Source: Salinispora arenicola | GTDB lineage: Bacteria > Actinomycetota > Actinomycetes > Mycobacteriales > Micromonosporaceae | Length of the DNA: 64,000 nucleotides | Assembly: GCF_006716065.1 (NCBI RefSeq) | Contig: NZ_VFOL01000001.1 | Location: 5,518,001 to 5,582,000, forward strand | Direction of reading: 5' to 3' | In this document: positions 1 through 64,000 of the stretch, piece after piece | How the letters are laid out: every line of letters starts with the position of its first letter | Position numbering within the stretch: the stretch's first letter is position 1 | Notes under the pieces: generated by a model | What the model saw: the letters and a program-made list of their open reading frames with translations, nothing else | Database searches by the model: none | What the model was told of the DNA's origin: nothing | Made by a program: the position numbers and the translations under genes

Positions 1-1444
1 TGCACCGGACCAGATCGCCTGGACGCAGCGCAGCCAGGTCCACGCCGCCCCCGGACGGCGCGACCAGGGTGGTCGAGCCGTCGACCTCGGGCGCCTGGTG
101 TGCGGCGCGACCCTCCACCACGCCGTCGTCGACCGAGTCGACCAGCACCTGCACCGTCGAGCCGAGCCGCTGCTCGGCCCGCTGCGCGCACAGCTCGTCG
201 GCGAGCGCACCGAGCCGGTCGTAGCGGCGCTTGACGGTGGTGGCCGAGACCTTGCCGGACAGGCCGGCGGCCTCGGTGCCGTCCTCGTCGCTGTAGTCGA
301 ACACGCCGATCGCGTCCAGCCGCGCCTCGTTCAGGAACCGGACCAGCTCAGCGACGTCGGCCCGGGTCTCACCGGGGAACCCGACGATGAAGTTGCTCCG
401 CGCGCCCGCCTCCGGGGCCAGCGCCCGAACGCTGGCCAGCAGATCCAGGAACCGCTCGGTGGACCCGAACCGACGCATCCGACGCAGCACGGGCTCACTG
501 GAGTGCTGGAACGACAGGTCGAAGTACGCGGCCACCCCCGGTGTGGTGGCGATCGCCTCGACCAGACCGGGACGGGTCTCGGCCGGTTGCAGGTAGCTCG
601 CCCGCACCCGGACGATCCCGTCGACCGCGGCGAGTTGGGGCAGCAGCTTCTCCAACGCTCGCGGGTCGCCCAGATCCTTGCCGTAGGAGCTGGAGTTCTC
701 GCTGACCAGCACCAGCTCCCGCACCCCGGTCCTGGCCAGCCACTCCGCCTCGGCGAGTAGTTCCTCCGGCGGGCGGGAGACGAACGCGCCACGGAAGGCG
801 GGGATGGCGCAGAACGCGCACCGCCGGTCGCAGCCGCTGGCCAGCTTGAGCGACGCTACCGGCCCGGTGTCGAGCCGACGGCGCAGCACCGGGCGCAGGT
901 GCGCCGGCGTGTGCTCGTCGACCTCGACCGGAGCGGACCGCCCGCCAGGACCAGCCGCAGCGGCCCGGGTGCCGTGGCCCGGCAGCGACACCGCCGCCTC
1001 TCGACGCCGCACCGGGGTGAGCGGCAGCAACTCCCGCCGATCGCGCGGGGTGTGTGCGTCGATCGCGGTTCCGGCGAGCACCGCACCCAGTCGGTCGGAG
1101 ATGTCCGGGTAGTCGTCGAAGCTCAGCACCGCCTGCGCCTCGGGCAGGCTGTCTGCCAGCTCCCGCCCGTACCGCTCGGCCATACACCCGGCCGCCACCA
1201 CCTTGGCACCGGTTTCGGCGGCGGCCAGCAACGTCTGGATCGAATCCTGCTTGGCCTTCTCGACGAACCCGCAGGTGTTCACGACCACCACCTCGGCGCC
1301 CTCACCGTCGGTGGTCACCTGCCAGCCGTCGGCGTGCAGGCGGGCAGCCAGTTCCTCCGAGTCGACCTCGTTGCGGGCGCAGCCCAGGGTCAGCAGGGCG
1401 ACGCGGCGGCCGTCGGCGGGTGAAGAGGAGGTGGCAGACACCAT
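1..1444 (-). CDS. rimO: Ribosomal protein S12 methylthiotransferase RimO (C-terminus cut by window edge)
   Basis: This is a radical-SAM methylthiotransferase that adds a methylthio group to an aspartate of ribosomal protein S12. The reading frame runs off the left edge, so the end of the C-terminal TRAM domain is missing. The N-terminal cluster domain shows [26 protein letters not shown] and a third Cys in GCMAERYG. The radical-SAM motif CDRRCAFC follows after about residue 170. I chose the ATG at 1444, which is immediately followed by GTG; the protein starts [12 protein letters not shown]. The S12-type spacing and the ftsK neighbourhood favour RimO over the tRNA enzyme MiaB. It is separated from the next gene (ends at 1548) by about 100 bases with no clear signal. 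Confidence 0.93.
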
Positions 1445-1547
1445 CCGAGGGTACCGGGCGGAACGCGGCCCACCGGCAGCCACCAGCGGACGACATCGAC
1501 CGATCCGCATCCATGCTGGCCGCCCTGCCCGGCGCCAGCGGGTCGGG

Positions 1548-2468
1548 TCAGGTCGTCGCCGCGACCCGGACCATGCGATCGAGCAGGAAGACCTCGGTGC
1601 CGGCCAGGCCGGTCGAGCAGAAGGCGGAGATCTGGTCCGCGCTGGTCCGACCGGGCACCGCCCCGGCCAGGACCGCGCCCAGGTCGCGCAGCCGTCCCGC
1701 GTACGGAGGCAGGGCGGCGAGCATCGGTGGGGTGTACCCCACCGCTTGGGCCGGTGAGTCGGTGGCCAGCACCTCGGCCCGGTCCAGCAGGTCGGGTCCG
1801 AACTCGTGCCGGTCGACCTGCTTGAAGCCGACCGCGTTGACGTGTGCGCCCCGCGCGAGGTCGGCGGCGTCCACCACCGGGGTGGTACTGGTGGTGGCGA
1901 TCACCACGATGTCCCGGTCGGCGACGGCCGCCGCGGCCGAGCCGACAGCCCGGGCCGGGACGCCCAGTTCGGCACGGATCCGGTCGGCGAACGCCGTACG
2001 CCGCGCCGCCGAGCGGCTGTGCACGCTCACCTCCCGCAACGGCCGGACCGCCGCTGCGGCCCAGACCTGCGTCCACGCCTGCCGACCCGAGCCGACCACA
2101 CCGAGCGTGGCCGCGTCCGGGCGGGCCAGCGCGTCGATGGCGACCCCGCCCAGCCCGCCCGTACGGCGGGAGCCCAGTTCCTCCCCGACCGCGACCGCCC
2201 GGACGACACCGGTGCGGGCGTCGTGCAGCACCACCACCTGCTCGCCCTCCGGCAGCCCGAACGTGTCGTAGGACCGGAAGCCGTACCACTCGCCGACGAG
2301 ATGCCCGGCGGTCAGCACCATCCGGCCACCGTCGAGCGTCGCGGTGGCGCGGGGCGGGGCGACCAGTCGACCGTCGTAGGCGGCGCGCAGCGCGTCCCGC
2401 ATCGCGGTGACCGTCGTCGGTGCGTCGAGCGCGGCGGCGACCTCAGGGTCGGTGAGGAGTAGTGACAT
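1548..2468 (-). CDS. Ornithine cyclodeaminase / mu-crystallin family protein
   Basis: A 306-residue Rossmann-fold protein of the ornithine cyclodeaminase/mu-crystallin family. Family members deaminate or reduce amino or imino acids with NAD(P). The dinucleotide-binding stretch [10 protein letters not shown] is near residue 120, and [25 protein letters not shown] sequence precedes it. The start at 2468 ([10 protein letters not shown]) matches the family start; an upstream in-frame extension to 2525 is poorly conserved in character and was rejected. The substrate cannot be told from sequence: ornithine cyclodeaminase, alanine dehydrogenase-like and ketimine reductase members look alike. It is transcribed divergently from the SMR exporter gene at 2570. 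Confidence 0.8.
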
Positions 2469-2495
2469 GGACCGATCCTGCAAGATGAAGGCAGG

Positions 2496-2522
2496 TTGAC
2501 ATCCAGCCGGCGTGGCTAAGAT
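2496..2522 (+). promoter_or_regulatory. Candidate sigma-70-type promoter of the SMR exporter gene
   Basis: TTGACA at 2496-2501 and TAAGAT at 2517-2522 with a 15-bp spacer, pointing toward the exporter gene. The implied leader is about 40 nt. It contains the 11-mer GCTACCGTCCG twice (2536-2546 and 2554-2564). A second possibility is a leaderless start from TACCGT (2557-2562), six bases before the ATG. No purine-rich Shine-Dalgarno is seen. Confidence 0.4.
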
Positions 2523-2569
2523 CACCTCCGGTTGTCCGCTACCGTCCGCGTGGCTGCTACCGTCCGGCC

Positions 2570-2884
2570 ATGGCCTGGATCGTGCTGGTAATCTCCGGAC
2601 TCCTCGAGACCGCGTGGGCCATCGCCCTCGACCGCAGCGCGGGGTTCAGTCGACTCGTCCCCACGCTCGTCTTCGCCGTCACGGCCGCCCTGAGCATGGT
2701 CGGCCTCGCCTACGCGCTACGCGAGATCCCGGTCGGCACCGGGTACGCGGTCTGGGTCGGCATCGGCGCTGTCGGCACCGCCCTGGTGGGCATGGTGGCC
2801 CTGAACGAGTCGACCAGCCTGCCCCGAATCATCTGCCTCCTGCTGGTCATCGCCGGTGTGATGGGGCTGAAGATCTACCACTGA
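2570..2884 (+). CDS. sugE: SMR family exporter, SugE/Gdx type
   Basis: A 104-residue protein with four membrane segments, the standard small multidrug resistance size. Position 14 is the essential membrane glutamate in GLLETAWAIALD. The LETAWA signature is that of SugE/Gdx proteins, known guanidinium exporters that also handle quaternary ammonium compounds, rather than EmrE. It sits alone between a divergent ornithine-cyclodeaminase-like gene and the convergent end of ftsK. SugE genes are often under guanidine riboswitches; I looked for ACGR hairpin loops in the leader and found none. The function as a guanidinium exporter is inferred from family. Confidence 0.85.
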   Translation: MAWIVLVISGLLETAWAIALDRSAGFSRLVPTLVFAVTAALSMVGLAYALREIPVGTGYAVWVGIGAVGTALVGMVALNESTSLPRIICLLLVIAGVMGLKIYH

Positions 2885-2924
2885 CGAGGCGCCGGGCGCG
2901 GCTGGACCGGGCCGGCGGTCGTGG

Positions 2925-5378
2925 TCAGTCCTCGCCACCGCGCAGGCCGACCAGGACCTCCGTCAGCTCGTCCGGCTTGACCAACACGTCCCGGGCCTTG
3001 GACCCCTCCGACGGGCCGACAACGCCGCGGCTCTCCATCAGGTCCATCAGCCGGCCGGCCTTCGCGAAGCCGACCCGCAGCTTGCGCTGAAGCATGGAGG
3101 TGGAACCGAACTGCGAGGTCACCACCAGCTCGACCGCCTGCACCAGCAGGTCAAGGTCGTCGCCGATGTCCTCGTCGATCTTCTTCTTGCTCTCCTGGGC
3201 CACCGTGAGCACATCCGACCGGAACTCCGGCTCACGCTGCTCCTTGCAGAACCGGACCACGTCGGCGATCTCCCGCTCGGTCACCCACGCGCCCTGGATA
3301 CGGATCGGTTTGGCGGCACCCATCGGCAGGAAGAGACCGTCCCCGCGACCAAGCAGCTTCTCGGCGCCCGGCTGGTCCAGAATGACCCGCGAATCGGCGA
3401 GCGAGGAGGTGGCGAACGCGAGCCGGGACGGCACATTGGCCTTGATCAGACCGGTCACCACGTCAACCGACGGACGTTGCGTGGCGAGCACGAGGTGGAT
3501 GCCGGCGGCGCGGGCGAGCTGGGTGATCCGGACGATCGAGTCCTCCACGTCACGCGGAGCGACCATCATCAGGTCGGCCAGCTCGTCGACGATCACCAGT
3601 AGGTACGGGTACGGACGCAGTTCCCGCTCGCTGCCGGGCGGGGCCGTGATCTCACCATTGCGGACCTTGCGGTTGAAGTCGTCGATGTGCCGCACCCCGT
3701 TGGCGGCCAGGTCGTCGTAGCGCATGTCCATCTCGCGCACGACCCACTCCAGCGAGTCGGCCGCCTTCTTGGCGTTCGTCACGATCGGGGTGACCAGGTG
3801 CGGGATCCCCTCGTAGCCGGTCATCTCCACCCGCTTCGGGTCGATCAGCAGCAACCGCACCTCGTCCGGCGTGGCCCGGGTCAGAAGGGAGACCAGCAAC
3901 GAGTTCAGACAGCTCGACTTGCCCGCGCCGGTGGCCCCCGCGATGAGGATGTGCGGCGTCTTCGCGAGGTTGGCCACCACATAGCCACCCTCGATGTCCT
4001 TGCCGAGCGCGACCACCATCGGATGATGATCGCTGGTGGCCACCCGGGAACGCAGCACGTCACCGAGGGCGACGTTCTCCGGGTCCGTGTTCGGGATCTC
4101 CACGCCGATCGCGCTCTTGCCCGGGATCGGGCTGAGGATCCGCACGTCCGGTGACTTGACCGCGTACGCGATGTTGCGGGAAAGCTGGGTGATCCGCTCC
4201 ACCTTGACGCCGGGACCGAGTTCCACCTCGTACCGGGTGACCGTCGGCCCACGGGTGAACCCGGTGACCGCGGCGTCCACGTCGAACTGCTCGAACACGC
4301 CGGTCAACGCGGCGATCACCTCGTCGTTGGCCCGGCTGCGCTTCTTGGGCGCGGCGCCACTGCCCAGCAGGGTCGCCGGAGGCAACGCGTAGTCGCCGGC
4401 CAACCCCGTCAACGCGAGTTGCTCAGCCCGGGTGGGCAGCGGCGAGTGCTCCGGCGGCTCGGCGGGTTTGCGGCTGGCCGGCACCTTCGCCGCCGACTTG
4501 CGGGGCAACACGAGCGTCTCCTGTAGATCCGCGCCCGCGAGGTCGTCGGCGAAGTCATCCGGGTCCGGCGGGGGCGGTGTCCGCTTCGCCGGACGCCTGC
4601 GGGCCGGCTTGTCGGCCTTCTCCTCCGCACCTTGCTCAGCGGCCGGGGCGCCGACCACCACCCCGGTCAGCAGGCCGAGCCGCTCCGGGATCTTGTTGAT
4701 CGGCGTCGCGGTGACCACCAGCAGCCCGAACACCAAGAGCAGGAGCAGCAGCGGTACGGCCACCCAGGCCGTCACCGCCCGCTCCAGCAGACTCCCGACC
4801 CCCGCGCCGACCAGGCCCCCCGCGAAGTCCCGCTGCTGGGCCGAGACCGGGTTCTGCCCGATGTGCAGCAGTGCGGCCGTGGCGACCAGCATCGACCCCC
4901 AGCCGATCAGACCCCGCCCGCGGTGCTCCGGGTCAGCCGGCTGCCGCATCAGCCGCCAGGCGCCGATCGCCAGCAACACCGGCACCACGATGGCGATCGC
5001 ACCGAGAAACAGCCGTACCGTGTCGGCCAGCCGCGCACCCACCGGCCCGGCGCCGGAGAACCAGATGCCGACCGCGCTGAGCAGAGCAAAGCCGAGCACC
5101 AGCAGTCCCGCGCCGTCGCGCCGGTGCTCGGGGTCGAGATCGCGGGCCGCGGCGGCCTGCCGACCGGCGGCACGAACCGACCAGCCCACCCCGTGCGCGA
5201 GACTCATCCACAATGCCCCGAGCGCCCGACCGACGTAGCCGGCCGGGTTGGGGCGGGCCGGCGGACGGCGCCGGGACGGGGCGCGAGTCTTCTTCACCGG
5301 CTGCCGAGCGCGGTTGTTCGTGCTGCCTCGCGGCGACGCGCCGCGCCGCCGACTCGCCTGAGAGGTACGGCCCGCCAT
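2925..5378 (-). CDS. ftsK: DNA translocase FtsK/SpoIIIE
   Basis: An 817-residue septal DNA pump that clears chromosome DNA from the division site. It has a basic, low-complexity N-terminus (about 1-50) and four hydrophobic segments around residues 91-110, 122-143, 160-173 and 204-225. An acidic/proline linker follows, and then the motor. Walker A GATGAGKSS lies near residue 481, and Walker B LLVIVDELADL near 592. The C-terminal winged-helix gamma domain ends with the TSMLQRKLRVGFAKAGRLMD-type sequence. Its position between rnj and rimO is the usual actinobacterial one. The gene faces the end of the SMR exporter 40 bases away. Confidence 0.96.
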   Translation of the reverse strand: MAGRTSQASRRRGASPRGSTNNRARQPVKKTRAPSRRRPPARPNPAGYVGRALGALWMSLAHGVGWSVRAAGRQAAAARDLDPEHRRDGAGLLVLGFALLSAVGIWFSGAGPVGARLADTVRLFLGAIAIVVPVLLAIGAWRLMRQPADPEHRGRGLIGWGSMLVATAALLHIGQNPVSAQQRDFAGGLVGAGVGSLLERAVTAWVAVPLLLLLLVFGLLVVTATPINKIPERLGLLTGVVVGAPAAEQGAEEKADKPARRRPAKRTPPPPDPDDFADDLAGADLQETLVLPRKSAAKVPASRKPAEPPEHSPLPTRAEQLALTGLAGDYALPPATLLGSGAAPKKRSRANDEVIAALTGVFEQFDVDAAVTGFTRGPTVTRYEVELGPGVKVERITQLSRNIAYAVKSPDVRILSPIPGKSAIGVEIPNTDPENVALGDVLRSRVATSDHHPMVVALGKDIEGGYVVANLAKTPHILIAGATGAGKSSCLNSLLVSLLTRATPDEVRLLLIDPKRVEMTGYEGIPHLVTPIVTNAKKAADSLEWVVREMDMRYDDLAANGVRHIDDFNRKVRNGEITAPPGSERELRPYPYLLVIVDELADLMMVAPRDVEDSIVRITQLARAAGIHLVLATQRPSVDVVTGLIKANVPSRLAFATSSLADSRVILDQPGAEKLLGRGDGLFLPMGAAKPIRIQGAWVTEREIADVVRFCKEQREPEFRSDVLTVAQESKKKIDEDIGDDLDLLVQAVELVVTSQFGSTSMLQRKLRVGFAKAGRLMDLMESRGVVGPSEGSKARDVLVKPDELTEVLVGLRGGED

Positions 5379-5490
5379 AGCATCAACCTAGCGGCGGTAC
5401 CCGGCGGATCGCCGCTATTTCGGGTCGTGTCCGCGCGTCGTCGCGCGAATCCGCCGCCGGTCGTGATATCCGCCTCAGAAGGGATGCCGA

Positions 5491-5967
5491 ATGGCGTCGC
5501 CGACCGGGGACATTCCGGACCGCCTCCTGGGCGGCTACCCGGGCGCCCTGAGCCCGCTCAGCGCCGAGCTGATCGCCACCGTCCTCACCCGCCGGGGACA
5601 CAAGGTGGAGACCGACCCGGCCGGGGAACTGGTCGGCCGGTGGGCCGACAGCCTGATCTGGTTCCTGCGTCTCGGGACCGCCGGGGAACTACTCCAGGTA
5701 CGCACCGTCGTGGCGCCCACCTTCGCCATCGAGTACGTGCCCGCCCTACACGCCTTCTGCAACGCCTGGAACCACGACCGACTCTGGCCGAAGGCGTTCG
5801 TGCACGTCGAGGACGACGGCCTGGCGCGAGTCTGCGGAGAGGTCATCACCGACCTCGAACGCGGTGTGACCGCGCACCAACTCGACCGGCTCCTCGACCG
5901 CGGCATCACCTCCGGCTGTCAACTCGCCGCCGAGGTGGCCCGCCTGCCCGGTGGAGTGCGGCCATGA
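5491..5967 (+). CDS. YbjN domain protein (158 aa)
   Basis: A compact YbjN-fold protein of 158 residues, a fold shared with type III secretion chaperones and sensory adaptors. The typical features visible are the central VGRWADSLIWFLRLG strand-helix, HAFCNAWNHDRLWPKAFVHVED and a C-terminal helical bundle. It overlaps the next gene by four bases (ATGA), so the two are probably translationally coupled. The next protein carries a second copy of the same domain at its C-terminus, with FCNAWNQDRLLPTAYVHD matching FCNAWNHDRLWPKAFVHV. The biological role is unknown; YbjN domains in actinobacteria are usually annotated only by domain. Confidence 0.8.
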   Translation: MASPTGDIPDRLLGGYPGALSPLSAELIATVLTRRGHKVETDPAGELVGRWADSLIWFLRLGTAGELLQVRTVVAPTFAIEYVPALHAFCNAWNHDRLWPKAFVHVEDDGLARVCGEVITDLERGVTAHQLDRLLDRGITSGCQLAAEVARLPGGVRP

Positions 5968-7598
5968 CCGGGCTGCCCGGGGGTCGAGGGCCTGACGAGT
6001 TCGGCTGGCCGGGTTGGCCACCGCGTCGCCAACGAGCCGGGCTGGACGGCCGCCCACTCGCCGAGGAGCTGGCCGAGGCCCGGGACTCCCCCGACGGCGA
6101 GGCCCGCAGTGCCGAGCTGGAACGGATCGCCGCGCGGGCCGACGCCACCGGCGACGACCGGTCGGCGCTGGACGCCCGGCTCGCGTTGATCGAGACCTAC
6201 CTGCTCGACGGTGAACGTTGGCGCCTGGTCGAGCCGGTCCGCCGCTGCCTCGCCGCCGTCGACCGTCGACCCGACCTGCTGCCCTCCGGCGGCCACGAAA
6301 CCCTGTCCCGCTACCGGCGGTACGCGGTCGAAGCCCTGCTCGGCAGCCCGCGCGGTGGGCTGGACCAAGCCCGGGCACTGCTCGACGACTTCGGAGCCGC
6401 CGACAGCGCGACCGCCGCCGAACTACACTGCCGGATCGCCGACCACCTCGGGGACGAGCCGACCGCCCGGTCCTGGTACGACCGCTGGGCAGCGGCGCCG
6501 GCCGCACCAACCGCCGGTTGCGTCGGCTGCGCCGCCGTCCGGCGAGCGGAGCTGCTCGCCGGCTGGGAGGACTGGTCCGCCGCGCTGGACGTCCTGGCCG
6601 ACGTCGACCCGGACGGCTGCACCGGCGCACCCGAGCGAGGGCTCGCCGCGGGGATGCTGCCGTGGCTGCGGGTCGGCGCGGCGGAGCAGGCCGCGGCGGC
6701 GCACGTGCGCGCGTATCAGCGGCACCAGCACGAACGGGCCGGCTTCGCCTACCTCGCGGCGCACCTGCGCTTCTGCGCGCTCAGCGGGAATCCGGTCCGC
6801 GGGCTGGCCATCCTCGCCGCGCAGCTACCCAGGCTCGACGGGGCCCACGACGAGCTGGCCGCGATGGAGTTCGCCGCCGCCGGGGCGCTGGTGTGCGGGC
6901 TCGCGGTCGCGGCCGACCTCGGCGAGCAACGCATACACCGCCCGGTGTACGGGCAACGGCCGGCGGCCGACCTCGACGTCACCACCCTCGGCGCCACGTT
7001 GACCGACCTGGCCACCGGGATCGCCGGTAGCTTCGACGCGCGCAACGGCACCGGCCACCAGTCCGGACGCGTCGCGTCCTGGCTGGACGAGCGGGGGACA
7101 GCCGAACGGGCGCTGGCCGATCCGGTACCCCTACCGTTCGAGGGCCCGGACGACGACCGGCCCGATAGCGACCCGGACGACCCGCCGGAGGACCGGCCCG
7201 TCCCGCTGAGCCTGGCAGCGATCACCACAGCGCTGGACCGACGCGGCGACCAGTACGTGCTGGATGCCACGGACACCGTCGTCGGACGCTGGGGCGAGGC
7301 ACTGATCCAGATGCGGCGGGCGGGCGAACGCGGCGAGGTCCTCCATGTCCGCGCCGTGGCCAGCCGCCGGCTACCAGCCGACCGACGCGCCGAGGCGTAC
7401 GCGTTCTGCAACGCCTGGAACCAGGACCGGCTGCTGCCCACGGCGTACGTGCACGACTCCGGGGCCGAGCTGGTGCTGGCCGGCGACGTCAGCACCGACC
7501 TGTCCCACGGGGTGGCGCCCACCCAACTGGATGTGCTGCTGGCCGCCGCGGTGCGCACCGGCTCGGCGTACGCCGACGCGGTCGCCGAGCTTCCCTGA
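5964..7598 (+). CDS. Helical-repeat protein with C-terminal YbjN domain (544 aa)
   Basis: Starts at the ATG overlapping the previous stop. Residues 1 to about 380 are alanine- and arginine-rich helices with paired-helix periodicity like tetratricopeptide repeats, for example ARADATGDDRSALDARLALI and ALDVLADVDPDGCTGAPERG. An acidic linker follows around residues 390-415. The last 130 residues are a YbjN domain closely resembling the preceding gene product (VVGRWGEALIQM, YAFCNAWNQDRLLPTAYVHD). Four cysteines cluster near residue 170-220 (GCVGCAA and DGCTG), possibly metal binding. I read the pair as a YbjN protein and a scaffold with a fused paralogue. The function is not known. Confidence 0.75.
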   Translation: MTGLPGGRGPDEFGWPGWPPRRQRAGLDGRPLAEELAEARDSPDGEARSAELERIAARADATGDDRSALDARLALIETYLLDGERWRLVEPVRRCLAAVDRRPDLLPSGGHETLSRYRRYAVEALLGSPRGGLDQARALLDDFGAADSATAAELHCRIADHLGDEPTARSWYDRWAAAPAAPTAGCVGCAAVRRAELLAGWEDWSAALDVLADVDPDGCTGAPERGLAAGMLPWLRVGAAEQAAAAHVRAYQRHQHERAGFAYLAAHLRFCALSGNPVRGLAILAAQLPRLDGAHDELAAMEFAAAGALVCGLAVAADLGEQRIHRPVYGQRPAADLDVTTLGATLTDLATGIAGSFDARNGTGHQSGRVASWLDERGTAERALADPVPLPFEGPDDDRPDSDPDDPPEDRPVPLSLAAITTALDRRGDQYVLDATDTVVGRWGEALIQMRRAGERGEVLHVRAVASRRLPADRRAEAYAFCNAWNQDRLLPTAYVHDSGAELVLAGDVSTDLSHGVAPTQLDVLLAAAVRTGSAYADAVAELP

Positions 7599-7648
7599 CC
7601 AGGCCCCCAGCACCCAACGTGGCTCGAGTCAGGCCGCTACCACGGCCG

Positions 7649-9337
7649 TCAGACCTCCACCACGTTCGGAACGATCATGGGTCGACGCCGGTACGCGTCG
7701 TTGACCCACCGCCCCACCGTGCGCCGGACGATCTGCTGAAGCTGGTGCGGGTCGGTGATGCCGTCGGACGCCGCACGGTTGAGTGCCTCGGTGATCAGCG
7801 GTACCACCGGACTGAAGGCCTCCGGGTCCTCGGAGAAGCCCTTCGCCGAGACGGTCGGCCCACCCACCACCTTGCCGGTTACCGAGTCGACCACCACGGT
7901 GGCCGCGATGAACCCGCCGTCGCCGAGGATCCGCCGTTCGGTGAGCAGCGACTCCGACACGTCGCCGACGGCAAGGCCGTCGACGTAGACGTACCGGCTC
8001 CTGACCCGCCCGACCAGGCTGGCCCGCCCCTCGACCAGGTCGACCACGTCACCGTCCTCGCAGAGCACCACCCGGTCCGACGCGACGCCGGATTCGATGC
8101 CCAACCGGGCGTGGGCACGCAGGTGCCGCCACTCGCCGTGAACCGGCATGAGGTTGCTCGGCCGGACCATGTTGAGCAGGTAGAGCAGCTCGCCGGCGGG
8201 GGCGTGCCCGGAGACGTGCACCTTGGCCACGTCCTTGTGCACGACGACAGCGCCCGCTCGGGCAAGCCGGTTGATCACCCGGTAGACCGAGGTCTCGTTG
8301 CCGGGCACCAGCGAGGAGGCGAGCACCACGGTGTCGCCGGGGGCGATGGTGATGTGCCGGTGGTCCCCGCTGGCCATCCGCCCCAGCGCGCTCATCGGCT
8401 CACCCTGGCTGCCGGTCGACATCAGGACGATCTGGTCGGGTGGCATGCTGGTGGCCTCGTCGAGCCCCACGACCAGACCGGGTGGGATGTTCAGCAACCC
8501 GAGGTCACGGGCGATGCCCATGTTGCGCACCATCGACCGCCCGATCAGGGCGACCTTGCGGCCGTGCTCCACGGCGGAGTCGAAGACCTGCTGCACGCGG
8601 TGCACGTGCGAGGCGAACGACGCGACGATGATCCGACCCCGGGCCTTGGCGAAAATCGAGTCGAGCACCGGGCCGATCTCCCGCTCCGGCGTGACGAAGC
8701 CGGGGATCTCGGCGTTGGTGGAGTCGGACAGGAGCAGGTCCACCCCCTCTGCACCGAGCCGCGCGAAGCCGGCCAGGTCGGTGATCCGGCCGTCCAGCGG
8801 GAGCTGGTCCATCTTGAAGTCGCCGGTGTGCAACACCAGACCGGCCGGGGTGCGGATGGCCACGGCGAGCGCGTCCGGGATGGAGTGGTTGACGGCGAAG
8901 AACTCACACTCGAACGGGCCCAGCTGCTCCCGACCGCCCTCCCGCACCGTCAGGGTGTACGGCTGGATCCGCCGCTCGGCGAGCTTCGCCTCGACCAGGG
9001 CGAGGGTGAACTCCGACCCGACCAGAGGGATGTCCGGCTTGTGGGCGAGCAGGTACGGCACCGCGCCGATGTGGTCCTCGTGTCCGTGGGTGAGCACGAT
9101 CGCCTGCACGTCGTCGAGGCGGTCCAGGATCGGGGCGAAGTCGGGCAGGATCAGGTCCACGCCCGGCTGCTCCACGTCCGGGAAGAGCACTCCGCAGTCG
9201 ACGACCAGCAGCTTCCCGTCGTACTCGAAAACGGTCATGTTCCGACCGATGGCGCCGAGCCCGCCGAGCGGAATGATCCGCAGCCCGCCCTCGGGCAGCG
9301 GCGGCGGCAGTTCTGTCTCGATTCGCGCCTCGGTCAC
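7649..9337 (-). CDS. rnj: Ribonuclease J
   Basis: A 562-residue metallo-beta-lactamase/beta-CASP ribonuclease with combined endo- and 5' exonuclease activity in mRNA decay and rRNA maturation. The metal-binding motif HGHEDHIGA is at about residue 78, and HTGDFKMD and SDSTNAE follow. The beta-CASP part includes GRSMVRNM and MSTGSQGEPMSAL, and the C-terminal helper domain contains HVSGHAP and PVHGEWRHL. It lies directly downstream of dapA, the usual dapA-rnj arrangement of actinobacteria. It converges on the YbjN operon with 50 bases between the stops. Confidence 0.96.
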   Translation of the reverse strand: MTEARIETELPPPLPEGGLRIIPLGGLGAIGRNMTVFEYDGKLLVVDCGVLFPDVEQPGVDLILPDFAPILDRLDDVQAIVLTHGHEDHIGAVPYLLAHKPDIPLVGSEFTLALVEAKLAERRIQPYTLTVREGGREQLGPFECEFFAVNHSIPDALAVAIRTPAGLVLHTGDFKMDQLPLDGRITDLAGFARLGAEGVDLLLSDSTNAEIPGFVTPEREIGPVLDSIFAKARGRIIVASFASHVHRVQQVFDSAVEHGRKVALIGRSMVRNMGIARDLGLLNIPPGLVVGLDEATSMPPDQIVLMSTGSQGEPMSALGRMASGDHRHITIAPGDTVVLASSLVPGNETSVYRVINRLARAGAVVVHKDVAKVHVSGHAPAGELLYLLNMVRPSNLMPVHGEWRHLRAHARLGIESGVASDRVVLCEDGDVVDLVEGRASLVGRVRSRYVYVDGLAVGDVSESLLTERRILGDGGFIAATVVVDSVTGKVVGGPTVSAKGFSEDPEAFSPVVPLITEALNRAASDGITDPHQLQQIVRRTVGRWVNDAYRRRPMIVPNVVEV

Positions 9338-9389
9338 GCGTTCACCTCATTCTGCGACGCCGTCACCCGGCGTCCGTCGTGTCGTTCGT

Positions 9390-10316
9390 TCATTCAGGGA
9401 GGTCCAGGCCCGCCGCCGCGCAGTCGGCGCGGAGCTGGGCAAGCTGGTCGGCGGTGGCGTCCACCAGCGGGGCACGCACCGGGCCGGCGGGCAGTCCCTT
9501 CGCCGTCAGGCCGGCCTTGACCAGGATCACGCCCTGAGTCCGGAAGATACCCGTGTACAGCGGCAGCAGCCGCCGGTGCAGGGCGAGCGCCGTGGCGTTG
9601 TCTCCCGCCTCGAACGCCCGGATCATCTCCTGGGTCCGCGCCCCGGTGAAGTGGGTCGACGTGCCCACCACCCCGACCGACCCCACCGCCAGCGCGGGCA
9701 GGATGAGCGGGTCCTCACCGCAGTAGAAAGCCAGGCCGGTCCGGCTGGTCACCCAGCTGGTCGCAGTCAGGTCGGTCTTGGCGTCCTTCACCGCGACGAT
9801 CCGGCCGTGCTCGGCGAGCCGGACGAGCGTCTCGGTCTCGATCGCCACCCCGGCGCGGTGCGGAATGTCGTAGAGCATCAGCGGTAGCCCGCTGGCGTCG
9901 GCCACCGCGGTGAAGTGTCGCACCAGGCCCGCCTGCGGCGGCTTGCTGTAGTAGGGAGTCACCACCAGCAGGCCGTGTGCACCGGCCTTCTCGGCGCTGC
10001 CGGCCAGCTCGATCGTGTGCCGGGTGTCGTTGGTACCGACGCCGGCCACCACCTTGGCCCGGTCACCGACGGCCGCCACCACCGTCCGGATCAGACGTTC
10101 CTTCTCCGCGTCGGTCGTGGTCGGCGACTCACCGGTAGTGCCGTTGACCACCAGCGCGTCGCTGCCCTGCTCGTCAACCAGGTAGTTCGCCAACCGTGCC
10201 GCCCCGTCGAGGTCGAGCACGCCATCGGCGGTGAAGGGTGTCACCATGGCCGTGAGCACCCGCCCGAACGGCCGGGACGCCGCCCGGGTGGAAGGGTCAG
10301 GGAGGTCGCGCGTCAT
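9390..10316 (-). CDS. dapA: 4-hydroxy-tetrahydrodipicolinate synthase
   Basis: 308 residues, the normal length for DapA, which condenses pyruvate with aspartate semialdehyde in lysine/diaminopimelate synthesis. Seen are TAMVTPFTADG at the N-terminus, the GTTGESPTT phosphate/carboxylate loop, LMLYDIPHRAGV with the catalytic tyrosine, and VAVKDAKTDL with the Schiff-base lysine. It is followed by rnj after 52 bases and preceded by thyX, and dapB lies about 4.6 kb upstream in the same direction. The three enzymes keep the ancestral thyX-dapA-rnj order. Confidence 0.96.
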   Translation of the reverse strand: MTRDLPDPSTRAASRPFGRVLTAMVTPFTADGVLDLDGAARLANYLVDEQGSDALVVNGTTGESPTTTDAEKERLIRTVVAAVGDRAKVVAGVGTNDTRHTIELAGSAEKAGAHGLLVVTPYYSKPPQAGLVRHFTAVADASGLPLMLYDIPHRAGVAIETETLVRLAEHGRIVAVKDAKTDLTATSWVTSRTGLAFYCGEDPLILPALAVGSVGVVGTSTHFTGARTQEMIRAFEAGDNATALALHRRLLPLYTGIFRTQGVILVKAGLTAKGLPAGPVRAPLVDATADQLAQLRADCAAAGLDLPE

Positions 10317-10362
10317 GCGTCCAACCTAGCGGACGGCCGACGGGCCCCCGACGGGGAAGGGC

Positions 10363-11115
10363 TCAGGACACCTCCGCGTGCGGACTGACCGCCACCTCGG
10401 TGCCATCGGGCAGGGACGAGATCACGAAGTCGTTGAACACGCTCGGCGCCACACCCTGAAGCTGACGCAGGCACTCCACCGCCAGCTCGCGGATCTCCAC
10501 GTCGGCGTGCTCGGTCGCGCGCATGGCGACGAAGTGCCGCCACGCCCGGTAGTTACCGGTGACCACGATGCGGGTCTCGGTGGCGTTCGGCAGCACCGCC
10601 CGGGCCGCCTGCCGGGCGCGCTTGCGCCGCAGGGTGGCATTGGGCTCGTCGGTGAACCGCTGCTCCAGCCCTTCCAGCAACTCGTTGTACGCCCGTACGC
10701 TCGCCTCGGCCGCTTCGACGAACCGCTTGTGCAACTCCGGGTCCTCGGCGATCACCGCCGGCTCGACCATCGCGGCGTCCCGCTCCGGCACGTAGCGCTG
10801 GGACAGCTGTGAGTACGAGAAGTGCCGGTGCCGGATCAGCTCGTGGGTGAACGAGCGGGACACCCCGGTGAAGTAGAAACTCACCGAGCCGTGCTCCAGC
10901 ACGCTCAGGTGGCCCACCTCGAGAATGTGGGCGAGGTAGCCGGCGTTGGTCGCCGTCGCCGGGTTGGGCTTCTTCCAACTCTGGTAGCAGGCCCGGCCGG
11001 CGAACTCCGCGAGCGCCTGCCCCCCGTCGGCGTCGGTCGACCATCCCACGTCGTCCGGGGGCGCGAAGTGGGTCCACGCGATGAGCTTGACCTGGGGCTG
11101 CACCATGTCCGGCAT
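10363..11115 (-). CDS. thyX: Flavin-dependent thymidylate synthase
   Basis: A 250-residue ThyX, which makes dTMP from dUMP using FAD and methylene-tetrahydrofolate. The diagnostic motif [14 protein letters not shown] is at about residue 95. [11 protein letters not shown] and [18 protein letters not shown] are other family blocks. Actinobacteria often carry ThyX in the dap/rnj region. The annotated start ([15 protein letters not shown]) keeps the conserved beta-strand; a start a few codons later is possible. It lies 46 bases upstream of dapA. Confidence 0.96.
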
Positions 11116-11203
11116 TCCTGCGACTGTAGCGGCGCCACCGGCACCGACGGAAATCGGACCCGCCCGCTGTGACCCCGGACGCCGCGCCGGGACGGGGGAG
11201 GAA

Positions 11204-11830
11204 TCAGACGTAGAACGCGGTGAACGGCGCCCAGGGCAGATTGCGCACCACCGAGAAGGCGAACCAGACGGCCAGGACGGCCCCGATCAGCTTGTTGCCG
11301 ATCCGCAGCTCGGGCAGCCGCCAGCCGAAGGCCTGCCGGCCCGCCCACGCCACGAACAGGTAGGCCAGGAAGGGCAGCGCGAAGACGAGGAGGACGTGGT
11401 GCCGGGCGGCGGCCGGGAGGTCGGCGTGCAGCACGTACCAGAGGGCACGGGTGCCGCCGCAGCCCGGGCAGTCCAGCCCGGTCGTCAGCTTGAGCAAACA
11501 GGTGGGAGCCGCGTCCGGCGCGGACCGGGTCGGGTCGAACAGCAGGGTGTAGCCGATGCCGGCGCCGACGCAGCCCAGGGCGGCCAGCGGCACCACCCAA
11601 CGAGGCGTGCGCTCCTGGAGGCGGAGCACGAAGCGGGTCAGCCGGTCGGGTTCCGGAGCCGAATAGACCGGGCCCGCTCCCGCCGGCCATCCGCCGGCCG
11701 AATGGTCAGCGCCGCCGGGCGGATAGGCGGCACCGCCGGGCGGATAGGCGGCGCTGCCGGGTGCAGCCGGGTCATCGGTCGCCGCGGCGGCGCGGCCCTG
11801 CGGCCCGTCAACACTCGTCACGTCGATCAC
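11204..11830 (-). CDS. DUF2752 membrane protein
   Basis: A 208-residue membrane protein with the DUF2752 signature [20 protein letters not shown] followed by a hydrophobic helix and a C-terminal segment [20 protein letters not shown]. The N-terminal 75 residues are a proline-, glycine- and alanine-rich cytoplasmic stretch containing a duplicated AYPPGGA unit, visible as a 24-base direct repeat near 11715-11760. The function of DUF2752 proteins is not established. Its start codon overlaps the stop of the upstream AlkZ-like gene by four bases, so they are likely co-translated. Confidence 0.82.
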
Positions 11831-13056
11831 GGTACACCCACCACGCTCCTCAGGGCGGCGGCCAGCGGCGCCGCCAGATCACCGGCCGCCGGGGGCGCCA
11901 CGGCGTCCAGGCCCAGCCAGCCGGCGAGCCGGTACAGCTCGGCGGCGAGCGCGACCGCCGTCTCGCCCGGGTCGACACCGGGCTCCTGCCAGGCTGCCGG
12001 CACCAGGAGCACGCGGCTCTTCCGGTCAGCCTTCAGATCGACGCGGGCGGTGAACCGGTCCCCCTGAAGAAACGGCAACACGTAGTAGCCGTACAGCCGC
12101 TTCGGTGCCGGTACGTAGATCTCGATGCGGTAGCTGAAGTCGAACAGGCGCTGCGTGCGACCCCGCTCCCAGACCAGCGGATCGAAGGGGCTGACCAGGC
12201 AGTTGCCCCGGACCCACCGGGGCAGCCGGGCCCGAGCGTGCAGCCAGGCCGGCTGCCGCCAGCCCGACACGGTCACCGGAACCAGCTCACCCGCCTCCGT
12301 CAGCTCCGCGATCGCCGTCCGCGCCGCAGCGAGCGGCAACCGGAAGTAGTCCCGCAGTTCCGGCTCTGCCGCCACCCCGAGGGACCGGGCAGCCACCGAC
12401 ACCAACGTCCGGTACGCCTCGGCGTCGGTCGGGGTGGGCGCGTCCAGAACAGCCGCCGGCAGCACCCGTTCCGACAGGGCGTAGCGACGGGCGAAGGACG
12501 TCGTACGCTCAGCGGCGGTCACCTCGCCGGACCAGAACAGGAACTCCAACGCCCGCTTCGCCGCCGACCAGTTCCACCCCCAGTTGCCGGACTCCCGGTC
12601 GACGTCCTGCTCGAGCTCCGCGGCGGTGACCGGGCCCCGGGCCGCCACCTCGTCCCGGACCCATGCCACCAGATCAGGCTGCTCCTCGGCGACGCGGCGC
12701 ATGCTGCCCCAGGCCTGGCTACGGGCACGGGCCATCCGCCAGCGCAGCGCCGGCTGCAACGCGACCGGCACCAGCGACGCCTCGTGGCCCCAGTATTCGA
12801 AAAGGTCACGGGGCCGGCGGTAGGCCGCCGCGTCGAGCAACGCCGTCGGGTAGGGGCCGAGCCGACTGTAGAGCGGCAGGTAGTGCGCCCGCTGGAGCAC
12901 GTTGACCGAGTCAATCTGGATCAGGCCGACCCGGTCGAGCACGCGACGCAGGTGCCGACGGGTGGCAACACCGGCCGGCGGAGGATCGGTGAAACCCTGG
13001 GCCGCCAGCGTGATCCGCCGGGCCTGGGCGAGCGAGAGCGACTCCGGTGTGGTCAT
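11827..13056 (-). CDS. Winged-helix DNA glycosylase-like protein (AlkZ/YcaQ family)
   Basis: A 409-residue member of the HTH_42/AlkZ family, some of which unhook interstrand crosslinks or excise alkylated bases. Typical blocks are ARRITLAAQGF at the start, GLIQIDSVNVLQRAHYLPLYSRLG, DLFEYWGHEASLVPV and the C-terminal FSYRIEIYVPAPKRLYGYYVLPFL. The QID motif corresponds to the family active-site region, but several subfamilies differ there. The specific lesion is therefore left open. It is first in a probable two-gene unit with the DUF2752 gene. Confidence 0.82.
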   Translation of the reverse strand: MTTPESLSLAQARRITLAAQGFTDPPPAGVATRRHLRRVLDRVGLIQIDSVNVLQRAHYLPLYSRLGPYPTALLDAAAYRRPRDLFEYWGHEASLVPVALQPALRWRMARARSQAWGSMRRVAEEQPDLVAWVRDEVAARGPVTAAELEQDVDRESGNWGWNWSAAKRALEFLFWSGEVTAAERTTSFARRYALSERVLPAAVLDAPTPTDAEAYRTLVSVAARSLGVAAEPELRDYFRLPLAAARTAIAELTEAGELVPVTVSGWRQPAWLHARARLPRWVRGNCLVSPFDPLVWERGRTQRLFDFSYRIEIYVPAPKRLYGYYVLPFLQGDRFTARVDLKADRKSRVLLVPAAWQEPGVDPGETAVALAAELYRLAGWLGLDAVAPPAAGDLAAPLAAALRSVVGVP

Positions 13057-13071
13057 CGCGAGGACCCTAGG

Positions 13072-14304
13072 TCACCGGTACGACACCGGGACGGGATCCG
13101 CCGCCTGCTCCGGCCGGGCCGCTCCCGCCGGGGCCCGGCCCACCGCCGACCGCACCGGCAGGAACGCCAGCAGGGCCAGGCTGATCCAGACGTACGTGTT
13201 GCTGCCGAGGAAGCCGTCGACACCGGTGAAGTCCCGTTCCCAGGCCCACACGATCCGGCTGATCAGAAACGCGTACGCGACACCCGCCGCGACCAGTAGT
13301 CGCCGGCGCCGGCGGCTACCGGCGGGCGCCGCCATCGCGTTGTCCACCAGCAGGATGAGCGCCGGCAGCAGCCAGACCAGGTGGTGTACCCAGGTGACCG
13401 GGCTGACCAGACACATCAGCACACCGGTCAGCGCCAGCCCGGTCGCCTCGTCACCGGCGGCCGCCGCGGACCGGGCCCGCCACGCCCAGAGCACCAGCAC
13501 GGCGACCACCAGCACCAGCCAGGCAACGGTGCTCGGCTGCTCCGGGTTCAGCCGGGCCACCACCCCACGCAGCGACTGGTTCGAGACGAAGGAGAGCTCA
13601 CCCACCCGGTTGGTGTTCCACAGCGCCTCGGTCCAGAACTCCCGGGAGGCGTCCGGGAACAGGGCGGCGGCGAGCAGGGTGGCGCCGGCTGCGGCGCCCA
13701 TCGCGGTCACCGCCGCCCGCCAGCGCCCGGTCACCAGCAGGTAGACGATGAAGATCCCCGGGGTCAGCTTGATCGCGGTGGCCAGGCCGATGGCCGTGCC
13801 GGCCCACCGGCTGCCTTTCGGCAGCAGCCGCAGCATGTCCACCGCCACCAGGAACAGCAACAGCATGTTGACCTGGCCGAAGTTCACCGTCTCCCGCATC
13901 GGCTCGTACGCCGCGGCGAGGCAGAACGCCACCGCGAGGGCGAACCAGCGGGTCCATCCGACGCGGCGCGAGATCGGGTCCACCAGCCACCAGAGCAGCA
14001 CCAGGGTGACCACCACGCTCGCGGACACGCTCAGGACGATCGCCACCGTCCAGGACACGTACGCCATCGGCAGCATGACCAGGGCCGCGAACGGCGGGTA
14101 GGTGAAGCCGTACTGGGTGAACGGGCGCAGGTAGTCGTAGACCTCCCCGCCGTCGTGCACCCAGTGGTGGATCGCGCCGTAGTAGACCTGGAGGTCGAAG
14201 AACCCGTGCCGCATGGCCGCCACGGACAGGAAGAGGGCCACCCCGACGGCGAGCCCGGCCACGCCGACCGCCTGCCTGATCGTCCGCCCGGCACCCTGCG
14301 CCAT
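13072..14304 (-). CDS. Glycosyltransferase family 87 (DUF2029) membrane protein
   Basis: A 410-residue polytopic protein of the GT87 family, which includes polyprenyl-phosphate-mannose-dependent alpha-mannosyltransferases of actinobacterial envelopes. The first loop carries FFDLQVYYGA, in which the aspartate is the likely catalytic acid, followed by YTYPPFA-like FTYPPFAALVMLP. About ten hydrophobic helices follow. I chose the ATG at 14304 (MAQGAGRTIRQ) because GGAGG lies correctly upstream; a longer reading frame to 14409 would overlap the divergent GNAT gene. The acceptor is unknown. Confidence 0.82.
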   Translation of the reverse strand: MAQGAGRTIRQAVGVAGLAVGVALFLSVAAMRHGFFDLQVYYGAIHHWVHDGGEVYDYLRPFTQYGFTYPPFAALVMLPMAYVSWTVAIVLSVSASVVVTLVLLWWLVDPISRRVGWTRWFALAVAFCLAAAYEPMRETVNFGQVNMLLLFLVAVDMLRLLPKGSRWAGTAIGLATAIKLTPGIFIVYLLVTGRWRAAVTAMGAAAGATLLAAALFPDASREFWTEALWNTNRVGELSFVSNQSLRGVVARLNPEQPSTVAWLVLVVAVLVLWAWRARSAAAAGDEATGLALTGVLMCLVSPVTWVHHLVWLLPALILLVDNAMAAPAGSRRRRRLLVAAGVAYAFLISRIVWAWERDFTGVDGFLGSNTYVWISLALLAFLPVRSAVGRAPAGAARPEQAADPVPVSYR

Positions 14305-14339
14305 CGTCGCCTCCTCCACCCTGCGTAGGCTTTCGTGCC

Positions 14340-14921
14340 ATGGCTCTCGGGTACGTCCGCCCGGCGCGTTTACAGGACGCCGGCGAGATCGCACGCATCC
14401 AGCTCGCAACCTGGCGGGCCGCGTACCGCCGCATCCTGCCCCGGCAGGTGCTCGACAACCTCGACGAGGCGTGGTTGGCCCGGCGGTGGACCGCTGCGGT
14501 ACATGAGCCGCCCTCGGTCGCGCACCGGGTGCTGGTCGCCGTCGAACAGGCCGAGCAATCGTATCTGGTGGGATTTGCCGCCTTCGGTCCGGCCGACGCC
14601 GAGGCCGAGGCCCCGGAGGAGCCCGCCGAAGCGCTGGGACCGGACGTCGTCGCGATCACCGACCTGCTGGTGGAGCCGCGCTGGGGCCGGCGCGGGCACG
14701 GCAGCCGACTTCTCGCCGCGGCGGTGGACCACTGGCGCGACGACGGGTTCACCCGAGCCGTGGCGTGGGCCTTCGACGGTGACGCGGCGACCCGGAGTTT
14801 CCTGACCGGCGCCGGTTGGGAACCGGACGGGGCGGCCCGCGCCCTGGACGTGGACGACATGTTGGTCGCCCAGCTGCGTCTGCACGTCGCAGTCCCCACC
14901 GAGCCGGCCCCGGCGGGCTGA
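14340..14921 (+). CDS. GNAT family N-acetyltransferase (193 aa)
   Basis: A single GNAT domain: YVRPARLQDAGEIARIQLATWRAAY is the N-terminal strand and helix, ITDLLVEPRWGRRGHGSRLL carries the acetyl-CoA loop (RxxGxG/S), and the C-terminus ends in a typical FLTGAGWEPDG block. The substrate is not predictable. The ATG is preceded by TAGGCT (14326-14331), eight bases upstream, and lacks a purine-rich ribosome site, suggesting a leaderless transcript. The gene is divergent from the GT87 gene (35 bases) and convergent with dapB. Confidence 0.82.
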   Translation: MALGYVRPARLQDAGEIARIQLATWRAAYRRILPRQVLDNLDEAWLARRWTAAVHEPPSVAHRVLVAVEQAEQSYLVGFAAFGPADAEAEAPEEPAEALGPDVVAITDLLVEPRWGRRGHGSRLLAAAVDHWRDDGFTRAVAWAFDGDAATRSFLTGAGWEPDGAARALDVDDMLVAQLRLHVAVPTEPAPAG

Positions 14922-14947
14922 CCGCGCCCGCCGTCGGCGCCGACCGT

Positions 14948-15829
<882 letters not shown>

Positions 15830-17218
15830 TCAGGCGGTGAAGTCGGACTCGCCGAAGGGACCCACCACCGCCAACGACAGCGAACGGCTCAGCAACTCCG
15901 TGGCCAGCGTGTTCACGTCGTCGACGGTGACCGCGTCGACCCGGGCCAGCAACGCGTCGACCGGCAACAGGTCGCCGTACAGCAGTTCCCCCTTGGCCAG
16001 CCGGCTCATCCGGGAGCCGCTGTCCTCCAAACCCAGCACGAACGATCCCTTGCTCATGCCCTTGCCCCGGGCCACCTCGGCCTCCGTGAGCCCGTCCACG
16101 GCCACCCGGGTCAACTCCGCGCGGATCAGGTCTAACACCTCGTTGACCCGACCCGGCGCACAACCGGCGTAGATGCCGAACAGGCCGCTGTCGGCGTGCT
16201 GGCTGGCGTAGGAGTAGACCGAGTAGGCGAGCCCCCGCTGCTCGCGGATCTCCTGGAAGAGCCGGCTGGACATGCCACCGCCGAGGATGTTGTTGAGCAC
16301 CCCGAGGGCGAACCGACGGTCGTCGTGCCAGTCGATGCCGGTGCAGCCGAGTACGACGTGCGCCTGCTCGGTCTCCTTCGGCGTGACCAGCGTGGTGGCG
16401 GGCCGCGTGCGGACCGCCGGGGTGGCGGCCCGGTGCGGCGCCGGCGTCGCCGGGTCGGTGTCCAGTGGTGTGCCGCGCAGCGCCTGGCGGACCATCGTGA
16501 CCACGCTGGCGTGGTCAAGGTTCCCCGCGGCGGCGATGACGATGCGCGGCGGGGTGTAGTGCCGCCGGTAGAAGCTCTGGATCTGCCGTCGGGTCATCGG
16601 CGTGACCGTCTGTTCCGTCCCCGAGATCAGCCGGCCCAGCGGGTGCTCGCCGTAGACGGCCCGGGCGAAGAGGTCGTGCACCTCGTCGCCGGGCTCGTCG
16701 TCGTGCATGGCGATCTCCTCGAGGATCACTCCCCGCTCGATCTCCACATCGTCCGGGGTGAGCACCGAATCGGCGACCAGGTCGCACATCACGTCGATGG
16801 CGAGGGGCAGGTCCTCGTCCAGCACCCGCGCGTAGTAGCAGGTGTACTCCTTGGTGGTGAAGGCGTTGGTCTCACCACCCACCGCCTCGATCGCCGAGGA
16901 GATCTCCAGGGCCGCCCGCCGGTGCGTTCCCTTGAACAGCAGGTGCTCGAGGAAGTGGGCGGCACCGGACTGGGGTCCGGTCTCGTCCCGGGAACCGACC
17001 GACACCCAGATGCCGAACGAGACGCTGCGCATCGCCGGGATCGTCTCGGTGAGCACCCGCAGCCCGCTGGGCAGCACGGTCCGTCGAACAGCGCCACCCA
17101 GCGGATCGTCGCTGAGCGTGCGGGTGACGGCGCGGCCGACAGCACCGCTGGGGGTGCTCCGGTACGCCGCCACCCCCCGTCGTTCCGGTGCGGACGGTGC
17201 GGAGGCGGCCCGAGTCAC
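15830..17218 (-). CDS. M16 family zinc metallopeptidase (PepR-like)
   Basis: A 462-residue single-subunit-size M16B peptidase. The inverted zinc motif HFLEH is followed by LLFKGT near residue 87, and the third ligand glutamate lies in the downstream ETNAFTTKEYTCYYA-like region. The second, inactive half contains LGGGMSSRLFQEIREQRGLAYSVYSY. It follows pnp by about 50 bases and probably shares its transcript. Homologues in this position are known as PepR or processing proteases; their substrate is not established. Confidence 0.92.
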   Translation of the reverse strand: MTRAASAPSAPERRGVAAYRSTPSGAVGRAVTRTLSDDPLGGAVRRTVLPSGLRVLTETIPAMRSVSFGIWVSVGSRDETGPQSGAAHFLEHLLFKGTHRRAALEISSAIEAVGGETNAFTTKEYTCYYARVLDEDLPLAIDVMCDLVADSVLTPDDVEIERGVILEEIAMHDDEPGDEVHDLFARAVYGEHPLGRLISGTEQTVTPMTRRQIQSFYRRHYTPPRIVIAAAGNLDHASVVTMVRQALRGTPLDTDPATPAPHRAATPAVRTRPATTLVTPKETEQAHVVLGCTGIDWHDDRRFALGVLNNILGGGMSSRLFQEIREQRGLAYSVYSYASQHADSGLFGIYAGCAPGRVNEVLDLIRAELTRVAVDGLTEAEVARGKGMSKGSFVLGLEDSGSRMSRLAKGELLYGDLLPVDALLARVDAVTVDDVNTLATELLSRSLSLAVVGPFGESDFTA

Positions 17219-17266
17219 GAATGGCTCCCGGTTCGACGAGGGGTGGGTGGTGCGCTGGTCAGGCGG

Positions 17267-19627
17267 TCAGCTGTGCCGGGTACGGCGACGCGGACGCGAC
17301 TCGCCGCCGCCCTCACCGCCGTCGCCACGGTCACCGCGGTCCGGCCCCCGGCTGCCGCGCTCGCGGTCACCGCGGTCACGTGGAGCCCGGTCGCCCCGGT
17401 CCCGGCCGGCCGGCCGGTCGGTAGCGGCGGCCTCCGCTGGGCCCTCAGCACCCTCCGGGCGCACCTTGTCCAGGTAGATCTTGCCCCGCTGGTCGATGTC
17501 GGCGATCTCCACCTCGACCTTGTCACCGACGTTGAGGTAGTCCTCGACCTTCTCGACGCGCTTGCCATCGCCCACCTTGGAGATGTGCAGCAGACCGTCG
17601 CGGCCAGGAAGCAGCGAGACGAAGGCACCGAACGCGGCGGTCTTGACCACCGTGCCGAGGAAGCGGTCGCCCACCTTCGGCAGGGTCGGGTTCGCGATCG
17701 CGTTGACCCGCTCGACCGCCGCCTGCGCGGAGGGGCCGTTGGTCGCACCGACGTAGATGGTGCCGTCGTCCTCGATCGAGATCTCGGCGCCCGTCTCGTC
17801 CTGGATGGCGTTGATGGTCTGGCCCTTCGGGCCGATCACCATGCCGATCTTGTCCACCGGAATCTTGACGGTGGTGACCCGAGGCGCGTAGTCACTCATC
17901 GTGGCTGGTGCCTCGATCGCCGCCTGCATCACCTCCAGAATCGTCTGCCGGGCCTCGTACGCCTGCTGCAGCGCCGCCGCCAGCACATCCGACGGGATAC
18001 CGTCGAGCTTGGTGTCGAGCTGAAGCGCGGTGACGAACTCCTGCGTACCGGCGACCTTGAAGTCCATGTCACCGAAGGCGTCCTCGGCGCCAAGGATGTC
18101 GGTCAGCGTCACGTACCGCGTCTTGCCCTCGACCTCGTCGGAGATCAGGCCCATGGCGATGCCGGCGACCGGCGCCTTCAGGGGCACACCGGCGGAGAGC
18201 AGGCCGAGTGTGGAGGCGCAGACCGAGCCCATCGAGGTCGAGCCGTTGGAGCCGAGCGCCTCGGAGACCTGCCGGATGGCGTACGGGAACTCCTCACGCG
18301 AGGGCAGCACCGGGATCAGGGCCCGCTCGGCGAGCGCGCCGTGGCCGATCTCGCGCCGCTTCGGTGAGCCGACCCGGCCGGTCTCCCCGGTCGAGTACGG
18401 CGGGAAGTTGTAGTTGTGCATGTAGCGCTTGGACTTCTCCGGGGAGAGCGTGTCCAGGGACTGCTCCATCCGGAGCATGTTCAACGTGGTGACACCCAGG
18501 ATCTGGGTCTCACCCCGCTCGAAGAGCGCGGAGCCGTGCACCCGGGGCAGCACCCCGACCTCGGCGGTCAACGGACGGATGTCCCGCGGGCCACGGCCGT
18601 CGATGCGGACCTGCTCACGCAGCACCCGGCTGCGGACCTCGGACTTGGTCAACGACCGCAGCGCGGCGGACAGCTCCTTCTCCCGGCCCTCGAAACGCGG
18701 GCCCAGGTCCTCGATCACCCTGGCCTTGATCCGGTCCAGGGCCTCCTCACGGTCGGCCTTCCCAGCGATCTTCAGGGCCTCGGCCACGTCGCTGCGGGCC
18801 AGGTCCGCGACCGCCTGGTACGCGTCGTCGGAGTAGTCGAGGAAGACCGGGAACTCGGCGACCGGCTTGGCGGCCACCTCGGCCAGCTCGCTCTGCGCCC
18901 GGCACAGCTCGCGGATGGCTGGCTTGGCCGCCTCCAGCCCGCTCGCCACGACCTCCTCGGTCGGTGCGGACGCGCCACCGGCGACCAGCTTCACGGTGTG
19001 CTCGGTGGCCTCGGCCTCGACCATCATGATCGCGACGTCGCCGTCCGGCAGGGCACGACCGGCGACCACCATGTCGAAGGTCGCGCGCTCCAGCTCCTCG
19101 TGCGTCGGGAAGGCGACCCACGAGCCGTCGATGTGGGCCATCCGGGTCGCCCCGATCGGGCCGGAGAACGGCAGGCCGGAAAGCTTCGTCGACATCGAGG
19201 CGGCGTTGATGGCCACCACGTCGTACGGGTGGCTGGGGTCGAGGGCCAGAACGGTCTCGACGACCTGGACCTCGTTGCGCAGGCCCTTGACGAACGAGGG
19301 ACGCAGTGGCCGGTCGATCAGCCGGCAGGTGAGGATCGCGTCCTCGCTGGGTCGCCCCTCACGGCGGAAGAACGAACCGGGGATCCGGCCCGCGGCGTAC
19401 ATCCGCTCCTCGACGTCGACGGTCAGCGGGAAGAAGTCGAACTGCTCCTTCGGCTGCCGGCCGACGGTGGTGGCGGAGAGGACGACCGTCTCGCCGAGCT
19501 GGGCGACGACGGAGCCGGCGGCCTGGCGGGCCAGCCGGCCGGTGGAAAAGGTGATCACACGGGTGCCGAAGGCACCGTTGTCGATCGTGGCGGTACGAGA
19601 CTGGGCGCCGAGGTTACTCTCGGTCAT
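17267..19627 (-). CDS. pnp: Polynucleotide phosphorylase / guanosine pentaphosphate synthetase
   Basis: 786 residues. It degrades RNA phosphorolytically and in actinomycetes was originally named GpsI. The order is RNase PH domain 1, an alpha-helical linker, RNase PH domain 2 ([23 protein letters not shown], then [19 protein letters not shown]), KH ([16 protein letters not shown]) and S1 ([19 protein letters not shown]). The last 50 residues are an RGD/RG-rich disordered tail. The ATG at 19627 has AAGGAG upstream ([12 protein letters not shown]); the open frame extends further but contains no better start. It is downstream of rpsO with a terminator-like hairpin between. Confidence 0.96.
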
Positions 19628-19827
19628 CTGTGGTTGCGCTCCTTCGCGTCTACGGACCGCGACACGCAGCTGCTCAGACGGCCGGTCTTCGATCGAAGCG
19701 CCCGGGCGGGTCGGCGTGCTGCCGGATGCCCGGGGGCCACTACCGGAGACCGGTACGCTGACCGGCTCCCGGTGGGTCGGGTGGTCGTGCGGCCCTGGTT
19801 GTCGTAGTTCCTGGCGGTGTACGGATC

Positions 19828-19856
19828 GGGGGAGCGGCCCGGTCGGCCACTCCCCC
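19828..19856 (-). terminator. Hairpin after rpsO
   Basis: GGGGGAG (19828-19834) pairs with CTCCCCC (19850-19856), and inside it GGCC (19836-19839) pairs with GGCC (19845-19848). It begins six bases beyond the rpsO stop. No U-tract follows, which is common in actinomycetes. It may be partial, because pnp lies downstream on the same strand, or an RNase processing site between rpsO and pnp. Confidence 0.6.
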
Positions 19857-19862
19857 GTCACG

Positions 19863-20132
19863 TCACCGGCGCAGACCGAGCCGCTCGATGAGCGACCGGT
19901 AGCGGTTGATGTCCCTCTTCTGCACGTAGTTGAGCAGCCGGCGGCGACGGCCGACCAGCAACAGCAGCCCACGGCGGCTGTGGTGGTCGTGCTTGTGCAC
20001 CTTCAGGTGCTCGGTCAGGTCCGCGATCCGCTTGGTGAGGACGGCGACCTGCACCTCCGGCGAACCGGTGTCACCCTCGACGGTCGCATACTCCGCGCGG
20101 ATCTTGGCCTTGGCTTGCTGGTCGAGCGCCAT
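19863..20132 (-). CDS. rpsO: 30S ribosomal protein S15
   Basis: 89 residues, full length, with the conserved [39 protein letters not shown] and RRRLLNYVQ blocks that contact 16S rRNA. The order ribF-rpsO-pnp is standard. A 225-base gap upstream contains strong hairpins that may serve S15 autoregulation. Confidence 0.98.
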
Positions 20133-20166
20133 GTTCTCCCTGTTTCGGTGGGTTGGTCGGTGTGGT

Positions 20167-20219
20167 GTCCGCCAGGTGGGCCTCGCCCGGATGGCCGGGC
20201 GAGTCGCCCGACGGCGGAC
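20167..20219 (-). promoter_or_regulatory. Structured leader upstream of rpsO
   Basis: CTCGCCCGG (20182-20190) and CCGGGCGAG (20195-20203) form a perfect 9-bp stem with a four-base loop. GTCCGCC (20167-20173) and GGCGGAC (20213-20219) can close an outer stem around it. The structure ends about 35 bases before the rpsO ATG, where an S15-binding autoregulatory element would lie. It could equally be a terminator or processing site after ribF. Confidence 0.4.
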
Positions 20220-20342
20220 GGTCCTCGCACCCGCGGCGTCGTGCAGGCACGCCAGGACCCACGTCGGTCAGCCGACGTCCCTGCCAGGCTACCAGCCCCG
20301 GCCCGGCCGGAACGGGCAAGGGGCGGACGGGGTGTCGAGCCC

Positions 20343-20359
20343 GATCACTTCCCGTGATC
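20343..20359 (-). repeat. Short palindrome overlapping the ribF stop
   Basis: GATCAC (20343-20348) and GTGATC (20354-20359) flank a TTCCC loop and cover the ribF stop codon. The stem is short and the role is uncertain. Confidence 0.3.
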
Positions 20360-21287
20360 ACCCCAGAGCTTGACGGGTACGCTCGACGTCCTCGGCGATC
20401 TGGGCCACCAACGGCTCGACCGAGTCGTACCGAACCTGCCCGCGCAGATGCGCCACGAAGTCCAGGGCCAGGCGCTCGCCGTACAGGTCCGCGTCGAAGT
20501 CGAGCACGTACGCCTCGACCCGCCGTTCCCGGCCGGAGAAGCTCGGGTTCGTCCCGATCGACACGGCCGCCATCAGCGGCTCCCGCTGACCGCGCCGCAC
20601 CAGGCGGGCGGCGTAGACGCCGTCGGCCGGGACGGCGGCGTACCGGTGGCAGAGCAGGTTGGCGGTGGGGAAGCCCAGCTCGCGACCGCGCTGGTCGCCG
20701 CGGACCACCACGCCCTCCAGCCGGTGCGGCCGGCCCAGTGCCCGGGCGGCGGCCACCACGTCGCCGGCGGCAACACACGATCGGATGTAGGTGGAGGAGA
20801 AGACCGTCCCCGTCTCGGCCACCAGGGGCGCCCCCTCGACCGCGTAGCCGAAGGTCCGCCCGAGCCGCTCCAACAACGCCACGTCCCCGGCGGCCCGGTG
20901 CCCGAACCGGAAGTTCTCCCCCACCACCACCAACGCCGCATGCAGGTGCTCGACCAGGACGTCGTGTACGAATGCCTCCGCCGGCAGCCGGGAGAACTCC
21001 GGGGTGAACGGCAGCACACAGAGCACGTCCACGCCCAGCGCCTCGATCAGCTCGGCCTTGCGGGTCGGTTCGGTGAGCACCGCCGGATGCGAACCCGGGC
21101 GCACCACCTCGGCGGGGTGCGGGTCGAAGGTGACCACCACCGACTTGACCCCGATCTCCCGGGCCCGCGCCACCGCATGCCCGATGGTCGCCTGGTGCCC
21201 CTTGTGCACGCCGTCGAAGACCCCGATGGTGACGACCGACCGCCCCCACCCGCCGGGCGCCGCGTCGTACCCCCGCCACCGCTGCAT
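20358..21287 (-). CDS. ribF: Bifunctional riboflavin kinase/FAD synthetase
   Basis: 309 residues from the ATG at 21287 (MQRWRGYDAAPGG), which has GGGGAGGAG just upstream; an open extension to 21326 lacks such a site. The N-terminal nucleotidyltransferase domain has GVFDGVHKGHQ (near residue 24) and SSTYIRS. The C-terminal riboflavin kinase domain shows RGRELGFPTANLL and GTNPSF. It makes FMN and FAD. It sits between truB and rpsO in the conserved order. Confidence 0.95.
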   Translation of the reverse strand: MQRWRGYDAAPGGWGRSVVTIGVFDGVHKGHQATIGHAVARAREIGVKSVVVTFDPHPAEVVRPGSHPAVLTEPTRKAELIEALGVDVLCVLPFTPEFSRLPAEAFVHDVLVEHLHAALVVVGENFRFGHRAAGDVALLERLGRTFGYAVEGAPLVAETGTVFSSTYIRSCVAAGDVVAAARALGRPHRLEGVVVRGDQRGRELGFPTANLLCHRYAAVPADGVYAARLVRRGQREPLMAAVSIGTNPSFSGRERRVEAYVLDFDADLYGERLALDFVAHLRGQVRYDSVEPLVAQIAEDVERTRQALG

Positions 21288-21329
21288 GACCGCTCCTCCC
21301 CTGTCGCTCGCCCTTGTGACCGCCACCGG

Positions 21330-22214
21330 TCAGGCCGGGGCCAGCACGATCTCCGCGCGGGCCCGACCGGCCCGCTCGCTGACGATAGCGACCAACCCAC
21401 CCGCCGGGCCGAAGACGGCGTAGGGGCCGTCGATCCCCACCGGATCCAGCGGACCCCCGTGGGAGAGCACCCGCTCCTCCTCGGCGGTCGCCTCCCGACG
21501 CGGGAAGGACCGGTCGGCCGCCGCCGGCAGTGACAGCGTGACCACCTCGGGGGCACGGCGCTCCAGGTCATCGAGGGTGGCGGCCTCAGCGAGGGTAAAA
21601 CGGCCCACAGCGGTACGCCGGAGCGCGGTGAGGTGGCCCCCGACGCCGAGCGCCAGGCCCGCGTCGCGGGCGATCGCCCGCACGTACGTACCGGACGAGC
21701 AGGTGACGTCCACGTCCACGTCCACCACGTCCGGTTCGTCCCGCCGCAGCGCCCGTACCTCGAGCCGGGAGATGGTGACCCGCCGGGCCGGCAGGTCGAC
21801 GTCCTTCCCCTCCCGCACCCGACGATACGCCCGCTGACCATCGATCTTGATGGCACTGACCGCGCTGGGCACCTGGTCGACGTCACCGGTCTGCGCGGCC
21901 AGCGCGGCCCGGACCGCGTCCTCGGTCACCCGACCGGCCGGGGTGCTGGCGATCACGTCGCCCTCGGCGTCGTCGGTGACCGTCGCCTGCCCCAGGCGGA
22001 TCGTGGCGGTGTAACTCTTGCCGGCCCCGATCACGTAGGTCAGCAGCCGGGTGGCCCGGCCGACGCCGACGACCAGGACGCCGGTGGCCATCGGGTCGAG
22101 CGTGCCGCCGTGCCCGACCCGTCGGGTACGGGCCAGGCGCCGCACCCGCGCCACCACGTCGTGCGACGTCATGCCGCCGGGCTTGTCGACCACGATCAGT
22201 CCGTCTGTGCTCAC
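21330..22214 (-). CDS. truB: tRNA pseudouridine(55) synthase
   Basis: 294 residues from the GTG at 22214. TruB isomerises U55 in the T-loop of tRNA. KPGGMTSHDVV and the catalytic GGTLDPMATGVLVVGVGRATRL block with the nucleophilic Asp are intact. YTATIRLG and AIKIDGQRAYRRVREG follow, and the C-terminus has a PUA-like domain. The upstream open frame to 22304 has no conserved residues and was excluded. The gene ends about 40 bases before ribF begins. Confidence 0.95.
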   Translation of the reverse strand: MSTDGLIVVDKPGGMTSHDVVARVRRLARTRRVGHGGTLDPMATGVLVVGVGRATRLLTYVIGAGKSYTATIRLGQATVTDDAEGDVIASTPAGRVTEDAVRAALAAQTGDVDQVPSAVSAIKIDGQRAYRRVREGKDVDLPARRVTISRLEVRALRRDEPDVVDVDVDVTCSSGTYVRAIARDAGLALGVGGHLTALRRTAVGRFTLAEAATLDDLERRAPEVVTLSLPAAADRSFPRREATAEEERVLSHGGPLDPVGIDGPYAVFGPAGGLVAIVSERAGRARAEIVLAPA

Positions 22215-22354
22215 GACCGCCAAGCCTGCCAGACGGGCTGGTCTCACCGGCACCGGGACGCCCTCTCGGCGGGGACCACGCCGCGCGCATCCATCTGTCA
22301 CCATGAGACGCCCTGACGTCCACCTACAACGGACAGACGGACCACGGGAGGATC

Positions 22355-22666
22355 ATGTCCACGTCGTTCCAGAGCCACGACCGGCTCCCCCGGCTGCACC
22401 AGCCCGACCAGCCGCCCGACCTACCCGCCTGGATGCTCGATCCGCCACCGGCGCGGCGCACCGCCGGTAGCCGGGTGGCCGCGGCGCTGCTCGCGCTCCC
22501 GGGTGCCGCCGCCCTGCGTCGACGTTGGTGGGTGTGGCAGGGCCGGCGTCGGCTCTACCAACGCTTTCCGAACACCATGAAGGTGATCGGGTTCCTCCTC
22601 TGCTTCGCCGTGTCCCTGGGGCTGGTAATGGCCGTATGGGTCCTGCTGGCCAGGTTGTCGACCTGA
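22355..22666 (+). CDS. Small tail-anchored membrane protein of unknown function
   Basis: 103 residues with a good GGGAGGATC site before the ATG. The N-terminus is polar and proline-rich (LHQPDQPPDLPAWM), the middle is basic, and one hydrophobic helix lies at the end (VIGFLLCFAVSLGLVMAVWVLL, about residues 76-97). Orientation would leave the N-terminus in the cytoplasm. I do not recognise a family. It stands alone between the divergent truB and the convergent end of the MATE gene. Confidence 0.6.
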   Translation: MSTSFQSHDRLPRLHQPDQPPDLPAWMLDPPPARRTAGSRVAAALLALPGAAALRRRWWVWQGRRRLYQRFPNTMKVIGFLLCFAVSLGLVMAVWVLLARLST

Positions 22667-22735
22667 CCCGCACCCCGAACCGCATGGAGCAGACGCGCTG
22701 TCGCGTCGCACCGCAGGTCGCTTCCGCCTGGCGGG

Positions 22736-24064
22736 TCAGGCCCGGACGGCGCCGACCACGGCCCAGCGCCCGGAGCGCAGCCGCAGCAGCAGGGCGATCA
22801 GCCGAAGCACCACGAAGAGCGTGAGCCCAGCCCAGATCCCACCGAGTCCGAGGTCGAGTCCGTACGCCAGCCAGATGGCCGGCAGGAACCCGCCCAGAGC
22901 CGCCACGATTGTGAGGTTACGCAGGTAGCGGACGTCCCCGGCACCGATCAACACCCCGTCCAGGGCGAAGACGACACCGGCCAGCGGCAGCATCGCCACG
23001 AACCAGGGCCAGGCCACCATCGCCTGCTCGCGTACCTGCCCATCGTCGCTGAACCATCCTGGGACAACGCCGGCGCCGGCGGCGATGAGCAGCGCGAACG
23101 CCCCACCGCAGGCGGCGCCGAGCAGCCCGATCCGGCGGGCCAGTCCGCGTGCCTCGGCCGCGTCGCCGGCACCCAGCGCGGCACCGACGAGAGCCTGCGC
23201 GGCGATGGCGAGCGCGTCGAGCACCAGGGCGGTGAAGAACCACAGTTGCAGGGCGATCTGGTGGGCGCCGACGACGGCCGCGCCGAACCGGGCGGCCACC
23301 GCGGTGGCGGACAGAAAGCTCGCCTGGAAGGCGACACCGCGGATGAGTAGGTCCCGACTGAGCACGAGCTGCTGGGCGAGGACCCGGGGACGGGGGCGTA
23401 GGGCCACCCGCTCGGCGACCAGCGCCCCGGCGAAGAGGACACCGGAGAGGGTCTGGGCCACGACGTTGGCCACCGCCGAGCCGGGCAGGCCGAGCCCGGC
23501 CGGGTAGACCAGCAGCGGGCAGAGCACCGCGGAGAGCAGGCTCGGGCCGAGCACGAACCACAGCGGCCGGCGGGTGTCCTGGATGCCCCGCAGCCAGCCG
23601 TTGCCGGCCGCGGCGAGCAGCAGGCCCGGCGCGCCGAGGGCCGCGATACGCAGCCACTGCGCGGCAGCGTCAGCCACGTCGTTGTCGGCCCCGGCCAGGG
23701 TGCGGGCGAGCGCACCGCCGCCGACCTGCATGCCGACTGCGACGGCGATCCCCACCGCGAGAGCAAGCCAGGACGCCTGGACGCCCTCGGCCACGGCGGC
23801 GCAGCGATCACCGGCCCCGAACCGTCGGGCAGACCGTCCGGTGGTGCCGTACGCGACGACCGTACCGAGCCAGGCGATGAGCGTCAGCACTGTGCCGCCG
23901 ATCGCCACCGCGGCGAGCGGAACCCGGCCGAGGTGCCCCACCACCGCCGTGTCGACCAGCACGTACAGCGGCTCGGCGGCCAGTACCACGAGGGCCGGAA
24001 GGGCGAGTGCGGCGATCCTGCGGGGCGAGGCGGCCCGGGGGGCGGTGGCGACCGGCGAGTTCAT
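22736..24064 (-). CDS. MATE family efflux transporter (DinF-like)
   Basis: 442 residues, twelve hydrophobic helices in two homologous halves, the MATE size. The first half has ALPALVVLAAEPLYVLVDTAVVGHLG with the conserved PxxxxxDxxxVGHLG, and the second half carries ALDGVLIGAGDVRYLRN. The DinF subfamily sits at this point of the rbfA-nrnA-dinF-truB order in actinobacteria, which supports the assignment. The transported drug or metabolite is unknown. The ATG at 24064 was chosen because the upstream extension (to 24151) is not membrane-protein-like. Confidence 0.9.
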   Translation of the reverse strand: MNSPVATAPRAASPRRIAALALPALVVLAAEPLYVLVDTAVVGHLGRVPLAAVAIGGTVLTLIAWLGTVVAYGTTGRSARRFGAGDRCAAVAEGVQASWLALAVGIAVAVGMQVGGGALARTLAGADNDVADAAAQWLRIAALGAPGLLLAAAGNGWLRGIQDTRRPLWFVLGPSLLSAVLCPLLVYPAGLGLPGSAVANVVAQTLSGVLFAGALVAERVALRPRPRVLAQQLVLSRDLLIRGVAFQASFLSATAVAARFGAAVVGAHQIALQLWFFTALVLDALAIAAQALVGAALGAGDAAEARGLARRIGLLGAACGGAFALLIAAGAGVVPGWFSDDGQVREQAMVAWPWFVAMLPLAGVVFALDGVLIGAGDVRYLRNLTIVAALGGFLPAIWLAYGLDLGLGGIWAGLTLFVVLRLIALLLRLRSGRWAVVGAVRA

Positions 24065-24146
24065 CGCCGCCGATCCTGGCACACCCCCGTAAGGGCTGCA
24101 GTCGCCTACGTCACTTACCGGTGGGCCGGCCGACTCGGACGATCGG

Positions 24147-24189
24147 CGCACCCGTCACCACCCGACGGACGCGTCGGGTAACGGGTGCG
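24147..24189 (-). terminator. Two-tier hairpin between the 29-aa gene and the MATE gene
   Basis: Outer arms CGCACCCGT (24147-24155) and ACGGGTGCG (24181-24189). Inner arms ACCCGACG (24160-24167) and CGTCGGGT (24172-24179) with loop GACG. Seventeen base pairs in all with a small internal loop. It follows the stop of the small gene by about 50 bases and is the best terminator candidate in this part. Confidence 0.6.
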
Positions 24190-24241
24190 GACGACGGCGG
24201 GTGCGGGGCCGCCGGGTCTGGCTGTCAGCCGAGCGGCGACG

Positions 24242-24331
24242 TCACTGCCGGGTGTCCATCGAAGTCTGCAGGGCACGGCGCAGCTGCTCACGCGCCTCGT
24301 CGGTGGTGTCGGGCTTGGGCTTGTTCGACAT
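24242..24331 (-). CDS. Hypothetical 29-residue protein
   Basis: ATG at 24331 follows a good GGAAGGGATC site. The product begins MSNKPKPDTTDEAREQLRR and is a charged, predicted amphipathic helix without cysteine or membrane segment. A strong two-tier hairpin follows downstream, which is consistent with a short separate transcription unit. Codon pattern and ribosome site support translation, but at this size the call is tentative. No family recognised. Confidence 0.45.
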   Translation of the reverse strand: MSNKPKPDTTDEAREQLRRALQTSMDTRQ

Positions 24332-24629
24332 GGTGGATCCCTTCCAGGGCGCGAGCCACCAGCACGGCGGTGAACTCACGGGCAGTGTCTGCCGCCCACG
24401 GACGTCCGGGGTTACCGGAGCGGCACCTGGGGGCGGCGAGACCGGGTCGGTCCGACCCTGGAGAGAGGCGATGCCGGGTGCGGCCCCGCCCCCCACGACC
24501 AGCACCGTCAACACGGCATCGGTCGATACCCAAGCTATCGTTCAGGTCCGCCCACCGCCGGTCGTTCCCAGTATCCGGGCGATTCGCGCACCGCGGCGCC
24601 ACCCGCGACACCACGCCGAGGGCGGCAGG
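24332..24629. other. Intergenic region with no supported gene
   Basis: About 300 bases between the 29-residue gene and the DUF6186-like gene. It must contain the promoter of the small gene. Open frames here are antisense or unbounded GC-rich frames without a start site that I trust. Confidence 0.4.
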
Positions 24630-24842
24630 TCAGCGAGCCAGGAAGTGCCAGCCCAGCCACCACCAGAAGCCAAAAACTCCGATCCGACCGACCGGCACCG
24701 AGCCGACCTCGTACCGCATCACGTACGCGCACATCTCGCCCAGGGTGGGAATCCGCGATCCCTCCCGGCGGGCCGCCCACTCCACGGCGACGAAGAGCGC
24801 CACCGCCACCAGGAAGCCGCCGATCGCCAGCATCCGCATCAT
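24630..24842 (-). CDS. Small membrane protein (DUF6186-like)
   Basis: 70 residues with an N-terminal hydrophobic helix (MLAIGGFLVAVALFVAVEW), a loop with SRIPTLGEMCAYVMR, and a C-terminal FWWWLGWHFLAR helix. The SR-LPTL...WLGWHFL pattern resembles the DUF6186 family as I remember it. It overlaps the preceding membrane-protein gene (ATGA), so they form a two-gene unit. The function is unknown. Confidence 0.65.
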   Translation of the reverse strand: MMRMLAIGGFLVAVALFVAVEWAARREGSRIPTLGEMCAYVMRYEVGSVPVGRIGVFGFWWWLGWHFLAR

Positions 24843-25246
24843 CGCCGTACCAGCCCCCAGAACGCAGACAACCAGGCCAGCCAGCCCACGGAGCGGATCA
24901 ACCCGTCCTCCAGCAGCGGATCCGCCAGCCGGGAGAAGGTCGGGAAGTCGTCGCCCGCCGCGGCCACGAAGGTGGCCCCCTCGAACACCACGAACACCAC
25001 CACCGGCAGGGTCCACCACACCGCGCCCCGGCCCAGCCCGTCCGGTGCGGGTCGACGGGGCACCCGGTTGCCCAGGCCAAGCCAGATCAGGACACCCCCC
25101 GTGCCGAGCGTCCACAGGTTCGCCTCGACCGAGAAGGACGGAAACCGACCGCCCACCAGCGACAGACAGACGAGCACCGGCACGGTGACAGCGGGACGAT
25201 CCCAGGCGCGGGGCGCCTCGACGGTAAGGTCGTGGGGTTGTTCCAT
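24839..25246 (-). CDS. Membrane protein of unknown function (135 aa)
   Basis: 135 residues with four hydrophobic stretches (AVTVPVLVCLSLVGG, LGTGGVLIWLGLG, WWTLPVVVFVVFEGATFVAA and SVGWLAWLSAFWGLV). The ATG at 25246 starts MEQPHDLTVEAPR; the open frame upstream is just GC-rich read-through. Its stop overlaps the start of the following 70-residue membrane protein, so the two products may act together. No family recognised. Confidence 0.6.
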   Translation of the reverse strand: MEQPHDLTVEAPRAWDRPAVTVPVLVCLSLVGGRFPSFSVEANLWTLGTGGVLIWLGLGNRVPRRPAPDGLGRGAVWWTLPVVVFVVFEGATFVAAAGDDFPTFSRLADPLLEDGLIRSVGWLAWLSAFWGLVRR

Positions 25247-25326
25247 CCCGCAATTCTGCCCATCGTCCTCAGCAGCGGAAAGATGGGACACCCCCCGACC
25301 ACCCCTGATCTTTGTCCGCAGCGGTA

Positions 25327-26370
25327 TCAGCCGCCAGGGGCACCGAGTAGCGCGCCCGCCAGCTCCCGGCGGATCGCGTCCACCACCTCGTCGGCGCTGC
25401 CCCGGCCGACGAAGCCGGCGGCGAGCCGGTGCCCGCCACCGCCCAGGGCCACCGCCACCCGACTCACGTCCACCGCGCCCTTGCTGCGCAACGACACGGC
25501 CCACTCCCCGGCACCGGTCTGCTTCAACGCGCAGCTCACGTCGGCCTCCGCCGTGCACCGCACGGAATCGATCAACGGCTCCAGCACATACGGCGGCTGC
25601 CCGTGCCGGGCCAGGTCGTCCTGGGTCGCCCAGGTCCACACCAGACCATGGCCATCAGCCGCGGTGGGCTCCAACCGGGCCCGGCCGACCACCTCGGCGA
25701 AGAGTTGCACCGCGCCGAACGGCCGGGTGTCGAAGATGCGACGAGAGATGTCAGCGGGACTGATGCCCGTGGCGAGTAGTCGGGCCGCGAACTGGTGCAC
25801 CCCTGCGGTGACCGCGAATCGGAACGAGCCGGTGTCGGTGCTCAGGGCCACGTACAGGCACTCCGCGATCTCCGCGTCGAGCGGCACCCCCAGCCGGGTG
25901 AGCAGTTCGTCGACCACCACCGCGGTGGCCGCTGCCCGCGCGTCGACCACCTTGACCGTCCCGAAGCCGGTGTTCGACGCATGGTGGTCGAGTACCAGCG
26001 TGGTGCCGGCGGTCGTCACCCGGTCAGCCAGCTCACCCAACCGGGAATCGCTCGCCGCGTCGAAGCTGACCAGGAGGTCCGGATCAGGATCTGCCTCGGC
26101 CGCCGGTACCAGCATCTCCGCACCGGGCAGCCCGCGCAGCGGCTCCGGGAGCTCCGGCGGGCCGGGAAAGGTGGCCTGCAACCGTCGCACGCCAAGACGT
26201 CGCAGGCCGAGGGCGAAGCCGAGCATGCTGCCGAGCGCGTCGCCGTCCGGGTTCACATGGCAGACCAGCAGCACGCGCCCGGAGGTCGACACCGCGCGGA
26301 CGGCGGCCACAGCCGCCGCCCAGTCGGCCTCCACCGGCACGGACAGCGTCCCGCCGACGGATTCGGTCAC
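25327..26370 (-). CDS. DHH family phosphoesterase, NrnA-like oligoribonuclease/pAp phosphatase
   Basis: 347 residues. NrnA proteins hydrolyse very short oligoribonucleotides and 3'-phosphoadenosine 5'-phosphate. The motifs are HVNPDGDALGSMLG near residue 39, SFDAASDSRLG, VLDHHASNTGFG with the DHH triad, and the C-terminal DHHA1 block GGGGHRLAAGF. The start overlaps the rbfA stop by four bases (ATGA), so expression is coupled. The position after rbfA is the conserved one. Confidence 0.92.
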   Translation of the reverse strand: MTESVGGTLSVPVEADWAAAVAAVRAVSTSGRVLLVCHVNPDGDALGSMLGFALGLRRLGVRRLQATFPGPPELPEPLRGLPGAEMLVPAAEADPDPDLLVSFDAASDSRLGELADRVTTAGTTLVLDHHASNTGFGTVKVVDARAAATAVVVDELLTRLGVPLDAEIAECLYVALSTDTGSFRFAVTAGVHQFAARLLATGISPADISRRIFDTRPFGAVQLFAEVVGRARLEPTAADGHGLVWTWATQDDLARHGQPPYVLEPLIDSVRCTAEADVSCALKQTGAGEWAVSLRSKGAVDVSRVAVALGGGGHRLAAGFVGRGSADEVVDAIRRELAGALLGAPGG

Positions 26371-26837
26371 CGTTGGTCCTGGCTCGACGGCGGCGTCTCG
26401 TCCTCGGAGTCTCCAGGCTCCTCCTCCACCCGGTACGGCTGGGCCTCACCCGCGTACTCGGCACGAGCCGCGAGGCGCTGCACCTCAGCGTCCGCGTGCC
26501 GGGCCTGGGCGAGGAGGTCGTCGATGTGCTTGACCTGGTCCTGGACGTCGTCCAGGACGAAGGTCAACGTCGGCGAGTGGCGCAGCCCCAGCGCCTTGCC
26601 GACGGTGCTGCGCAACATTCCCTTGGCGCTCTCCAACGCCGCGGCGGTGCCCGACTGAGCGGCCGTGTCGCCGAGCACCGTGTAGAAGACCGTGGCGTCG
26701 CGTAGGTCAGCGGTGATCCGGGCGTCCGTGATGGTGATCATGCCGAGCCGAGGATCCTTGATCTGGCTGCGTACCACTGATGCCACCAGTTCACGCACCC
26801 GCTCCGCGTGCCGGCGCACCTTGGCCGGATCCGACAT
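26367..26837 (-). CDS. rbfA: Ribosome-binding factor A
   Basis: 156 residues from the ATG at 26837, preceded by GGAGGTGG. It is a KH-like 16S rRNA maturation factor. Conserved parts are RVRELVASVVRSQIKDPRLGMITITD, ATVFYTVLG and LRHSPTLTFVLDD. The C-terminus extends about 30 acidic residues beyond the E. coli protein. It is coupled to the downstream nrnA-like gene. Confidence 0.94.
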   Translation of the reverse strand: MSDPAKVRRHAERVRELVASVVRSQIKDPRLGMITITDARITADLRDATVFYTVLGDTAAQSGTAAALESAKGMLRSTVGKALGLRHSPTLTFVLDDVQDQVKHIDDLLAQARHADAEVQRLAARAEYAGEAQPYRVEEEPGDSEDETPPSSQDQR

Positions 26838-26991
26838 CTCGCCACCTCCAGGCGTACCGCTCCCAGCCGCCGGGCACCCGGAGCGCCCCATCAGCCAGCC
26901 AACAACTCGAACACTACCCGCGTCGCGGACTGGCCCGAACGCCGCCGGTGCCACGCCCCTCCCCGGGCAGCCGTACGGCGGACGACTCCGA

Positions 26992-27291
26992 TCAGTCGTC
27001 CGCGCCGAACAGCCGTCGACGCACCGACAGCAGCTCAACCTCGGGGCGGGCGGCGACCACACGCTCGCAGGAGTCGAGCACCTCGCCGACGTGGGCCGCC
27101 GTCGCGGCCACCACCGCGACGCCGATCTCCGACCGCCCGTACCGGTCGAGTGCCCCCACCTCGGCGGTCGACACCTCGAGCCGGCGCAGCGCCGCCACGA
27201 TCGGCCGGACGTATGACCTCTTGGCCTTGAGCGACCGGGAGTCGCCCGGCAGCAGAAGGTCGAATACCGCGGTTCCGGTGAACATCGTCAC
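26992..27291 (-). CDS. DUF503 family protein
   Basis: 99 residues (or 97 from the ATG at 27285). DUF503 proteins, YlxP in Bacillus, are found with infB and rbfA and bind or affect ribosomes; the exact role is unsettled. Seen are LLLPGDSRSLKAKRSYVRPI and the C-terminal VELLSVRRRLF. A GTG at 27291 lies two codons upstream of the ATG. A 17-bp palindrome lies between infB and this gene. Confidence 0.88.
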   Translation of the reverse strand: MTMFTGTAVFDLLLPGDSRSLKAKRSYVRPIVAALRRLEVSTAEVGALDRYGRSEIGVAVVAATAAHVGEVLDSCERVVAARPEVELLSVRRRLFGADD

Positions 27292-27316
27292 GGAGACTAG
27301 GACGAACCCCGGACAT

Positions 27317-27356
27317 GATCAAGGGGTTTACGCGATCTGGCGTAAACCCCTTGATC
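27317..27356 (-). terminator. Perfect 17-bp palindrome downstream of infB
   Basis: GATCAAGGGGTTTACGC (27317-27333), loop GATCTG, and GCGTAAACCCCTTGATC (27340-27356): 17 bp without mismatch. It starts 16 bases after the infB stop. There is no U-tract. It can end infB transcription or act as an RNA-processing site, and the AT-containing stem is unusual for this GC-rich genome. Confidence 0.65.
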
Positions 27357-27371
27357 TGCGTCCCTATCGGG

Positions 27372-30365
27372 TCAGGCGCGTGCCTTCTCCCGCATCTCGA
27401 AGGTCTCGATCACGTCGCCGACCTGGACGTTGTTGTAGCCACCCAGGGTCAGACCACACTCGAAGCCCTCGCGTACCTCGGTCGCGTCGTCCTTGAACCG
27501 CTTGAGCGAGCCGATGGTGAGGTTGTCCGCCACCACCGCACCGTCGCGCAGCAGCCGGGCCTTGGCGTTGCGCCGGATGAGGCCCGACCGGACGATGCAG
27601 CCGGAGATGTTGCCGACCTTGGACGAACGGAACACCTCGCGGACCTCCGCGGTGCCCAGCTCGACCTCCTCGTACTCCGGCTTGAGCAGGCCCTTGAGCG
27701 CTGCCTCGATCTCCTCGATGGCCTGGTAGATGACGGTGTAGTACCGAATCTCCACGCCCTCGCGGTCGGCCATCTCGCGGACCTTGTTCGCGGCCCGGAC
27801 GTTGAAGCCGATGATCGTGACCGCCTCCGACGAGGCGCTCGCGAGCATGACGTCGCTCTCGGTGATCGAACCGACGCCCCGGTGGATGATCCGCAGCTGG
27901 ACCTCCTCGGGGATGTCGAGGTTGAACAGGGCGTCCTCGAGCGCCTCCACAGAACCGGAGACGTCGCCCTTGAGCACCAGGTTGAGCGAGGTCTTCTCGC
28001 CCGCCTTGAGCTGCTCCATGAGCGTTTCGAGGGTGGCCCGGCCACGGGAGTTGGCGAACGCCGCCGCCCGCCGCCGCGCCTGCCGCTGCTCGGCGATCTG
28101 CCGCACGGTGCGGTCGTCCTCAGCGGCCAGGAACGTGTCGCCCGCGCCCGGGACCGCGGTCAGACCCAGCACCAGTACCGGACGGGACGGGCCCGCCTCG
28201 GCGACCTGGTTGCCGTTCTCGTCGAGCATCGCCCGGACCCGACCATGCGCCCCACCGGCGACGATCGAGTCGCCCGCCCGCAGGGTGCCCTTCTGCACCA
28301 GCACCGTCGCCACCGCGCCCCGGCCCTTGTCCAGGTGGGCCTCGATCGCCACACCCTGCGCCGGCCCGTCCGTCGGAGCGGTCAGCTCCAGCGACGCGTC
28401 CGCGGTCAGTAGCACGGCCTCGAGCAGGCTCTCGATGCCGGTACCCGGCTTGGCAGCCACGTTGACGAACATCGTGTCGCCGCCGTACTCCTCGGCGACC
28501 AGTCCGTACTCGGTCAGCTGCTGACGGACCTTGTCCGGGTTGGCCTCCGGCTTGTCGATCTTGTTGACCGCCACCACGATCGGCACCTCGGCCGCCTTGG
28601 CGTGGTTCAACGCCTCGATCGTCTGCGGCATCACCCCGTCGTCGGCCGCGACGACCAGGATCACGATGTCGGTGACCTGAGCGCCTCGGGCACGCATGGC
28701 GGTGAACGCCTCGTGACCGGGAGTGTCGATGAAGGTGATCGCCCGGTCCTCGCCGTCGTGCGGGACGTGGACCTGGTAGGCACCGATGTGCTGGGTGATG
28801 CCACCCGCCTCACCGGCCACGACGTTCGCCTTACGGATCGCGTCCAACAGCTTCGTCTTACCGTGGTCGACGTGACCCATGACGGTCACCACCGGCGGCC
28901 GGCTGACCAGCCGGTCCTCCGCCACCTCGGCGTCCAGGTCGATGTTGAACTGCGCGAGCAGCTCGCGGTCCTCGTCCTCCGGGCTGACGATCTGGACGGC
29001 GAAGCCCAGGTGCTCACCCAGCAGCAGCAGGGTGTCGTCGGAGCAGGACTGGGTCGCGGTCACCATCTCGCCCAGGTTGAACATCTCCTGGACCAAAGAA
29101 CCCGGATTGGCATTGATCTTGTCGGCGAAGTCCGACAGAGAGGCGCCCCGGGACAGCCGGACGACCTGGCCCTGCCCACGGGGTGCGCCCGAGGACATGG
29201 TCGGCGCGGACAGGTTGTCGAACTCCTGTCTGCGCTGCTTCTTCGACTTGCGGCCACGGGTCGGCCGGCCACCTGGACGCCCGAAGGCACCTGCGGCGCC
29301 GCCACCGCGACCACGGCCACCGCCACCGGGACGGCCGCCGCCACCGGGGCCGCCGCGGAACCCACCGCCGCCGCCACCGGGGCCGCCGCGGAACCCACCA
29401 CCGCCGCCGCCACCGCCACCGCCGGGGCCGCCGCGGTAACCACCGCCACCGCCACCGCCGCCACCGCCGCGGTATCCGCCACCGCCACCGCCGCCACCCG
29501 GGCGACCGGCGCCCGAGCCTGGGCGACCGGAACCGGGACCGCCGGGGCGGCCGGGCCGCTGGCTCGGCATGGACGCCGGGCTCGGCCGCGGCGGCATGGA
29601 CGCGGGGCTGGGCCGCGGCGGCATCGACGCCGGACTCGGCCGCGGACCACCCGCGCCGGCAGCCGGCGGACGTTGCTGGCCACCCTGAATGCCAAACGGG
29701 TTGTTACCGGCGCCACGCGCCGGCGGACGACCACCGGGCCGGGGGCCGGGCCCCGGAGCAGGCGCACCGGAGCGTCCGGCGGCCGGGGAACCGGGCCGGG
29801 GCGGCATCGTGCCGGGGCCGGGGCGGGGACCCGGGCGCGGACCACCCTCGGTGGGCGGCTCCCGCCGGACGTTCTCCCGCTGCTGCTGCCGGGCAGCCTG
29901 TGCGGCCTTGACCGCGGCCTCCTGCTCGGCCTTCAGCGCGGCGGCACGCGCCTCGGCGGCCGCCACCTCGATGTCGTGGGCGCTCGCCGGCTTGGTGACC
30001 GGCGTCGCGGACTGCGGCGGACCCGGCACCGGCCCCTTGGGCTTCGGGCCGGGAGTCGGGACACCTTGCCGCCGCGGCGGCATGGGTTTTGCCGACACGC
30101 GGGGTCCACCCGGGGGTGGCGCCGGAGTCGGGGTCCGGGGAGGGGTTGGGGTCGGGGTCGGCGGGGCAACCGCCGGCGGGGCGGCCGGCGCTGGCGAGCC
30201 GGCGTTGTTGACGAACGCGTTACGCAGCCGTCGGGCGACCGGCGCCTCAACGGTGCTGGACGCGGACTTCACGAACTCGCCCATCTCCTTGAGCTTGGCG
30301 AGAACGGTCTTGCTTTCGACCCCGAGCTCCTTCGCGAGCTCGTGTACGCGGGCCTTGCCTGCCAC
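27372..30365 (-). CDS. infB: Translation initiation factor IF-2
   Basis: 997 residues from the GTG at 30365 ([16 protein letters not shown]), with GAGGAG upstream. The N-terminal IF2N helix is followed by a Pro/Ala stretch, a charged helix ([14 protein letters not shown]), and a low-complexity part with long glycine runs at about residues 290-360. The GTPase starts near residue 497: GHVDHGKT (G1), DTPGHEAF (G3), NKIDK (G4), and then the beta-barrel and C1/C2 domains ending FEMREKARA. It delivers fMet-tRNA to the 30S subunit. Confidence 0.97.
29566..29646 (-). repeat. Three 27-bp tandem repeats inside infB
   Basis: Copies at 29566-29592, 29593-29619 and 29620-29646, with a few substitutions each. 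They are in frame and encode repeats of the nonapeptide RPSPASMPP in the linker of IF-2. Next to them (about 29290-29515) are the poly-glycine codons. Both are likely expansion-prone. Confidence 0.85.
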
Positions 30366-30380
30366 TGCACTCCTCACTCC

Positions 30381-30412
30381 GAGGTCGTGCGGGCAGCACC
30401 CGCAGCGACCTC
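30381..30412 (-). promoter_or_regulatory. Hairpin in the ylxR-infB spacer
   Basis: GAGGTCG (30381-30387) pairs with CGACCTC (30406-30412), and CGGG (30390-30393) with CCCG (30399-30402). It ends 16 bases before the infB GTG, so it may influence infB translation or act as a weak ylxR terminator. Confidence 0.4.
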
Positions 30413-30458
30413 ACTCGTGCACTTGAAGCCTGGTCATTTCTGCGACTTCATCGTGTGC

Positions 30459-30791
30459 TCATGTCGGTCGTCCTACCTTGCTAGCGACCCGCGTCCGGTC
30501 GGGTTGACCGGACGTCGTGGTTGGCGCATCGAGATGCTTCGCGAGCTCACCGTGGTCAGGGACCCCGGTGACGCGCAGCGCTCGCCCGAAGGCGCGGCGC
30601 CGCACCGCCTGCGCGAAGCAGGCCGGGTCCGGGTGCACGTGTGCCCCCCGACCCGGCAGCCTGCGGGTCGGATCGGGACGAAGGCTGTGACCAGCCCCGT
30701 CACCCACCGCGACAATCCGCAGCAGTTCCCTGGCCGGCGCCCGAGACCGGCAGCCCACACAGGTGCGCTCCGGCAGCGCGCGTCGTACCAC
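30459..30791 (-). CDS. ylxR: YlxR (DUF448) RNA-binding protein
   Basis: 110 residues with the family signature PERTCVGCRSRAPARELLRIV and the basic RGAHVHPDPACFAQAVRRRAFGRAL helix. YlxR proteins bind RNA and are encoded between nusA and infB in most Gram-positives, as here. The gene follows nusA by 16 bases, and the C-terminal 20 residues are a polar extension. Confidence 0.92.
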   Translation of the reverse strand: MVRRALPERTCVGCRSRAPARELLRIVAVGDGAGHSLRPDPTRRLPGRGAHVHPDPACFAQAVRRRAFGRALRVTGVPDHGELAKHLDAPTTTSGQPDRTRVASKVGRPT

Positions 30792-30806
30792 TGAGAAAGT
30801 CTACCC

Positions 30807-31850
30807 CTAGCCCCCGGAGATCGCGCGGCCCGGCTCCGGGACGTGATCGCCATCGGCGCCGCCGGCCGGGCGGGCCGGTTCGACGTCGGAGCGGATGTCG
30901 ATCCGCCAACCGGTCAACCGAGCAGCAAGCCGGGCATTCTGCCCCTCCCGGCCGATAGCCAGTGAAAGCTGGAAATCCGGCACCGTCACCCGGGCGGTAC
31001 GGGAGGCCAGGTCGACCACGTCGACCCGGAGGGCCTTGGCCGGCGAGAGCGCGTTGCCGACGAAGGTCGCCGGATCCTCCGACCAGTCGATGATATCGAT
31101 CTTCTCACCGTGCAGCTCGCTCATCACCGCCCGCACCCGCTGGCCCATCGGCCCGATGCAGGCGCCCTTGGCGTTCACCCCCGCCGCGGTGGAGCGGACG
31201 GCGATCTTCGTGCGGTGACCCGCCTCCCGGGCGATCGCGGTGATCTCCACCGTGCCATCGGCGATCTCCGGCACCTCGAGGGCGAAGAGCTTCTTCACCA
31301 GCGCCGGGTGCGAACGGGACAGCGTGACCTGCGGACCGCGTACGCCCTTGGCCACGTGCACCACGACGCAACGGACCCGCTCGCCGTGCGCGTACTGCTC
31401 ACCGGGCACCTGCTCCGACTGGGGCAGCACACCCTCCAGCTTGCCGAGGTCCACGCTGACGATGCCCTTCTCGGCACGCGCCTCGTGCGCCTGGACCACC
31501 CCCGTCACGAGGTCCCCGTCCCGGCCCACGTACTCGCCGAAGTGCACCTCGTCGGTGGCCTCCCGCAGCCGCTGAAGGATCACCTGCTTGGCGGTCATGG
31601 CCGCGATCCGACCGAAGTCGTGCGGGGTGTCGTCCCACTCCCGCACCACACCTCCGTCGGCATCCATCTCCTGGGCGTACACCAGGGCCACACCGGTCTT
31701 ACGGTCGATCTCCACCCGTGCATGCGGCTGGGCACCCTCGGTGTGCCGGTATGCCGTCAGCAGCGCGGTCTCGATCGCCGCGAGGATCGTGTCGAACGGG
31801 ATCTCCCGCTCACGCTCCAGTGCGCGCAGCGCCGCGAGGTCGATGTTCAC
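30807..31850 (-). CDS. nusA: Transcription termination/antitermination protein NusA
   Basis: 347 residues, the short actinobacterial form without the C-terminal acidic repeats. N-terminal domain [21 protein letters not shown]1 domain around residues 110-175 ([26 protein letters not shown]), and two KH domains ([39 protein letters not shown]). It binds RNA polymerase and controls pausing and termination. The start overlaps the rimP stop by four bases. Confidence 0.96.
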
Positions 31851-32506
31851 CTCTCCTCGTCCTCCACATCATCATCGTCGAAATCGCCGGCTTCGTCGGT
31901 GCCATCGAACGCGTCCGGCTCGCCGGGTCGGGTGAACTCGACCTGCACCCGACCCGGGCCCAACTCGGCATGGCGCCACTCCGTCCGACCGGCGTCGGTC
32001 TCCACCACCACCCGCTCGTCGTCCGCCTCGACCACCCGGCCAGTGACCTGACGGTCGACAGCTTCCGGCCCACCACGTACGGTGAACCGCACCAGGCGTC
32101 CGGTGTTGCGCCGCCAGTGCCGGGGAAGGGTGAGCGGGCGGGCTACACCCGGCGAGCTGACCTCGAGCTGGTATTCCCCGGCGACAATGTCCCCGCCCAC
32201 CTCCTCGGCCGCGTCCAACGCGGCGGAGACGGCCCGGGAGACGTCCGCGACGGCGTCCAGGTCGACGCCACCGTCGGCGTCGACGATCACCTGCACCACG
32301 TGGCGCCGGCCCGCCCGGGAGACGGACAGGTCCTCCAGGTCGTATCCGGCTCCCTGGACGACCGGTTCGACGACCTGGTGCAGCCGGGCCCGCCGAGTGG
32401 CGAGGTCACCACCGCGACCGACGCGGTCGGTGCCGCGCTGGCCACCCGTGCGCCGCGGTCGCCCTGTCGGCCCGGTGGGCTTGGCAGCCCGGCCACGCTG
32501 GGTCAC
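31847..32506 (-). CDS. rimP: Ribosome maturation factor RimP
   Basis: 219 residues from the GTG at 32506. The first 40 residues are a basic extension. The core starts with [35 protein letters not shown] is the diagnostic motif, followed by an Sm-like domain. An acidic tail ([15 protein letters not shown]) closes the protein. RimP assists 30S assembly. It is the first gene of the rimP-nusA-ylxR-infB unit, so the promoter should lie in 32507-32680. Confidence 0.92.
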
Positions 32507-32680
32507 TTGCGCCCCTATCTGCTGTTGACGGCGCCCCGTCGGTCGCCATAGCCACACGCCACCGGGGCGGACGCACCGGTGGTTGCGCAGAGCGTAACGC
32601 GCCGCCCGCCGGTGGGACGGGCCGGCGCACCGACTCCGGTGCCCCCGGGGGTGACCCATCATGGTGTTGACTGGACGGTG

Positions 32681-33184
32681 ATGGACAGAGCGACACGGCA
32701 GAACACGACACTGACCAGGGCAAAGGGGCATTCCCGACGAAAAGCCCTCCGGCTGGGCGCCCTCCTGACGCTCGGGGGTGCCGTGACACCACTCGTCGGC
32801 TGTGACCCGTTCGACCGGGACCCGGCCCCACCCGACCCACTCGCACCGATGATCGACGAGGCACTCGCGCTCGCGGCGGCCTATCGAGATGCCGCCGCCG
32901 CACACCCCACACTGGCCGACCAACTGACGCCGATCACCGAAGCGCATGCCGCCCATGCGGCGGAGCTGGCCCGGCTCACCGAGACAGCCCCACCATCGGC
33001 CACCCCGACTCCCAGCACCACCCTCACCCTCGACCCTGACGCGGCGCTCACGGGACTGCGCGAACGCGAGCAAGCAGCCAGTGAGACGGCCTTCCAGGCC
33101 TGCCTGGCCGCGCCGGCCGAGCGGGCCGCACTGCTCGCCTCCATCGCCGCCGCCCGGGCCAGCCACCTGGAGGCGCTACGGTGA
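32681..33184 (+). CDS. Tat-type lipoprotein, partner of the ferritin-like gene
   Basis: 167 residues from the ATG at 32681. The N-terminus has a twin-arginine motif SRRKALRLG followed by a hydrophobic stretch and a lipobox LVGC at about residue 40, so it is probably exported folded and lipidated. The mature part is an alanine-rich helical bundle ([20 protein letters not shown]). It overlaps the next gene (GTGA). A lipoprotein plus DUF4439 gene just upstream of rimP is a familiar actinobacterial arrangement. The function is unknown. Confidence 0.75.
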
Positions 33185-33630
33185 GCCCAGCGACCCCCGG
33201 CGCCGGTCCAGCCGCTGCCCACACGGCGGCCCTGACCGCCGAATACGCCGCCATCTGGGCCTACGGCCCGATCGGGGTACGCCTCACCGGCCCCGCCCGA
33301 CAAGCGGCCCACGACGCCGAGGCGGCGCACCGGCGACGGCGGGACGACCTCGTGCTGCACCTCAGCGGCGCCGGTGGCGACCTACCGGCCGACCAGGCCG
33401 GTTACACGCTGCCGTTCCCGGTCACCGACCAGTCGAGTGCCCTCCGGCTCGCCGTCGAGATCGAGGACCGCACAGCGGGATTCTGGCGAGCGGCAGTGGC
33501 CGCCACCAGCGGCGCCGAACGGGAACGCGCGCTCGCGGCGCTGGTCGACTGCGCGATACGGGCCACCCGCTGGCGGCGGACCGCGGGAACCACCCCACTG
33601 ACCGTGCCCTTTCCCGGACGGGACGCCTGA
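33181..33630 (+). CDS. DUF4439 ferritin-like domain protein
   Basis: 149 residues beginning with GTG, overlapping the stop of the lipoprotein gene. The four-helix pattern (LTAEYAAIWAYGPIG, AAHDAEAAHRRRRDDLVLHL, ALRLAVEIEDRTAGFWRAAV, ALAALVDCAIRATRW) is the DUF4439 ferritin-like fold. Glutamate and histidine residues suited to a di-metal site (EYAA, EAAHRRRRD, EIEDR) are present in part. Iron binding has not been shown for the family as far as I know. Confidence 0.78.
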   Translation: MSPATPGAGPAAAHTAALTAEYAAIWAYGPIGVRLTGPARQAAHDAEAAHRRRRDDLVLHLSGAGGDLPADQAGYTLPFPVTDQSSALRLAVEIEDRTAGFWRAAVAATSGAERERALAALVDCAIRATRWRRTAGTTPLTVPFPGRDA

Positions 33631-33687
33631 ACCCGTGCTCCTCCTGGCCGGTACCAGTCCGGGCCCAGAACCGGCAGACTGTCATCC

Positions 33688-34212
33688 ATGTCCGTACTGG
33701 GATCCCTCACCCGTCGAGTCGGTCACCATCGCTGGTTCAGTGCCGGCGCCCGGCTACTCGTCCCCGCCGACCGCGCAGTCGGACGGCTCACTCGAGGACG
33801 GGTGGTCGCCCTGGGACTCCTCCCATCACTGGTCATCACCACCACCGGCCGGCGCTCCGGCAAACCCCGCAGCAACCCGCTGCTGTACGTGCCGGACGGG
33901 GACGCGTACGTGGTGATCGGGTCGAACTGGGGGCAGGCCCACCAACCGTCCTGGGCGTTGAACCTGCTCGCCACCCCCAGCGCCGAGGTCGACATCAAGG
34001 GGCGCCGGATCCCGGTACGCGCCGACCCGGCCGATGGTGCCGAGCGGGACCGACTCTGGCAGTTGCTGGTGACCGAGTGGCCGGCCTACCAAACCTACGT
34101 ACAGCGGTCCGGTGGTCGCGACATCCGCATCTTCCGGCTGGTGCCCGCCGCCAGGCCGCCCGCCGCCCCGCAACCACCGAACGACCCCACCGACGACGAA
34201 CACCGCGGTTAA
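33688..34212 (+). CDS. F420-type nitroreductase family protein (DUF385)
   Basis: 174 residues of the Ddn/DUF385 split-barrel family, deazaflavin-dependent reductases typical of actinobacteria. Visible are the core LVITTTGRRSGKPRSNPLLYVPDGDAYVVIGSNWG, then HQPSWALNLLATPSAEVDIKGR and the C-terminal FRLVPA strand. The substrate is unknown. The last codons and the TAA stop lie inside the first unit of a degenerate 37-bp tandem repeat, suggesting the 3' end was remodelled by it. Confidence 0.88.
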   Translation: MSVLGSLTRRVGHHRWFSAGARLLVPADRAVGRLTRGRVVALGLLPSLVITTTGRRSGKPRSNPLLYVPDGDAYVVIGSNWGQAHQPSWALNLLATPSAEVDIKGRRIPVRADPADGAERDRLWQLLVTEWPAYQTYVQRSGGRDIRIFRLVPAARPPAAPQPPNDPTDDEHRG

Positions 34213-34340
34213 CCCGAACGGCTTCGGCGACGACAGACACGACGGTCGACACCGAACGACGACAGACACCACGGTCGACCCGAACAAGCCCGCCGACAAC
34301 GAACAGCACCGTCGACCCGAACAAGCCCGCCGACAACGAA
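34201..34340 (+). repeat. Degenerate 37-bp tandem repeat, four units
   Basis: Units at 34201-34237, 34238-34266 (shortened to 29 bases), 34267-34303 and 34304-34340. The last two differ at two of 37 positions; the first is clearly related but diverged. Each begins CACC(A/G)CGGT or similar and ends GACAACGAA or GACAGA. A partial fifth begins at 34341. The period is not a multiple of three, so the array is not coding. Confidence 0.8.
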
Positions 34341-34432
34341 CATCATGGTCGGGGTCGGCCGGCACCCGCTGCCCCACCCCGGGTCGACCGGGGCACGACG
34401 GCATCCGGGCGCTGGACGGGCAGCTGCCCTGC

Positions 34433-35146
34433 CTACAGCCCGCCCTGAAGGCCGATCAGCGCGCCGATGGCATAGGTCGCGACGGCGGCCAGGCCCCCCA
34501 ACAGAAGCTGACGCAGGCCCGACGACCACCAGCGCCGGCTGGTGAACCGGGCAACGATCGCGCCGGCCAGGAAGAGACCCAGGCCACCGGTGCCGAGCGC
34601 CAGCCAGAGGCTGGTGCTGCCGATCAGGTAGGGCAGCAGGGGCACCAGGGCGCCGACGGAGAAGCACACGAACGACGAGACCGCCGCCGCCCACGGGCTC
34701 GGCTGATCGTCCGGGTCGACGCCCAGTTCCTCCTGGACGTGCACCCGCAGGGCCTCCTCGGGGTTACGGCGAACCGCGTCGGCGACCTGCGTCGCGAGTT
34801 CCCGGGGCAGACCACGGGCCACCCAGGCGTCGGCCAGTTCACGCGCCTCAGCCTCGGGGTGCCGCTCCAACTCCCGCCGTTCCTTGGCCACCTCCGCGGC
34901 GACCTGTTCGTTGGCCGACCGGACGCTGGTGTACTCCCCCAGCCCCATGGAGATCGCACCGGCGACCAGGCCGGCAGTGCCGGTGAGGACCACTGCGCGG
35001 GGCGACACCCCACCACCGCCGACGCCCGCGATCAGGGCGATGTTGGTGACCAGTCCGTCCATCGCGCCGAACACGGCCGGCCGCAACCAGCCTCCGGAGA
35101 CGTCCGCGTGGTGCGCCTCCCGTAGCGCCGCCGGGGCCTCGGTCAC
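34433..35146 (-). CDS. VIT1/CCC1 family transporter
   Basis: 237 residues of the vacuolar iron transporter family. [20 protein letters not shown] and [23 protein letters not shown] are the first two transmembrane helices. A cytoplasmic helix follows ([25 protein letters not shown]), which carries the metal-binding glutamates in this family, and then three C-terminal helices. Members move Fe2+ or Mn2+ with proton exchange. Its start overlaps the map stop by four bases, indicating coupled expression with map. Confidence 0.9.
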
Positions 35147-36000
35147 GGCAGGGTCAGGATCTCGTGGCCGTCGTCGGTCACGACGACAGTGTGCTCAAAC
35201 TGGGCGGTCCACTTGCGGTCCTTGGTCACCACGGTCCAACCGTCGTCCCACATGTCGTACTGGTAGGTGCCGAGGGTGATCATCGGCTCGATGGTGAACG
35301 TCATGCCCGGCTCCATCACGTCGGTGGGCCGAGGGCTGTCGTAGTGCGGCACGTAGAGCCCGCTGTGGAAGGACTCACCGATGCCGTGGCCGGTGAAGTC
35401 GCGCACCACACCGTAGCCGAAGCGCTTCGCGTACGACTCGATCACCCGACCGATCACGTTGATCTGCCGACCGGGGGCGACCGCCCGGATGCCGCGCATC
35501 GTCGCCTTGTGGGTCCGCTCGACCAGTAACCGGGCCTCCTCGCTCACCTCACCCACGCAGAAGGTGGCGTCGGTGTCGCCGTGCACCCCGTTGAGGTAGG
35601 CGGTCACGTCGACGTTGATGATGTCGCCGTCCTGGAGCACCGTCGAGTCGGGGATGCCGTGGCAGATCACCTCGTTCAGGCTGGTGCAGCAGGACTTGGG
35701 AAAACCCTTGTAACCCAGCGTCGACGGGTAGGCGCCGTGGTCGCAGAGGAACTCGTGCACCACCTTGTCGATCTCGTCGGTGGACACACCCGGCTTGCAG
35801 TGCTCGCCCGCGAGCTGGATGGCCCGCGCTGCCAGCCGCCCGGCGACCCGCATCCGGTCGATCGTCTCCGGAGTCTGCACGTGTGAGCCGCGCCACTGCT
35901 TGGGCTGCTTCTTGCCCACGTACTCGGGTCGGGGAATGTGGGCGGGCACCTGCCGCCAGGGGGAGAGCGTGCCTGGGGTCAACGGCGCACGGACGGTCAT
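35143..36000 (-). CDS. map: Methionine aminopeptidase type I
   Basis: 285 residues with an N-terminal extension of about 40 residues compared with E. coli Map ([25 protein letters not shown], a feature of actinobacterial MapB). Metal ligands are Asp in [20 protein letters not shown], His in [13 protein letters not shown], Glu in TFTIEPMI and Glu in QFEHTVVV. It removes initiator methionine. It belongs to the conserved ispG-to-rimP neighbourhood and shares a transcript with the VIT1 gene. Confidence 0.95.
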
Positions 36001-36157
36001 GACGCAAGCCTATCGCCGCGATCCCGGGCGCCGCCCTGCGCCCATCGTCCGCTCAATCGCGACGGGCCATCACGTACGCCCCTGAAATGGTTTGCCCCGC
36101 CGCCGGCCCGGCCGCATTCTGGCTGCAGTGACCGGGCCCGATCCGGACGGGCCAGCA

Positions 36158-36179
36158 CCGGGCGCTCGGCAACGCCCGG
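36158..36179 (-). repeat. 7-bp hairpin upstream of map
   Basis: CCGGGCG (36158-36164) and CGCCCGG (36173-36179) with an eight-base loop, just beyond the larger palindrome at 36183-36253. Confidence 0.35.
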
Positions 36180-36182
36180 CCC

Positions 36183-36253
36183 GCGGCGGCGCGGGGACCG
36201 ACCTCTCTCTCCCGGCGGTGATCCGCCGTACCCGACGGGCCCCGCGCCGCCGC
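36183..36253 (-). terminator. Nested 14-bp palindrome between the c-di-GMP gene and map
   Basis: GCGGCGGCGCGGGG (36183-36196) pairs perfectly with CCCCGCGCCGCCGC (36240-36253). Inside, CGGCGG (36213-36218) pairs with CCGCCG (36223-36228). The 308-base gap 36001-36308 contains no gene. This structure is the likely end of the c-di-GMP transcript, with the map promoter downstream of it. Confidence 0.6.
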
Positions 36254-36308
36254 TCTCCCGCGGCGGCAACGGCCGCCCGGCGGGGGCTGGTCAACGGGGA
36301 CACCCCGA

Positions 36309-38471
36309 TCACGTGTGCTGGCGGCGAAGCCGGGCCGTGATCTCACCCACCGGCCCCGGCACCCCGAACCAGTAACCCTGCCCGGTGTCGCACCGCAGCG
36401 CCCGCAGCCGCTCGGCCTGCACCCCGGTCTCCACCGCCTCCGCGGTGACCGACAGCTCAAGTGCCCGCGCCAACCGCACCAGGGCGTCCACGATCTGCTC
36501 GTCCCGGTGGCAGGTCGTCATCTCCGGTGTGCCCTCGCGGAGCCCTTCCACGAACGGACCAGCCAACTTGAGGCACCGGATCGGCAACCGACGCAGGTAC
36601 GCCAGGTTCGAGTAGCCAGTGCCGAAGTCGTCGATCGCCAGCCGGACGCCCAGCCCGGCGAGCCGGTGCAGCGACCGCAGTGGCTCCCCCGCGGTGCCCA
36701 TCACGGCGCTCTCGGTCAGCTCCAGTTGCAGAAGGTCAGCGGGAAGCCCACTGTCGGCGAGCGTGTCCGCCACCGTATCCACAATGATCGGATCGTCCAC
36801 CTGCCGCGCGGCGAGGTTGACGCTGACGACCAGGCGGGTGTCCGGGAACTCGCGCCGCCAGGCACCGGCGTCCCGACACGCCTGACGCAGCACCCACGCA
36901 CCGAGTTGGACGATCAGCCCGGTCTCCTCGGCCAACCCGATGAACCGAACCGGGCTGAGCAGGCCCAGCTCGGGGTGCTGCCAGCGGACAAGCGCCTCGA
37001 CGGCCACCATCGAGCCGTCCTGCAGCGACACGATCGGCTGATAGTGCAGCACGAACTCGCCCCGCTCCAGGGCCGCCGGCAGCCCGGCGGCCAGCGCGGA
37101 CCGGGCGATCTCCTGCGCGCTACGCTCCCGGTCCCAGACCGCCCACCGGCCGCGCCCCTCGGCCTTGGCCCAGTACAGCGTGGTGTCGGCCGCTTTCATC
37201 AGCTCCGACGGATCAATCGTGTCCGCCGGGCACTCGACGATGCCGATACTCGCCGACACCACCAGTTGGTGGTCGCCGATCCGAATCGGTGCGGAGACGG
37301 CCGCGAGGGCGGCGTCCGCGACACCCACTACATCGTCGAGGGACTCGCCCTCGTCCACCAGGATGACGAACTCGTCGCCGCCCATCCTGGCCACCAGGTG
37401 CCCGAACCCGGCGACACAGTCCGCCAACCGGTCGGCGATCACCACGAGCAGCTGGTCACCCAGGTCGTGACCGAGACTGTCGTTGACCGCCTTGAAGCCG
37501 TCCAGGTCCAAAAAGCAGACACCGATCCGGCGCCCGGCATCGGCGTTGTCGAAGATCACACCGAGCGTTTCGAAGAAGAGGGTCCGGTTGGGTAGGCCGG
37601 TGAGTGGGTCGTGCAGCGCCTCGAAACGGAGGCGTTGCTGGAGTTCGTACCGCTCGGTGATGTCCTCGACCACCGCGACCGTGAATCGGGGACGGCCGTC
37701 GTCGTGCCGGACCAGTGACACCGCGAGATCGGTCCAGACGGCACTACCGTCCTTGCGGTAGTACCGCTTCTCAAGCCGGGCGGATTCGTGCTTACCCTCG
37801 ACGAGTTCCTGGTACAGCTCCCACATCCCGGCCGCGTCGTCGGGGTGAAACAACGACGCCACGTTGATCTGCCGCAGCTCCTCGATCGAGTAGCCGAGCA
37901 TGTCGGCGAATGCCTGGTTGACATCGATGATCTGACCGTCCACGAGGCCGATGCCGATGCCGATGGCGGCACCGGAGAAGACCGCGCGAAACCGGGCCTC
38001 GCTGTCCCGCAGCGCCTGCTCCACCTCGTCCCGCGCCTGCCAGGCCGAACGCGCGATCCGCTCCTGCTGGGCGAAGGTGCGGTCCCGCAACGCGCCAGCG
38101 AAACCGGCCGCCAGCGCGCCCTGCAACGCCGTGACCCGAGCAACCGCCTCGTCCGAACCGACCAGATCGGGCAGCACCCGGGCGAGGAACCGATCCCCGA
38201 GTGCCCGTACCGACCAGTCGAGGACATCCGGCTCGGTCAGGTGCGCCTCGGCCAGCGCCCGGCCGACCTCGGCACCCGGGCGGGACGAGAAAGGTTCGGC
38301 GCGCAGGGCCTCTGCCAGCGCAACGGTGTGCAGATGCAACAGCCGCTGGGTCTCCCCGGCGCTGAGTGGAACAAAACCGAGTCGGCGTACGGCGCGGGCC
38401 CAGTCGGCCGCGTACCCCTGGGCGCCGGCCTGGCTGCTATCACGCCCCCCCGACTCCAGGACGACGGCCAC
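36309..38471 (-). CDS. PAS-GGDEF-EAL cyclic-di-GMP enzyme
   Basis: 720 residues. An N-terminal helical region (1-150) is followed by a PAS domain (about 155-275: DSEARFRAVFSGAAIGIGI, VNQAFADMLGYSIEEL), a GGDEF domain with intact ARMGGDEFVIL, and an EAL domain with VEALVRWQHPELG, VNLAA, LELTES, IDDFGTGYSNL and TAEAVET. Both catalytic sets look complete, so it may both make and degrade c-di-GMP. No RxxD inhibitory site precedes GGDEF (GFGH stands there). No transmembrane helix, so probably cytosolic. Confidence 0.93.
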   Translation of the reverse strand: MAVVLESGGRDSSQAGAQGYAADWARAVRRLGFVPLSAGETQRLLHLHTVALAEALRAEPFSSRPGAEVGRALAEAHLTEPDVLDWSVRALGDRFLARVLPDLVGSDEAVARVTALQGALAAGFAGALRDRTFAQQERIARSAWQARDEVEQALRDSEARFRAVFSGAAIGIGIGLVDGQIIDVNQAFADMLGYSIEELRQINVASLFHPDDAAGMWELYQELVEGKHESARLEKRYYRKDGSAVWTDLAVSLVRHDDGRPRFTVAVVEDITERYELQQRLRFEALHDPLTGLPNRTLFFETLGVIFDNADAGRRIGVCFLDLDGFKAVNDSLGHDLGDQLLVVIADRLADCVAGFGHLVARMGGDEFVILVDEGESLDDVVGVADAALAAVSAPIRIGDHQLVVSASIGIVECPADTIDPSELMKAADTTLYWAKAEGRGRWAVWDRERSAQEIARSALAAGLPAALERGEFVLHYQPIVSLQDGSMVAVEALVRWQHPELGLLSPVRFIGLAEETGLIVQLGAWVLRQACRDAGAWRREFPDTRLVVSVNLAARQVDDPIIVDTVADTLADSGLPADLLQLELTESAVMGTAGEPLRSLHRLAGLGVRLAIDDFGTGYSNLAYLRRLPIRCLKLAGPFVEGLREGTPEMTTCHRDEQIVDALVRLARALELSVTAEAVETGVQAERLRALRCDTGQGYWFGVPGPVGEITARLRRQHT

Positions 38472-38476
38472 CGCGA

Positions 38477-39295
38477 TCAGCCGGCCGATCGGCCGTACCG
38501 GGCAACACCACCGAAGGCGCCGAACTGCTCCGGTTTGTCATCCACGTCAGAGGCAGCGTCGGGCCGCCACAACGGCATGTGGACGAGCCCCGGCTCCAGC
38601 AGCGTCCAGTCCCCGAAAAAGCCGGTGATCTCGGCGCGGGAACGCAGGGTGATCTCGGTGTCGGTACGCGCCGACAACCGCTGGGCGTCGAGCATCTCCC
38701 GCGGCTGGTCCTCGAATGTGGAGTGCGAGATCACCAGGTGGCTTCCGGGCGCGGCGGCGGCGCGGAGCGTGGCGAGGACATCGCCGGGCCGACTGTCGTC
38801 CGGGACGAAGTGCACCACCCCGGCGAGCAGGATTCCCAACGGCCGGTCGAAGTCCAGCAGGTTCAGCGCGCGGGCCTCGGCGAGGATGTGCCCAGGGTCG
38901 CGCAGGTCGGCCTGGATGACCCCGGTCAGGTCGTTGCCCGCCAGCAGCTCCCGGCTGTGCGCCACCGCGACCGGGTCGATGTCGACGTAGATGATCCGGG
39001 CCTTCGGGTTGACCGACTGGGCCACCTCGTGCACGTTGCCGACGGTCGGGATGCCGGAGCCGATGTCGAGGAACTGGTCGACGCCAGCGTGCAGCAGCAC
39101 CCGCACGGCACGGCGAAGGAATTCGCGGCCGGCCCGCATGGTGCCGGCAAGGTTCGGTGTCATGCTGGCGATCTGCTCGGCGAGTTGCCGGTCGATCTCG
39201 AAGTTGTGGGCCCCACCGAGGAAATAGTCATATACCCGGGCCGCGCTCGGCCGGGAGAGATCGATCTCGGCGGGAAGTCCGTCCGGCTTTTGCAC
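38477..39295 (-). CDS. SAM-dependent methyltransferase (DUF574 family)
   Basis: 272 residues from the GTG at 39295. The family is large in actinomycetes and its substrates are unknown. Diagnostic are the N-terminal RPSAARVYDYFLGGAHNFEID, the SAM-binding VDQFLDIGSGIPTVGNVHE, and IIYVDIDPVAVAHSRELL. The C-terminus has a GYARYG-like end (FGGVARYGRSAG). The longer open frame up to 39541 contains no credible start. It ends five bases before the start of the c-di-GMP gene, so the two are probably co-transcribed. Confidence 0.88.
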   Translation of the reverse strand: MQKPDGLPAEIDLSRPSAARVYDYFLGGAHNFEIDRQLAEQIASMTPNLAGTMRAGREFLRRAVRVLLHAGVDQFLDIGSGIPTVGNVHEVAQSVNPKARIIYVDIDPVAVAHSRELLAGNDLTGVIQADLRDPGHILAEARALNLLDFDRPLGILLAGVVHFVPDDSRPGDVLATLRAAAAPGSHLVISHSTFEDQPREMLDAQRLSARTDTEITLRSRAEITGFFGDWTLLEPGLVHMPLWRPDAASDVDDKPEQFGAFGGVARYGRSAG

Positions 39296-39514
39296 TGTGC
39301 TGCACCCCAAGTTGTCGCCGCGGTGCGGGAGGGAACCGGTGTCGGAGACGCGCGGACGCGCAGGCCACCGGCCGACCCGCGGATCGTTAGGTGCACACAA
39401 CTGTAGGCGTCCGGCATTCCCGGCGGGAGGGTACAGGCCTGCCCTTCCCTGGGCTGGTGGATCGCCGGCCCCACACGCCTCACGCTCGGGAATCGTCCCA
39501 CTACGGTGACGGCA

Positions 39515-39543
39515 CCGTGGACCCCGCTGGCGCGGGGCCACGG
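39515..39543 (-). terminator. Hairpin after the thiolase gene
   Basis: CCGTGG (39515-39520) and CCCCGC (39522-39527) pair with GCGGGG (39532-39537) and CCACGG (39538-39543), twelve base pairs with one bulged A. It lies five bases beyond the thiolase stop (39548). Confidence 0.65.
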
Positions 39544-39547
39544 TTCA

Positions 39548-40750
39548 TCAGGCGGACTCCAGCAGCAGTGAAACGCCCTGGCCGACCCCGACGCACATGG
39601 TGGCCAGTGCCCGCCGGCCACCCCGGCGACGCAGTTCCAGGGCTGCGGTCAGTGCCAACCGGGCACCACTCGCGCCGAGCGGATGCCCCAACGCGATCGC
39701 GCCCCCGTTCGGGTTGACGTGCTCGGCGTCCTCCGGCAGGCCCAGTTCCCGCAGCACCGCCACGGCCTGCGCGGCGAACGCCTCGTTCAGCTCGATCACG
39801 TCCAGGTCGCCCAGTTCCAGGCCCAGCCGGCCGAGAAGCCGGCGGGTGGCCGGCACCGGGCCAACGCCCATGACCCGCGGCGGCACGCCAGCCGCCGCGG
39901 CACCCACGACCCGGGCCATCGGGGTCAGGTCGTACCGCGCGACCGCCGCCTCGGACGCGACGAGCAGGGCCACGGCCCCGTCGTTGACGCCGGAGGAGTT
40001 GCCGGCGGTGATCGTGCCTCCCGCCCGGAACGGCGTGGGCAGTGCGGCCAGCTTCGCCAGCGACGTCTCCCGTGGATGCTCGTCGACCTCGACCAGCGTC
40101 GTGTCCCGGCGGCCGGCGGGAACGCGCACCGGCACGATCTCCTCGGCGAACCGGCCGTCGGCCCGGGCCTTCGCCACGCGCTGCTGGGAGCGGTACGCGA
40201 ACTCGTCCTGCGCGGCGCGCCCGACGCCGTACTCGGCGGCCACGTTCTCCGCGGTCTCCGGCATCGAGTCGATGCCCCACCCCTGCTCCATCAACGGGTT
40301 GACCAGCCGCCAGCCGATGGTGGTGTCGTACATTTCCGCGTTGCGGGAGAACGCGGTCTCGGCCTTGGGCAACACGAACGGTGCCCGACTCATGCTCTCC
40401 ACCCCGCCGGCGACCACCAGGTCGGCCTCGCCGGCGGCGACGGATCGGGCGGCGACGGCGAGGGCGTCCAGGCCGGAGCCGCAGAGCCGGTTGACCGTGC
40501 TGCCGGGTACCTGCTCGGGCAGCCCCCCGAGCAGCGCCGCCATCCGGGCCACGTTGCGGTTGTCCTCGCCGGCCTGGTTCGCGCAGCCAAGGATCACGTC
40601 GTCGGTACGGGCCCAGTCCACCGTCGGGTGCCGCGAGGCCAGCTCCCGGATCACGTGCGCGGCCAGGTCGTCGGGGCGGACGCCGGCGAGCGCGCCAGCG
40701 TACCTCCCAATCGGGGTGCGGACACCGGCCACCAGGTATGCCACGGTCAT
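39548..40750 (-). CDS. Acetyl-CoA acyltransferase (thiolase)
   Basis: 400 residues, a thiolase of the degradative/acetoacetyl type. The nucleophilic cysteine is in NRLCGSGLDALA (near residue 90). The second half contains NEAFAAQAVAVLRELG, the catalytic histidine block NPNGGAIALGHPLGASGARL, and the second cysteine in MCVGVGQGVSLLLE. The closest subfamily by feel is 3-oxoadipyl-CoA/acetyl-CoA thiolase (PcaF-like), but no other ring-cleavage gene is nearby, so substrate remains open. A hairpin follows the stop. Confidence 0.88.
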   Translation of the reverse strand: MTVAYLVAGVRTPIGRYAGALAGVRPDDLAAHVIRELASRHPTVDWARTDDVILGCANQAGEDNRNVARMAALLGGLPEQVPGSTVNRLCGSGLDALAVAARSVAAGEADLVVAGGVESMSRAPFVLPKAETAFSRNAEMYDTTIGWRLVNPLMEQGWGIDSMPETAENVAAEYGVGRAAQDEFAYRSQQRVAKARADGRFAEEIVPVRVPAGRRDTTLVEVDEHPRETSLAKLAALPTPFRAGGTITAGNSSGVNDGAVALLVASEAAVARYDLTPMARVVGAAAAGVPPRVMGVGPVPATRRLLGRLGLELGDLDVIELNEAFAAQAVAVLRELGLPEDAEHVNPNGGAIALGHPLGASGARLALTAALELRRRGGRRALATMCVGVGQGVSLLLESA

Positions 40751-40993
40751 CGCGAGTCCTTCGGGGGTGAGAAGGTCGGGTGGAGCGCCCCGGATCCCGG
40801 GCAGGCTCCGGGGCCAGGATAGTCACGCCGGGACCGGCGAGGTTGGCGGCATGGCGGGGCCCGGTCGAGCTCCGCGGCGCGGCGATACGGCACGCGCCGG
40901 GTCACCAGGCCATCGCCCGAGCCCAACCTGTAAGGAGCGTCACCGGGCCTGCTCCTCCCCAAACACCGGACATCCGCGTAGCGTCGTCCGGCG
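40751..40993. other. Thiolase-symporter intergenic region
   Basis: Divergent promoter space of about 240 bases. The only signal I can name is TAGCGT (40979-40984), a TANNNT-type -10 box nine bases before the leader-peptide ATG. No -35 box is evident. Confidence 0.35.
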
Positions 40994-41083
40994 ATGACCA
41001 ACGTCTGGAATCTCACCGTGCGCCTGTACGTCGATCTTCGGCGGCAGGCCAGCGGTGTCTGTCCGGCGCGGCCGCACCTCTGA
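40994..41083 (+). CDS. Putative cysteine attenuator leader peptide
   Basis: A 29-codon frame, ATG at 40994, stop TGA at 41081-41083. The centre reads LYVDLRRQASGVCPA, matching the actinobacterial leader-peptide family with a conserved VDL-R-R...S..C core that precedes sulfur-assimilation and cysteine-uptake genes. The single Cys codon (TGT, 41060-41062) overlaps the left arm of a hairpin: GTCCGG (41061-41066) can pair with CCGGAC (41109-41114), with extra GGT/ACC pairing just before the symporter start. Ribosome stalling at Cys would keep the start open. TAGCGT nine bases upstream and no Shine-Dalgarno suggest a leaderless transcript. Confidence 0.75.
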   Translation: MTNVWNLTVRLYVDLRRQASGVCPARPHL

Positions 41084-41125
41084 CGCCCGCCCCGACCGAC
41101 CTCCTATTCCGGACTTGGACCCTTC

Positions 41126-42433
41126 ATGCGCAAGATCCCCTTCTCCGTGCAGATCCTGCTCGGCCTCGCCCTCGGTGTGACGCTCGGCTACGTCGCCCGG
41201 ACCAATGACCTGAGCTGGCTGGCCAGTAGCCTCGACACCGTCGGTGGCCTCTTCGTGCAGCTACTCAAGCTCGCCGTGCCACCACTGGTCTTCACCGCCA
41301 TCGTGGTCAGCGTGGTCAGCCTGCGGGGCGTCGCCAACGCCGCCCGGCTGGCCCTGCGGACGCTGCTGTGGTTCGGTGCCACCGCGCTGGTCGCGGTGAG
41401 CGTCGGCATCGGCCTCGGGCTACTCACCAACCCCGGTCGCGGGGTCACCCTGGACACGGCCGGCGCCGCCGCCCCGACCAAGACGGGCTCCTGGACCGAC
41501 TTCCTCACCGGCATCGTCCCGACCAACCCGGTCGGCGCGTTCGTTGAGGGCAACGTCCTCCAGATCGTCTTCCTCGCCCTCGTCGTCGGCGCGGCAGCCC
41601 TGCTGGTCGGCCCGCCCGCGGAACCGTTCGTCGAGCTCAACCGGGCCCTGCTGGGGATCGTCCAGAAGGCCCTGTGGTGGGTGATCCGGCTCGCCCCGAT
41701 CGGAACCCTGGGCCTGATCGGCAACGCCGTCGCCACATACGGCTGGGACCTGCTGGCCCCGCTCGCCCGCTTCACCACCGCCGTCTACGTCGGCTGCGCG
41801 ATCGTGCTGTTCGTCGTCTACCCGCTGCTGTTGGTCGGCGCCGGCCGGCTCAACCCGGTGCGCTTCTTCGCCGGCGCCTGGCCGGCGATCCAGTTGGCCT
41901 TCGTCTCCCGCTCCTCGGTCGGCACCATGCCGGTGACCCAGCGCTCGGTCGAACGGCTCGGTGTCCCCCGCGAGTACGCCTCGTTCGCGGTGCCGTTCGG
42001 CGCCACCACGAAGATGGACGGCTGCGCGGCGATCTACCCGGCCCTGGCCGCGATCTTCGTGGCGCAGGTCTTCGGGGTGGACCTGGGCGTCACCGACTAC
42101 CTGCTGATCGCCTTCGTCTCCGTGGTCGGCTCGGCGGCGACCGCCGGCCTCACCGGTGCGATCGTCATGCTCACGCTGACGCTGAGCACGCTCGGCCTGC
42201 CGCTGGCCGGCGCGGGTCTGCTGCTGGCCATCGACCCTGTCCTGGACATGATCCGCACCGCGACCAACGTCGCCGGGCAGGCCCTCGTGCCGACGATCGT
42301 GGCCTCCCGGGAGGGCATCCTCGACCGGGACGCGTACGACTCGGCCGGCCGGCGGAGCCTGGTCGACCACGACCCGGTGGAGCACGATTCACCGCCCGCC
42401 CGGCGCGAGGAGCCAGCTCCGGCCCTGGCCTGA
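41126..42433 (+). CDS. SDF/DAACS family symporter, probably L-cystine type
   Basis: 435 residues with eight or more membrane helices. It has the family hairpin signature SRSSVGTMPVTQRSVERLG and the TM7 motif TTKMDGCAAIYPALAAIFVAQ. The latter resembles the GCAGIYPA motif I recall from TcyP/YdjN cystine symporters more than the NMDGTALYE of glutamate carriers. The upstream cysteine-containing leader peptide supports cystine uptake. The alternative is a general dicarboxylate/amino-acid symporter. The 41-base C-terminal extension is polar. A strong shared terminator lies at 42490-42518. Confidence 0.8.
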   Translation: MRKIPFSVQILLGLALGVTLGYVARTNDLSWLASSLDTVGGLFVQLLKLAVPPLVFTAIVVSVVSLRGVANAARLALRTLLWFGATALVAVSVGIGLGLLTNPGRGVTLDTAGAAAPTKTGSWTDFLTGIVPTNPVGAFVEGNVLQIVFLALVVGAAALLVGPPAEPFVELNRALLGIVQKALWWVIRLAPIGTLGLIGNAVATYGWDLLAPLARFTTAVYVGCAIVLFVVYPLLLVGAGRLNPVRFFAGAWPAIQLAFVSRSSVGTMPVTQRSVERLGVPREYASFAVPFGATTKMDGCAAIYPALAAIFVAQVFGVDLGVTDYLLIAFVSVVGSAATAGLTGAIVMLTLTLSTLGLPLAGAGLLLAIDPVLDMIRTATNVAGQALVPTIVASREGILDRDAYDSAGRRSLVDHDPVEHDSPPARREEPAPALA

Positions 42434-42489
42434 CCGGATCCCACCGGCCCCGGCCCGTCCGCTTCGCCCCGCCACCTGGCGCCCCAGTA

Positions 42490-42518
42490 CCTGGCCGGCT
42501 GCCCGTCAGCCGGCCAGG
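42490..42518. terminator. Bidirectional 12-bp hairpin between convergent genes
   Basis: CCTGGCCGGCTG (42490-42501), loop CCCGT, CAGCCGGCCAGG (42507-42518), extendable by one A-T pair. It lies between the symporter stop and the DUF664 stop and can serve both. Confidence 0.7.
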
Positions 42519-42559
42519 TGGGACCAGACCGCCTCCAGGGCACCAGCGCCGGGAGACAA

Positions 42560-43069
42560 CTACTGCCCTCTGCGCCCGTCGCTACATTCTCGAAGGAGGT
42601 CGGCGTGGCCCAGGTGGCGTGCGTACTCCTCGATCATGTGGACCAAGACCTCACGTAGCTCCACGTCGTTCTGCCCCCGGGTGTCCAGCGCCGTTCGGGC
42701 GACGAACTCGTCGGCGGCATCGCACTCTCGTCTCCACTCCTTGAACGCCAGATCGACGTCGACGTCCGTCGGCATCGGGAAGCTGAACTCCTCGCTGTGT
42801 AGACCGTTGGGGCGGAAGGGTCGGGGGCCGCTGTCGCCCTGCATCACATGCTGGAACCACCCGTGCTCGACCGCGGCCATGTGCCGGACCAGTCCCAGCA
42901 GCGTGAGCTCCGATGGAGGCACCGCGGGACTCGCGAGTTGCTCCGGCGTCAGCCCCGCGCACTTGAGCTGCAGGGTCTGCCGCTGAAAGCGCAGGTAACG
43001 GACCAACACGTCTCGCTCGCCGTGGACCGCACCCTGGTCCCGCGGGTCCTCCGCGGGCGCGACGAACAT
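42560..43069 (-). CDS. DinB-like DUF664 protein
   Basis: 169 residues from the ATG at 43069 (MFVAPAEDPRDQG). It belongs to the DinB/DUF664 four-helix family, many members of which are mycothiol-dependent transferases or detoxification enzymes. Typical blocks are FQRQTLQLKCAGLTPEQLA, PPSELTLLGLVRHMAAVEHGWF with a first histidine ligand, and VLVHMIEEYARHLGHADLLREC with the metal-binding His pair. The reading frame continues upstream without a credible start. Confidence 0.82.
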   Translation of the reverse strand: MFVAPAEDPRDQGAVHGERDVLVRYLRFQRQTLQLKCAGLTPEQLASPAVPPSELTLLGLVRHMAAVEHGWFQHVMQGDSGPRPFRPNGLHSEEFSFPMPTDVDVDLAFKEWRRECDAADEFVARTALDTRGQNDVELREVLVHMIEEYARHLGHADLLRECSDGRRGQ

Positions 43070-43120
43070 GTTCTGCCAGCCGAAACCCTTGCCCGCCCAC
43101 TGATCAGCCACGATCAGAGT

Positions 43121-43143
43121 CTGCCCGTCGCCCAGACGGGCAG
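43121..43143. promoter_or_regulatory. Palindrome between the DUF664 gene and the cREC remnant
   Basis: CTGCCCGTC (43121-43129), loop GCCCA, GACGGGCAG (43135-43143), perfect. Just before it TGATC/GATCA arms also lie near 43101-43116. A candidate operator or hairpin for the divergent DUF664 gene. Confidence 0.4.
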
Positions 43144-43225
43144 CAACGCGACATGCCACGGCAGTCGAAGGACACGCGGCAGATCCACGTGTGCTGGCTA
43201 TGATCATGACTGGCATCATCTTCGG

Positions 43226-43483
43226 GTGGTTGCCCGCCGTACCGTCGTTCTGGTCGATGACCTCCGCTCGTTCGTGGATGGCCGCAGCGCCCAGGTGGCC
43301 CGGACGAGCGCTGCTGGAATCGCACTTCTCGACCGGTACCGGGGCGGGCGGCTGGACGAGCTGTGGCTGGACCACGACTTGGGCGGAGACGACACGATCT
43401 GGCCTGACGCGGTACCTCTGCGGCGGACGCGCGGCTGGAGTACGGCTGGGTCAGAACTTGCATCTCAAGCCGCTGGAGACTGC
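43226..43483 (+). pseudogene. Truncated cREC (cyclic-phosphate processing receiver-like) remnant
   Basis: A GTG-led frame reads VVARRTVVLVDDLRSFVDG and then RYRGGRLDELWLDHDLGGDD, which is the start of a small cREC-type receiver domain. After TIWP the similarity stops abruptly, and no other frame supplies the C-terminal half. The remaining sequence is in frame, without stop, with the MerR gene beginning at 43484. I read it as a domain truncated by deletion, not as an active protein; a fusion is possible but the junction residues look non-functional. Confidence 0.5.
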
Positions 43484-44488
43484 ATGGTGAGCCGCATGGA
43501 CAGAAACGAGCTGTACCCGATCGGGGATGTCGCCCGGCGGACCGGCCTGAGCATCAGCGCCGTCCGGTACTACGCGGACGCCGACGTCGTCACGCCCTCC
43601 GCCAGCACTCCGGCTGGCCACCGCCTGTACGACGTGTCGGCGATCGCTCGGCTGGAGCTGGTCCGGACGCTACGGGAACTCGGTGCCGGCCTGGGTGAGA
43701 TCCGGCGGGTGCTGGCCGGTGAGGCGACGCTGCGCGAGTTGGCTGCCACCCACCTGGCCCTGTTGCAGCGGCAGGAGGCGCGGCTGCGCAGGCGTCGCGC
43801 GGTGCTGTCGACGATCCTCAGCCAGGACTCCACGGCCGAGCAGGTGTTGCTGATGCACAAGCTGGCCGGAATGTCGGACGAGGAGCGCGACCGGTTGATC
43901 GACGAGTTCTGGACCGAGGTCTGCACCGGTTGGGAGCCGCCGGAACGGATGACTGAGTGGTGGCGGGCGGCGCGGCCGGAACTGCCCGACTATCCCACCA
44001 CGGCCCAGCTGGAGGCGTGGATCGAGCTGGCCGAGTTGGTCCGGGACACCGAGGTTCGGCAGGCCGTGCGCCGTGAGCTGTACGAGGTGTGCACCACCGG
44101 GGCCGGGCCGCTGATGACCTCGTCGCCGATGCTGGACAGACTGGAGGCGGCCACGCCGATCGGCCAGGCCGCGATGGACGCGGCGCGGGAGCAGGTGCCA
44201 CCGGACTCGCCACGGGGGCGGGAGATCGCCGACCAGTGGATCGGGTGGTTGACCGGCATCTTCGCGACGCCGGACGACCCTGGGACGCCGGACACTCCTG
44301 AGTTCCGGATCCAGACGGCCGACCACATGCTGGCGGGCGCGGAGTGGGACCGCACGCCGCCGCAGCCGGAGGGGCCGTTCGACCGATACATGGCGCTGGT
44401 CACGACCGTGAACAACGCACACCAGGAGCAGTTCCCGTGGGAGTGGCTGGCCGCGGCACTGCGCGCATCCGCCCGGCCTGCTCGCTGA
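43484..44488 (+). CDS. MerR family transcriptional regulator
   Basis: 334 residues. The N-terminal winged helix begins YPIGDVARRTGLSISAVRYYADADVVTPSASTPAGHRLYDVSAIARLELVRTLRELG, the classical MerR pattern, followed by a coiled-coil helix (THLALLQRQEARLRRRRAVL). The C-terminal 190 residues form an all-helical effector region of TipA-like size. The effector is unknown. Two starts are possible, 43484 (GGAG five bases upstream) and 43496; the first is used. It follows the cREC remnant directly and converges on the GNAT gene. Confidence 0.85.
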   Translation: MVSRMDRNELYPIGDVARRTGLSISAVRYYADADVVTPSASTPAGHRLYDVSAIARLELVRTLRELGAGLGEIRRVLAGEATLRELAATHLALLQRQEARLRRRRAVLSTILSQDSTAEQVLLMHKLAGMSDEERDRLIDEFWTEVCTGWEPPERMTEWWRAARPELPDYPTTAQLEAWIELAELVRDTEVRQAVRRELYEVCTTGAGPLMTSSPMLDRLEAATPIGQAAMDAAREQVPPDSPRGREIADQWIGWLTGIFATPDDPGTPDTPEFRIQTADHMLAGAEWDRTPPQPEGPFDRYMALVTTVNNAHQEQFPWEWLAAALRASARPAR

Positions 44489-44520
44489 CGCGTCACGGCT
44501 CGGGGTCGGTCCTGTGTTCG

Positions 44521-44535
44521 GCCGGTGCTGCCGGC
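44521..44535. terminator. Short hairpin between MerR and GNAT genes
   Basis: GCCGG (44521-44525) and CCGGC (44531-44535) with a TGCTG loop, in the 76-base gap between two convergent stops. Short but placed where a shared terminator is expected. Confidence 0.35.
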
Positions 44536-44564
44536 GAGGGCGACCCCCAGTGCGTGCTACTCGC

Positions 44565-45404
44565 TCAGAACAGGACGGTGGCCAGGGTGCCCACCGGGCG
44601 GAAGCCGCAGCGCTCGTACACTCGCCGGGCGGCCCGGTTGAAGTCGTTGACGTAGAGGCTCACGGTGGGCGCAAATCGGTTCAGCGCGTCCCGGACGACG
44701 GCCGCCATCGCCGCGACGGCGATCCCCCGGCCCCGCCACTCGGGGGCCACCCAGACTCCCTGCACCTGGGCGGTGCGCCGGGTCACCACCGCCAGCTCGG
44801 CCTTGAACACGACCTCGCCGTCGACTATGCGCATGTACGCCCGACCGGCCCGGACCAGGTCCTGGACCCGGCGGTAGTAGCCGCGCCCGTCGTCTTCGGC
44901 CAGCGGCGAGACCCCGACCTCCTCGGTGTACATGGCGACGGCCGCCGGGAAGAGCCGGTCCACCTCCCCGCGGTGCACGTGGCGTACCTGCGGGTCTGGG
45001 GCCACGGCGGGCACGTCGTCGGTGGCGAGCAGCGGCTGGTTGGGGCGGACGTCGCGGGCCGGGCCCCAGGTCGAAGCGAGCCGGTCCCAGAGGCCGAGCA
45101 CCGCATCGGCTCGACCGACGATCGACGAGCAGTGTCGCTCCTCGCCGGCGAGCAGGTCGGCGTAGGCGGCGGTGGCGGGCTCGGTCGCGAGCACCGGGGT
45201 GAGGTTGCCACCCAACCAGCAGACGGATTCCAGGTTCCGGCGGGAGCCGTAGCCGAGGACCCGTCCCTCGGACCGCCACCAGCCGAGCCCGCGCGCGGCG
45301 ATCCGCTCGGCGACCTGTGCACCCGCGTACGGGTCGAGGTCGAGCAGACGCTCGACTGCGCGACGTTCCGATTCCCCGAGTTGCCGTACCGGCGTCGTCA
45401 GCAC
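44565..45404 (-). CDS. GNAT acetyltransferase with N-terminal DUF4081
   Basis: 279 residues. The N-terminal half is DUF4081 (RAVERLLDLDPYAGAQVAERI, LESVCWLGGNLTPVLA), and the C-terminal half a GNAT domain (VQGVWVAPEWRGRGIAVAAMAAVV, NDFNRAARRVYERCGFRPVGTLATVLF). Such proteins are normally encoded directly downstream of ispG in actinobacteria. Here ispG ends at 49207, so about 3.8 kb of other genes separate them. The acetyl acceptor is unknown. Confidence 0.9.
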   Translation of the reverse strand: MLTTPVRQLGESERRAVERLLDLDPYAGAQVAERIAARGLGWWRSEGRVLGYGSRRNLESVCWLGGNLTPVLATEPATAAYADLLAGEERHCSSIVGRADAVLGLWDRLASTWGPARDVRPNQPLLATDDVPAVAPDPQVRHVHRGEVDRLFPAAVAMYTEEVGVSPLAEDDGRGYYRRVQDLVRAGRAYMRIVDGEVVFKAELAVVTRRTAQVQGVWVAPEWRGRGIAVAAMAAVVRDALNRFAPTVSLYVNDFNRAARRVYERCGFRPVGTLATVLF

Positions 45405-45510
45405 GGTTCTCAGCCTGCCAGATCGGCGGAGTCGGTGTTGGCCGACCGGCCCACCCGGTGGTCGACTGCTGGAACTCCGACTCAGCCGGTCGCATGACTA
45501 GTCGGCGACA

Positions 45511-45532
45511 CATTGCCGATATATCGTCGATG
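45511..45532 (+). promoter_or_regulatory. Candidate PadR operator
   Basis: A 22-bp imperfect palindrome CATTGCCGATATATCGTCGA plus TG, nine of eleven pairs matched, centred on CGATATATCG (45517-45526). It is 28 bases before the PadR ATG. PadR regulators commonly repress their own promoter through such AT-centred palindromes. Confidence 0.5.
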
Positions 45533-45560
45533 CATTGAGGAATTGCCGTGAGGAGGTCCG

Positions 45561-46130
45561 ATGGGATTCCACCGACGGATGCACGCACCGCCCGAGTTCC
45601 GAATGCGGGGCTTCGGCTTCCCGCCCTACCCGCCCGGCGGGCCACACGGCCACCGCGGACCCTGGCGAGGTGGCCGTGGTCGTGGCCGGGGTCGCCGGCC
45701 GAACGTCCGCAACGCCGTGCTGGCTCTGCTGACCGAGCGGCCGATGCACGGCTACGAGATGATCCAGGAGATCGACTCCCGCACCGGCGGGGCGTGGCGA
45801 CCGAGCCCCGGTTCGGTCTACCCGACCCTCCAACTCCTCGAAGACGAAGGGGTCATCGTCTCCACCGCGGAAGGCGGCGGTCGCAAACGGTTCACCCTCA
45901 CCCCGCAGGGCGAGCCGGAGGCCGCCGAGTCAGCCCGCACGCCACCCTGGGCCGAGGTCACCGAAACCACGGTGACCAACTGGCACCAGGTCCGGGAGGC
46001 CGGCACGCAGGTGATGTACGCCCTCCGGCAGGTCATGACGACCGGCACCGACGACCAGCGAGAACGGGCCGCCCAGGTGCTCGGCGAGACCCGCCGCAAG
46101 CTGTACGCGATCCTCGCCGAGTCGGAGTGA
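45561..46130 (+). CDS. PadR family transcriptional regulator
   Basis: 189 residues with a GAGGAGG ribosome site. The first 50 residues are a glycine-, proline- and arginine-rich tail (PPYPPGGPHGHRGPWRGGRGRGRGRR). The winged helix follows (VRNAVLALLTERPMHGYEMIQEID, SPGSVYPTLQLLEDEGVIV), and a C-terminal dimerisation helix ends the protein. It faces the tautomerase gene across a strong terminator. The target may be itself or a neighbouring gene; PadR often controls efflux, but no exporter is adjacent. Confidence 0.88.
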   Translation: MGFHRRMHAPPEFRMRGFGFPPYPPGGPHGHRGPWRGGRGRGRGRRPNVRNAVLALLTERPMHGYEMIQEIDSRTGGAWRPSPGSVYPTLQLLEDEGVIVSTAEGGGRKRFTLTPQGEPEAAESARTPPWAEVTETTVTNWHQVREAGTQVMYALRQVMTTGTDDQRERAAQVLGETRRKLYAILAESE

Positions 46131-46198
46131 ACGCACCAGCCCGGCCGGTAGTCACCTCGATGAGCATGGGCCAAGGCCGATCGCTGGTCCCGGCGATC

Positions 46199-46230
46199 CG
46201 GGTCCGGCGCGAAGAGCCACGCCGGACCCG
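46199..46230. terminator. Bidirectional 11-bp hairpin between padR and tautomerase genes
   Basis: CGGGTCCGGCG (46199-46209), ten-base loop, CGCCGGACCCG (46220-46230). It lies between two convergent stops (46130 and 46238). Confidence 0.7.
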
Positions 46231-46237
46231 AAGGGTG

Positions 46238-46450
46238 TCAGCCGCTCCGCTGCTGGATCTTGGCGAGGGTCAGGACATCGCCACGCAACCCCCAGCCGCC
46301 ATCGACCACCTCGTCCACGAGGACCATGGTGTTGTCGCGTACGGCGTCTCCGAACGTATCGACGTAGAGGTCGGTGACCTTGGCAACCAGGGTCTCCTTC
46401 TGTTCGGCTGAAAGCGTGCCGGCGGGGACCTTCAGATTGGCGAATGGCAC
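46238..46450 (-). CDS. 4-oxalocrotonate tautomerase family protein
   Basis: 70 residues, the size of a 4-OT subunit. After removal of the initiator Met the catalytic N-terminal proline is exposed (MPFANLKVPAGTLS). KETLVAKVTDLYVDTFG and the hydrophobic C-terminal strand fit the family, but Arg 11 is not at the usual place, so the reaction is uncertain. It is last in a unit with two SDR genes (30 bases from the SDR stop). Confidence 0.82.
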   Translation of the reverse strand: MPFANLKVPAGTLSAEQKETLVAKVTDLYVDTFGDAVRDNTMVLVDEVVDGGWGLRGDVLTLAKIQQRSG

Positions 46451-46479
46451 TTCTTACTCCTTGGGTTCTCGTTGCCCGG

Positions 46480-47385
46480 TCAGCGGCTGCTTCCGGGAGT
46501 CAACAGGTCAGCCAGGCCGACGCGGCCAAGAAACTCGGCCCGAATCCGGTCGGCCACCGTCGAAACGACGTCGCTGCCGTCGCGGCTCGGATCGATGTGG
46601 GTGCGGAAGGGCCGGGTGCCGGCGGGCCGGTCGACGATGCCGGCGATAGCCCGAGCCACCTCGGCGACATCGGCGTCCGGCGGCATCAGTGCGCTGAGCC
46701 TGGGAGCGAGATCGGCGATGTCGTTGCCGTACCTCTGGTCGTAGGCGGCGCTACGGGCGGTGTCGGCCGGACCGCCGGCATGAGCGAAGTGGTTGGTGCC
46801 GCCGGGGAACGCGCCGGGGACGACGATCGCCGTCTCGACGCCGAACCGGATGATCTCGGCCGCGTAGCTGACCGCCAGGGCGTCCATCGCCGCTTTCGCG
46901 GCAAAGTAGGGGCCGACGAACGGCGGTGTCCCGCCGCGGGTGCTCGACGAGCCCACCCACACCAGCAGGCCCGAGCCCTGCTCGCGGAGGTGCGGAAGGG
47001 CCGCCCGATTCACCCGCTGGGTGCCCAGCACGTTCACGTCGTACAGGTCGGCCAACTGCTCCGGTGTGAATGCCTCGGCCGGACCGACGACCATGTGACC
47101 GGCGTTGTGCACCACCACATCGAGCCCGCCCGCGGCGGTGACAACATGGGCGACCGCGGTGTCGACCGACTCCTGCGAGGTCACGTCGAGTTCCACCGCC
47201 CGTAGCCGCACACCGCGGTCCGCGGCGTACCGGTGGAGTTGCGCCACGGCCGCGGCGTTGCGGCTGGCCGTCGCACGGATTCCCGCATAGACGGTGTGCC
47301 CGGCTTCGGCGAGGGCACGCACGGTCAGTGCACCGATGCCGCTGGAAGCTCCGGTGACCAGAATGCTCCTGTTTTCCATTGTCAT
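46480..47385 (-). CDS. Short-chain dehydrogenase/reductase
   Basis: 301 residues of the SDR superfamily. NAD(P)-binding TGASSGIGALTVRALAE at the N-terminus, HNAGHMVVG, catalytic YFAAK preceded by the serine in WVGSSST. The long C-terminus (PGAFPGGTNHFAHAGGP, then a helical tail) resembles SDRs acting on larger substrates. It lies between another SDR and the tautomerase in one short-spaced unit; the upstream stop is only five bases away. Confidence 0.86.
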   Translation of the reverse strand: MTMENRSILVTGASSGIGALTVRALAEAGHTVYAGIRATASRNAAAVAQLHRYAADRGVRLRAVELDVTSQESVDTAVAHVVTAAGGLDVVVHNAGHMVVGPAEAFTPEQLADLYDVNVLGTQRVNRAALPHLREQGSGLLVWVGSSSTRGGTPPFVGPYFAAKAAMDALAVSYAAEIIRFGVETAIVVPGAFPGGTNHFAHAGGPADTARSAAYDQRYGNDIADLAPRLSALMPPDADVAEVARAIAGIVDRPAGTRPFRTHIDPSRDGSDVVSTVADRIRAEFLGRVGLADLLTPGSSR

Positions 47386-47390
47386 TGCTC

Positions 47391-48143
47391 CTAGACGATG
47401 CCGCCGTTGGCCCGAACGACCTGGCCGTTGATCCAGTGACCGGGCCCGGCCAGGAAGGCGACGACCTCGGCCACGTCCGCCGGGGTTCCGAGGCGCCGCA
47501 GCGGCGGCTGGTCCGCCAGACGGGCGATCGTCCCCGCGTCCTTGCCCTGGAGAAACAGTTCGGTCGCGGTCGGACCGGGTGCGACCGCGTTGACGGTGAT
47601 GTTCCGACCGCGCAGTTCCCGAGCCAGGATCAGCGTCAACGCCTCGACGGCGCCCTTGCTCGCGCTGTAGGCCCCGTACTCGGGGAAGGCCAGTCCAACG
47701 ACGGAACTGGAGAAGGTGATCACCGCGCCACCGTCGCGAAGCCGCCGGGCGGCCTGCCGCGCCACCACGAACGTGCCGCGGATGTTCGTACGGTGCATGT
47801 CGTCGAGTACGGCCAGGTCGAGGTCGGCAAGCGGGGACAGACGCATCCGCGCTGCCGCGTGCACGACCACGTCGACCCCGCCGAACCTATCCTCGGCCGT
47901 GTCGAACACCGCGGCCACCGCCTGCTCGTCTGCCACGTCCACGCGGACGGCGACCGCGGCTCCACCGTTCGCGGTGATCTCCGTGACGACCGCGTCCGCG
48001 GCGTCCCGGTTCGCCGTGTAGCCGACGACGACGGCGAGCCCGTCCTCGGCCAGCCGCACCGCGGTCCGGCTCCCGATGCCGCCCGAACCACCGGTCACGA
48101 CGGCCACGCGGGCACCGGTCGCCTCAACTGTGCTGATTGCCAT
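47391..48143 (-). CDS. Short-chain dehydrogenase/reductase (250 aa)
   Basis: 250 residues with TGGSGGIGSRTAVRLAEDG, HAAARMR, catalytic YSASK (GAYSASKGAVEALTL) and PGPTATELF, a classical three-oxoacyl-type SDR. It is the first gene of the SDR-SDR-tautomerase unit and is divergent from the XRE regulator (180 bases), which probably controls it. Confidence 0.86.
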   Translation of the reverse strand: MAISTVEATGARVAVVTGGSGGIGSRTAVRLAEDGLAVVVGYTANRDAADAVVTEITANGGAAVAVRVDVADEQAVAAVFDTAEDRFGGVDVVVHAAARMRLSPLADLDLAVLDDMHRTNIRGTFVVARQAARRLRDGGAVITFSSSVVGLAFPEYGAYSASKGAVEALTLILARELRGRNITVNAVAPGPTATELFLQGKDAGTIARLADQPPLRRLGTPADVAEVVAFLAGPGHWINGQVVRANGGIV

Positions 48144-48322
48144 GTCCGTTCTGCCTTCTCCCGGCCCATCGAGCCGGGGCCGAGCGTCGGGGAGACGGGC
48201 CAGCGCCGGCCCGTCGAGTACGCCGTCGACGATGGCTCAGGACGCGAACCGGAACCAGGTGGCCCTTACCCGGGGGTTGCCGTCCCCTGGCTAACCCGCG
48301 TAAGCAGGATCAGACTGAACAG

Positions 48323-49186
48323 GTGAACATTGCTGAACTGGGCGTCTTCCTGCGGACCCGGCGAGCGCGGATCACCCCTGCCGAGGTGGGACTGCCGGCC
48401 GGGCCGCGCCGGCGGGTGCCCGGACTGCGTCGCGACGAGGTCGCCCACCTCGCTGGTGCGTCGGTGGACTACTACGTCGAGCTGGAACGCGGTCGGGGCG
48501 CGCAGCCGTCGCCCCAGATGCTCGCCGCGCTGGCGCGAGCGTTGCGGCTGGACGCCGACGAGCGCGACTACCTGTTTCACCTCGCGGGCCGACCGGCTCC
48601 GACCAGCGGTGGCGTGACCGAACACGTGCCACCGGCGATGCTCGCGCTGCTGGACCGGCTGGACACCACACCGGCCCAGATCATCACCGACCTGCACGAG
48701 ACCGTCGTGCAGAACCCGCTCGCCGTGGCGCTCCTGGGGCCCAGGTCGGCCGCCACCGGCCCGGCCGCCAGCTTCGTCTACCGCTGGTTCACCGATCCGG
48801 GAAGCCGGTCCATCTACCCGCCCGAGGACCATCCGCATCACTCGAAGGTCCTCGTCGCGGACCTGCGGGCCGCGGTCGCCCGCCGCCATCACGACAAGCG
48901 GGCAACCGACATGGTCACCCGCCTACGGCGAGGCAGTCCCGAGTTCGCCGCCCTCTGGGACACCGGCGACGTGGCCGTCCGCCGGGGTGAACGCAAACGC
49001 ATCGTCCACCCCACCCTGGGCGTGCTCGACGTCAACTGTCAGAACCTGCTCAGCGAGGACGGTCGGCAACGCCTGCTGTTCTTCACCGCACCGGCCGGCA
49101 GTCCTGCCGTCGAACAACTGCGACTGCTCGCCGTCATCGGTGTTCAGGACCTCGCCGGGCGCCCGCCCGTGTCCGCCGACACCTGA
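48323..49186 (+). CDS. XRE family regulator with MmyB-type ligand domain
   Basis: 287 residues from the GTG at 48323. Helix-turn-helix in VPGLRRDEVAHLAGASVDYYVELERGRGAQPSPQMLAALARALRL, followed by the MmyB-like ligand-binding domain (PPAMLALLDRLDTTPAQIITDLHETVVQNPLAVALLG ... VLDVNCQNLLSEDGRQRLLFFTA). Such regulators typically sit divergent from an SDR or oxidoreductase gene and respond to a small ligand, which fits its neighbour at 48143. It ends close to the convergent end of ispG. Confidence 0.87.
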   Translation: MNIAELGVFLRTRRARITPAEVGLPAGPRRRVPGLRRDEVAHLAGASVDYYVELERGRGAQPSPQMLAALARALRLDADERDYLFHLAGRPAPTSGGVTEHVPPAMLALLDRLDTTPAQIITDLHETVVQNPLAVALLGPRSAATGPAASFVYRWFTDPGSRSIYPPEDHPHHSKVLVADLRAAVARRHHDKRATDMVTRLRRGSPEFAALWDTGDVAVRRGERKRIVHPTLGVLDVNCQNLLSEDGRQRLLFFTAPAGSPAVEQLRLLAVIGVQDLAGRPPVSADT

Positions 49187-49206
49187 ACCGCCGCCGGAAA
49201 CGCCGA

Positions 49207-50388
49207 TCAGTGCACGGTCACGGTGGCGCCGCCGACCAGACTCCGCAGCTCGTCGGGCAGTTCGGCGCCCATCTCATCGGCGAGACGAAGCGCCTCCTCG
49301 ATGAGGGTCTCCACGATCTGCCCCTCTGGGACGGTCTTGATGACCTTGCCCTTGACGAAGATCTGGCCCTTGCCGTTGCCGGAGGCCACCCCCAGGTCGG
49401 CCTCCCTGGCCTCGCCGGGGCCGTTGACCACACAGCCCATCACGGCGACCCGCAACGGCACCGGCAACCCCTCCAGGCCGGCGGTCACCTCCTCGGCGAG
49501 CTTGTACACGTCGACCTGGGCCCGCCCGCAGGACGGGCAGGAGACGATCTCCAGCCCGCGCTCGCGCAGGCCCATCGACTCCAGGATCGCGGTGCCGACC
49601 TTGATCTCCTCCACCGGCGGGGCGGACAGCGACACCCGGATGGTGTCACCGATCCCCTCGGCCAGCAGCGCGCCGAAGGCCACCGCCGACTTGACGGTGC
49701 CCTGGAACGCCGGCCCGGCCTCCGTGACCCCGAGATGCAGCGGGTAGTCGCAGGCCTCGGCGAGTTGCCGGTACGCCCGGACCATCACCACCGGGTCGTT
49801 GTGCTTCACCGAGATCTTGATGTCCCGGAAGCCGTGCTCCTCGAAGAGCGAGCACTCCCACAGCGCCGACTCGACGAGCGCCTCCGCGGTCGCCTTGCCG
49901 TGCTTGGCCAGCAGCCGCTTGTCCAGCGAGCCCGCGTTCACGCCGATCCGGATCGGCACGCCCGCGTCGCCGGCGGCCTTCGCGATCTCCTTGACCTTGT
50001 CGTCGAACTGCCGGATGTTGCCCGGGTTCACCCGCACCGCCGCGCAGCCGGCCTCGATCGCGGCGAAGACGTAGCGGGGCTGGAAGTGGATGTCGGCGAT
50101 CACCGGGAGCTGCGACTTCCGGGCGATCGCCGGCAACGCCTCGACATCGTCCTGGCTGGGTACGGCGACCCGGACGATCTGGCAACCGGCGGCGGTCAGC
50201 TCGGCGATCTGCTGGAGCGTGGCGTTCACGTCGGCGGTGAGCGTGGTGGTCATCGACTGCACCGACACCGGCGCTCCCCCACCGACCGGCACCGGGCCGA
50301 CCATGATCTGTCGGCTCGCCCGACGGGACGCGAGCGGTGGCGGCGGCACGGCGGGCATACCGAGACTGACAGCGGTCACTTCAGGCAC
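49207..50388 (-). CDS. ispG: 4-hydroxy-3-methylbut-2-enyl-diphosphate synthase
   Basis: 393 residues, the penultimate MEP-pathway enzyme, an Fe-S protein. Conserved are [14 protein letters not shown] sequence (residues 40-48), [42 protein letters not shown], and the cluster cysteines in [11 protein letters not shown] and [10 protein letters not shown]. With dxr and rseP it forms the conserved dxr-rseP-ispG unit, separated by one base from rseP. Downstream is normally the DUF4081 GNAT gene, here displaced. Confidence 0.96.
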
Positions 50389-51639
50389 TCACCTTGTGAA
50401 GAGCGTGATCGGGTTGACGACGTCGGCGGTGATGGTCAGCAGCGTGAACGCGCCGCCGATCAGGATCACCGCGTACGTGAAGGGCATCAGCTTGAGATAG
50501 TCGACCCGGCCCGGGTCGGGGCGACGTAGCCGCGCGTACACCCAGGAGCGGGCCCGCTCGAACCAGGCGATGGCGATGTGACCGCCGTCCAGGGGCAGCA
50601 GCGGCAGCAGGTTGAACACGCCGATGAAGAAGTTCAGCGAGACGAAGAGCATGAAGAAGAGCAGCCAGGCGTTGTTCTCCACCGCCTCGCCGCCGATCCG
50701 GCTCGCCCCGACCACGCTGATCGGGGTGTCCACGTCCCGCTCGCCACCGGTGATCGCCGTCCAGAGCGCCGGGACCTTCTGCGGTATCCGCTTCATCGCC
50801 TCGTACGTGTTGACCGCCATGGTGCCGGTGAAGTCGGCGGTGCCGCCGATGGCGCCGATCGGACCGTACTCGATCCGGGTGGGGGTGCTGGGGATGAGCC
50901 CGACGCCGAGCGCGGCGACCGGCCCGACGGTGCCCTCCGGGTCGTCCAGCGGGGGACGCTGGGTCTGCCCGAGCGTCACGGTCGCGGTGCCCGGCTGGTC
51001 GTCCCGCAGGTAGGCGACCTGCGCCTGCTGCCCCGGCTGCTGGGCGCGCAGGGCGACGAGCAGGTCACCGTAGTTGGTGACGGCGGTGCCGTTGACCGCG
51101 GTGATCCGGTCGCCGTCGCGCAGCTCGCCCTGCGCGGCGGGGCTGGCCGGGTCGGCGTCCGTGCAGGCCCGGACCTCGTTTTCCGGGACCACGCAGGTGG
51201 CGAGCTGGATGATCGCCGGCTCCTGCCGGATCTGCGCCAGGGTGCTCGGGAAGTTCGGGTTGGGCAACCCGGCGGTGATCGCGATGATCCAGAGCGCGAT
51301 CAGGGCCAGCGCGAAGTGCGCGATCGAGCCGGCGGCCATCACGACCGTCCGCTTCCAGACCGGGAACCGCCACATCGCCCGTGGCTGGTCGGCCGGCTCG
51401 ACGTCGTCGTCCTGCGGGGTCATCCCGACGATCTTGCAGAAGCCGCCGAGTGGGATGCCTTTGATTCCGTACTCCGTCTCGCCCCGCCGGAACGACCAGA
51501 GGGTCGGGCCGAAACCGACGAAGTAGCGGGTCACCTTCATGCCGAAGGCCTTCGCCGTCAGCAGGTGTCCCGCTTCGTGCAGACTCACCGAGATCAGGAT
51601 GGCGAGGGCGAAGAGCGTCACCCCGAGCAGGTAAGCCAT
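50389..51639 (-). CDS. rseP: Site-2 metalloprotease RseP
   Basis: 416 residues, a membrane zinc protease that cleaves anti-sigma factors in the membrane. HEAGH active site near residue 20 (SVSLHEAGHLLTAKAFG), one PDZ domain around residues 190-260, and the second metal-binding/active motif FNLLPLLPLDGGH. Start ATG at 51639, with GGAAGGAG upstream and one base shared with the dxr stop (TGATG). The PDZ insert and C-terminal helices are complete. Confidence 0.95.
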   Translation of the reverse strand: MAYLLGVTLFALAILISVSLHEAGHLLTAKAFGMKVTRYFVGFGPTLWSFRRGETEYGIKGIPLGGFCKIVGMTPQDDDVEPADQPRAMWRFPVWKRTVVMAAGSIAHFALALIALWIIAITAGLPNPNFPSTLAQIRQEPAIIQLATCVVPENEVRACTDADPASPAAQGELRDGDRITAVNGTAVTNYGDLLVALRAQQPGQQAQVAYLRDDQPGTATVTLGQTQRPPLDDPEGTVGPVAALGVGLIPSTPTRIEYGPIGAIGGTADFTGTMAVNTYEAMKRIPQKVPALWTAITGGERDVDTPISVVGASRIGGEAVENNAWLLFFMLFVSLNFFIGVFNLLPLLPLDGGHIAIAWFERARSWVYARLRRPDPGRVDYLKLMPFTYAVILIGGAFTLLTITADVVNPITLFTR

Positions 51640-52850
51640 CAAGCTCCTTCCACTGACTTCTCGATGATCGTCTGCGCGTGCCCGCGCGCCCACGACTCGG
51701 CCGCGAGCACGTCCTCGACGGTACCTGGTTCGCCGAAGTCAGGAGCGTCCGCCAGCACCTGCTCCAGGGTGTCGACGATGCCGAGGAACGGCAGCCGGCC
51801 GGCCACGAACGCCGCGACGCACTCCTCGTTGGCCGCGTTGTAGATCGCCGGGCGGCTGCGCCCGGCCTCGCCGGCCGCCTTGGCGAGGGCGACCGCCGGG
51901 AACGCCGCATCGTCCAGTGGCGCGAACTGCCAGGTGTGACTGGTGGTCCAGTCGACGGCGGGGGCGGCGTCCGGCACGCGGTCGGGCCAGCCCAGCGCCA
52001 CCGCGATCGGCAGCCGCATGTCCGGCGGGCTGGCCTGGGCGATGGTGGAGCCGTCGACGAACTCGACCATCGAGTGGATCACTGACTGGGGGTGCACGGT
52101 CACGGTGATGTCGGCGTACGGCACGCCGAACAGCTCGTGCGCCTCGATCACCTCCAGCGCCTTGTTGACCATCGTGGCCGAGTTGATCGTGATGACCGGC
52201 CCCATGTCCCAGGTCGGGTGCGCGAGCGCCTGCTCCGGCGTGACGTGGGTCAACTCGTCGCGCCGCCACCCCCGGAACGGGCCACCACTGGCGGTCACGA
52301 TCAGCCGACGTACCTCGGGGCGGCACCCGGAGCGCAGGCACTGGGCGAGCGCCGTGTGCTCGGAGTCGACCGGAACGATCTGCTCCGGCCGGGTCATCGC
52401 GGCCCGCACCAGGGGACCGCCGGCGACCAGCGATTCCTTGTTGGCCAGGGCGAGGGTGCGGCCGGCGCGCAGCGCGGCCAGGGTCGGCGCGAGCCCGAGT
52501 GAGCCGACCACCCCGTTGAGCACCACGTCGCCGGGCCACTGGGCCAGCTCGGTCATCGCGTCCGGGCCGGCGATGATCTTCGGCAGCTTGACGTCGCCAC
52601 GGGCCCAGCCTCGGCGGCTCGCCTCGGCGTAGAAGGCGAGTTGGAGGTCCTGCACGACGGACGCCCGCGCCACGCCGACCGCCTCCACGCCGAGGTCCAG
52701 GGCCTGGGCGGCGAGCAACCCGACGTTGCCGCCGCCAGCGCCGAGCGCCACCACCCGGAACCGGTCCGGGTTACGGCGCGCGACGTCGATGGCCTGGGTA
52801 CCGATCGAGCCGGTGGAGCCGAGCAACACGAGGTCGCGGGGAGAAGTCAC
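51639..52850 (-). CDS. dxr: 1-deoxy-D-xylulose 5-phosphate reductoisomerase
   Basis: 403 residues, the first committed MEP-pathway enzyme. The NADPH motif [14 protein letters not shown] is at the N-terminus; [11 protein letters not shown] and [10 protein letters not shown] are the substrate/metal loops. It leads the dxr-rseP-ispG unit. An arm of a transcription terminator for the upstream DUF397 gene lies about 60 bases before its start. Confidence 0.96.
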
Positions 52851-52910
52851 CCCGCTATTGTTCCCCAGCCGGTTCAGCGCCCGCCGGGAGCCTCAGCCGA
52901 CCGGGCCACG

Positions 52911-52941
52911 GGCCGGTGCCGGCGTCCCGCCGGCACCGGCC
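52911..52941 (-). terminator. 13-bp hairpin after the DUF397 gene
   Basis: GGCCGGTGCCGGC (52911-52923), loop GTCCC, GCCGGCACCGGCC (52929-52941), perfect. It starts ten bases past the DUF397 stop. Confidence 0.7.
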
Positions 52942-52950
52942 AACAGCAGG

Positions 52951-53148
52951 TCAGGCCTGGTGGTCGTGCTGCCCGGCCGGGACAGCGGCGACGAACCGGG
53001 CCCAGGCCGCCGAGCCGAAGCTCAACGCCGGCCCCGGCCGGTCCTTGCTGTCCCGCACGCCGACGGCGGCGGCGAACACCGCCACCTCGACACAGTTGCC
53101 CTCACCGCCGGACCGGGACGACTTGCGCCACACCCCGTCACGCCTCAT
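52951..53148 (-). CDS. DUF397 domain protein
   Basis: 65 residues of the classical DUF397 form: WRKSSRSGGEGNCVEVAVF then VRDSKDRPGPALSFGSAAWARFVAAV. DUF397 proteins are small partners of XRE/DUF5753 regulators (WhiJ-type pairs) in actinomycete development. It overlaps the upstream XRE gene by eleven bases, so the two are translationally coupled. Confidence 0.9.
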   Translation of the reverse strand: MRRDGVWRKSSRSGGEGNCVEVAVFAAAVGVRDSKDRPGPALSFGSAAWARFVAAVPAGQHDHQA

Positions 53149-54019
53149 CGGTCATCTCCCTCGCAATCGCGTGGATCAACTCACGGGACTCGTCAGCACC
53201 CCGCGCCCGCTCACCGAGCGAACGCCAGGCGTCCTCGTAGGTCTGGATCTCGTGGGCCTTGTCAAGGTAGACCGCCCCGCACGGCCCGTCCATATAGATG
53301 GTGGTCGGCTCCGGCTCCCGCACGTCGGTCGGGAACTCCAGCACCGTGAAGGTGCCCGCCTGCGCCCAACGGAACACCCCGGCGCTCAGCGGCAGCACCC
53401 GGAGGCCGACGTTGTGCCGTTGCCCGGCGACGAGCAGCGCCTCGAGCTGGCGCCCCATCGCCGCCCGGTCGCGCAGCGGCCGCCGCAGCACCGCCTCGTC
53501 CAGGACCACCTCGAGGTGGGGCGCCCGGGGGATCGCCCGGGCCAACAGCCGCTGCCGGTGCAGGCGGACCTCCACCTTCGCCCGGCGTTCCGCCTCGCTG
53601 AGCTGCGGATGGTCGGTGGCGATCACCTCCGTCATGTAGTCCACGGTCTGCAACAAGCCCGGCACAAGGTTGACCTCGTAGTGTCGGATCCTGGTCGCGG
53701 CGGCCTCCAGGCCGACGTACAGCTTGAACCAGTCCTTGATCGCCGAGCCGTAGCTGTGCCACCAGCCGTGTGCCTTGGTCTCCCGGGCCAGCGCCCGCAT
53801 GGTCTCGATCGTCTCCCGGGTCGCGCCATAGACCCGGCACATGGCCTCCACATCGTTGGGGTGCATGGGGACCTGACCGGTCTCGTACCGCCAGATCCGG
53901 GGTGCCGACCACTCGAGTTCCTTCGCGGCGGCCGACACCGTGACATACGCGTTTTCCCGAAGTTCTCTCAGATATCTCCCGAGTTGCCTACGCGGAACGG
54001 TGCTCCCCGAGTCGTCCAC
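53138..54019 (-). CDS. XRE family regulator with DUF5753
   Basis: 293 residues. N-terminal helix-turn-helix (LGRYLRELRENAYVTVSAAAKELEWSAPRIWRYETGQ) followed by the DUF5753 domain (MRALARETKAHGWWHSYGSAIKDWFKLYVGLEAAATRIRHYEVNLVPGLLQT). It is the WhiJ/AbaA-type partner of the overlapping DUF397 gene and, as is usual for such pairs, lies next to small genes of unknown function. It is divergent from a leader/DivIVA-domain operon (204 bases), which may be its target. Confidence 0.9.
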   Translation of the reverse strand: MDDSGSTVPRRQLGRYLRELRENAYVTVSAAAKELEWSAPRIWRYETGQVPMHPNDVEAMCRVYGATRETIETMRALARETKAHGWWHSYGSAIKDWFKLYVGLEAAATRIRHYEVNLVPGLLQTVDYMTEVIATDHPQLSEAERRAKVEVRLHRQRLLARAIPRAPHLEVVLDEAVLRRPLRDRAAMGRQLEALLVAGQRHNVGLRVLPLSAGVFRWAQAGTFTVLEFPTDVREPEPTTIYMDGPCGAVYLDKAHEIQTYEDAWRSLGERARGADESRELIHAIAREMTDEA

Positions 54020-54149
54020 GCCATCTCCTTTACTGTCGTCGCGTTAGGCACCTCATCCCTTGGCCCGCATCCTCCCGCGAGACATTGCGTCAATCCAGTG
54101 TTGGAATGAAGCTTGTCTAAGACCGGCCACAGAATCGGCAGCGGTCGCA

Positions 54150-54194
54150 CCGGGGCGGGCACCTCCCCCCACCTCATCCGGGTGCCCGCCCCGG
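54150..54194 (+). promoter_or_regulatory. 14-bp hairpin leader before the DivIVA-domain operon
   Basis: CCGGGGCGGGCACC (54150-54163) pairs perfectly with GGTGCCCGCCCCGG (54181-54194). The 17-base loop is C-rich and partly complementary to the downstream AAGGAGGAGG ribosome site at 54211-54220. It may switch translation of the operon or act as an attenuator. Confidence 0.5.
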
Positions 54195-54223
54195 CATCGA
54201 TGTCAGTCACAAGGAGGAGGACC

Positions 54224-54277
54224 ATGTACACCATCGACGACACTTTCGGCGCCGGTCCGACGGCAGCCCGACGGTGA
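54224..54277 (+). CDS. 17-residue leader peptide of the DivIVA-domain operon
   Basis: ATG at 54224 with a near-perfect AAGGAGGAGG site four bases away. The frame encodes MYTIDDTFGAGPTAARR and stops at 54275-54277 overlapping the GTG of the next gene (GTGA). A strong ribosome site on a 17-codon frame and the coupled overlap suggest translation of the next gene depends on it. Confidence 0.55.
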   Translation: MYTIDDTFGAGPTAARR

Positions 54278-54546
54278 TCTACCTGAGCGGTGAACGGCTA
54301 CGCCCGTACCAGATCCGCAGCGTCGCCTTCGACACCCGCCGGCGTGGCCTCGACCCGACGCAGGTACACGACTACCTGAGCCGGGTCGCCGACGAGATCG
54401 ACCGCCTGCACCGTGACCTGACCACCGCGAACACCGAGGCGGAACGCGTCCGTCAGGCCCTACGCCAGTGGCAGTCCCGGCACACCGACTGCTGCCACCA
54501 CCGCGCCGACGCACACGGCGCCCCCGACGTCGACCACAGGAGGTAA
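54274..54546 (+). CDS. DivIVA domain protein (90 aa)
   Basis: GTG start overlapping the leader stop. The DivIVA N-terminal motif is clear (RPYQIRSVAFDTRRRGLDPTQVHDYLSRVADEIDRLHRDL), followed by a coiled-coil helix (TTANTEAERVRQALRQW) and a histidine/cysteine-rich end (HTDCCHHRADAH). Only the membrane-curvature-binding N-terminal domain and a short coil are present, much smaller than Wag31/DivIVA. It may act as a polar adaptor; this is inference. Confidence 0.75.
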   Translation: MIYLSGERLRPYQIRSVAFDTRRRGLDPTQVHDYLSRVADEIDRLHRDLTTANTEAERVRQALRQWQSRHTDCCHHRADAHGAPDVDHRR

Positions 54547-54550
54547 CACC

Positions 54551-55006
54551 ATGGCAACCCCACGCTGGACCCTCCACCTGCCGACCATGCTCACCAGCCG
54601 AGACGAGGCGATCATCCTGGCCACGGCGCTACGCGACGCCCTCGCGCACATCACCGCCATCGACTTCGGCGAAACCACGCTCAGCGAGGAGGACCGGCAG
54701 TTCCTGCGGATCCGGGTCTGGTGCGACGCCCGACTCGACGGAGTGAACCGCTGCCGCCGTCGCGACGACCACGCCGGGCCGTGCGGTACGGCCGAACCCG
54801 CTGTTGGCGCCGGCCCGGCTGGTGGCGTCCACCTCGCTGGTGGCGTCCACACCGCTGGTGGTGCCTACGCCGCCGGGAACACCGACCCCGGTGGTGGCAC
54901 CGACACCGTCAATTTGTCACTAACCAATAGAACTCTCGATAGCAACATAATCGACAATGTCCACGGATCACATGCCTCGGGCTCCCCTCCCGGAGGCCGC
55001 ACCTGA
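54551..55006 (+). CDS. Hypothetical protein with hexapeptide repeats
   Basis: 151 residues with an AGGAGG site. Residues 1-80 look like a folded domain (LHLPTMLTSRDEAIILATALRDA, CDARLDGVNRCRRRDDHAGPC). Then an AGGVHL-type hexapeptide is repeated three times (18-bp repeats, 54818-54871), and the last 35 residues come from AT-rich DNA unlike the rest (VNLSLTNRTLDSNIID). The tail may be recent read-through. No family recognised. Third gene of the leader/DivIVA unit. Confidence 0.55.
   Translation: MATPRWTLHLPTMLTSRDEAIILATALRDALAHITAIDFGETTLSEEDRQFLRIRVWCDARLDGVNRCRRRDDHAGPCGTAEPAVGAGPAGGVHLAGGVHTAGGAYAAGNTDPGGGTDTVNLSLTNRTLDSNIIDNVHGSHASGSPPGGRT
54818..54871 (+). repeat. Three 18-bp tandem repeats in the hypothetical gene
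   Basis: Copies at 54818-54835, 54836-54853 and 54854-54871, with the third diverged at several positions. In frame: AGGVHL, AGGVHT, AGGAYA. Confidence 0.8.
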
Positions 55007-55182
55007 ACACCACGCCCCGGGAAGGCCCCGTGGACTTATCGGGCAAAGTCGCTTGGCTTGGATAGCCGACCGGAAACAATGCGTACACGAAAGGGTGAGT
55101 TGCTATTTGTTTCATGCTGGTTAATGCTTACGGCACGGCCAGCTCCCAATTGATCAGCCCTCGTCCCCGGAGGTGCCCACTC

Positions 55183-55422
55183 ATGATCCGACGGATGTCC
55201 GTCATCCTGGCGTTCCTCGCCACCGCCATCATCGTCGCGCCCGCAGCGCCCGCGCAGGCTCGCGCCTGCACGTTCGGCTACGAGTGCTACACGACCTTCT
55301 ACTCCGACCCCTCGCACACCACCGTGGTGGGAACCCTCTACGAGGACTGCCAAGGCGAGCCCACCATGCACGGCACCCGCAGCGGCTTCAAGACGTTCCA
55401 GGAGTACCCCTGCGAGCGGTGA
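55183..55422 (+). CDS. Secreted small protein (DUF6289-like)
   Basis: 79 residues from the ATG at 55183, with CCGGAGGTG upstream. A signal peptide (MIRRMSVILAFLATAIIVA, cleavage after APAQARA) is followed by a small cysteine-containing domain CTFGYECYTTFYSD and DCQGEPTMHGTRSGFKTFQEYPC. Four cysteines suggest two disulfides. The pattern recalls the DUF6289 group of secreted actinomycete proteins. The stop codon sits in a 19-bp tandem repeat. Confidence 0.7.
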   Translation: MIRRMSVILAFLATAIIVAPAAPAQARACTFGYECYTTFYSDPSHTTVVGTLYEDCQGEPTMHGTRSGFKTFQEYPCER

Positions 55423-55455
55423 TCCCCGTTACCCAGGGTGATCCCCGCTACTCAG
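55418..55455 (+). repeat. 19-bp tandem repeat spanning a stop codon
   Basis: 55418-55436 and 55437-55455 differ at two positions (GGTGATCCCCGTTACCCAG / GGTGATCCCCGCTACTCAG). The first copy contains the TGA of the secreted protein gene. A 13-bp palindrome ACTCAG-A-CTGAGT follows at 55450-55462. Confidence 0.85.
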
Positions 55456-55646
55456 ACTGAGTCACCACTGCCCACGGTAAGCCGACTCAGCCGGACCCAG
55501 CACCGACAACGCCCCACCTGGGAGCTGGCCGCCCCCGTTGACCTCGAACGACTCCCGATTACTGAGCAGGATCGGTCGACCGCACCACCGCCGACCAGCG
55601 GAGATTGGCCAGCCGCCGCCTGATCACCGTCCGGGCGGTGCCCGCG

Positions 55647-56348
55647 TCAGTGCACGCTACGGGCGAGGACCGCACGGGCAACATCATCGGGGGCGGCACT
55701 CGCCTCGGCGACCAGTTCCCCGGCAGCGGACCAGATGCCCGAACGGCCGGACGTTCGGGCGAAGCCGCCGCCGGTCGGTCCGGCGAAGGCCGCCACGGCG
55801 ACCCAGACGCCGTGGTCGGCGGCGACCCGACGGGCACGCGCGCCATGAACGTCGGCCTCATGGTCGGCGTGGACGACGCCCGCCACGTAGCCGTCGATAC
55901 CCAGCGCGGCCGTCTTCGCTGCGTGCTCGGGAACGCCGGTGTCACGGCAGACGGCCAGCCCCAGCCGCCACCCGTCCACGTCGATCACGGCGGGCTCGCC
56001 GGGGACGAAACGGGGCACCTCCTCGCCGTGCAGGTGGACCTTCCGGTAGGCCACCCACGCACCATCCCCATCCACTGCCAGAACACCGATGCTCGGACCG
56101 GGCACCGGGGCGCCGACCAGCGCGAGCGCCCCGGTCTCGGCGCAGGCGGCGACAACGGGGGCCAGCCGTTCATCGGCGGGGGCGACCGGAAGCGCATCCA
56201 GTTCGTAGCCGGTCAGCGACATCTCGGGGAACACCACCACCCGCGCGTCCGCCGCCCGGACCGCCGCCGCGTGGGCCTCCGCGTTGGCCATCACGTCGTA
56301 GGCGACGCACCGTGGCTGTGCCACCGCGATGCTCAACCGCTTCCTCAT
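55647..56348 (-). CDS. Carbon-nitrogen hydrolase (nitrilase fold)
   Basis: 233 residues from the ATG at 56348 (MRKRLSIAVAQP), with GAGGGAGG upstream. The catalytic triad positions are Glu in VVFPEMSLTGYE, Lys in YRKVHLHG and Cys in LAVCRDTGVPE. The glutamate loop and triad look complete. Amide or nitrile substrate cannot be assigned. It is monocistronic and lies between a secreted-protein gene and a Clp_N protein. Confidence 0.86.
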   Translation of the reverse strand: MRKRLSIAVAQPRCVAYDVMANAEAHAAAVRAADARVVVFPEMSLTGYELDALPVAPADERLAPVVAACAETGALALVGAPVPGPSIGVLAVDGDGAWVAYRKVHLHGEEVPRFVPGEPAVIDVDGWRLGLAVCRDTGVPEHAAKTAALGIDGYVAGVVHADHEADVHGARARRVAADHGVWVAVAAFAGPTGGGFARTSGRSGIWSAAGELVAEASAAPDDVARAVLARSVH

Positions 56349-56546
56349 CCTGCCTCCCTCGACTGCCACGCCTGTCCCTGACCGCCCCCGACCGCCACCT
56401 GGTGTCCGCGACTGGCGCGGGCCGCTCGGACATCATGGCTTGCCGACCAGGCCCGCGCAGCGGCGCCTGTCCCGGACCGCCCCTGAGCCATCCACGCCTG
56501 CCCTGATCGGACTCGCCCGTCGCCACCTGAACCGACCGCCAGGTCC

Positions 56547-57278
56547 TCAGCTCTTCTTTCGGGTGAGTGCGGCGAGTGCGCCCTGGACTGCGGCCTCCAC
56601 GTCCTTCTTCTCGAGGCCGAGGCCGGTGAGCACTCCGTCGCCGTCCTCCTCCTCGATCAGGGCGAGCAGAATATGCTCGGTACCGATGTAGTTGTGGCCG
56701 AGGCGAAGCGCCTCCCGGAAGGTCAGCTCCAGGACCTTCTTACCTCGTGCGTCGTACGGGATCAGGTCCGGCACCTGCTCGACTCGCGGCGGCAGGGTAG
56801 TCATGACCGCCTCTCGGAGGCTGTCCAGGGAGATCCCTCGCGCCCTGATCAATTGAGGGGCGAGGGCGTCCAGGTCGACCAGCAGCCCCAACGCCAGGTG
56901 CCCCGGGCCGATCTCGACGTTTCCCGCAGCCCGCGCCTCCTCCTGGGAGGCGACGACGACGTTGCGGGCCCGGGTGGTGAACCGGCCGAAGCCGGCCTCC
57001 GAGCCGAGAGCCGCGGCCGTCTCGACCTTCGCGGCCGAGCGCTTCTGGGCGGCCTGCTTGCTGACGCCCATGCTGCGGCCGATCTCGGTCCAGGAGGCGC
57101 CTGAGCGTCGGGCCTGGTCAACGAAGTGACCGATCAGGTGGTCGGCCACTTCGCCGAGGTGGTCACCGGCAAGGACCGCATCGGCGAGTTGGTCCAGTGC
57201 GTTGGTGTGCGCTTGCTTGATGTGGTCGATCAGTTCGTCCAGGCGCACCGGATGGGTCATCGTCAACGGCTCAGTCAT
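56547..57278 (-). CDS. HTH protein with Clp N-terminal domain
   Basis: 243 residues. The N-terminus is a helical region with a helix-turn-helix (ARRSGASWTEIGRSMGVSKQAAQKR). The C-terminal part is a double Clp_N repeat (GRFTTRARNVVVASQEEARAAGNVEIGPGHLALGLL, then KKVLELTFREALRLGHNYIGTEHILLALIEEEDG). It lacks an ATPase. Two perfect GTCAAC..GTTGAC palindromes lie directly upstream, suggesting self-regulation. Such proteins may sense misfolded protein through Clp_N; that is inference. Confidence 0.85.
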   Translation of the reverse strand: MTEPLTMTHPVRLDELIDHIKQAHTNALDQLADAVLAGDHLGEVADHLIGHFVDQARRSGASWTEIGRSMGVSKQAAQKRSAAKVETAAALGSEAGFGRFTTRARNVVVASQEEARAAGNVEIGPGHLALGLLVDLDALAPQLIRARGISLDSLREAVMTTLPPRVEQVPDLIPYDARGKKVLELTFREALRLGHNYIGTEHILLALIEEEDGDGVLTGLGLEKKDVEAAVQGALAALTRKKS

Positions 57279-57280
57279 GC

Positions 57281-57324
57281 GTCAACCATAGGTTGACGGC
57301 CCCATCCGTCAACTGCTGGTTGAC
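57281..57324 (-). promoter_or_regulatory. Two perfect 17-bp operator palindromes upstream of the Clp_N-HTH gene
   Basis: GTCAACCATAGGTTGAC (57281-57297) and GTCAACTGCTGGTTGAC (57308-57324), centre-to-centre 27 bp. A single GTCAAC half-site lies at 57262-57267 inside the gene start. The first site begins two bases before the start codon, so bound protein would block initiation. Confidence 0.75.
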
Positions 57325-57433
57325 GACCCATGAAATCGGCGCTCGGGGCTATCCCACACCACACTCGGCGACCCACCCCGCCCGCCGGCCACATACCCGC
57401 TTGCCCTGAACGGGACACCCAGCCAGACCGAGC

Positions 57434-57515
57434 GGCTCCGTCAGCCACCGGGCTGACGGAGCCGGCCCGAGCCGAGGCTCGGGTAGGCGAACGGGCAGGA
57501 CCCGTTCGGCTACCC
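57434..57515 (-). terminator. Three-hairpin array after the DUF1254 gene
   Basis: Hairpin A: GGCTCCGTCAGCC (57434-57446)/GGCTGACGGAGCC (57451-57463), loop ACCG. Hairpin B: CCCGAGC (57466-57472)/GCTCGGG (57477-57483). Hairpin C: GGGTAG (57481-57486) plus CGAACGGG (57488-57495) with CCCGTTCG (57501-57508) and CTACCC (57510-57515), one G-G mismatch; B and C share three bases. It lies 14 bases past the DUF1254 stop. Confidence 0.75.
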
Positions 57516-57528
57516 ACAAAGGACGGAA

Positions 57529-58917
57529 CTACCAGCTACCACCGCCCGAATACGGCCGTCGCCCGGTGTCGCGCCGGTCAATCTTCTTCACCGGCGGCGG
57601 GACGTATGTGCCGTCGGCGACACGTCCCTGCGGACCGTAGACACGGAGCATCATACTGAAGTCCCCCTTGGGAATGGGCAGCCAGTTGGCCTTGCTCACC
57701 CCGCGCGGAGGGGTTGGTGTTGCATAGATGGTAATAGACCCATCTCTATTTCGCTCGAGACCTGGCGTATAACTGGCCACAACCCACTTGTCCTTCGGGT
57801 TAGGGACCAGACTTATCGTACCCGCGAGATATGAGGTGACCGACCAGAACTGTTCCGCCTGAGGAATTTGATCCCTTTCGAACGTGATAGTGTATCCGCC
57901 GGAAGCACCATTGAGCCGTCGACCATTTTTGTCAAGGAACACGTCATAGTACGCCGACTTCTCGATGTCATTGCAGTACTGGCAGAATTGAGTGATCGAG
58001 GACCGGTCGAGATAGTTGCGCCCCCAGAAGCCGATGTTACGGAAATTGATCCAGTTGTTCTCGTCGGTGTTCGAAAGATAATTACGGATGATCGCAGCGT
58101 GTGCGTCCTGCGTCGCTCGCGCGAACACCCTCTCGAAGCCTCCCCTGCTGAACAACCTGTCGAATCTCTCCGACAAGATTCTGTTTTCTCCAGTGAGCGG
58201 TGGAGTTCTGATGCTCTTGACCGCCCGCTGAAGCTCCTCCAGAAAGCGAATCGGATTGGTTGCGATCAAGGTATCCGCGTCACGCTTGAACGAACGACCA
58301 TAGAAAAAAACGGGGACGATCAGGGTTTCCCGCAACGAACCCCTCAGGTATGCCAACAGCGGCCCCATGCGCAGCGACCGCCGAAACTCCTCGGCAATTG
58401 CGATCTGGTTCTCCCCGTCCGAGGAGAACTTGTCAGTCCGAATGATCAAGGTTGCACTCGTCACAGGAAGTGGCACCCTAATGACGTTCGGAGGGAGTTT
58501 CCCTCGCCAGCCTGGACCCGTAAAGGCGTACGTGCCGCCAGAATCCGTCGAGATGTTCGTGTTGATGATGTCCCCGTAGACATCCAAGACAAGGACACCG
58601 TAGGTAGCAGTCGTTTCCGGTATCACCAAAATGGCTGGCTCGTGGCGCACACCAATGACCGCAGATGTGTACAACGTGTCATCATTCGGCGCCACCACGG
58701 CACGCCACACCGTGGACATCCGATCCGGCCCAAAAAGAATGTTAGGCAACAGGATGCGCTGTTGTTCGTGCGTGAACCATCGAGGGTAGAACTTTGTCAC
58801 ATACCGACGCGTAACATCATAGATTTCCCCCACCCGCTCATCGATCACCGCATTCTTCGCGGAGGGTGACTTCGCCGAAACGGGCGACATAGTGGCAGTG
58901 AGCAAAACCCCGGACAA
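57529..58917 (-). CDS. DUF1254/DUF1214 domain protein, signal peptide out of frame
   Basis: 462 residues. The N-terminal DUF1254 region has PNDDTLYTSAVIGVRHEPAILVIPET and VLVLDVYGDIINTN. The C-terminal DUF1214 part has GGYTITFERDQIPQAEQFWSVTSY and GRRLNG. The only in-frame start is a TTG at 58917, giving a truncated leader. A complete signal peptide, MARRTLHILAVALILVRG, starts with ATG at 58960 but is one frame off; the slip site is GGGG/TTTT at 58904-58911. Base composition is much lower in GC than its neighbours, so it is probably acquired. Function unknown. Confidence 0.7.
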   Translation of the reverse strand: MSGVLLTATMSPVSAKSPSAKNAVIDERVGEIYDVTRRYVTKFYPRWFTHEQQRILLPNILFGPDRMSTVWRAVVAPNDDTLYTSAVIGVRHEPAILVIPETTATYGVLVLDVYGDIINTNISTDSGGTYAFTGPGWRGKLPPNVIRVPLPVTSATLIIRTDKFSSDGENQIAIAEEFRRSLRMGPLLAYLRGSLRETLIVPVFFYGRSFKRDADTLIATNPIRFLEELQRAVKSIRTPPLTGENRILSERFDRLFSRGGFERVFARATQDAHAAIIRNYLSNTDENNWINFRNIGFWGRNYLDRSSITQFCQYCNDIEKSAYYDVFLDKNGRRLNGASGGYTITFERDQIPQAEQFWSVTSYLAGTISLVPNPKDKWVVASYTPGLERNRDGSITIYATPTPPRGVSKANWLPIPKGDFSMMLRVYGPQGRVADGTYVPPPVKKIDRRDTGRRPYSGGGSW

Positions 58918-58960
58918 GGATTAGGGCGACAGCGAGAATGTGGAGCGTACGACGCGCCAT

Positions 58961-59712
58961 GCCCGTTCTTCCAACCATAGATTCCCCCGTTTGGCTGATA
59001 GATGGGGTCAGCATCCAATACATAGACAGAGCGACATTTAATGCTGATACCCAGACGTTTCAGAACATCTCTCACATTCTGGCTGTCCCGGTTGGCACGC
59101 CGGGTCCCATCGCGCTCGACGTCACCCGGGAGGCGGATACCGCGAGGTCAGATGTGCCGGCGCCAGGGGGTCCTACTAGGCTAGACGACGTGCACCGGTC
59201 CGATGAACCGAGCACGGTCCACACCCGAGCATGCGACATCTCCTGACTACGGTGATCTCAACGGTCTGAGCAGAGCTCGTAGTGCCCTGTAGGGTTGGGA
59301 CGAGTTCGTGGCAGCGTGTGCGGAGCTCGAGCCAGGCACTACTCGGGCGTGAAGCTGGTGGCCACTGGGGGATCTGCCCGAGACCGTGGTGATCGCCGTC
59401 AGGTCCGCGAAGGAACCGTACCGGTCGCACGAGACTGCCGACCGAACCCAGCCCGGTCACCTGGTAACCCTCCAGCGCCACCGCGTTCGCTACGGCGCGC
59501 CCCTCCAGTCACCTACGGGAACCCCGCGACGTGAAGCGCAGCTGCCTCAGAAACGCCTGCGTCTCCACCGGTAGGGCGGTGTCCGCGTGCCCCCGGCCCA
59601 GGGACCTGCTGGCGGGACTCGAAGCCCTGCCGATGATGTGGCAGGTGCACCGAACACCCACTATCGAACCGCGGCACACACAGCACGGCATCAGGCGGCC
59701 TGGCGTCGCTGG
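58961..59712. other. Intergenic region without a supported gene
   Basis: About 750 bases. The left part is AT-richer, like the DUF1254 gene, and should hold its promoter. From 59250 onward the composition is GC-rich again. Open frames on both strands are short, have no clear ribosome site and match no family I recognise. A decayed gene is possible but cannot be shown. Confidence 0.4.
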
Positions 59713-60324
59713 TCAGGAGCCGACCGGTTGGGGAGCGCGGCCCGCGCCCCGGCCCTTCATGACGTGCTGAAGCAGGGTGATGAGGACTTCCTTGCTCGAC
59801 TCCCGCTTCCTGGCGTCACACAGCATCACCGGCACGTCCGGGTCAAGGTTGAGGGCCGTCTGCACCTCGTCCAGGTTGTAGGAGTGTGCCCCGTCGAAGC
59901 AGTTCACCGCCACGATGAACGGCAGCCGGTGGCGCTCGAAGTAGTCGACCGAGGGAAAGCAGTCCGCGATACGGCGGGTGTCGGCCAGCACGACCGCTCC
60001 CAGAGCCCCCAACGCCAACTCGTCCCAGACGAACCAGAATCGGTCCTGTCCAGGGGTACCGAAGAGATACAGCACAAGGTCGTCGCCGAAGCTGATACGG
60101 CCGAAGTCCATGGCCACCGTCGTGGTCGACTTCATCTCGACGCCGGATAGATCGTCGACTCCCACGCCCTGTTCGGAGAGCACCTCCTCGGTGCGCAACG
60201 GTTTCGTTTCGCTCACGGCGCCGACGAGGGTGGTCTTGCCGACGCCGAAGCCACCCGCAATAAGGATCTTGACAACGGTGGGAAGGACGGTCTCAGCGTC
60301 GCCCTCAGAGTGCTCGTAGTCCAT
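59713..60324 (-). CDS. Small GTP/ATP-binding protein of a conservon (CvnD-like)
   Basis: 203 residues from the ATG at 60324 (MDYEHSEGDAE). Walker A GGFGVGKTT is at about residue 28. FGTPGQDRFWFVWDEL and NCFDG follow, with VMLCDARKR replacing the usual NKxD region. These are the Ras-like GTPases of conservons. It overlaps the DUF742 gene by 20 bases and is last of the four-gene conservon. It probably relays a signal from the membrane kinase. Confidence 0.9.
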   Translation of the reverse strand: MDYEHSEGDAETVLPTVVKILIAGGFGVGKTTLVGAVSETKPLRTEEVLSEQGVGVDDLSGVEMKSTTTVAMDFGRISFGDDLVLYLFGTPGQDRFWFVWDELALGALGAVVLADTRRIADCFPSVDYFERHRLPFIVAVNCFDGAHSYNLDEVQTALNLDPDVPVMLCDARKRESSKEVLITLLQHVMKGRGAGRAPQPVGS

Positions 60325-60682
60325 CAAGAAGCGCCTCGAATACATCGTCGTGGGGAAGTGTGGTCGATGTGGGCTCGGTGACCCGGACCAGCCGCCATGC
60401 CAGCAGGTCGTCGAGCAGAACACGTACGGTGCCGAGCGGAAGGCTGAGATGGGCGGCGACCTCGGCCACCGCCAAGGGCCGCTGGCAAAGGCTGACGATG
60501 CTGACGTGTTCGGGGGCGATGCCGATCTCGTGTGGAGAGGCGGCCTCGGCGGTCGCTCTCACGAGTGAGATCACGTTGTAGCGGTTCTTCGCAGCGGCTC
60601 TACCTCGGGTCACCGCGTAGGGGCGGACGACGGGACCAGCGTCATCGTCCACCCATGCGGCGTCAGTATCAGACTTTGCCAT
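60305..60682 (-). CDS. DUF742 protein (CvnC-like)
   Basis: 125 residues with VVRPYAVTRGRA near the start and a winged-helix-like C-terminus (VAEVAAHLSLPLGTVRVLLDDLLAWRLV). The third component of the conservon. Overlaps the GTPase gene start. Confidence 0.9.
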   Translation of the reverse strand: MAKSDTDAAWVDDDAGPVVRPYAVTRGRAAAKNRYNVISLVRATAEAASPHEIGIAPEHVSIVSLCQRPLAVAEVAAHLSLPLGTVRVLLDDLLAWRLVRVTEPTSTTLPHDDVFEALLDGLRAL

Positions 60683-60690
60683 GACGGCCC

Positions 60691-61110
60691 CTAGTTACTA
60701 ATTGACGATTCGGGCGTCCGAGTCGCGGCGGCGAGATACTTGCCGGCTCGACCAACGAGCACGGCCATCTCGTAGGCGATGAGTCCGACGTCGGCGCCCT
60801 CTGCCGCAAGGACAGCCAGGCATGCACCGTTGCCGGCAGCCATGACGAACAAGAACGACGAGTCCAACTCAATAATCGTCTGCCGCACGTTGCCGCCACT
60901 GCCAAAGCGTTGACCCGCACCCTTGGCGAGGCTCTGGATCCCGGAGGCGATCGCCGCCAGGTGCTCGCCGTCATCGCGGCTGATTTCCGCCGATGTGGTG
61001 ATGAGCAGTCCGTCGACGGAGAGGACGATGGCGCTCTCGACCTGCGTGACCTGGCTCACCAGGTCGTTGAGCAAAAAGGCCAGATCGGCATTCGATCTGT
61101 ACTGTACCAC
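60691..61110 (-). CDS. Roadblock/LC7 domain protein (CvnB-like)
   Basis: 139 residues with the roadblock fold: LNDLVSQVTQVESAIVLSVDGLLITTSAEISRDDGEHLAAIASGIQSLA. It is the GTPase-activating partner type found between the sensor kinase and DUF742 in conservons; eight bases separate it from DUF742. Confidence 0.92.
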   Translation of the reverse strand: MVQYRSNADLAFLLNDLVSQVTQVESAIVLSVDGLLITTSAEISRDDGEHLAAIASGIQSLAKGAGQRFGSGGNVRQTIIELDSSFLFVMAAGNGACLAVLAAEGADVGLIAYEMAVLVGRAGKYLAAATRTPESSISN

Positions 61111-61124
61111 TCTCGCTCCTCTTT

Positions 61125-63530
61125 CTAGCGATCAGTCTCGGTTACGGTCGATTCATCGGTATTCGCGGCGTTCGCGCCAGTGTCCTTGTCACTCAGGCGC
61201 TCAGCGTCGGCTCGGCCGCGCAGGCTGCCGCTCTGGTAGGACGTCATCATGCGTCGCACCTGGTCGGGGGAACGGACAGGTTCGCTGTCGCCCCTGTCCT
61301 CAGTCGTGCTGGAATTGGCACGCAGTTGCGGTGCCAGGTTGTTCTGGCGCACACGAATAGGTAGCCCACCGAGCGTGTGGGACTGCTGCGACTGCCCCTC
61401 CGCCCCGACGGATGCCCCGGCTGCCGGTCGGGGAGTCGTCGCGGCATCCGCCGGCCGGGTCACGCGTGGCGGGTCCTGACGTACGGAGGGCACGCCGAAC
61501 CTGGGCGTCGGTACCGTCAAGACGGGCACTGTGGGAGCGTCGAGCGGGCTCCCGGCCGTGGGCCTCGGCGCCCGGCTTCCGTACGCCCCAGCGCCGGCGG
61601 AGGCGGCGGGCACAGCCGGCCGGTCCGGAGTCGGCACGGTGGTACGGACGTCCGCGCTGGTGATGAGATCCGCAGGAATCAGAACAATGGCGGTGGTGCC
61701 GCCGTACGGTGACGCCTTCAGGTGCACTCCGAGCTTGTGTCGCGCGGCCAGCCGACTGACCACGAACAGTCCGAGCCTGTTGGCGTTCTCCAGCTGGAAC
61801 TGCTGATCGCTGGCGATCTGTTCGTTGGCGGCAGCCAGTTCTTCCGCGTCCATCCCGAGCCCTCGGTCCTCCACCTCGATGGCGAAGCCGTGCCCGACGC
61901 TCTCTCCCCGCACGCGTACCTCGGTTTGTGGGGGCGAGAAGGACAGCGCGTTCTCGATCAGTTCCGCGAGGAGGTGACTCACGTCGCCGACGACGCGGCC
62001 GGCGAGCCCGACGGGAGGGAGGGGCATGACGGTGACTCGGGCGTAGTCCTCGACTTCCTGGACGGCGCCGCGAACGACGTCGACCATGGGTACATCGCGA
62101 CGCCAGGCGCGCCCTGAGGTCGCCCCGGAGAGCACGACGAGGTTTTCGGCGTTACGGCGCATCCGGACGGCGAGGTGGTCGACGCGGAAGAGGTCCTCGA
62201 GTTCCTCGGCGTCGTGTTCCCGACGCTCCATCGCGTCGAGCAGGCTGACCTGTCGGTGGACGAGGACCTGGGTACGGCGAGCAAGGCTGAGGAACACGTC
62301 CCGGACGGTGCGGCGAAGCTCGGCCTGCTCTGCCGCGGTGCGGATGGCGGTTTCCTGGACCCTGTTGAACGCCTGCCCCACCTGGCCGATCTCGTCGTCG
62401 CCGAAGTTCAGCGGCGGGGCTTCGGCGGCGACGTCGACCTTCTCCCCGCGGCCGAGCCGTTCGACCACACCCGGCAACCGCTCGTCGGCCAGTTGGTACG
62501 CGGCGGCCCGCAGGCGCTGCAACTGTGCGACCAGCGCACGGGCCGTGGTGACGGACACAACGATCGAGGCGACGACGGCCAGCAGGCCCAGACCGGCGGC
62601 CAGCACCAGCCGAACGATCACCCAGGTGGCGACCGGAGCAGCCCGGTCCACCAGGGCATCGCCGGCGTCGAGCACCATCTCCTGCAACTCGGTCAGGGCG
62701 GCCTCGACGCTGCCATCCCATTCCTGGATCGGGATGGGCGGGCTGGAGGTCCCCCGTTGCCCGGTGAGAATGCGCTCCTCCAGGGTGCGCAGCTGGGTGA
62801 ATGCTCGCCCGGCGACCACCTGCTCGAACTGGGTGCGTTCCGGCGTACGCAGCTGTTCTACGGCCCGTTCGGTGAGGAACCGCCGCGCGGCGACGAACTC
62901 GGTGAACCGCATGTTCTCCGCCGCGGTGACCTGACCGGCCGCGAGCGCCCCGGAGAGCAGGGCGTCCTCCTGGGAAATCAGCTCACGGATCCGGTACAGC
63001 TCGATCAGGTTGCGGGTGTCCGCCTCGATGTCCCTGTCGTCGAGGCCACCGACCACGTCGTAGAGCTTGAACAGGGAGCTGATCACGTCTGTGTAGACCT
63101 GCGCGGTGTGGGCCCGACTGATACTACGGTTGTCGATCGATCGCCGGGCCTCGGGCAGGCTGTCGAGCGCGCTGATGGCGTCGCTGACCGTCCGCTCGGC
63201 CTCGGCGTTGGCAACGAGCCGGGCCGACCAGCTCTGGGCGGTCGAGGTGAAGTCGGCGATGGCAGCGTCGACCCGCTTCCGACTGGCGGCGAGCATCTCC
63301 TGGCGAGCGGGGCTGGCTGAACCGAGCTCAGCTGTGGACAGTCGACGCTCGACCTGGAGTTCCAGCAGCAGGGGCTCGCTCGGGCCCACGATCCGGCTGT
63401 CGATCGTCTGGACGCCGAGCAGGTTCACGCCGTCGCTCACTGTCACCCAGGCGGCGAACGCCCACAGCGCGAACAGCGAGGCCAGGAGAGCAACAATCTT
63501 CGCACGCAGATTCGTACTGCGAGACCGCAT
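61125..63530 (-). CDS. Sensor histidine kinase-like protein with NIT domain (CvnA-like)
   Basis: 801 residues. TM1 near the start (KIVALLASLFALWAFAAWV), an extracellular nitrate/nitrite-sensing-like helical domain (about 35-300), TM2 (VIVRLVLAAGLGLLAVVASIVV), HAMP, and a C-terminal HATPase domain (LLAELIENALSFSPPQTEVRV, DRGLGMDAEELAAANEQI). The long Pro/Ala tail is disordered. It lacks a clear response regulator partner, as in all conservons. It heads the four-gene unit. Confidence 0.92.
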   Translation of the reverse strand: MRSRSTNLRAKIVALLASLFALWAFAAWVTVSDGVNLLGVQTIDSRIVGPSEPLLLELQVERRLSTAELGSASPARQEMLAASRKRVDAAIADFTSTAQSWSARLVANAEAERTVSDAISALDSLPEARRSIDNRSISRAHTAQVYTDVISSLFKLYDVVGGLDDRDIEADTRNLIELYRIRELISQEDALLSGALAAGQVTAAENMRFTEFVAARRFLTERAVEQLRTPERTQFEQVVAGRAFTQLRTLEERILTGQRGTSSPPIPIQEWDGSVEAALTELQEMVLDAGDALVDRAAPVATWVIVRLVLAAGLGLLAVVASIVVSVTTARALVAQLQRLRAAAYQLADERLPGVVERLGRGEKVDVAAEAPPLNFGDDEIGQVGQAFNRVQETAIRTAAEQAELRRTVRDVFLSLARRTQVLVHRQVSLLDAMERREHDAEELEDLFRVDHLAVRMRRNAENLVVLSGATSGRAWRRDVPMVDVVRGAVQEVEDYARVTVMPLPPVGLAGRVVGDVSHLLAELIENALSFSPPQTEVRVRGESVGHGFAIEVEDRGLGMDAEELAAANEQIASDQQFQLENANRLGLFVVSRLAARHKLGVHLKASPYGGTTAIVLIPADLITSADVRTTVPTPDRPAVPAASAGAGAYGSRAPRPTAGSPLDAPTVPVLTVPTPRFGVPSVRQDPPRVTRPADAATTPRPAAGASVGAEGQSQQSHTLGGLPIRVRQNNLAPQLRANSSTTEDRGDSEPVRSPDQVRRMMTSYQSGSLRGRADAERLSDKDTGANAANTDESTVTETDR

Positions 63531-63775
63531 TAGACCGTCCCATGTCGGGCATCAGGAACTTGTCGGCAATGCTTACCGAACAAGCCATTCGGGTGTGCAG
63601 ACCGGGGCACGGTAGCAGCAATCTGACTCATCACTCAAGGGCGCCAGGTACGCCCGTAATTACAGAAGGTGAACGCACCGATGGGACCTGGGAGATCGAC
63701 GACACTCGTCAAATAAGGAACCCGGACCAGCCCGGCTGGGACCAGCGGGGCCAGCCGGGGACGGGTTTGGTTCGG
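63531..63775. other. Intergenic region before the conservon
   Basis: About 245 bases upstream of the kinase gene; contains a terminator-like inverted repeat and presumably the conservon promoter. Confidence 0.4.
63731..63759 (-). terminator. 9-bp inverted repeat after the cyclase-like gene
   Basis: CCCGGCTGG (63731-63739) and CCAGCCGGG (63751-63759) with an 11-base loop, just past the stop of the gene cut by the right edge. Confidence 0.5.
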
Positions 63776-64000
63776 TCAGGCCGTCGCGGGGCCGGCGGCG
63801 CCCGCGAGGTGCCGAGCGGCCACCACAGCCGCACGGACGATCATGGCGGGTCGGTACAGGTCCTTGTCATGCCACAGCGGCGGCCCGGGGTCGTGCGCCG
63901 TCGTACCCTCGGTGAGATAGGCGTGGCCGCGTCGGATGGCCTCGTCAGCGCCGGGCCGGCCGCGGCCCACGGTGGCGAGGACCTGCACCGCGTAGGCCGT
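63776..64000 (-). CDS. C-terminus of a terpene cyclase/prenyltransferase-like protein (5' end outside window)
   Basis: Only the last 74 residues are in the window: TAYAVQVLATVGRGRPGADE, then HAYLTEG, LWHDKDLYRPAMIVRAAVVAA. The periodic helix with the KDLYRP motif resembles the end of class II terpene cyclases and related alpha-barrel proteins. The frame continues beyond the edge. The assignment is moderate because the DXDD active-site region is not visible. Confidence 0.5.
   Translation of the reverse strand, partial: TAYAVQVLATVGRGRPGADEAIRRGHAYLTEGTTAHDPGPPLWHDKDLYRPAMIVRAAVVAARHLAGAAGPATA

Follow-up and report, generated by a model that had tools for sequence, protein, structure and literature searches.

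Cysteine leaders and the Salinispora arenicola locus

Mycobacterial polycysteine leaderless short ORFs were reportedly described by Canestrari et al. in 2020. According to the accessible parts of several papers, such ORFs provide cysteine-responsive attenuation ahead of sulfur genes (PMC9031893, PMC9094748, PMC13236596), and Cys-rich upstream ORFs had been described earlier (PMC4633059, in part). The accessible text of PMC1262725 presents candidate cys leaders of Mycobacterium, Propionibacterium acnes and Bifidobacterium longum, which are short ORFs with Cys codons near the stop codon and no conserved terminator. Another cysteine uORF attenuator, uORFC-8-2, precedes cysS in Rhodobacterales; in the portion of its description at hand, it has tandem Cys codons, UGC dominates and an intrinsic terminator is present (PMC8632094). 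The NCBIfam model NF042934 ('putative leader peptide', cis_reg_atten) describes leaders whose other matches lie mainly before sulfur-related genes.

The window analysed here, i.e. the whole stretch of 64,000 nucleotides from S. arenicola, contains a 29-codon ORF with an ATG start, MTNVWNLTVRLYVDLRRQASGVCPARPHL, whose stop codon is separated by 42 nt from the ATG of a gene encoding an SDF-family symporter (Table 1). A sequence-only reading had proposed that this ORF, with its one Cys codon, is a leader of the actinobacterial cysteine type controlling the symporter. The ORF, its spacing and its single Cys codon (a TGT) are as proposed, and the type is supported by the resemblance to NF042934 and by the conservation of the peptide before orthologous symporters. 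As in the mycobacterial polycysteine systems, a short ORF, here predicted to be of the leaderless type and to give cysteine-responsive attenuation, stands ahead of a gene, but it has one Cys codon instead of a contiguous run and the gene is a different one, as far as the accessible accounts of those systems go. The candidate cys leaders, in the part of their description cited above, likewise differ by their runs of Cys codons and by their cys or cbs operons. Unlike what is given for uORFC-8-2 in the text at hand, UGU is fixed and no T-run terminator is seen: a search for a classical attenuator found no hairpin with a T run before the symporter, the longest T run of the spacer being two in the window and two to four in 48 distinct spacers.

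Table 1. Features of the leader and symporter locus (window positions) and two further leader-like ORFs of the same genome (C1 positions)
Feature	Position	Strand	Remarks
Thiolase gene	39548-40750	-	Upstream neighbour of leader and symporter
-10-like box TAGCGT (TAnnnT)	40979-40984	+	9 nt before leader ATG
Leader ORF MTNVWNLTVRLYVDLRRQASGVCPARPHL	40994-41083	+	NF042934 22.9 bits, E 4.6e-5; 52/52 Micromonosporaceae loci
P1 left arm (codons 2-6, CCAA-C-GTCTGGAAT)	40998-41011	+	Pairs with pre-start element in window MFE
P2 hairpin inside leader ORF (codons 10-19)	41022-41049	+	Folds in 48/48 distinct leaders
Sensing Cys codon 23, TGT	41060-41062	+	9 codons past Asp of VDL motif
P1 right arm ATTCCGGAC-TTGG	41106-41118	+	Before symporter start
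SDF-family symporter gene	41126-42433	+	435 aa; PF00375 343 bits
Mycothiol-S-transferase/DinB-type gene	42560-43375	-	Downstream neighbour facing symporter; PF04978 match
L002 leader-like ORF	C1:1001460-1001513	-	Before rhodanese-domain protein; 39.4 bits; TGT at sensing position
L004 leader-like ORF	C1:2583420-2583470	+	Before nitrite/sulfite reductase; weak match, 14.9 bits; TGT at sensing position

The box TAnnnT, reported as the -10 motif of Streptomyces lividans in the accessible part of PMC8079986, occurs in 47 of 48 distinct Micromonosporaceae leader regions at a distance of exactly 9 nt upstream of the ATG. The transcript is therefore predicted to start at or next to the leader ATG, i.e. 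to be leaderless. The leader and symporter site is without Rfam match; the sole Rfam match above gathering score in the 64-kb window is an Actino-pnp cis-regulatory RNA (19681-19754, minus strand, 51.7 bits).

The closest named relatives of the symporter belong to Salinispora, and the symporter was found in 29 of the 36 same-genus genomes searched. Within its own genome (5.63 Mb, one contig), the protein gives one match, itself only (E 0.001). Cysteine is a component of mycothiol, and the position of a mycothiol-S-transferase gene beside the symporter may be more than chance. The start of the symporter gene varies among the 48 distinct Micromonosporaceae loci (window and L010-L060): those of the window, L009, L016, L038 and L039, five in all, have ATG at MRKIPF, and the rest have CTG, CTT or CTA at this position and an ATG 12 nt upstream (MASA, MPFG or similar).

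The conservation of the peptide upstream of orthologous symporters, proposed with the sequence-only reading as a test of it, was found. Each of the 52 Micromonosporaceae loci studied has a leader ahead of the symporter; they comprise the window, 22 named records and 29 further relatives, with some species present twice, and give 48 distinct regions. All 52 fit the pattern MTN[VIL]W.LT[VE]RLYVDLR[RL]QAS with Cys at codon 23. Outside this family, 45 of 58 loci carry a leader, mostly in multi-Cys forms. A strict pattern finds one in 66 of the best 80 named symporter loci, and a relaxed pattern adds L090, which makes 67; the remaining 13, six of them from Kitasatospora, have none within 420 nt upstream by the strict pattern and 600 nt by the relaxed one. 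Symporters without leader occur in Kitasatospora (L061, L067, L069, L071, L082, L085) and Streptomyces (L059, L062), where the control may have been lost or replaced. Judged by these comparisons, the leader ORF is real, far above chance, and very probably reports cysteine shortage ahead of the symporter.

The leader family and its UGU codon

Residues 7-23 of the leader align with profile positions 3-19 of the 19 positions of NF042934 and carry its motif R..VDL.R followed by Cys nine residues after Asp (R10, V13-D14-L15, R17 and Cys23). As the score is below the curated cut-off of 27 bits, the leader is called here a variant and is not filed as a formal member; it would work like one. It differs from NF042934 by this score, its single Cys, its SDF symporter target and two pairings of Micromonosporaceae, named P1 and P2. 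Searching the own genome with the profile gave seven matches at E <=10, three of which are plausible as leaders: that of the symporter, L002 (above the cut-off) and the weak L004.

In a class-wide sample, NF042934 matches at E 5e-4 or better occur in 135 of 196 genomes. The wider-family set comprises 115 loci (L002, L004, 53 from profile searches and 60 regions chosen by us); the motif is present in 105 of them, 91 being distinct, and absent from 10. Arg four residues before Asp (D-4), Asp itself, Arg at D+3 and Cys at D+9 are found in all 91 distinct motifs, which is partly a product of selection. The downstream gene, taken as the longest ORF starting at most 350 nt downstream and kept if it encoded at least 120 aa, could be assigned to 85 of the 91 leaders. 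Among the six leaders dropped by the 120-aa limit, L126, L142 and L180 are followed by short ORFs containing all or the first part of MAIEVRIPTILR, which we take to be CysO/ThiS-like. In the 25 of 27 Pfam families listed for the 85 ORFs, the commonest are rhodanese (17), nitrite/sulfite reductase (15) and DUF4395 (13), followed by PAPS reductase, family 5 binding proteins and luciferase-like monooxygenases (four each), and more rarely SDF, PALP enzymes and sulfatases (two each) and APS kinase (one). Leaders of the NF042934 type thus precede mainly sulfur-related genes. The two SDF symporters in this set (L137 and L179) come from genomes of other families than that of the window.

The Cys at Asp+9 is encoded by TGT in all 85 distinct symporter leaders (43/43 in Micromonosporaceae and 42/42 in others), and the L090 leader, found by the relaxed pattern, also has TGT at this position. 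The symporter genes themselves use TGC 217 times and TGT once (first 400 codons of 110 loci, duplicates kept), and eight genes of the window, including the symporter, use TGC 24 times and TGT seven times. The same holds for the wider family, in which 90 of 91 distinct leaders have TGT at the sensing position and the downstream ORFs use TGT 39 and TGC 200 times. L129 (VDLCRLGGCCCLCR) is the sole leader of this set with TGC there. The other Cys codons of the leaders are mixed (TGC 81 and TGT 36 in the symporter set, TGC 110 and TGT 32 in the wider set). At Asp+2 they are mostly TGC (36:2 and 41:3, respectively); in the symporter set, Asp+4 has TGT in 19 of 29 cases, and the Cys codons two and three past the sensing Cys are TGT in 12 of 12. 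The enrichment in TGT therefore extends beyond the sensing position, where it is near absolute. The codons adjoining the sensing Cys vary at their third positions.

The Cys residue itself was partly selected by the HMM and the search pattern. A protein model is blind to TGT versus TGC, so that the codon bias at the sensing position was not created by the selection of loci; its P values (1e-28 to 1e-75) ignore phylogeny. Since P1 and P2 are not shared across lineages, a common RNA pairing is unlikely as the cause of the fixed TGT. The tRNA-Cys has the anticodon GCA and reads UGU by wobble, and the simplest reading is that a decoding property of UGU is involved. Among the matches listed in our literature search, mostly open-access papers, no description was found of a fixed UGU in such leaders or of a leader before this symporter.

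The conserved residues also suggest another way of sensing, in which the leader would be an arrest peptide: the nascent chain in the tunnel would respond to free cysteine or to the state of the UGU codon, as TnaC responds to tryptophan, and not simply to the lack of charged tRNA. Arg at D-4, Asp and Arg at D+3 are kept in the wider family with freely varying codons, and Streptomyces leaders keep RL[HY]VDL although they do not keep the P2 hairpin. However, the invariance of the residues results in part from how the loci were found, by an HMM and a regular expression rewarding Arg at D+3, and this residue is Leu in 30 of 48 Micromonosporaceae symporter leaders. Such a mechanism appears possible but rather unlikely.

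Folding of the leader RNA and access to the symporter start

The leader region of the window has an MFE of -64.4 kcal/mol (z -3.37), and none of 200 shuffles was as good. In this fold, leader nucleotides 5-8 and 10-18 (40998-41001 and 41003-41011) pair with the element before the symporter start to form P1, and the leader AUGA pairs with UCAU over the symporter start. The P1 right arm of the relatives consists of CmGA(C/T) shortly before TTGGA or a close form; the simple core pattern is present in 42 of the 48 distinct leaders and lacking from six. Against the 32 nt that precede the symporter start, codons 1-7 show more complementarity than their own shuffle mean in all 48 (mean z -2.62), and cognate pairs are better than non-cognate ones (p 0.0016). 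No comparable pre-start excess is seen for six other leader windows, the next being codons 19-25 (z -0.70). Cognate p values of this kind deserve limited trust, as shown by codons 10-16, which give p 0.0068 with no excess over shuffles. Covariation in the P1 extension was not significant (p 0.16; 0.097 for distinct combinations). P1 was rejected as a general feature of SDF leaders, as no window stands out in the 42 other distinct ones; this indicates that the output fold is lineage-specific.

The alignment in which the P2 hairpin was examined holds 46 distinct leaders; of the 48, L056 and L058 were left out for their long spacers. In this alignment, 96.2% of the P2 cells pair, and 96.5% of those of P2 plus the CCAA/TTGG part, versus 16-38% when slid. 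No P2 covariation beyond that of shuffles was found in these 46 leaders, because the sequences hardly vary. Codon 17 is CGG only together with TAC at codon 12 (18:0, versus 9:21 otherwise; p 6.6e-7 with phylogeny ignored), as a shifted pairing would favour. P2 was rejected for Streptomyces leaders, which have other folds, and a hairpin like P2 appears in Streptoalloteichus L068. Comparison within Micromonosporaceae shows both a hairpin over codons 10-19 and that codons 2-5 are complementary to the pre-start element.

For the 48 leaders, the energy cost of making the symporter start accessible was computed with rigid ribosome footprints on the leader, which gives thermodynamics and not a measurement. 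It is 10.48 kcal/mol on average (16.7 in the window) with no ribosome. The sequence-only reading had held that a stall at Cys frees the start, which the computation does not support: one ribosome at the Cys stall leaves 10.05 kcal/mol (15.8 in the window), and the value is 9.81 (15.4) with one more ribosome following it. When the sole ribosome sits at the leader start, the cost drops to 7.89 kcal/mol (9.0 in the window); with a second one at the Cys stall it is 7.97 (10.7), and with three queued ribosomes (P sites at codons 22, 12 and 2) it is 7.69 (9.9). Compared with no ribosome, the queue lowers it by more than 1 kcal/mol in 37 of 48 leaders. In this model, the symporter start opens once any ribosome covers the 5' end. 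A single initiating ribosome opens it as well as the queue does, so that the computation alone gives no preference to the stall; since the Cys stall alone does not open it, we infer the queue step. The distance from the ATG to the Cys codon is 22 codons in 48 of 48 leaders, so that the room fits two further ribosomes behind a stalled one.

On balance, we consider it probable that the 5' end of a leaderless mRNA, with its cysteine-sensing leader ORF, controls the translation of the only SDF symporter of the genome. Comparison among relatives supports the ORF, its position, the peptide motif (Arg, VDL and Cys nine residues after Asp), the TGT codon and the placement of the -10 box. The control would operate as follows. 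With enough cysteine, the ribosome would clear the leader, the 5' end would pair again with the pre-start element and the symporter would be shut. When Cys-tRNA is short, the ribosome would stall with UGU in its A site, probably helped by the conserved peptide around the Cys codon, and would melt the hairpin. Ribosomes arriving behind it, with P sites near codons 12 and 2 (10 codons per ribosome), would then cover the 5' arm, leaving the symporter start open.

The output could instead be Rho-dependent termination, with a fast ribosome leaving the leader so that a C-rich and G-poor spacer loads Rho, and a stalled ribosome preventing it. C makes up 47% and G 20% of the 48 distinct Micromonosporaceae spacers (41084-41125 in the window), which makes the spacer a possible Rho-loading stretch, and 34 of 47 distinct Micromonosporaceae loci have more than twice as much C as G (spacer counted to the aligned codon 1). 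Rho has also been proposed for the mycobacterial cys leaders in the accessible text of PMC1262725. But the spacer is short (42 nt in the window) and would stay bare when the ribosome stalls at codon 23, and outside Micromonosporaceae C exceeds twice G in only five of 42 cases. Rho-dependent control of the symporter is thus improbable.

Slightly more improbable still is the switch of the sequence-only reading, in which GTCCGG at the Cys codon sequesters the pre-start CCGGAC until a ribosome that stalls at Cys covers this arm and makes the start available. The inverted repeat exists in the window (41061-41066 and 41109-41114, with GGT and ACC outside), and codons 19-25 are somewhat complementary to the pre-start region, 39 of 48 leaders scoring below the mean of their own shuffles. 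However, the arm has no cognate advantage across relatives (-16.75 kcal/mol for cognate and -17.07 for non-cognate pairs, permutation p 0.90; p 0.63 for the window of codons 19-25), and the fold of the window pairs CCGGAC with leader codons 4-5. With the Cys region masked, the mean opening energy falls by only 0.43 kcal/mol; the drop is above 1 kcal/mol in 12 of 48 leaders, and a rise above 1 kcal/mol is seen in five of 48. The pairing was therefore rejected as a conserved switch, and the pairing of the 5' end (codons 2-5) with the pre-start element appears better supported.

That the ORF arose by chance, or is an ordinary conserved and untranslated 5' UTR, is highly improbable given its in-frame conservation, the match to the family HMM, the recurrence before sulfur genes across the class and the placement of the -10 box, although divergence at fourfold sites, somewhat lower in the leader (0.155) than in the symporter (0.227), reveals a constraint at the DNA level. 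Less in favour of the cysteine-sensing leader is its amino-acid divergence (0.112), only a little lower than the 0.143 of symporter codons 7-46.

Substrate of the symporter and bearing on actinobacteria

The sequence-only reading had also named cystine as the substrate and the TM7 motif of the symporter as cystine-type. The motif GCAxxYPA is indeed common to the symporter and to the E. coli cystine symporter TcyP (YdjN), of the same SDF family, and is not found in GltP, DctA and SstT, which are one residue shorter there; its use as a mark of TcyP is a working assumption from one TcyP sequence. Overall similarity, on the other hand, is no closer to TcyP: identity is about 30-32% to TcyP, 30% to GltP, 24% to DctA and 26% to SstT, and GltP scores higher in BLASTP (174 versus 144 bits). 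The HP1 sequence SRSS, also common to the symporter and TcyP, is given no weight, since SstT has RSS there and GltPh has a similar Arg in the HP1 region. A reference tree of SDF proteins was uninformative, TcyP forming a long, unplaced branch, and NCBIfam gave no model for TcyP, the E. coli protein matching nothing there above cut-off. By sequence, the solved structures nearest to the symporter are aspartate/glutamate transporters, and most of the best 120 named matches bear the name 'dicarboxylate/amino acid:cation symporter'. Its substrate is most likely cystine or another sulfur amino acid, as judged from the genes that share such leaders; cystine is plausible mainly because of this regulon.

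A broader proposal, to which we give somewhat less than even confidence, is that these leaders form a class-wide actinobacterial cysteine sensor, in which stalling would require UGU instead of UGC inside a conserved motif of the nascent peptide, and in which the RNA output is freely swapped between lineages. In Micromonosporaceae, this output would be a fold in which the extreme 5' end of the leaderless mRNA shuts the symporter start and which queued ribosomes would open.

The near-absolute UGU, where the symporter and neighbouring genes prefer UGC, suggests that the synonymous Cys codons are not equivalent for sensing, and it bears on how cysteine attenuation works in actinobacteria generally. 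The leader also ties a widespread actinomycete 'dicarboxylate/amino acid:cation symporter' to cysteine supply, which gives this transporter a testable substrate.
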